Virus record (IMG/VR): IMGVR_UViG_3300032523_001603
Span: 1 to 20,904 of that record
Origin: a virus
Strand: one strand, 5' to 3'
Length of the DNA: 20,904 nucleotides
The notes below the pieces were generated by a model. That model did no database searches. It was not told the origin of the DNA and saw only the letters and a program-made list of their open reading frames with translations. Made by a program: the position numbers and the translations under genes. Shown in pieces: positions 1 to 20,904 of the stretch (the stretch's first letter is position 1; each line of letters starts with the position of its first letter).

Positions 1-1
1 C

Positions 2-76
2 CTTAAAATTTTCAAACAGGCCAATGAAATTGACAAAGATAACAAAGACAGGAATGTGACTTCCAATGAAATTTGA
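2..76 (+). CDS. 3' end of an upstream gene (partial, unidentified)
   Basis: The frame is open from the window edge to a TGA at 74-76 and overlaps the ATG of the next gene by 11 bases, the kind of overlap seen elsewhere on this strand. The visible 24-residue tail is rich in Asp, Asn and Lys. A second frame (from base 3, stop 57-59) is also open to the edge, so the frame choice is a judgement. Too little remains to name the protein; by position it would be another virion gene. Confidence 0.35.
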   Translation, partial: LKIFKQANEIDKDNKDRNVTSNEI

Positions 77-1766
77 GGATCGAAAACCAGAAACTCTTGA
101 AGAAATAGTCGCCATGTATGGCAAGGCTCTGGCAGTGATTGATGACGAAACTGGAGAATTGAAAGTCATGACCGCAGGAAGCGGTGCACATAGTGTTGAT
201 TTGGAAGGCAAACCCAAAAAAGGAACCCCAAAACCCAAAGGTGATGGATTCTTGCCAGACGACGAAGACGATGACGATGACGAAGAGGGTGGCAACTATA
301 CCGAGAAGGAACTCAAACTTAACGAATACCTCGAACAATTGGACGATGGCGATTTTGACAATTTGTATCCAGAGGAATCAGACGAAGAGCGAGCAGAAGA
401 ACTTAAAGTCCTGTTTGATGTTGGTTTTGCCTTTGCCAGAAGAGCGCTGACGGGCGGACGCAAGAAAAAGCGCAAGAAAAAATACAAGGACATTTCTGAC
501 GATACAGAAATCAAAGCACAAGGGACATGCTGGGACGGATACGTCCAGGTGGGAATGAAGAAAGGGAAAAGGGGGAGAATGGTTCCCAACTGCGTTCCCG
601 TAGGTAGTAAATCTGCAATTGACGGTTGTTGTCCTGAAGACTCAGAAGTAGAAACAAAAGCCGCTAAAAAGAAATTGCGTGACCCAGAAGGTGGTTTGAC
701 CGCTGCTGGAAGAGCACATTTTAAAAAGAAGGAGGGTGCAAATCTAAAGCCTGGAGTTAAGGGCGCTGCCGATACTCCTGACAAGATGCGCCGCAAGGGT
801 TCTTTCTTAACAAGATTCTTCACTAATCCATCAGGGCCAATGAAAGACGAAAAAGGTCGTCCAACAAGGCTCGCGCTTTCTGCTTCTGCTTGGGGCGAAG
901 CGGTTCCGCAAAACGCAGAAGATGCTGCTGCATTGGCCTCCAAGGGACGAAAAATGCTTGAGCGTTATGAAAACTCCAAAAAGAAAGACGCTTGGAGTGA
1001 TATGGATACAAAAACTCTAGGTCCGACCATCGGCGCAACTGGCAATACTTCAGATGAAGAAATGGTCGACAGGGATGGTGACGGAGTTGTTTTTGATGGC
1101 ACCCCAGACGAAAAACCAACACCAAATCGCAAAAAATACGAGAAGATGCCCAACTCGTATCTTGAGAAGCGAAGAAGAAAAAAAGTTCAACGCGACCTCA
1201 CAACAGAAGGGGTTAAACCAACGCAAGGCCCTGGCAGAACTGAAAAAGAAAAGAATGCGAGGGCACGCGCGAGAGATACCTTCAGTCAAGATGAAGATAG
1301 AAAACGTTTTGTCCGTAATCAATTGAAGAAGCAAGGAATTGCCGCAAACGCCAAGAAGGAAGACCGCGACGACAACGAGCGTGCTGCTCGCAAAGCGGGA
1401 AGAGCCGAATACGACAGAAGAGTACGTGACGGTGAGCCCAAGAAGGCAAAACCAACTCCCCCGAAAAGAGAACTTCCAGAAGGCTACGTCCCAGGCAAGC
1501 CACCTGATAGATACCCTGAGCCAAAGAAGGACACCTCAATTCAGGACGCAGAAGATGCGCGCAACAGGCGCAAGGCTGGAGCGATAGCAAGAAACGAGAC
1601 CGAGCGTTTTGAACGTTTACGTCCAAAAGACACTTCCAACCAACGCGCCGAAGACGCCCGCAATAGAGCGAAGCGCCCTGCAATGCGCCCTGCTGATAGG
1701 TACGAAAAGCCTCGACCAAGTAAGCCAAAACGACCCAGTGGATACTCACAGGGCGACGTTGTTTAG
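66..1766 (+). CDS. Large charged virion-associated-type protein with a DUF6321-like domain
   Basis: 566 residues, extremely hydrophilic. In order: an acidic run (about 65-74), a Lys/Arg patch (132-139), a Cys-containing segment with CWDGY and PNCVP motifs (155-178), a domain at about 205-305 with GLTAAGR, GANLKPGVK, MRRKGSF and AWGEA that I associate with the phage family DUF6321, an EF-hand-like Asp-rich loop (DRDGDG, 335-340), and a long Arg/Lys/Pro-rich tail. The tail holds an internal duplication: KDTSxQxAEDARNR at 489-501 and 521-533. No signal peptide or membrane segment is visible. Located just upstream of a nuclease and GP88-type gene in the late-type block, it is probably a head- or DNA-associated protein, but the role is inferred from charge and context. 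The ATG at 66 follows a weak AGGA. The DUF assignment is from memory. Confidence 0.7.
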   Translation: MKFEDRKPETLEEIVAMYGKALAVIDDETGELKVMTAGSGAHSVDLEGKPKKGTPKPKGDGFLPDDEDDDDDEEGGNYTEKELKLNEYLEQLDDGDFDNLYPEESDEERAEELKVLFDVGFAFARRALTGGRKKKRKKKYKDISDDTEIKAQGTCWDGYVQVGMKKGKRGRMVPNCVPVGSKSAIDGCCPEDSEVETKAAKKKLRDPEGGLTAAGRAHFKKKEGANLKPGVKGAADTPDKMRRKGSFLTRFFTNPSGPMKDEKGRPTRLALSASAWGEAVPQNAEDAAALASKGRKMLERYENSKKKDAWSDMDTKTLGPTIGATGNTSDEEMVDRDGDGVVFDGTPDEKPTPNRKKYEKMPNSYLEKRRRKKVQRDLTTEGVKPTQGPGRTEKEKNARARARDTFSQDEDRKRFVRNQLKKQGIAANAKKEDRDDNERAARKAGRAEYDRRVRDGEPKKAKPTPPKRELPEGYVPGKPPDRYPEPKKDTSIQDAEDARNRRKAGAIARNETERFERLRPKDTSNQRAEDARNRAKRPAMRPADRYEKPRPSKPKRPSGYSQGDVV

Positions 1767-1768
1767 TT

Positions 1769-2170
1769 GTGCAGCGTTTTTGGTATGGGGCAACAGTCCT
1801 TAAGGTTATTGACGGAGACACTCTTGACCTGCGGGTTGATTTGGGATTCAAAATTCATCACGAAATTCGTGTGCGCCTTTACGGTGTGAATACTCCAGAG
1901 TCACGTACGAAAGAACTTGCGGAAAAAGCGCTAGGACTAAAAGCAAAACAGTTCACACAGGACTGGCTAACCAATCACAAATGGGTCTACGTCAACACTA
2001 TTCCTGATAAGAACGATAAGTATGGAAGAATTTTAGCAAACATCTATTCGTCCGAAGATATTTTCAACCCGATTACAGCATGTCTCAATAAAGATATTAT
2101 CCAATCTGGTTATGCGCGCGAATATTTTGGGGTGGGTGACAAAACGTGGACGGAATTCAAGAACGCATAG
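1769..2170 (+). CDS. Thermonuclease-like (SNase-fold) protein
   Basis: 133 residues matching the staphylococcal-nuclease fold, whose members cleave DNA or RNA using Ca2+. Visible motifs are VIDGDTLD (13-20), VRLYGVNTPE (35-44) and DKYGRIL (83-89). Arg36, Glu44 and Arg87 fall where the catalytic Arg35/Glu43/Arg87 of the reference nuclease lie, and Asp15/Asp17 fit metal-binding positions, so it should be active. There is no signal peptide, so it acts inside the infected cell or is packaged. The GTG start is two bases after the preceding stop (TTG at 1767 is another option), indicating translational coupling. Its 3' end overlaps the next gene by 25 bases. Likely roles are host DNA degradation or DNA processing; the family is confident, the role inferred. 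Confidence 0.88.
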   Translation: MQRFWYGATVLKVIDGDTLDLRVDLGFKIHHEIRVRLYGVNTPESRTKELAEKALGLKAKQFTQDWLTNHKWVYVNTIPDKNDKYGRILANIYSSEDIFNPITACLNKDIIQSGYAREYFGVGDKTWTEFKNA

Positions 2171-3006
2171 AGAATCGGCCAGTCCTATCATTCCTGCTCG
2201 AATCAAAAGGCAAGGAACTGGATAATGCTTTTAGCGAAGGAATAAATGGAGTTGGCCTCAAGGACGCAAGGGCATCCTGGAAGGCTTTCAGAATAGAAAA
2301 TGGATTTAAATCTTACGCCGATTTGCTAACGCTTCCGTCAGTTCAACACAAACTGAAGAAATCGAAGATATATACGGTCGGTCTCACTATCCAGCACGCA
2401 AACGTATCTGGATTGGAGACTTGCGCATGGCGCGGGCACTGCACGAGCGTTTGTGTACTTGACAACGGGAATGGCAGATACAGCAGTGTCCAAAAGGCCA
2501 GAAATGTAAAGACTCAATTTTTGGCCAAACATCCAACTGACTTTCTAAAAATACTTGGTTCAGAAATCAAAAAGCATTCAGATGAAAACGAACAGGTTTT
2601 AGTGAGACTTAATGTAAACAGTGATTTGCGGTGGTATCAAATTCTCCCAACACTTACTAATGGATACCCACACATGAGAAACGTATACATTTACGATTAC
2701 ACCAAAAATCCAGTGGTTCTCATGGGTGACGGAATGGTGGGCAGCAAATACAGGGCGGTTTACAGCGTCCATGAAAAATCTGACCTCGCGCGCGTACGCT
2801 CGTTCCTCGCGCGCGGGGGAACGGCCGCCATCGTTACAAACAGGAAAAAGAACGGAGCGGTCATGGAATCGTTCCTTGGACTGAAGGTTGTTGACGGAGA
2901 CTTGAGCGACGACAGGTATCACGAACGTGGCGTATGGGTGGACCTTGCCGCCAAAGGAAAAGCACGGAATATGCCCGATGTGGGCTTTGTCAAGAATATC
3001 TATTAA
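2146..3006 (+). CDS. GP88-type phage protein (function unknown)
   Basis: 286 residues. The central stretch has three cysteines spaced C93-x5-C99-x3-C103, followed by GRYSSVQKARN (110-120), then RLNVNSDLRW (154-163) and YDYTKN (183-188), and a C-terminal DGDLSDDRYHERG segment (250-262). This order matches what I know as the 'gene product 88' family of actinobacteriophages. The Cys cluster suggests a metal or Fe-S site, which is inference. The GTG start lies inside the nuclease gene with a 25-base overlap; no better downstream start precedes the conserved region. It is the last gene before a terminator-like hairpin. No enzymatic role is established for the family as far as I know. Confidence 0.72.
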   Translation: MDGIQERIENRPVLSFLLESKGKELDNAFSEGINGVGLKDARASWKAFRIENGFKSYADLLTLPSVQHKLKKSKIYTVGLTIQHANVSGLETCAWRGHCTSVCVLDNGNGRYSSVQKARNVKTQFLAKHPTDFLKILGSEIKKHSDENEQVLVRLNVNSDLRWYQILPTLTNGYPHMRNVYIYDYTKNPVVLMGDGMVGSKYRAVYSVHEKSDLARVRSFLARGGTAAIVTNRKKNGAVMESFLGLKVVDGDLSDDRYHERGVWVDLAAKGKARNMPDVGFVKNIY

Positions 3007-3040
3007 ATAAAAAAACAGGGGTTTCTGGCCCATTTTTATT
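3006..3040 (+). terminator. Probable hairpin terminator after the GP88-type gene
   Basis: AATAAAAA (3006-3013) can pair with TTTTTATT (3033-3040), and GGG (3018-3020) with CCC (3029-3031), leaving an asymmetric internal loop. It starts at the stop codon and ends in a T-rich arm. The internal mismatch makes it weaker than the UUCG hairpin at 3702. Confidence 0.45.
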
Positions 3041-3077
3041 GACCATCTTCAATGCGTATGGATGTTGTAATAATTAG

Positions 3078-3106
3078 TTGCAATGCACAAAAGCCCGCAC
3101 TGTTAT
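3078..3106 (+). promoter_or_regulatory. Candidate sigma70-type promoter for the decoration-type gene
   Basis: TTGCAA (3078-3083), a 17-base spacer, then TGTTAT (3101-3106). A near-ideal Shine-Dalgarno AGGAGG (3131-3136) follows, 8 bases before the ATG at 3145, giving a leader of about 30 bases. Strong RBS plus flanking terminators indicate a monocistronic, highly expressed transcript. Confidence 0.45.
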
Positions 3107-3144
3107 TATTTAACGCAACAACGATTCCATAGGAGGAATTAATT

Positions 3145-3657
3145 ATGGCAAGTCAGCCAACCGCATATCCATATCCATCAACCGTAACTGCGCAAATCCC
3201 AGGCGTGCTTACTACTTCCTCGGAAGTAAAGTTCGTAATGCCATTCAAGGGTCGCCTCGCTGGTGGCGCTTGCGCAGTAACAACCGCTCCTGTTGGTTCA
3301 GTCTTGACGCTTGACATCAAGAAGGGCAACACCGTAATGGGTTCCTTCTCAATTGCAGACGCTGCGACCAGTGACGACGCGATTGCATTGTCCGCAACCG
3401 AGGCCTACACGGCATTCGCCGCTGGCCAAGTGGTGACAGTTGACGTATCGGCAGTTGGTTCAGGCACCGCTGGCGCGAACCTCATGGTGACACTGGTTGT
3501 AGACCAGTACAACCTTGATGGCGCAGGCACCAACGAGTACTCACTCACAGTCCGTCGTGGTGCACACGACGGTGGCTTGCTTACCGCAGCCAACGTCAAC
3601 ACCTACCAGGAGAATAGCGTCACGACTGCTGGAGCCGCGACTGGCAAGACTGTCTGA
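3145..3657 (+). CDS. Small phage head-decoration/fibre-type structural protein
   Basis: 170 residues, rich in Ala, Gly, Val and Thr, with almost no Lys/Arg clusters and no signal peptide. The core has the alternating beta pattern I associate with small phage fibre or decoration domains: TTAPVGSVLTLDIKKGNTV (46-64), FAAGQVVTVDVSAVGSGTAG (about 91-110), then LMVTLVVDQ. It is bracketed by a terminator-like hairpin with its own promoter upstream and a strong UUCG terminator downstream, and has the best Shine-Dalgarno in the window. Codon use is more C/G-ending than in its neighbours. These features point to a protein made in large amounts, such as a capsid decoration protein. A tail-fibre component is the alternative. 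Confidence 0.7.
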   Translation: MASQPTAYPYPSTVTAQIPGVLTTSSEVKFVMPFKGRLAGGACAVTTAPVGSVLTLDIKKGNTVMGSFSIADAATSDDAIALSATEAYTAFAAGQVVTVDVSAVGSGTAGANLMVTLVVDQYNLDGAGTNEYSLTVRRGAHDGGLLTAANVNTYQENSVTTAGAATGKTV

Positions 3658-3701
3658 TTTAATTCAGATACAATTTCCTATTTACCTTAGGACACATGCG
3701 C

Positions 3702-3729
3702 AAGGGTCTGGGCTTCGGCTCAGGCCTTT
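3702..3729 (+). terminator. Rho-independent terminator with UUCG tetraloop
   Basis: GGTCTGGGC (3705-3713), TTCG loop (3714-3717) and GCTCAGGCC (3718-3726) form a 9-bp stem with two G-U pairs, closed by the stable C(UUCG)G loop. It is extended by AAG/TTT flanks at 3702-3704 and 3727-3729, and a T-rich run follows. It ends the structural-protein transcript and sits only 6 bases before the next -10 box. Confidence 0.85.
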
Positions 3730-3735
3730 GTGCTT

Positions 3736-3741
3736 TATAAT
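3736..3741 (+). promoter_or_regulatory. Consensus -10 box (TATAAT) for the lysis cassette
   Basis: A perfect TATAAT followed by GGTGAG and then the GTG start at 3748. With the usual 6-base gap, transcription would begin on the first base of the start codon, so the mRNA would be leaderless. No good -35 is visible because the expected position falls in the terminator hairpin. Confidence 0.55.
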
Positions 3742-3747
3742 GGTGAG

Positions 3748-3945
3748 GTGAAAAAGGTAATTTTCGCGTCTGTCTTGACCGTCGTTATTGCATCTTGTGG
3801 TTATGAGGGCGGATACAGATACGAGTGCCAAAAACCAGAAAACTGGGAAAACGAAGAGTGCAATCCCCCCACTTGCCTAGCAGAAGGTCAATGCACAAAA
3901 GATTTGCTTGGGTGGGACCCGACAGAAGAGACAATAGCGCCATGA
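3748..3945 (+). CDS. Small secreted lipoprotein of the lysis cassette
   Basis: 65 residues: a Lys-Lys start, a hydrophobic stretch (VIFASVLTVVIAS) and a lipobox-like IASC with the lipidated Cys at about residue 17, followed by a short Cys-, Pro- and Glu-rich exterior part (CQKPENWENEEC, PPTCLAEGQCTKD). GTG 3748 is preferred over GTG 3730 because it puts a charged residue pair directly before the hydrophobic core and sits 6 bases after TATAAT. The stop overlaps the lysozyme start (ATGA, 3942-3945), so the two are translationally coupled. Similar short PENW/CTKD-type lipoproteins occur in other phages, in my recollection. A membrane-anchored accessory to lysis or superinfection exclusion is possible. 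An Rz1-like spanin role is unlikely if the host has no outer membrane. Confidence 0.7.
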   Translation: MKKVIFASVLTVVIASCGYEGGYRYECQKPENWENEECNPPTCLAEGQCTKDLLGWDPTEETIAP

Positions 3946-4631
3946 CAGCCAAATACTCAACAGGAATCGATGTCTCCCAATATCAAGGCAACATTAACTG
4001 GAAAAAAGTTAGAGACGCAAAAATAGATTTCGTACATATGCGCTCAAACGTGGGGACCAAGCAAGACACCCATATGAAAGATTACTGCTCAAAGGCTGGG
4101 TTGCCTTTTGGGCTTTACGTCTACATTAAGCCAGAAGAAGATGTCGTTACGCAAATGCGAATGATGTTAGATAATCATAAGCAAACTGGCGCAAATCTTA
4201 TTCCACAAATAGACATTGAACATCATGGCGACAAAAAACCCAGGGAACTAAAAACGATTGTCCGTACTTGTATCAAGATGGCGACCGACGAACTCGGTAA
4301 ACCGCCATCAGTTTATACATACCCTTCTTTCTGGAACTCTCATGTAACGCTGAAAAAGGGCGTTGAGCAGTGTCCGTTATGGGCCGCTCGGTATGTTTAT
4401 TACTCTGCTGAAGAATTCAAAATCAACCCTGTACCAAAAGATGTTTCACTATGGGCGGATTATGCGTTCAAGCCCCAAAAGAATCCAGCCGCAGTTAAGG
4501 GCTGGAAAACATGGGATGTTTGGCAATTTGCCGCCAACCACAACCAGGCTGGCAAAAAGTTTGGGATGGAGTCTGCCCACCTTGACCTGAACATAATGAA
4601 AGCAGAATCTATGGAAAGGTTCAAACTATGA
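3942..4631 (+). CDS. Endolysin, glycoside hydrolase family 25 (muramidase)
   Basis: 229 residues, a complete GH25 catalytic domain that cleaves the MurNAc-GlcNAc bond of peptidoglycan. Visible landmarks are GIDVSQYQG (8-16), QIDIEHH (89-95) with the DxE pair Asp91/Glu93 typical of the catalytic centre, WADYAF (171-176), WDVWQFA (191-197) and HLDLN (213-217). There is no signal peptide and no separate wall-binding domain, so release should depend on the holin encoded next. The ATG at 3942 is favoured over upstream in-frame starts because it begins the GH25 fold and forms an ATGA overlap with the lipoprotein stop. The 3' end overlaps the holin ATG by 4 bases. Confidence 0.92.
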   Translation: MTAKYSTGIDVSQYQGNINWKKVRDAKIDFVHMRSNVGTKQDTHMKDYCSKAGLPFGLYVYIKPEEDVVTQMRMMLDNHKQTGANLIPQIDIEHHGDKKPRELKTIVRTCIKMATDELGKPPSVYTYPSFWNSHVTLKKGVEQCPLWAARYVYYSAEEFKINPVPKDVSLWADYAFKPQKNPAAVKGWKTWDVWQFAANHNQAGKKFGMESAHLDLNIMKAESMERFKL

Positions 4632-4894
4632 AACCACGCTTAACACCATCAGACCTTGACGCAAGGCTCAAATTTGTTATCGGATGCATTCTTGGGTTGG
4701 TTCTTTTGGCGACCACTATGGGTGTCCTGTATGCACTCATATTTATATCACAGCCGATTGGCGCTCAAGCAGAAAATGACAAGATGTTCTTTACCGTGCT
4801 GTCCTCAGTTGCAACGTTCATTACTGGAACTTTGGCTGGCTTGATGATTTCATCAAATAAAAAAGATGAAAAGAATGGTGAATCAGATGAATGA
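4628..4894 (+). CDS. Holin (two transmembrane segments)
   Basis: 88 residues with two hydrophobic segments (about 16-40 and 54-75), a charged N-terminus and a Lys/Asp/Glu-rich C-terminal tail, as in small class II holins that permeabilise the inner membrane to release endolysin. Placement directly after the GH25 enzyme with an ATGA overlap is the main functional argument, since holins share little sequence. Both ends are predicted to be cytoplasmic. The 3' end overlaps the next reading frame by 8 bases. Confidence 0.82.
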   Translation: MKPRLTPSDLDARLKFVIGCILGLVLLATTMGVLYALIFISQPIGAQAENDKMFFTVLSSVATFITGTLAGLMISSNKKDEKNGESDE

Positions 4895-5267
4895 TAATAC
4901 TTGGGGCAACTATAAGGGGGAAATCAAGGGCGTTCGCATAGAGGGAGTCGTACCCGAAGACCCGACATCCATCGAGCCGCCCTACTATCACCCCGCCGAA
5001 AAAGAATTTGTGAACGCAATGCACGAGATTGTTCGCAAATACGGCAAACTGGAAGACTACGACGATAAGGGAATATGGGTTGGCTACGAATCACGAGCCA
5101 AGAATGAAAACTATTCAAAAGGTATTCGCTGTGAAAACTGCGCTCATTATGAGTCCGAAAAAGTATGCATGATAGTAAAAACTGCGATTGAACCAGGGGG
5201 CTACTGCCGATTTGCTGCTATCCCTTCAGAAAAAGTAACCGTCAAAAAGAAAGACAAGAATGACTAA
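4887..5267 (+). CDS. Cys-rich HiPIP-like protein 1
   Basis: 126 residues from ATG 4887. The C-terminal half has C82-x2-C85-x8-C94-x12-C107 with Gly-Gly-Tyr just before the last Cys. This resembles the C-x2-C...C...G-[WY]-C ligand pattern of high-potential iron-sulfur proteins, though a zinc site is equally possible. An in-frame ATG at 4866 exists, but 4887 is preferred because the resulting start (MNDNTWGNYKGE) matches the start of the next protein (MTNNTWGTYNGE). The ATG lies inside the holin 3' end (8-base overlap), and the stop overlaps the next gene. Transcribed with the lysis cassette. Function unknown; cluster binding is inference. Confidence 0.68.
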   Translation: MNDNTWGNYKGEIKGVRIEGVVPEDPTSIEPPYYHPAEKEFVNAMHEIVRKYGKLEDYDDKGIWVGYESRAKNENYSKGIRCENCAHYESEKVCMIVKTAIEPGGYCRFAAIPSEKVTVKKKDKND

Positions 5268-5736
5268 CAACACATGGGGTACGTACAACGGAGAAGTTCT
5301 TGGTTTCCGTTTTGAGACGAAGGCAGACAAGAAATGCCCGCCCGCAACACAGGACATAGCCGTCAATCTCCGAAATCGCGGTAAGGCAATCAAGTCCGCC
5401 ATGTACGGTCCACTAAATCCATCAGAACCAAATGAGGATTACTGGAAGAAACTCGGTAAAGAATGGGACGTTGATTCCGCTACCGCAAAGAAACAACGAT
5501 GTGGTAATTGCGTAATGTTTATTGTTACGCCAGAGATGAAGGCCTGTATAAGTTCGGCAGTTACTGGTGGAGACCGTCAGGACGAATGGGCATCCATAGA
5601 TGCCGCGGGTCAACTTGGATACTGCGAAGCGTTTGATTTCAAGTGTGCATCTAAGAGGACCTGTCGCGCCTGGGTAACTGGCGGACCAATAACTAGCGTC
5701 AAACAAGACAAAACTCACAGCCATAAAAAAGACTGA
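5260..5736 (+). CDS. Cys-rich HiPIP-like protein 2
   Basis: 158 residues, sharing its first twelve-residue pattern (NNTWGTYNGE) with the preceding protein. Cysteines are C81-x2-C84-x11-C96-x25-C122 (GYC), then C129 and C135 in FKCASKRTCRAWVTGGP. The GYC...C...TC...W..GGP ending is one I associate with small phage proteins found near structural genes. It could bind an Fe-S cluster or zinc. The ATG overlaps the preceding stop by 8 bases. The two proteins look like diverged paralogues, at least in the N-terminal tag and the CxxC core. Function unknown. Confidence 0.68.
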   Translation: MTNNTWGTYNGEVLGFRFETKADKKCPPATQDIAVNLRNRGKAIKSAMYGPLNPSEPNEDYWKKLGKEWDVDSATAKKQRCGNCVMFIVTPEMKACISSAVTGGDRQDEWASIDAAGQLGYCEAFDFKCASKRTCRAWVTGGPITSVKQDKTHSHKKD

Positions 5737-5740
5737 TGTC

Positions 5741-5974
5741 GTGAACGGTCTTCCAAAACCCCAAGAGCGTGAATTACTCACACCCGAGGAACACAAATTC
5801 CTTGTTGACATGATTGAGCATCACAATATGGCTCTGGTTATGTCCAGGGAGATTCTTTCATCTACCAAAAATCTGGAAATCATGTTTCGCGCCCATGAAA
5901 TTATTCTTACTCAAATAAATGAAATAGCCGCTATGCAGCAGCAGATTAAGTTAAGCGAAATTCAACATTCGTGA
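5741..5974 (+). CDS. DUF305-like four-helix metal-binding-type protein
   Basis: 77 residues, helical. It contains MIEHHNMALVMSREI (24-38) and AHEIILTQINEIAAM (51-65), matching the DUF305 signature of an HHxxA.xM motif followed by a helix with A-x-x-I-I-x-x-Q-x-x-E-I-x-x-M. DUF305 proteins are ferritin-like helical bundles often linked to metal handling. There is no signal peptide, unlike many cellular members. The GTG start is 5 bases after the preceding stop, and the end overlaps the ferredoxin GTG (GTGA). Placement between HiPIP-like proteins and a ferredoxin hints at a metal/redox theme, which is inference. Confidence 0.65.
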   Translation: MNGLPKPQERELLTPEEHKFLVDMIEHHNMALVMSREILSSTKNLEIMFRAHEIILTQINEIAAMQQQIKLSEIQHS

Positions 5975-6231
5975 AAGTCTGGATTGACCAAGACTTATGC
6001 ACTGGAGATGGCCTGTGCGCGGAAATAGCACCAAACGTTTTCATGATGCATACGGACGGGCTTGCGTATGTGAAGAATGCGGAATGGCCCAACTTGTTTG
6101 GCCCAGATGGAAAAGGCGACGCGCCAAAACTTCAAATGACCCAGACCGCAGATTTCCCTGACAATTTATTAGATGATGTCATTCAGTCGGCAGAGGACTG
6201 CCCTGGGGAATGTATTTTCATCGAGCCATAA
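5971..6231 (+). CDS. Ferredoxin, single [3Fe-4S]/[4Fe-4S] cluster type
   Basis: 86 residues. The N-terminal motif is C10-x2-D13-x2-C16 and the C-terminal motif is C77-P-G-E-C81-IFIE, the layout of actinobacterial single-cluster ferredoxins. Asp13 occupies the site of the second cysteine, so a [3Fe-4S] cluster, or a [4Fe-4S] cluster with Asp ligation, is expected. The start IDQDLCTGDGLC and an Ala-Pro-x-x-Phe (20-24) are typical of ferredoxins serving cytochromes P450 or other oxygenases. A 30-residue insertion-like middle (38-65) is longer than usual. GTG start coupled to the DUF305 gene. A possible electron donor to a phage or host enzyme; no partner P450 is visible in the window. Confidence 0.87.
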   Translation: MKVWIDQDLCTGDGLCAEIAPNVFMMHTDGLAYVKNAEWPNLFGPDGKGDAPKLQMTQTADFPDNLLDDVIQSAEDCPGECIFIEP

Positions 6232-6243
6232 CGGAAATACTAG

Positions 6244-6317
6244 CGCCCCCGCCAGGGTTCGAACCTGGAACCTACAGATTAGAAGTCTGTTGCTCTATCC
6301 AATTGGGCTACAAGGGC
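6244..6317 (-). tRNA. tRNA-Arg (anticodon UCU)
   Basis: On the minus strand a full cloverleaf folds: acceptor GCCCTTG/CGGGGGC, D-arm with one C-A mismatch, anticodon stem ACAGA/TCTGT with loop CTTCTAA (anticodon TCT, reading AGA), and T-arm CCAGG/CCTGG with TTCGAAC loop. The discriminator base is G and the CCA end is not encoded. It lies 12 bases beyond the end of the reductase gene and may be processed from that transcript. It probably supplements translation of AGA codons. Confidence 0.93.
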
Positions 6318-6328
6318 TTTGTCCCACA

Positions 6329-8248
6329 CTACTTAATTGGACAAGCCCCAGTACCGCAGTCGTCCAAAGACAACTCTCCATCGAAAGACCGTTGAACCAA
6401 AGGAATAGACATATCTATTTTGTTTACTGCCTTTGCATATTCTTCCTCGGTAATTTCTTCATACGGAGGCAAAGGGAAATTATGGTCTGCGTGTAATAGG
6501 AACGACACCGACTTTACGGAAGATTCGTAGTTATTCGACAGCCATTCTTTGATTTCCGACAATTCCTCAAGCCTGTAATAGACAGTCACCGACACGGCGT
6601 TGTCCGCCCAGATGGTTTGCATCTTTTTCACCCATTCCAACTGCTGGATTGCGGTCATGGAGGCGGCAAGAACTGCAGTTTCTGGGGACCTGCATGGGAA
6701 ATCCACCACATATCGGGTGTGGTCTTCGCGTCCATCAATTCCGATATCCCATTGCACTTTGTAACCTCGCTTGCGACAGGCCTCCACAAGCGGGTCAGAC
6801 GACCCGAAGCGAACACGGCGCGTATAGAAGCGGGCAAAGCCTGGGTGAATGCCTGGAGTGACCCCAGGCAGCAATGAGAGGGTGCCAGAGGGCTGCACCG
6901 TGGTGAGTCGAATTGATTTCTGGAGGCCATTTGACCCACTCCATTTTTCGTCGAATTCGACAAGACTTGAATAGGCATCATCAAGCCAAGCAATTTGCTC
7001 CTCAGAGCATTGCAGGATTCCAGTTACCGACTGCCCCAAGCGGGCGTTCTTGCGCACTGCATTGGTCGTCTTTTCATACGGATAGGTCATTGTCGTAATG
7101 TGCTTTTGCACTTTATACAAGAGTGTAGAAATTTCAATCAACTGTTTTTTGGACTGAATATTGGGTAGAAAAATGGTGGAAAGATTACATGATTCGCCAT
7201 CAGCAAGACCTATTTCCGCGCATGGATTGAATCCCTCAATTGAATTGTCAACCTTCTGCTCGTTCAACCGACCCCATTTGCGTGTCAATTTGCGATTGAC
7301 AAGACCGTATGGCTCTCCTGAACCGTCGTATCCCTTCCATATTTCGGCCATGATTTCGTTGTATGAGTCCGCGTAAATGCTGTTATTCGAATTGGCTCGC
7401 CATGCTGGCACGGAGCCAGATGACCAGTTTTTTGCCCTAATGAACAACACGTCATCTGGGTCTCCGATTGCTATTTGTGCTGAACGACGAGACGAACCAG
7501 AAACAACAATGCGGCCAATGATGTTACAAATATCAAGCACATCAATTGAACGAAGTTTCTTGCCTTCCCTGTTCTCCATTACATTGCAAATGTCCTTTAC
7601 TCCCTCGATGAGCGCGCCAGGTCCGCTTGCCGTTCCGCCAAATGTTTTCAGTGGAGCGCCGTACTCTCGGACCAAAATAGTCGAGTACGTAAACGATTTG
7701 CCAGTATCAAAATACGACTTGAGAACTGCGTGCAAAAGCCGCTTCCATCCGTGACGTGAATCTGGGACAATGATGTCGGCGTCGTTGCTTCGCTCATGTG
7801 AAATCTGCACACCGCTTTTGATTTTTGGAAGGTCATGGATTTTGGCCCGTTCCACCGAAAATCCGACACCGCCACCGAGCATGAGGTATTCAAACAGCAT
7901 TTCGAAGTCTTCGATTTTTTCAATGTTTGTGAAATAGCAATTATTGAGGGATGTGGCGTTGAATTTCTGAACAAGGGGCGTACCCATTTGCCACAGCGAA
8001 CGACCAGAAAAAGAACAACGCAAATTAAAACAATGGTCGAACAGTTTCTCTGATTCCGACTTGGTTAATTGGACGCCTGCTTCAATGGCGCCGTTGATTA
8101 CTCGCGCAAGTGTCTCAGTCCAAGTCTCATTGTCCCCGTTGTCTTTTTTTCGGCTATAGGTGCGAAGGAAAACTATTTCGCCAAGGCCACCAAAACCCCA
8201 AGGGGGTGTTTTTGAGGTATAGGAATCCACAAATGATTGTTCAAGCAC
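6329..8248 (-). CDS. nrdJ: Adenosylcobalamin-dependent ribonucleotide reductase, class II monomeric type
   Basis: 639 residues. Reduces ribonucleotides (probably triphosphates) to deoxynucleotides using a coenzyme-B12-derived thiyl radical, feeding phage DNA synthesis in the cytoplasm. Key residues are visible: NPCAEIGL with Asn341, Cys343 (radical) and Glu345; Cys104 (NNCYF) and Cys354 (ESCNL) as the active-site dithiol; and the C-terminal redox pair Cys631/Cys636 in DDCGTGACPIK. Spacings (343 to 354, 631 to 636) match the Lactobacillus enzyme (408/419, 731/736), and the protein is about 100 residues shorter overall. The GTG start follows GGGGAA at 7-base spacing. No partner small subunit is needed. 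It depends on host cobalamin, since no B12 genes or riboswitch are seen in the 65-base gap upstream. Confidence 0.93.
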   Translation of the reverse strand: MLEQSFVDSYTSKTPPWGFGGLGEIVFLRTYSRKKDNGDNETWTETLARVINGAIEAGVQLTKSESEKLFDHCFNLRCSFSGRSLWQMGTPLVQKFNATSLNNCYFTNIEKIEDFEMLFEYLMLGGGVGFSVERAKIHDLPKIKSGVQISHERSNDADIIVPDSRHGWKRLLHAVLKSYFDTGKSFTYSTILVREYGAPLKTFGGTASGPGALIEGVKDICNVMENREGKKLRSIDVLDICNIIGRIVVSGSSRRSAQIAIGDPDDVLFIRAKNWSSGSVPAWRANSNNSIYADSYNEIMAEIWKGYDGSGEPYGLVNRKLTRKWGRLNEQKVDNSIEGFNPCAEIGLADGESCNLSTIFLPNIQSKKQLIEISTLLYKVQKHITTMTYPYEKTTNAVRKNARLGQSVTGILQCSEEQIAWLDDAYSSLVEFDEKWSGSNGLQKSIRLTTVQPSGTLSLLPGVTPGIHPGFARFYTRRVRFGSSDPLVEACRKRGYKVQWDIGIDGREDHTRYVVDFPCRSPETAVLAASMTAIQQLEWVKKMQTIWADNAVSVTVYYRLEELSEIKEWLSNNYESSVKSVSFLLHADHNFPLPPYEEITEEEYAKAVNKIDMSIPLVQRSFDGELSLDDCGTGACPIK

Positions 8249-8313
8249 GATATTTCCCCGTCTTTATTGTTGTGAGTTGACCAGAGTACCACAGGGCCAA
8301 ATACAGAAAGAGT

Positions 8314-8631
8314 CTAAATTAAACCTAATTTTTGTGCCTGTGTCACTGAGATAAATTTTCCCGCTGGAACAACAAGTACCTTCGTCTTGATGGTTGGCGT
8401 AAGTTGGCGTTCCTCGATGACGTCGTGTTCTACAAGAAACTGCTGAGCATCTGGGTTGGGCTGAGACGGCCCAAAACCCGCTATGTGGTCTGGTTTTTCC
8501 GATTCGCCTAGGCAGTCTCCAGTTGGGTGCCCACATATTGGACAAGGCGACCTATCGGCTTGAGAAACTCTAATGTTGTCTCCTATTTGATAGGAGTTGG
8601 GACGAAGAAAATCGTTTTTATAAAAGACCAT
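8314..8631 (-). CDS. Small zinc-finger-like protein, function unknown
   Basis: 105 residues with a CPICGHPTGDC knuckle (Cys30, Cys33, His35, Cys40), likely binding one zinc ion, and a C-terminus ending GKFISVTQAQKLGLI that looks like a small capping motif. No signal or membrane segment. It is first in the minus-strand transcript leading to nrdJ, with 65 bases between them. The ATG at 8631 has no Shine-Dalgarno and is preceded by TATACA at a 7-base gap, suggesting a leaderless start. I do not recognise a named family. Confidence 0.62.
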   Translation of the reverse strand: MVFYKNDFLRPNSYQIGDNIRVSQADRSPCPICGHPTGDCLGESEKPDHIAGFGPSQPNPDAQQFLVEHDVIEERQLTPTIKTKVLVVPAGKFISVTQAQKLGLI

Positions 8632-8638
8632 ATTAAAG

Positions 8639-8644
8639 TGTATA
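8639..8644 (-). promoter_or_regulatory. Candidate -10 box (TATACA), near-leaderless
   Basis: Reading the minus strand, TATACA is followed by 7 bases and then the ATG at 8631. There is no Shine-Dalgarno and no clear -35. This would drive the zinc-finger gene, nrdJ and the tRNA. Confidence 0.35.
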
Positions 8645-8646
8645 CC

Positions 8647-8678
8647 TTAATCTCTATTGAAATTAATCTCTATTGAAA
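8647..8678. repeat. Exact 16-bp tandem duplication at a gene end
   Basis: TTAATCTCTATTGAAA occurs twice back to back (8647-8662, 8663-8678). On the minus strand each unit contains TTTCAATAG; the upstream copy supplies the last codons and stop of the 209-residue gene, the second repeats them in the gap. Probably a replication slippage event. Confidence 0.9.
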
Positions 8679-9299
8679 TTCTTCAATTAAGAAACCGACC
8701 TTAGCCATTTTCCCTATTACTTGACCATCTAGGGGAGCATGCATTGAATCTTCGGTCACCTCTCTATCGAATGCGGCGTACAGCATGGCGGGATATGCAT
8801 ACCTTTTTATAGTGTTGATAGCATTTTGAGAGAATTCCATCAACCCACCCCATTTAACACCCTTGCCCAATGAGTACTTATAGGGAATTGAAAACAAATA
8901 TATATCTGGTTTATTCAAGGTGTCGTTGCCGTCACAATGTATGACGGTGAGGCATTCAGTGACATTGGAGTTCGGTTCAATAAACGCAAGTGACAGTTCT
9001 TTGGTTTGAGGAGTTGGGGCAACGTAGCCTTCAGCCACAAAAGTCAATGATTCGATGCCGAGTTCAAACCTTAAAACTCTCATCAATTCGTAGCATCTAC
9101 CAAATCTGGATTGATGGTCCTCTTTCATGAACCTGGATTCCATTTGGGCACATAAAAGCGGCTTGTTATCCCGCCATGCAAAAAAATTAAAAGAGAGGTC
9201 TTCTCCTATGCCTTCTTTTTTGACTATCAAGCCCTTGGCCAACTGCGAGGCGGTGAGTGTCAAGGCAATCTTTGAAAAAGGGTCTAGGTAGTCGTCCAT
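8670..9299 (-). CDS. Hypothetical protein, 209 residues
   Basis: A well-formed soluble protein of mixed alpha/beta character with no family I can name. Features: an N-terminal helix-rich part, a central run of beta-like segments (LTFVAEGYVA; LSLAFIEPN; CLTVIHCDGND), a YLFSIPYKYSLGKGVKWGG segment (about 133-151) and a helical C-terminus ending in GFLIEEFQ. Scattered cysteines form no metal motif. The ATG at 9299 lacks a Shine-Dalgarno but has TAATGT 6 bases upstream (9306-9311), so leaderless expression is likely. It is divergent from the small basic protein at 9358, sharing a control region with a perfect inverted repeat. Confidence 0.65.
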   Translation of the reverse strand: MDDYLDPFSKIALTLTASQLAKGLIVKKEGIGEDLSFNFFAWRDNKPLLCAQMESRFMKEDHQSRFGRCYELMRVLRFELGIESLTFVAEGYVAPTPQTKELSLAFIEPNSNVTECLTVIHCDGNDTLNKPDIYLFSIPYKYSLGKGVKWGGLMEFSQNAINTIKRYAYPAMLYAAFDREVTEDSMHAPLDGQVIGKMAKVGFLIEEFQ

Positions 9300-9321
9300 G
9301 AAAGAACATTACATTAGTTGC

Positions 9322-9357
9322 ACCAAATACGGCGAATAATGATTTAACGTATTTGGT
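9322..9357. promoter_or_regulatory. Divergent control region with 10-bp perfect inverted repeat
   Basis: ACCAAATACG (9322-9331) and CGTATTTGGT (9348-9357) are exact inverted repeats separated by 16 bases, filling most of the 58-base gap between divergent genes at 9299 and 9358. TAACGT (9345-9350) lies 7 bases before the plus-strand ATG, and TAATGT (minus, 9311-9306) lies 6 bases before the minus-strand ATG. The repeat is well placed as an operator controlling one or both. A transcript hairpin is the alternative, but a leaderless plus-strand mRNA would exclude it. Confidence 0.6.
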
Positions 9358-9603
9358 ATGAGCACAAACAAAAAACAAACAGCGAAAAAGAAGTCGTCGA
9401 CCTCATCAAAAAAGGCCGCCCCCAAGAAGAAGAAATCCATTCCCAAAGTGGACAAAATCGAGATTGACGTACCCGACGTTGAGGAAGTGAAAGTCCTTGT
9501 TGCGGACACGTGGAAGCAAATTCAGGCCGACGACTTCAAGTTAACGAAGAAAACCCAACAGGGTCTCGTCTCCAAAATTAAGTCGTGGTTTAAAGTAAGT
9601 TGA
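9358..9603 (+). CDS. Small lysine-rich (histone-like tail) protein
   Basis: 81 residues. The first third is a Lys/Ser/Ala-rich disordered tail (residues 5-33, with KKKSSTSSKKAAPKKKK) like histone-H1-type or HU-extension tails. The rest is a small amphipathic part (VPDVEEVKVLVADTWKQI; KTQQGLVSKIKSWFK). Probably nucleic-acid binding through charge; this is inference, with no recognised domain. No Shine-Dalgarno precedes the ATG, which directly follows an inverted repeat and a -10-like TAACGT. Its TGA overlaps the TTG start of the next small gene. Confidence 0.6.
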   Translation: MSTNKKQTAKKKSSTSSKKAAPKKKKSIPKVDKIEIDVPDVEEVKVLVADTWKQIQADDFKLTKKTQQGLVSKIKSWFKVS

Positions 9604-9746
9604 AGAAAAAGTCCAAAAACCCGCGCAGTTCACTGACCGCAAATCTCCTCGGCGACAAAGCGTCACGTCGCATGACTGACGATAAGGCCGAGGAGTTAAT
9701 CCGCGCGGTCACGGTGAACCGAAATTCAATTCGGCGTTTGAATTAG
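9600..9746 (+). CDS. Small basic protein, 48 residues
   Basis: An open frame starting TTG at 9600, overlapping the preceding stop (TTGA), and ending TAG 9744-9746. It begins with a Lys/Arg-rich part (KKKSKNPRSS) and continues with a helix-like MTDDKAEELIRAV and a basic end. It fills the only gap between the neighbouring genes and overlaps the convergent ParB-like gene by 4 bases, which supports it being real despite its size and weak start. A CCGAA/TTCGG hairpin lies near its end. Function unknown. Confidence 0.5.
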   Translation: MKKKSKNPRSSLTANLLGDKASRRMTDDKAEELIRAVTVNRNSIRRLN

Positions 9747-10582
9747 TCAATAACTTCTGGGAATGTCTCCCAAGTTGTGCCCGAAGGCCTGACAACACTT
9801 ACTTTTTCATTCGACATCCACTTATTGAATGAGGAAATGAAGATTGCGATATTGGTTTTGCTTGCACTTCGCGACCAGGAGCCTCGTTGACGAGTAATCC
9901 AATTACGAAGGGCGAGTGGTGAGTCCCCTGGCTTGAGACCGACACCATCAATAACAAGGTTGACGAACTCTTCAACTTTGGCAGCGCCGTGTTTTTGGGC
10001 TGCTAGTGCGATGAACACTCCCCATGCTGTACGAATTCCGCCAACTGCCAATTCTGTCTTGCGAGCCAAGTTGAGCGCCCAATTCATCATTTCGCCATTG
10101 TTTTGGACGTAGTCCACAACATCTTGACGCTGAACCAAGGCAAATGCATTTGTGTCGTAGATATTGAGACCCGCATCAATTGCGATGAGGGCTTTAACGA
10201 TTGGGGAAGTATGTGTCGCATTGATACCCAAGCCAGAGAAAGCCAAAGCATCGTTCACCGAGCGACCCAAACCTGAGTCAATGACCGTGAACACTTCATC
10301 CTCGACACCGCGGAGAATCAATAATTGACACGACTCTCCAGAAGCGACAATCGCATTGAGGCGATGCTGTCCGTTAAGGAGTTGACCAGTTTTTGAAATG
10401 GTGATTGCATCAGGGCTAATCTCCCATTGTCCGCGCTTCATGGCGTCGGCGTATTGGGCGACACGAGACTTGCGCAATTTGCGGTTGCTCGTATTGCCCT
10501 CAAGCATTTTCTTAGCAACAATTGGAGTGACTAACTCAATTGATGGGTCGATATCGGGTGGGACGGTGTGTTTGTTTTTCAT
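9743..10582 (-). CDS. ParB-like (ParB/sulfiredoxin-fold) phage protein
   Basis: 279 residues from ATG 10582. The N-terminal domain has LVTPIVAKKMLEGNTSNRKLRKSRVAQY-type organisation followed by GQWEISPDAITI, then LLNGQHRLNAIVASG (69-83), the GxxR box of ParB-type nuclease/CTPase folds, and then VIDSGLGRSVNDAL. The C-terminal half is helical. In phages such proteins are DNA-binding or nuclease candidates; no ParA is visible nearby, so a partition role is not supported. An in-frame start at 10720 would overlap the previous gene and read through the 17-bp palindrome at 10586-10602, so 10582 is preferred. Convergent with the small basic gene. Confidence 0.75.
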   Translation of the reverse strand: MKNKHTVPPDIDPSIELVTPIVAKKMLEGNTSNRKLRKSRVAQYADAMKRGQWEISPDAITISKTGQLLNGQHRLNAIVASGESCQLLILRGVEDEVFTVIDSGLGRSVNDALAFSGLGINATHTSPIVKALIAIDAGLNIYDTNAFALVQRQDVVDYVQNNGEMMNWALNLARKTELAVGGIRTAWGVFIALAAQKHGAAKVEEFVNLVIDGVGLKPGDSPLALRNWITRQRGSWSRSASKTNIAIFISSFNKWMSNEKVSVVRPSGTTWETFPEVID

Positions 10583-10585
10583 GAT

Positions 10586-10602
10586 GCCTATACGGTATAG
10601 GC
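10586..10602. promoter_or_regulatory. 17-bp palindrome just before the ParB-like gene
   Basis: GCCTATAC-G-GTATAGGC is a perfect inverted repeat ending 3 bases upstream of the ATG at 10582. In DNA it could be an operator, and a TTGTGT-N17-TACCGT promoter-like pair on the minus strand overlaps it. In RNA it could fold as a 7-bp hairpin hiding the AGG that would serve as ribosome-binding site. Either way it is well placed for feedback control. Confidence 0.55.
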
Positions 10603-10649
10603 GCACAACTCTAGACACAACCTCAATTGTGTGACATTCGTCACATGTC

Positions 10650-10937
10650 TTATGGGGAGCCGACAGTAACTTTTTTTTGGGAGTTTGAAAACGGTGTGCT
10701 TCTGTTTGCTTTCTCGGCAAACATGGTAAAAGTTGAGACTCTCATCATCCCAGCGAATTCAGGGTAATTGGCCTTGAGCCACGTTGCTGCCTCGTTCATG
10801 GACATGTCTCTGGCAACTTGTTGAAGTTGAAGGGTCGCCTCTTCGGAGACTTTGCGTACATGCTTTCCAAGGACAGTCCCAGAAAAGCCCGCAAGGTCAT
10901 GCTTGGGGCTTCCGCTTCTAAATCTATGGCGCTCCAC
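10650..10937 (-). CDS. Small hypothetical protein, 95 residues
   Basis: Starts GTG at 10937, six bases after the stop of the upstream minus-strand gene, so it is operonic. The middle is helical (EEATLQLQQVARDMSMNEAATWLKANYPEF), with a spacing that could be a helix-turn-helix. The basic N-terminus (MERHRFRSGSPKH) and a Lys-containing C-terminus would fit nucleic-acid binding. No known family recognised. GTGGAG near the start is the only ribosome-site-like sequence. Confidence 0.5.
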   Translation of the reverse strand: MERHRFRSGSPKHDLAGFSGTVLGKHVRKVSEEATLQLQQVARDMSMNEAATWLKANYPEFAGMMRVSTFTMFAEKANRSTPFSNSQKKVTVGSP

Positions 10938-10943
10938 AACCGA

Positions 10944-11360
10944 CTACTTTCCTGTACTTTTGGTCATAATTTCCTCAACAATAATACCTGCGTATTTTTT
11001 GCGCAGCCTCCATATTTTGGAATTCAACTCCATCATGGAATCTGTATTCCTGGCTTTTTCGCAAATAGATGAGTCGTAAACGCCGTATTTCTTAAACAGA
11101 ATGTCGTCAAAATCTGAGTTTTCAATAAGGATATCCGAAATCCAGTTTGCTTTTCCGTCAATTTTCAACATCAATCCACAAAGGCCCTCATAGCCGAAGT
11201 CGTTAAAAACTTTATTGACGACCAACTCACAAAAATTTTCTCTAAAAAGAGATTCGGCGTGGCGACCTTCGTGCATAAACTCGGCCAAATAACTAAGCAA
11301 TTCGTCTTTACCCAAGTCGCCGTCATCGTTCTGTGGATTTTCCTGTTGTTCGTCTGACAT
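10944..11360 (-). CDS. Hypothetical acidic protein, 138 residues
   Basis: N-terminus acidic and Gln/Asn-rich (MSDEQQENPQNDDGDLG), then a mostly helical body with SYLAEFMHEGRHAESLFRENF and LNSKIWRLRKKYAGIIVEEIM. His31 and His34-type residues sit in a helix, but no metal motif is convincing. No signal or membrane segment. It lies 63 bases after the DUF932 gene and 6 bases before the 95-residue gene, all on the minus strand. The ATG at 11360 has a poor ribosome site. Function unknown. Confidence 0.6.
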   Translation of the reverse strand: MSDEQQENPQNDDGDLGKDELLSYLAEFMHEGRHAESLFRENFCELVVNKVFNDFGYEGLCGLMLKIDGKANWISDILIENSDFDDILFKKYGVYDSSICEKARNTDSMMELNSKIWRLRKKYAGIIVEEIMTKSTGK

Positions 11361-11423
11361 GAAGACCGACTACCAATCTGGGGAAGGCAATGACCCCCAC
11401 AGATATTATCTCATTTTTGCAAC

Positions 11424-12443
11424 TCACGCCAGTGACAGGATTAATCGCTCTGTTTCTTTTTTTGTTTTGGTAACCCATGAGTAAATGCTCATTGAAGCAT
11501 TGGCCTTGTCCATCGCATTGCCGTCTCGGTAGTGGTCAAGATATTCACCAATAGTGTTGTACATCGACCATCCGTTTTCTCCGTAACCACCTGCGTTATT
11601 GGAATTTACATAAATCCCCTTAACGAGAGACCAAATTTCCTCACGATTATTTTTCTGACGTTCCGTTTCATCACTTTTGACAGGGAATGTTTTTTGAATA
11701 ACTTTATCGATTTTCATCGGAGTCATTGAAATTGCAAGAAGACTATTGGCTGTTTCAGTAAAGGCCTTAGACCAAGCGACGGACATACCCAAAATCGTAC
11801 GAGCCTCTTCCATTGCGATATCCGCATTCCTTGTATGGCGAGCGGTAAAAACACTTTGGGCAGAAGAAAGCCCTGCCATCACGGTGTTCTTGCATACTGC
11901 CCTAATGCTTGTGTTGGCAAATGTAATTGGGGTTTTACCATTGTGCCCATTACGCACAAGAAGGTAGCGCTGAATTTTATCTTTGACGCCCAATGGGTCG
12001 ATAACCAATGAACCAAGGTCAATACAGGCAAAAAATTCTCGCCCTTCATCCAGAACACCACATGTGTCGACCACCGCGTCGCCGTCGGTGGCGCCGACCA
12101 CATCTATTGCCCTATCCATTACTTCCCTGTTTTGCTGGATAGCGAATCTGGTACCAACGGTGGATAAGCCATCAAAACTTCCATCTTGATTAACCCTAAG
12201 GGTTGCTCGCGAATCCGTAATTCTGACGATTGTCCCATCTGGGTTTCGCAAAATTTCTCCGTTTGCGTCTACCGCGGCAACTTCAGCAAGAACTACATCA
12301 AAGTCCGCTTCGGCTGCTGCCAACATTGACGCCGCAGTTTGTAGGCCCTTCATAGGTACCCCAAGCCTGTGCCATGGAATTTCTCTATCGGCATAAGCCA
12401 TTTTCGCTTTGCCAAGTTTGCTCATTTCGATGTTGTGTGCCAT
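11424..12443 (-). CDS. DUF932 phage/plasmid-like protein
   Basis: 339 residues from ATG 12443. It begins MAHNIE and has IPWHRLG (about 23-29), ATLRVNQDG, FAIQQNREVMD, RNGHNGKTPITFANTSIRAVCKNTV and GGYGENGWSMYNTIGEYLDHYR, the ordered landmarks of the DUF932 / phage-plasmid-like family (TIGR03299). Family members occur widely on phages and plasmids with no settled biochemical role. A longer frame reaching 12584 exists, but the family start and an excellent TTGTCG-N17-TATAGT promoter both point to 12443, where the mRNA would be leaderless. Divergent from the exported lysozyme-like gene. Confidence 0.87.
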   Translation of the reverse strand: MAHNIEMSKLGKAKMAYADREIPWHRLGVPMKGLQTAASMLAAAEADFDVVLAEVAAVDANGEILRNPDGTIVRITDSRATLRVNQDGSFDGLSTVGTRFAIQQNREVMDRAIDVVGATDGDAVVDTCGVLDEGREFFACIDLGSLVIDPLGVKDKIQRYLLVRNGHNGKTPITFANTSIRAVCKNTVMAGLSSAQSVFTARHTRNADIAMEEARTILGMSVAWSKAFTETANSLLAISMTPMKIDKVIQKTFPVKSDETERQKNNREEIWSLVKGIYVNSNNAGGYGENGWSMYNTIGEYLDHYRDGNAMDKANASMSIYSWVTKTKKETERLILSLA

Positions 12444-12449
12444 GCCACC

Positions 12450-12478
12450 ACTATATCGGATAAATCTATTAGCGACAA
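12450..12478 (-). promoter_or_regulatory. Sigma70-type promoter for the DUF932 gene (leaderless)
   Basis: On the minus strand: TTGTCG (12478-12473), a 17-base spacer, and TATAGT (12455-12450). Six bases (GGTGGC) follow and then ATG at 12443, so +1 is predicted on the A of the start codon. Confidence 0.65.
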
Positions 12479-12552
12479 CTCGATTCAGTTGACCTTCTTT
12501 GGGTTCGATAATTTGTATTACATTAATGGAATACCCCCAAGGACCGCTTTTC

Positions 12553-12610
12553 TGGTAAAATTGAGGTAGTCTCCCTAGGAGCAATCGCGCGCGGTTTTAC
12601 TAAACACCGC
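12553..12610 (+). promoter_or_regulatory. Extended -10 promoter and leader hairpin of the exported lysozyme-like gene
   Basis: TGG-TAAAAT (12553-12561) fits an extended -10 element without a -35. The leader then contains GCGGTTTTACTAAACACCGC (12591-12610), which can fold with one bulge into a GCGGTTTT/AAA-ACCGC hairpin. AGGAG (12633-12637) precedes the TTG start at 12646. Within the 202-base divergent gap 12444-12645 I see nothing else. Confidence 0.4.
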
Positions 12611-12645
12611 CCTGGACACACAACCCAAAACACAGGAGAAACACG

Positions 12646-13227
12646 TTGAACGCATTTTTTGGATGGAGTTTATCTATCGTTCTTTTTACCCTTGGTATGA
12701 ATATGCCGACCAAGGCGAGTGCCCCAGGAATAACCAGTGCCGAGGCGGCTGTTGGCGTAATTATTGAAACCGCAGTTGCCCCAGAAACAACCCTGCCCCA
12801 ACCAACACCGACTACATTCTCGCACGGCGACATTGCCTGGCTCCCCGAGTTGGCAACGGAGGCAGGTTGGCCCACAGAAACGCATGAAAGACTTGGGGAA
12901 ATCATTCTCCGTGAATCGGGCGGGTGCCCAAACCGACGTGGCGGTGATGTCGTGGATGGGGACTGCAATATCACCCACGTCTCCGAGTGGAACCATCGCT
13001 CAGATACGGGCCTTCTACAGATAAATGGGGTCAACTACAACCCAAAGCGCAACAAGTTTGCCCTCGCTTGTACGCAGTTGCAGATATGCACCCAGAAACC
13101 CCTACTTGACCCACTGAACAACCTCAAGGTCGGATACCTGCTGTACGAGGCTGCTGGGTGGGGTCCCTGGGACCCCTGCACATGGGGAAAAGAATGGACT
13201 CATCGCTGCGCTAAAAGCAACCCCTAA
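12646..13227 (+). CDS. Secreted lysozyme/transglycosylase-like protein
   Basis: 193 residues. The N-terminus has a hydrophobic stretch (FFGWSLSIVLFTLGMNM) followed by PTKASA, a likely Sec signal with cleavage near residue 26, then a Pro/Thr-rich linker (to about 58). The catalytic-type domain carries IILRESGG with Glu90 as the candidate general acid, SDTGLLQIN (119-127) and GWGPWDPCTW (171-180), the layout of SLT/lysozyme-like muralytic domains. Six cysteines after the signal suggest disulfides, fitting export. TTG start with AGGAG 8 bases upstream. It sits outside the lysis cassette at the head of the replication-side operon, so it may serve cell-wall remodelling during infection rather than final lysis; that is inference. 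Confidence 0.75.
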   Translation: MNAFFGWSLSIVLFTLGMNMPTKASAPGITSAEAAVGVIIETAVAPETTLPQPTPTTFSHGDIAWLPELATEAGWPTETHERLGEIILRESGGCPNRRGGDVVDGDCNITHVSEWNHRSDTGLLQINGVNYNPKRNKFALACTQLQICTQKPLLDPLNNLKVGYLLYEAAGWGPWDPCTWGKEWTHRCAKSNP

Positions 13228-13237
13228 CTCACACCAA

Positions 13238-13252
13238 CGGCTACAATAGCCG
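13238..13252 (+). promoter_or_regulatory. -10 box inside an inverted repeat (TACAAT), leaderless start
   Basis: TACAAT (13242-13247) is followed by 6 bases and the GTG at 13254. The box is embedded in CGGCT-ACAAT-AGCCG, an inverted repeat (13238-13242/13248-13252) that could be an operator. No Shine-Dalgarno and no clear -35. Confidence 0.4.
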
Positions 13253-13253
13253 A

Positions 13254-13571
13254 GTGACAAAAGACAACATTAGAGGAAAAATCCTCTCCGAAACAGAAGC
13301 CATCATCAATGGCAAACGGAACGCAGATTATGGCGACCCACTTACCGATTTCACCACCACCGCTACATTTTGGCAAAACTATTTACGCCGAATCAGCGAA
13401 CGGCGAGGCAAATTAGAAATATTGCCGCACGACGTTGCCGCAATGATGATGATGCTGAAACTTGCGCGGTTGACTTGGACACCAAATGAAAAAGACCATT
13501 GGAAAGATGCCATAGGTTATGCGGCACTTGGCTGGGAATGCCAAGAAAGGGAGACACAAAATGACCAATAG
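13254..13571 (+). CDS. DUF6378 family phage protein
   Basis: 105 residues. NADYGDPLTDFTTTATFWQNYL (23-44), HDVAAMMMMLKLARL (59-73) and HWKDAIGYAALGWE (82-95) match the all-helical phage family DUF6378 (YGDP near the N-terminus, DVA..M.LLK.AR and a DxxGYAAL ending). Acidic and His residues in these helices resemble MazG-like/all-alpha NTP-pyrophosphohydrolase arrangements, so a nucleotide-pool role is possible but not established. Starts GTG right after a TACAAT box. Ends overlapping the next gene by 11 bases. Confidence 0.8.
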   Translation: MTKDNIRGKILSETEAIINGKRNADYGDPLTDFTTTATFWQNYLRRISERRGKLEILPHDVAAMMMMLKLARLTWTPNEKDHWKDAIGYAALGWECQERETQNDQ

Positions 13572-13836
13572 GGACACCTACGACATCGAGGAGGCCGAAC
13601 GGATGGAGAGGGAAGAAGCAGTGGATTTAACTAACAATAATATTCAGATTTCGTCAGTCATGGCCATGATGCAACATTCCGAACCAGAACTTTTTGGCAG
13701 GGGAACAGCAAAATTGATGACAGTAAAAACCAATGAACATTCAGACATGACCCTCATAGCCAAGGGGTTGATGTTTGAATGGGCCAAATGGCACGCAGAC
13801 CTACAAATTCAATTTTGGAATGAATTTTCTAAATAG
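13561..13836 (+). CDS. Small hypothetical protein, 91 residues
   Basis: From ATG 13561, overlapping the DUF6378 stop by 11 bases. An upstream in-frame ATG (13519) would overlap more and has no ribosome site, while GGGAGA precedes 13561. Acidic, helical N-terminus (DIEEAERMEREEAVDL), then MAMMQHSEPELFGRGTAKLMTVK and a Trp-containing C-terminus (FEWAKWHADLQIQFWNEFSK). The 3' end, including the stop, is duplicated immediately downstream. No family recognised. Confidence 0.6.
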   Translation: MTNRDTYDIEEAERMEREEAVDLTNNNIQISSVMAMMQHSEPELFGRGTAKLMTVKTNEHSDMTLIAKGLMFEWAKWHADLQIQFWNEFSK

Positions 13837-13864
13837 GAGCCGAGGAATTTTCTAAATAGGAGCC
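13822..13864. repeat. 20-bp direct repeat containing a stop codon and RBS
   Basis: GAATTTTCTAAATAGGAGCC at 13822-13841 and 13845-13864, a period of 23 bases. Copy 1 provides the last codons and TAG of the preceding gene. Copy 2 provides AGGAG 8 bases before a GTG at 13870. Confidence 0.92.
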
Positions 13865-13869
13865 AAGTT

Positions 13870-13896
13870 GTGAATGACAAGGTGGAACTGGAATGA
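13870..13896 (+). CDS. Possible 8-codon leader ORF
   Basis: GTG (13870-13872) with AGGAG at an 8-base spacing from the duplicated repeat, eight codons, then TGA overlapping the ATG of the zinc-ribbon gene as ATGA. It could couple translation of the next gene, or be leftover from the duplication. Very short, so tentative. Confidence 0.22.
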   Translation: MNDKVELE

Positions 13897-14297
13897 CAAC
13901 CGAACATCGTCAAGCACCACGGAGAAAAGTTTTAGAAATATTTAGAATGGGGAAATGGGGAAGTGTTGTTTACGAACATCGCCTTGAATGTGGTCATACC
14001 GAAAGGCGTTCGAGGGCCGCGTCGTCGGAGTCATTGGCTTGTGCATGGTGTTGGCGTTCTCAATTAAAGGAATTAGAAATTAATGCGCTTAGGTCACCTG
14101 CAAAAATAATAGAAAAAGACCCCAACGATACAGAAATCGGAATAGCAAGAGTTAAAGCAAAATTATCCCATGCTCTTGGCGTAAGTTTAGAGCAAGTGGA
14201 AGTATCGGTAATTGATAAATTCGGAGAGCAAAAAATAACTGGCGCTGTTTTGTTTTTGTCGCAAGAAGATGTGATTAGAATAACTGACCAACACTGA
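13893..14297 (+). CDS. Zinc-ribbon-like hypothetical protein, 134 residues
   Basis: The N-terminal half has ECGH (Cys33, His35) and CAWC (Cys50, Cys53), a compact four-ligand zinc-ribbon arrangement within basic sequence, suggesting nucleic-acid contact. The C-terminal half (IEKDPNDTEIGIARVKAKLSHALG through QEDVIRITDQH) looks like a small alpha/beta domain. It is flanked by DUF6378-operon genes upstream and the WhiB gene 13 bases downstream. No family recognised; a regulatory role would be inference. Confidence 0.6.
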   Translation: MTTEHRQAPRRKVLEIFRMGKWGSVVYEHRLECGHTERRSRAASSESLACAWCWRSQLKELEINALRSPAKIIEKDPNDTEIGIARVKAKLSHALGVSLEQVEVSVIDKFGEQKITGAVLFLSQEDVIRITDQH

Positions 14298-14310
14298 CTG
14301 AAAGGGATGT

Positions 14311-14925
14311 ATGTCTACAAGCAAATCACACCGCAAGGAATTTGAAGAAGATGAAAAAACACTGATAATTCAGTTGCGAGATGAAGGAAAATCAGTCGAT
14401 ACTGTTGCTGCAATTTTGATGGTCGGCAAAGAACGGGTTCGCAGATTTTGCAAAGAAAACAACCTTGGCGTCTACCAAAATAAGAAGAATCCCCGATGCA
14501 ATATCGCCAATACTCAGAAGACGATTGACTTTGACAAGTATCCAGATTTTACAAAATCGGCGTGCAGACAGATGGACACGGCATTATTTTTTCCTGGTGC
14601 CCCACCTCAGGGCCGAATAGCAAGGCAAAAGTACGAACAACAGATTAAGGCAATCACAACAGTTTGCCAAGATTGCCAGATTCAAGAAGAGTGCCTAAAT
14701 TACGCCCTCGAAACCGAACCGTACGGGATTTGGGGCGGTGCAACAGAAATTGAACGCGAATACTTAAGAGCAAAACTTAAAATTGAATGTCAACGTGAAA
14801 TCACGCTCACGCGCGTTGCCAGGAAAGCCCGCCTCGGATTTATGTCCCCCGCTTTGGCCCCAACATACGATGCCCAATTCGGTTCATCAGTGGTAGTTAA
14901 AAGGCGCTTAGCAAAAAGTGTCTGA
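14311..14925 (+). CDS. WhiB-family Fe-S transcription regulator with N-terminal HTH
   Basis: 204 residues. WhiB core: Cys85, Cys119, Cys122, Cys128 (C-x33-C-x2-C-x5-C) ligating a [4Fe-4S] cluster, FFPG (93-96), CLNYAL (128-133) and the GIWGG turn (139-143) followed by TEIERE. WhiB proteins bind the primary sigma factor region 4 in actinobacteria and steer host or phage promoters. Unusually, about 75 residues precede the core, with a helix-turn-helix-like segment (LIIQLRDEGKSVDTVAAILMVGKERVRRF), and a 45-residue basic tail follows (RKARLG, VVKRRLAK). AAAGGG precedes the ATG. The stop overlaps the primase-helicase GTG by 8 bases. Likely an early regulator. Confidence 0.88.
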   Translation: MSTSKSHRKEFEEDEKTLIIQLRDEGKSVDTVAAILMVGKERVRRFCKENNLGVYQNKKNPRCNIANTQKTIDFDKYPDFTKSACRQMDTALFFPGAPPQGRIARQKYEQQIKAITTVCQDCQIQEECLNYALETEPYGIWGGATEIEREYLRAKLKIECQREITLTRVARKARLGFMSPALAPTYDAQFGSSVVVKRRLAKSV

Positions 14926-17638
14926 CGTTTCCGTTTCGCCCCAACTTCAAAACATTTTGGACCGCCTGCAAGGTGTGGTTCGTGTTTCGGGTGGGTTCCA
15001 AGCGAAATGTCCTTGCCGTAGCGACGACGAAAACCCATCGTTTTCGGTATCCGAGGGAGACGGTGGGAAGGTGGTCGTTTACTGTCATGCGGGGAGATGC
15101 GACACGAATCAAGCATGCACCGCAATGGGGATAAGCATGGCCGATTTATACCCAGTTAAACAATCGAAAAAAATGGAATTAGTTGCCAAGTATCCCTATC
15201 TGGATGAAAATGGAACTTTGCTTTTTGAAAAACTTCGTTACGTTGATTCATCAACTGGGAAGAAAGAGTTTCGGCAACGTAAACCTGACGGAAGAGGCGG
15301 ATACGAATACAAATTGGGAGATACGCCAAGAGTTTTATACAATCTCCCAAAAGTTTTAAAAGCAAAAAAAGAAGGCACACCAATCTGGGTAGTAGAAGGA
15401 GAAAAGGATGTTGAGACTCTCGTCAAAATGGGTATATGTGCGACCACTATGCCCAATGGGGCTGGTACATGGTTGCCCATCCATACCCAAGCCATCGCTG
15501 GTGCGATTGTGGAAATCATCGCCGACAAAGACGATGCGGGAATCAAACACGCAAGAGACGTATATGAAGAACTGATTGACGCTGGATGTGATGTTCAAAT
15601 TTGGACATGCTCAAAGGGCAAGGACATCACTGACCACGTTAAATCTGGTGGTTCACTTGAACAACTTGAACAACTTGATTTGACCTCAACACACACGGAA
15701 CAAGAAGCACCAAGTCAGGTAATTGTCGCCAGTGATTCACACGAGGGGCGCGCGATAGGGGAAATTTACGACATTTTTGACCGAAGTGACATGTCAGAGA
15801 GTCAAAAGTTGTCGCGCGCTCAATCAATTATTTCACGTACATCCACGACAAAAATTGTCGATACAGGGCGGCTCGTAACTTGGTCAGACTTTGTAAAAGA
15901 GACGGATGACGATTCATATGACTGGGTTATCCCTGGCCTTCTTGAGCGAAATGAACGAGTCATTGTGGTCGCCGCAGAGGGTGTTGGCAAGCGTGCTGCA
16001 ATAGATAGTGTGATACCTACTCCTTCTGGTTGGACTACTCTTGGCGACATTTCTATTGGGGATAAAGTATTTGACCGTTTCGGCAACGTGGTCAACGTCA
16101 CTTATGTCAGTCCTGTAGAACCAAACCCAGACGCATACCGTGTCACTTTTTCTGATGGCAACTTTATTGATGCTGATGCCGAGCACCAGTGGTATACGGA
16201 GACCTTAAACGAACGTAAAAAACGCAAGGTTGGCGGTGTTCGTACAACGGTAGAAATCCGAGACACACTCATCTCTGGTAGGCAGACAAAAGCACTCAAT
16301 CACGCCATCCCAACAACCAAGCCTCTGAATCTCCCAGAAGTAAAACTACCCGTTCCTCCATACACGCTTGGAGCATGGCTGGGTGACGGAACCACTATTG
16401 ATGGGTCTATCTGTTCTGAGGATGATGAAATCCTTGAAGCAATCCGCAATGACGGATATGTTATTCGCAAGCGCGAGTCAACCACAAACATATATGGAAT
16501 ACTCGGGTTACAGGTTCAACTAAAAGAACATGGGCTATACGGCAACAAATACATTCCTGTCATCTATTCACGAGCATCTTACGAACAGCGACTCGCACTT
16601 ATCCAAGGTTTAATGGATACTGATGGCCATGTTCGTAACGATGGGCTGTGTGAGTTCTCGGTAAATCTTAAAGTATTAGCCGAAGGGTTCTTGGACCTAA
16701 TACAAACACTCGGCATCAAAGCGACAATGCATGAAAGCGATTCCAAACTCTACGGCAGAGTAACTGGCACGAGGTACAGGATTTCTTTTAAGACCGACCT
16801 TCCAGTTTGTAGACTGAAACGCAAAGAAGTGCGACTCCATAAGAAACTAAAGACTCCACGCTCCCTGTATCGTTACATAGTCTCAATAGAACCGATAACT
16901 CCAGTTCCAATGAGGTGTATTTCTGTTGACGGACCAGACAATACCTATCTGATTGGTGATGCTTACATTCCTACACATAACACAATGTTGGCCAGGCAGG
17001 TGGCCATTTGCGTAGGTATGGGAATCCACCCATTTACGTACCAGCCGATACGCCCGCAAACGACGCTGTCGGTAGATTTGGAAAACCCAGAAAGAATTAT
17101 TCGACGCACCTCTCGTTCAATATATGCAGCGGCCCATGCGGTTTCCAAAAATGACAATCCACAGGCTCATCTATTGATAAAACCCCAAGGCTTAAATCTT
17201 CTTCGGGTTGAAGACCGTGCAGTTCTTGAGGAAATGATTGAGAAAACACAGCCAGCAATCCTTGTCATGGGCCCCTTGTACAAGTCCTTCATCGACCCAG
17301 GCGGACGCACCAGCGAAGCCGTTGCCATTGAGGTCGCGAGATACCTCGATGTCATCCGTGATGTTTACCAATGCGCCATGTGGCTTGAGCACCATGCACC
17401 ATTGGGGACGTCGATGACCACGCGAGAATTGCGTCCTTTTGGTTCCGCCGTGTGGTCAAGGTGGCCAGAGTTCGGCGTTTCTTTACAGCCAGACCAAACT
17501 GGCATGGCATGGCATTACGACGTCAGACATTTCAGAGGTGCTCGTGACGAGCGTCAGTGGCCAACTAGAATTAAGAGGGGGAAAAGATTCCCATTCGAGG
17601 TGGTCGATTGGCCAGCCTCAATTAAGGCGCCCCTATGA
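14918..17638 (+). CDS. Intein-containing primase-helicase
   Basis: 906 residues as translated, about 576 after intein removal. N-terminal zinc-binding primase part: CPC (31-33) and CHAGRC (56-61), with DENPSFSV between. TOPRIM-type part: VVEGEKD (158-164) and IADKDDAG (201-208). The helicase/ATPase part has EGVGK (354-358) interrupted by the intein, rejoining with TMLARQ (689-694) to give a GVGKT Walker A, then ILVMGPLYKS (781-790) as the Walker B region and FGSAVWSRWPEFG, HFRGARDERQWP and RGKRFPF near the end, as in RepA/AAA_25-type actinophage helicases. It should prime and unwind DNA at the phage fork. GTG start overlaps the WhiB gene; the ATGA end overlaps the next gene. Activity requires splicing because the intein splits the P-loop. 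Confidence 0.9.
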   Translation: MSDVSVSPQLQNILDRLQGVVRVSGGFQAKCPCRSDDENPSFSVSEGDGGKVVVYCHAGRCDTNQACTAMGISMADLYPVKQSKKMELVAKYPYLDENGTLLFEKLRYVDSSTGKKEFRQRKPDGRGGYEYKLGDTPRVLYNLPKVLKAKKEGTPIWVVEGEKDVETLVKMGICATTMPNGAGTWLPIHTQAIAGAIVEIIADKDDAGIKHARDVYEELIDAGCDVQIWTCSKGKDITDHVKSGGSLEQLEQLDLTSTHTEQEAPSQVIVASDSHEGRAIGEIYDIFDRSDMSESQKLSRAQSIISRTSTTKIVDTGRLVTWSDFVKETDDDSYDWVIPGLLERNERVIVVAAEGVGKRAAIDSVIPTPSGWTTLGDISIGDKVFDRFGNVVNVTYVSPVEPNPDAYRVTFSDGNFIDADAEHQWYTETLNERKKRKVGGVRTTVEIRDTLISGRQTKALNHAIPTTKPLNLPEVKLPVPPYTLGAWLGDGTTIDGSICSEDDEILEAIRNDGYVIRKRESTTNIYGILGLQVQLKEHGLYGNKYIPVIYSRASYEQRLALIQGLMDTDGHVRNDGLCEFSVNLKVLAEGFLDLIQTLGIKATMHESDSKLYGRVTGTRYRISFKTDLPVCRLKRKEVRLHKKLKTPRSLYRYIVSIEPITPVPMRCISVDGPDNTYLIGDAYIPTHNTMLARQVAICVGMGIHPFTYQPIRPQTTLSVDLENPERIIRRTSRSIYAAAHAVSKNDNPQAHLLIKPQGLNLLRVEDRAVLEEMIEKTQPAILVMGPLYKSFIDPGGRTSEAVAIEVARYLDVIRDVYQCAMWLEHHAPLGTSMTTRELRPFGSAVWSRWPEFGVSLQPDQTGMAWHYDVRHFRGARDERQWPTRIKRGKRFPFEVVDWPASIKAPL
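15992..16981 (+). other. Intein with LAGLIDADG endonuclease, class 3 type
   Basis: Residues 359-688 of the primase-helicase (330 aa). N-terminal splicing block: IDSVIPTPSGWTTLGDISIGD (from 362). Block B ends EHQW (His423, Trp425). Endonuclease motifs: LGAWLGDG (484-491) and LIQGLMDTDG (561-570). Block F has Cys667 (MRCISVDG) and block G is PTHN with Thr686, His687 and Asn688, followed by Thr689 as +1. Residue 1 must be Arg359, because removing exactly 359-688 restores GKT. Arg cannot act as the canonical N-terminal nucleophile, while Trp425/Cys667/Thr686 reproduce the WCT triplet of class 3 inteins, in which the block F Cys attacks. Both LAGLIDADG acidic residues are present, so homing may be active. 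Confidence 0.9.
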
Positions 17639-18300
17639 GCAATACTCCAATGACAAGAGAATTCCTTGCAGAAAGGGACTCTCGAATTTTCAAGATGCGC
17701 CAAGCGGGTGTGGCAATCTCGGAAATTTCAAAAAGATTTAATGTTTCTACCAAAATTGTCGGGTTAGCCGTATCTCGCCAATTAGAGAAACTCAACAAAG
17801 AAAATTCTCTTGCCTACCCTGAAGTTTTGCGAATGGAATTGGAGCGTTTGGACGCCATGCAGGCTGCTCTTTGGCCTTTAACGCAACACCGTAAGGTGAC
17901 TTTGGATGATGGGACTGAGGTTTCGGTTGAACCAGACATGAAGGCGGTACAACAGGTTTTAGCAATAATGGATAGACGCTCAAAATTACTGGGGATGGAA
18001 CAGACAAACGTCAACATCCACGCCGACGTATTACAGGGTACTCAACAACCAATTAGGGCGACTCTGGCTGGCCAAGAAGGAATGCCCAAGGAAATAAACA
18101 AATTTGACCCAGAGAGTGAAGCAAGGAAGTTGCTAGAACTGATGGCCATTTCGGGGGTCTTGCCCAGAGAAACTGTCGACCAGATGCTTGGACTACCGCC
18201 TATTATCGATGCTGAGGTGATTACAGATGAACCAAGACAACTTGAAAGCGGCGATGGACAAAGTGACGGAGACACTGACTCCGACGGTATCGACAATTAG
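17635..18300 (+). CDS. HTH protein resembling a small terminase subunit
   Basis: 221 residues. N-terminal helix-turn-helix (SRIFKMRQAGVAISEISKRFNVSTKIV, about 16-42), then a helical part with ELERLDAMQAALWP (68-81) and AVQQVLAIMDRRSKLLGM (104-121), the LDAxxxALWP...RRxKLLG pattern I associate with small-terminase-like phage proteins, which recognise packaging sites as oligomers. The C-terminal third is acidic and Gly/Asp-rich (DGQSDGDTDSDG). No large terminase is in the window, and it is coupled (ATGA) to the replication gene, so a replication-linked DNA-binding role is a real alternative. The 3' end overlaps the next gene by 74 bases. Confidence 0.62.
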   Translation: MSNTPMTREFLAERDSRIFKMRQAGVAISEISKRFNVSTKIVGLAVSRQLEKLNKENSLAYPEVLRMELERLDAMQAALWPLTQHRKVTLDDGTEVSVEPDMKAVQQVLAIMDRRSKLLGMEQTNVNIHADVLQGTQQPIRATLAGQEGMPKEINKFDPESEARKLLELMAISGVLPRETVDQMLGLPPIIDAEVITDEPRQLESGDGQSDGDTDSDGIDN

Positions 18301-18532
18301 CAAAGAGGACAAGGGCCCTGCGGACAAGCAGGTTTTGATTCGCACCACCGAACCAGAGCGCGATAGATGGAAAAAAGCCGCAGAAAAAGAAGGCATTCCC
18401 CTGTCTCAATTTATCCGCGACCTACTCAACAAACGAGCGACGGAATTGCTGGAATGCGCGCATCCAGTAAATGAGAGAAGATATTACCCGTGGGCTGAGT
18501 TTTGCTTAAAGTGCAATACTAGATTGAGATAA
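18227..18532 (+). CDS. Ribbon-helix-helix protein with C-terminal zinc knuckle
   Basis: 101 residues. Residues about 35-75 form a ribbon-helix-helix (QVLIRTTEPERDRWKKAAEKE, then IPLSQFIRDLLNKRA), the Arc/MetJ-type DNA-binding fold. The tail carries Cys77, His79, Cys93 and Cys96 (ECAHP, CLKC), a probable zinc site. The ATG at 18227 is supported by GAGGTG 7 bases upstream, giving a 74-base overlap with the preceding gene; a later ATG (18254) would still keep both domains. It could be a repressor or an accessory factor at the nearby origin. The fold is fairly sure, the target unknown. Confidence 0.7.
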   Translation: MNQDNLKAAMDKVTETLTPTVSTISKEDKGPADKQVLIRTTEPERDRWKKAAEKEGIPLSQFIRDLLNKRATELLECAHPVNERRYYPWAEFCLKCNTRLR

Positions 18533-19056
18533 TGGCACTCATAATCCCGTCCGTGTTCGAATATGCATTAACGCCCGAAGAAGAAGCAACAGTCGCACAA
18601 GTTGGCTATGAACGCCAAAAGCCGATGTTCGCACAGCCCGAGCGCAATCGGAACTACTACGAGGGGGAAATCTGGGAGATGTGGCAACATGCCGTATGTG
18701 CTGGCGCTGAACTTGCTTTTGCTCGAATGTGTGGACTGCATGACTTTGTCCCACATGTCAACAAATTTAAAACAGTTAAAGACGTCGTCGGGTGGGAGGT
18801 CAGGTATTCTTTTGGCAACAACATGATGCGGTGTTCTGATTGGGATTCCCAAGATGATATTTACGTCCTTTTGACCGAGGGATTACGCCACAAGACCAAG
18901 CGCACTAAGGACAATGGGTGGTTGGGGGTTCCTTTTAGGGCTGTTTCATGGGCCTACGGACATGAGATTGCTCAGGGAGAAAGACTTGGAAATTCCTGGA
19001 GACTTCACAAAAACAAGGCCCACAAGATGCAAGAATTAGCGACACACTTCAATTAA
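18532..19056 (+). CDS. Conserved-type hypothetical, possible PD-(D/E)xK-like fold
   Basis: 174 residues. GAELAFARMCG (58-68), then KDVVGWEVRYSF (83-94), DSQDDIYVLLTEG and FRAVSWAYGHEIA. This order (helix with Glu, D..GxEVR strand, D-rich turn, YVLL strand, xxGW-like strand) is one I associate with small actinophage proteins with a nuclease-like core. Asp84 and Glu89 with Arg91 could be the metal-binding set; this is inference and no activity is claimed. The ATG overlaps the preceding stop by one base (TAATG). Trp- and Tyr-rich, soluble, no signal peptide. Confidence 0.6.
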   Translation: MALIIPSVFEYALTPEEEATVAQVGYERQKPMFAQPERNRNYYEGEIWEMWQHAVCAGAELAFARMCGLHDFVPHVNKFKTVKDVVGWEVRYSFGNNMMRCSDWDSQDDIYVLLTEGLRHKTKRTKDNGWLGVPFRAVSWAYGHEIAQGERLGNSWRLHKNKAHKMQELATHFN

Positions 19057-19062
19057 GTTTGC

Positions 19063-19084
19063 ATAAATCTAACCAGAGACGGAG
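19063..19084. repeat. Direct repeat copy A with RBS
   Basis: ATAAATCTAACCAGAG (19063-19078) plus GGAG two bases later (19081-19084). It lies 7 bases after one stop and supplies the ribosome site for the GTG at 19091. The same 16 bases recur at 20162. Confidence 0.85.
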
Positions 19085-19090
19085 TTTGAT

Positions 19091-19354
19091 GTGAATATTA
19101 TTGACAGCCACGAAGTATCAATAGACGCTTTATCGGGCAACAAAGATGTTTGGTCATGTAAATGGTCGGGCAGTGACACGGTGCAAATATTTAGGGGCGA
19201 CTTCATCAACAACAGGATTCTCTACAATTACCTGTTCACATTGGACTGCGACCAGTCCATGACCATTGAAACGTTTTGCGAATGGGCGGCTGAATTGCTG
19301 CAAGAACTCATTAAAAGAGATTATGAAATATATGAAAAAGAAATCATCAAATAG
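19091..19354 (+). CDS. Small hypothetical protein, 87 residues
   Basis: GTG start six bases after GGAG of repeat A. The protein has a beta-like N-terminal half (VWSCKWSGSDTVQIFRGDFINN) and a helical C-terminal half (TIETFCEWAAELLQELIKRDYEIYEKEIIK). Two or three cysteines form no recognisable motif. No signal peptide or membrane segment. Its stop shares one base with the GTG of the dioxygenase gene (TAGTG), indicating coupled translation. Function unknown. Confidence 0.6.
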   Translation: MNIIDSHEVSIDALSGNKDVWSCKWSGSDTVQIFRGDFINNRILYNYLFTLDCDQSMTIETFCEWAAELLQELIKRDYEIYEKEIIK

Positions 19355-20154
19355 TGAATACCTCGCCCATGAAAAACCCATTTACAGATTCATACGTGTC
19401 TGGTTACATGTTATTCCAAAACCTGTTCAATCATGAGGGCATACCCGCAACTCCGATTTATGCAAATTTCGAGACTTCAGGGATGCTTCCCCAGACGGAC
19501 ATCTTGAAAGCAAAGGCCTCGATGTTTGGCCAGATGATTGGTTACATTCAGGAACAAAATGGTTTGACAATCCATAATCTGGTCCCAAACAAAAATACCG
19601 AATATCAGCAGATTTCGTCTTCGTCCAAGGCGCAACTGGAACTCCATACTGAATTGGCTTTCCATCCCTACAAGCCAGATTACGTGCTCTTGATGTGCTT
19701 GCGCGGTGACATTGAAGCCAAAACTACTGTGGCGACGCTTAGTGACATCATGCGAAATGTGGATGCGGCTACGGAAAAGGTATTGCGGCAACCACTTTTC
19801 ATTACGTCTTTGGACGTTTCTTTTCAGAATGAGGGACAGGCGGACACATTGATAACTACAGCAATACTTGTGGATAATTCAATCGTGTACGACGGAACCC
19901 TGATGACTGGAACAACCCCAGAAGCAAAACATGCAATGGAACATCTAAATTATGCAATCAATTTGGCAACTCGCAAGATTGCACTCATGACTGGAGACTT
20001 GCTTATCATCGACAACAGCACATGCATCCATGGCCGTGCACCGTTTGTGCCGAGATACGACGGAACTGACCGATGGATACAGCGAGCATTGGTGCGAAAA
20101 GTATTGCCAGCACAAGAACACAGGAATGGCAACATCATCACCACCAAGTTGTAG
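19354..20154 (+). CDS. Fe(II)/2-oxoglutarate dioxygenase, clavaminate synthase / asparagine oxygenase-like
   Basis: 266 residues with the TauD/CAS-like double-stranded beta-helix signature. HTE (98-100) gives His and Glu iron ligands, AFHPYKPDYVLLMCLRGD (102-119) is typical of the amino-acid hydroxylase branch (AsnO/VioC-like), GDLLIIDNSTCIHGRAPF (214-231) carries the distal His226, and Arg244 (WIQRALV) is a likely 2-oxoglutarate anchor. Such enzymes hydroxylate free amino acids or amino-acid-derived substrates. The substrate here cannot be told from sequence. GTG 19354 overlaps the preceding stop; ATG 19369 is an alternative start. Last gene before the putative origin. Could modify a host metabolite, protein or nucleic acid component. 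Confidence 0.85.
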   Translation: MNTSPMKNPFTDSYVSGYMLFQNLFNHEGIPATPIYANFETSGMLPQTDILKAKASMFGQMIGYIQEQNGLTIHNLVPNKNTEYQQISSSSKAQLELHTELAFHPYKPDYVLLMCLRGDIEAKTTVATLSDIMRNVDAATEKVLRQPLFITSLDVSFQNEGQADTLITTAILVDNSIVYDGTLMTGTTPEAKHAMEHLNYAINLATRKIALMTGDLLIIDNSTCIHGRAPFVPRYDGTDRWIQRALVRKVLPAQEHRNGNIITTKL

Positions 20155-20161
20155 ATGTTGG

Positions 20162-20183
20162 ATAAATCTAACCAGAGTTGGAG
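20162..20183. repeat. Direct repeat copy B with RBS but no clear gene
   Basis: ATAAATCTAACCAGAG (20162-20177) and GGAG (20180-20183), 7 bases after the dioxygenase stop. In contrast to copy A, no ATG, GTG or TTG follows at a good distance. A frame ending TGA 20276-20278 runs from here but would need an ATC start. Confidence 0.8.
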
Positions 20184-20315
20184 CCATCACAAAATTTGTC
20201 TCGCGTGCGGCCGCGGCTGGCGGCACTGTCGGGAAAGTCCCGATAAAAAACAAACACATGTTCGCACTACACAAATGAGTCATCCCCACCTTACCCACAC
20301 CCCATCCCCACCCCC

Positions 20316-20388
20316 TGTGGACAACACGGCTATCCACAGCCTGTGGACAACACGGTTATCCCCATGGTTATCCACATGGTGTGTACAA
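20316..20388. repeat. Cluster of six DnaA-box-like nonamers
   Basis: TGTGGACAA at 20316-20324 and 20342-20350 (reverse of TTGTCCACA, the actinobacterial consensus), TTATCCACA at 20368-20376 (perfect E. coli type), and one-mismatch copies CTATCCACA (20330-20338), TTATCCCCA (20356-20364) and TGTGTACAA (20380-20388). Starts are 12-14 bases apart and orientations alternate at first. Confidence 0.85.
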
Positions 20389-20663
20389 CCGATGTCTATT
20401 AGCATCCCATGCGAACAAGCCGTAATGGTAGGGACGGGTACGCATGAGTCAAGCGCAGTCTCCAGTCGCATGAAGCATCACTCAAACACGCCGTCAGCAA
20501 CGCCCCTAGGAGGATGACCCAAGCAACACAGCGCCGTCTTTCGTCGCCTGACGAACCACGAACACACTCAACAGTATGACGCATCGCTGTCGCCTGACGC
20601 AAGGGACTGTGTCGTGTGAAGGTACTGACCCAGCGTCATAGCGTTGGCGTTTGTATCAGCACA

Positions 20664-20770
20664 CATCGCATGACCCATCGCATGACGCATCGCATGAGAC
20701 GCATCCCTTCATCGCATGAGACGCATCGCATCCCTTCATCGCATGACGCATCGCATGACGCATCGCTCAT
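20664..20770 (+). repeat. Iteron-like direct repeats (CATCGCATGA)
   Basis: Six exact copies start at 20664, 20676, 20688, 20710, 20737 and 20749, with variants at 20724 and 20761. Spacing is mostly 12-13 bases (one 22, one 14), so copies lie about one helical turn apart. Related GCATGA fragments occur earlier (about 20441 and 20465). Confidence 0.9.
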
Positions 20771-20848
20771 GGCCTAGGAGAATCGCCATTGCCACGGGTG
20801 GCTTACGGGCATCCCTTTACACGGCTCCGTGTACACCATGATTCTTGC

Positions 20849-20860
20849 GTAATCGATTAC
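20849..20860. repeat. 12-bp palindrome downstream of the iterons
   Basis: GTAATCGATTAC is a perfect palindrome. GTGTACAC (20829-20836) is a second, shorter one nearby. They may be binding sites for a dimeric protein; no further evidence. The remainder of 20771-20904 shows no convincing gene. Confidence 0.6.
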
Positions 20861-20904
20861 ACCCACTACGCGACCAGCCATGTGAGATAATCTATGTGTC
20901 GTCA

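Follow-up and report, generated by a model that had tools for sequence, protein, structure and literature searches.

What does a dense cluster of DnaA boxes do in the genome of a phage that encodes its own replication protein? The question is raised by IMG/VR record IMGVR_UViG_3300032523_001603, analysed here as one stretch of 20,904 bases (the window). The window is the whole IMG/VR entry, yet it represents a genome fragment. An initial annotation read the cluster and its neighbouring 10-bp repeats as an iteron-plasmid-type origin and proposed host-DnaA-dependent replication or a phage-plasmid lifestyle.

Gene content and probable host

The window encodes a B12-type ribonucleotide reductase, a GH25 endolysin and the proteins listed in Table 1. 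The WhiB-domain protein, together with weak protein relatives of window genes in actinobacteriophages, points to an actinobacterial host, probably freshwater actinobacteria. WhiB serves as an actinophage marker (PMC10202952). A search for cultured relatives by DNA similarity returned none. A prophage or plasmid in host genomes was considered and set aside, as the single cellular-genome match is L290 (RGFZ01000057.1). This contig, found in an Oxalobacteraceae MAG, encodes relatives of many window proteins including WhiB and is probably a misbinned actinophage contig.

The AlphaFold model of the HTH protein (pLDDT 67.7), for which the protein alignment took in nine sequences, resembles a small terminase subunit. 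It has a BFVD match to a terminase small subunit (E=6e-6), and its top PDB matches are small terminases, but with an E value of 0.12 at best. The protein does not look like a plasmid Rep or initiator. PHROG 645, which corresponds to this protein, carries the label 'Rnase E', whereas model and fold search both point to an HTH protein akin to small terminases. The dioxygenase has more than 100 relatives among viral contigs; its NCBIfam matches to GntD, clavaminate synthase and VioC arginine hydroxylase all fall below the curated cut-offs.

Several other features were observed along the window. A tRNA-Arg(TCT) gene is located at 6243-6317 on the minus strand, and a 16-bp perfect tandem repeat, TTAATCTCTATTGAAA, at 8647-8680. 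The very large late protein of relatives (from 6507 in L114 and from 6374 in L009) bears an N-terminal D-x-D-G-D-G...QDGTPWERP motif. A sequence resembling this motif, DRDGDGVVFDGTPDEKP, is present in the window gene 66-1766.

Table 1. Features of the window discussed in the text
Feature	Position	Strand	Remark
WhiB-domain protein	14311..14925	+	points to actinobacterial host
Phage primase-helicase, Toprim + AAA_25, with intein	14918..17638	+	phage's own replication protein
HTH protein like phage small terminase subunits	17635..18300	+	AlphaFold model, fold search
Ribbon-helix-helix (RHH) protein, Arc/NikA-like	18227..18532	+	candidate phage regulator
TauD/clavaminate-synthase-like Fe(II)/2OG dioxygenase	19354..20154	+	Pfam TauD 2.6e-12; last gene before spacer
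Conserved ~88-bp element, GGATAAATCTA ... AAAATTTG ... GGAAAGTCCCG	20158..20245	+	alignments A1-A3; opens spacer
Palindrome CAAACACATGTTCG resembling an SOS/LexA box, CGAACN4GTTCG with one mismatch	20251..20264		sole site with at most one mismatch in window
DnaA box TTACCCACA, 1 mismatch	20291..20299	+	seventh box, beyond the six of the initial annotation
DnaA box TTGTCCACA, exact	20316..20324	-	actinobacterial high-affinity form (PMC4285127)
DnaA box CTATCCACA, 1 mismatch	20330..20338	+	
DnaA box TTGTCCACA, exact	20342..20350	-	
DnaA box TTATCCCCA, 1 mismatch	20356..20364	+	
DnaA box TTATCCACA, exact	20368..20376	+	
DnaA box TTGTACACA, 1 mismatch	20380..20388	-	
Low-complexity tandem repeat, six exact CATCGCATGA + two degenerate	20664..20770		not conserved in relatives
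TGAGATAATCT, extended -10-like promoter (TGnGATAAT)	20883..20893	+	just upstream of large late gene in relatives

The DnaA-box array and the 10-bp repeats

The cluster lies in a non-coding spacer of about 750 bp that begins after the dioxygenase gene and reaches the end of the record. The spacer has a GC content of 54% and is GC-richer than the rest of the record. The six DnaA nonamers described previously are found exactly where they had been placed, within 73 bases (20316-20388) at a spacing of 12-14 bases, and the distances between their starts are 14, 12, 14, 12 and 12. Their forms are also as claimed, with two exact copies of TTGTCCACA, one exact copy of TTATCCACA and three boxes of one mismatch each. 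TTGTCCACA corresponds to the actinobacterial high-affinity form of the DnaA box (PMC4285127). Elsewhere in the 20.9-kb window, a single additional exact box and eight with one mismatch are scattered.

The cluster score of 10 was never reached in 4000 Markov-1 simulations of the spacer (best 3), nor in 4000 simulations of the box core itself (best 4). A 26-bp tandem duplication makes up part of the array, which means that some of the boxes are not independent of one another. Judged from their sequences, the boxes of the window array are genuine DnaA boxes of host type. No close relative carrying the same boxes as this array was found. No AT-rich unwinding element is present next to the boxes in the window, where the AT content peaks at 68% per 40 bp.

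The initial annotation also described eight copies of a 10-bp repeat on a helical period. The copies are there, six of them exact CATCGCATGA (starting at 20664, 20676, 20688, 20710, 20737 and 20749) and two degenerate (20724 and 20761), but the phasing is not. The starts are spaced by 12, 12, 22, 14, 13, 12 and 12 and drift from the helical phase. Iterons have constant length and spacing, whereas the spacing here ranges from 12 to 22. Conservation of the repeat in relatives with the same gene order had been proposed as a check; CATCGCATGA is absent from the spacer of every relative, and other low-complexity tandem repeats occur in these spacers. The term low-complexity tandem array describes the copies better than iterons.

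A conserved element opens the spacer

The spacer starts with an element of about 88 bp that is conserved in relatives at almost fixed length. An nhmmer profile of the element matches 22 loci at E<=1e-10, while the best match to reversed sequences has an E value of 4.1. The alignments identify it as a newly recognised element and as the conserved part of the spacer. An RNA element was considered and rejected, as RNAalifold gives no consensus structure. Rfam searches with the element and the stretch returned no family at gathering score; the sole match, PreQ1, lies far below its own gathering score. The element is also not a conserved peptide, because the frame that is open in the window is interrupted by stops in L159 and L116.

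At the other end of the spacer, the TGAGATAATCT string is identical in five relatives (L005, L008, L009, L015 and L117). The DnaA boxes of the window are located about 500-600 bp upstream of this conserved late promoter. In two lineages (L114, 6031-6100; L159, 6413-6490), the DnaA/SOS array is followed after about 100 bp by a strong promoter of the TTGACA type and by a small ORF, neither of which is present in the window.

A further short sequence, GATAAATCTA, occurs at window positions 12459, 19063 (as ATAAATCTA) and 20161. Most relatives checked contain two to five copies, and in the 136-kb G004 five copies fall inside 9.3 kb. In many cases the sequence is longer and reads TTGGATAAATCTAACCAGA; this imperfect palindrome is repeated only within the early-gene block and is possibly an operator or a terminase site.

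SOS boxes in the spacers of relatives

After the 88-bp element, relatives bear DnaA boxes, CGAACN4GTTCG palindromes, both, or neither. In five relative contigs totalling 275 kb, all nine exact palindromes fall within this spacer, compared with 0.26 expected; the five contigs count as four lineages because G001 and G002 are near-identical. The Streptomyces SOS consensus is tCGAAC-N4-GNNCGa (PMC9380542), and the SOS box of M. tuberculosis recA has the core CGAACAGGTGTTCG (PMC8607333), which recurs without a change in L005, L008 and L009. By its match to these forms, the palindrome is an actinobacterial SOS box. The corresponding site of the window lies at almost the offset at which L005 has its first exact box. 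As it has one mismatch, and a palindrome with at most one mismatch arises in 69 of 3000 spacer shuffles (2.3%), the LexA part is well supported in the relatives only.

The combination of sites varies among the carriers. L005, L008, L009 and L020 contain one to three palindromes and no DnaA cluster. In L114, L117, L431, L432 and L491, three exact DnaA boxes are interleaved with two or three exact palindromes, and L431 and L432 have one further palindrome with a single mismatch. L159 and L288 contain five DnaA boxes interleaved with three palindromes within a 44-bp repeat, and L473 and L445 contain six to seven exact DnaA boxes with one or two palindromes. Neither type of site is present in L015, L017, L018, L116 and L281. 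Because the near relatives L005, L008 and L009 keep SOS boxes without DnaA boxes, the latter are an accessory, exchangeable part of the spacer. Support in the tree of carriers is too low for counting gains and losses of DnaA boxes.

The DnaA-box positions are well preserved in one lineage. In the alignment of L114, L431, L432 and L491, 26 of 27 DnaA-box columns are invariant, compared with 61 of the 102 intervening columns (Fisher p=1.4e-4). The sole change turns one form of the DnaA box, TTATCCACA, into another, TTGTCCACA. This preservation suggests that DnaA binding is probably used in the lineage.

DnaA and SOS boxes in other phages

Tailed phages had been said to seldom carry DnaA boxes. 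This view is contradicted by at least 119 viral contigs in which three exact boxes on the same strand fall within 90 bp, and by the cases of T5 and a T7-like phage. Single regions of viral contigs hold up to 8-9 exact boxes. The T7-like Shigella phage VB_Ship_A7 (MK685668; L497/L499) has four exact boxes in its direct terminal repeats, at both ends, and Squashvirus phages of Microbacterium have a box pair about 350 bp from the left end.

In 65 viral-contig stretches, a DnaA box and an SOS box lie no more than 20 bp apart. The chance expectation for the whole collection is about 6, a rough figure that assumes uniform bases and roughly 4e10 bases. Seventeen of the 65 matches belong to one family, CGAACC[GA]CAGTTCG, and were excluded because long open frames span the site, which is probably coding. 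Among the stretches outside this family, 36 show additional boxes of either type no farther than 250 bp away. Five lineages found by the DnaA and SOS pattern alone (L445, L473, L477, L479 and L491) also bear the 88-bp element. In two unrelated contigs, L329 and L471, DnaA and SOS boxes are located upstream of a terminase-like gene. A looser pattern search of the collection gave mostly unrelated loci, and a match in Corynebacterium phage Juicebox was dropped, as it falls in an annotated gene.

No report of paired DnaA and SOS boxes in phages was found in searches of the open-access literature. We see an even chance that many phages, including unrelated ones, share a cis-module that pairs host DnaA boxes with SOS (LexA) boxes and would sense or sequester both regulators. 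In the group described here, the pairing stands beside the 88-bp element.

Possible roles of the spacer

Our best explanation, put forward tentatively and with somewhat less than even confidence, is that the cluster serves as a docking array to which host regulators bind. The conserved non-coding spacer around it separates the early genes from the late, structural-type genes. The explanation is based on the sequences, their clustering, the conservation of box positions in one lineage and the pairing of sites in other phages. The spacer typically begins with the 88-bp phage element, followed by at least one SOS (LexA) box and then by DnaA boxes in varying number; low-complexity filler and the extended -10 promoter of a large late gene complete it. 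It would be bound by the host's DnaA and, in many of the relatives, by the host's LexA as well. The most likely effect would be to tie phage late transcription to the replication and SOS state of the host, and/or to titrate scarce host DnaA and LexA as phage copies build up. Joint repression by DnaA and LexA is known for E. coli uvrB (PMC6015884), and chromosomal DnaA titration has been reported (PMC12371093). A docking array is in line with DnaA and SOS boxes replacing one another, with the window's lack of an AT-rich region and with the fact that the phage has replication proteins of its own. As related and unrelated phages place DnaA and LexA sites in similar stretches, a docking platform is preferred to a plasmid origin. 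Several observations weigh against it. The SOS-like site of the window itself carries a mismatch, the 500-600 bp to the late promoter is farther than usual for direct repression, the site is one where a phage origin or a genome end is also expected, and five relatives have neither type of site.

The main rival is a DnaA-assisted phage origin, a serious one, though less likely in our estimate. The 88-bp element would be the core for a phage protein, and DnaA bound to the array would open the duplex or aid helicase loading. The DnaA-box cluster in the window, the large arrays in single regions of other viral contigs, the conserved core beside the boxes and the conserved box positions in the L114 lineage are all consistent with such an origin. 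So is an AT-rich stretch that follows the array in L159 (85% AT over 40 bp). However, close relatives with the same gene order are devoid of DnaA boxes, and the window spacer is GC-richer than the rest of the record, with no strongly AT-rich segment. The phage encodes its own primase-helicase, and the spacer lies about 8-12 kb from this gene in G001/G002 and G013. Relatives also show no GC-skew switch at the spacer, in contigs that are fragmentary and with a skew confounded by gene direction, which leaves GC skew uninformative as an origin test. A genome-end element ranks third and is improbable. The spacer would then be a region for packaging or first-step DNA entry, with boxes and palindromes as in the T5 injection stop signal (iss) or a terminal repeat. 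The T5 signal has been described as containing repeats, palindromes and DnaA boxes (PMC13250531), and the boxes of phage A7, the Squashvirus phages, L329 and L471 are in keeping with this role. Yet the spacer is internal to contigs of 136-140 kb in G004 and G013, no terminal repeats are seen in G001-G004 and G006, and SOS boxes would be unnecessary for such a role.

The iteron-plasmid-type origin with a phage-plasmid lifestyle, as initially annotated, is very unlikely. The DnaA boxes adjoin short repeats, superficially like P1 oriR or iteron plasmids, and the RHH protein is weakly similar to mobilisation proteins. But the 10-bp repeats are neither conserved nor helical, and a Pfam search of the approximately 20 ORFs in this fragment revealed no Rep, ParA/B or integrase. 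The HTH and RHH proteins are without good plasmid relatives, and the one match to a cellular genome is probably the misbinned phage contig.

DnaA and LexA are two central bacterial regulators, acting at the start of replication and at the gate of the DNA-damage response. If the spacer binds both, a docking array would provide the phage with a way to read or disarm the replication state of its host, at defined and testable sites. The presence of DnaA boxes in a phage genome is by itself no evidence for an origin or a phage-plasmid, because the T5 injection stop signal and the terminal repeats of a T7-like phage also carry them. DnaA is not known to be used in the replication of T7-group phages.

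Comparison with known systems

Phage P1 oriR and iteron plasmids have DnaA boxes near short direct repeats. In the window group, by contrast, the repeats are not conserved, no initiator gene is seen, and relatives have SOS boxes. The extrachromosomal mycobacteriophage origins, of the RepA or RNA type, are likewise non-coding segments of actinobacterial phages, but they are linked to parABS or repA, and the main text describing them does not mention DnaA (PMC7157519).

GIL01, a Betatectivirus, resembles the present group in having a phage promoter region with host SOS boxes as operators (PMC4551915). It differs in being a temperate Bacillus phage in which LexA acts at the lysogenic promoter; DnaA boxes are not mentioned in the abstract of that report.

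The T5 injection stop signal (Tequintavirus) shares with the window a non-coding spacer, DnaA-box pairs spaced by 12 bp, repeats and palindromes. All four T5 boxes with at most one mismatch are located inside the annotated iss, where they form two 12-bp-spaced pairs. The T5 signal differs in its location within a 10-kb terminal repeat, and neither the 88-bp element nor actinobacterial SOS boxes are known from it. The E. coli uvrB promoter is alike in that DnaA and LexA boxes are interleaved in one regulatory region (PMC6015884). It belongs to a chromosomal gene, whereas the sites described here form arrays in a phage spacer.
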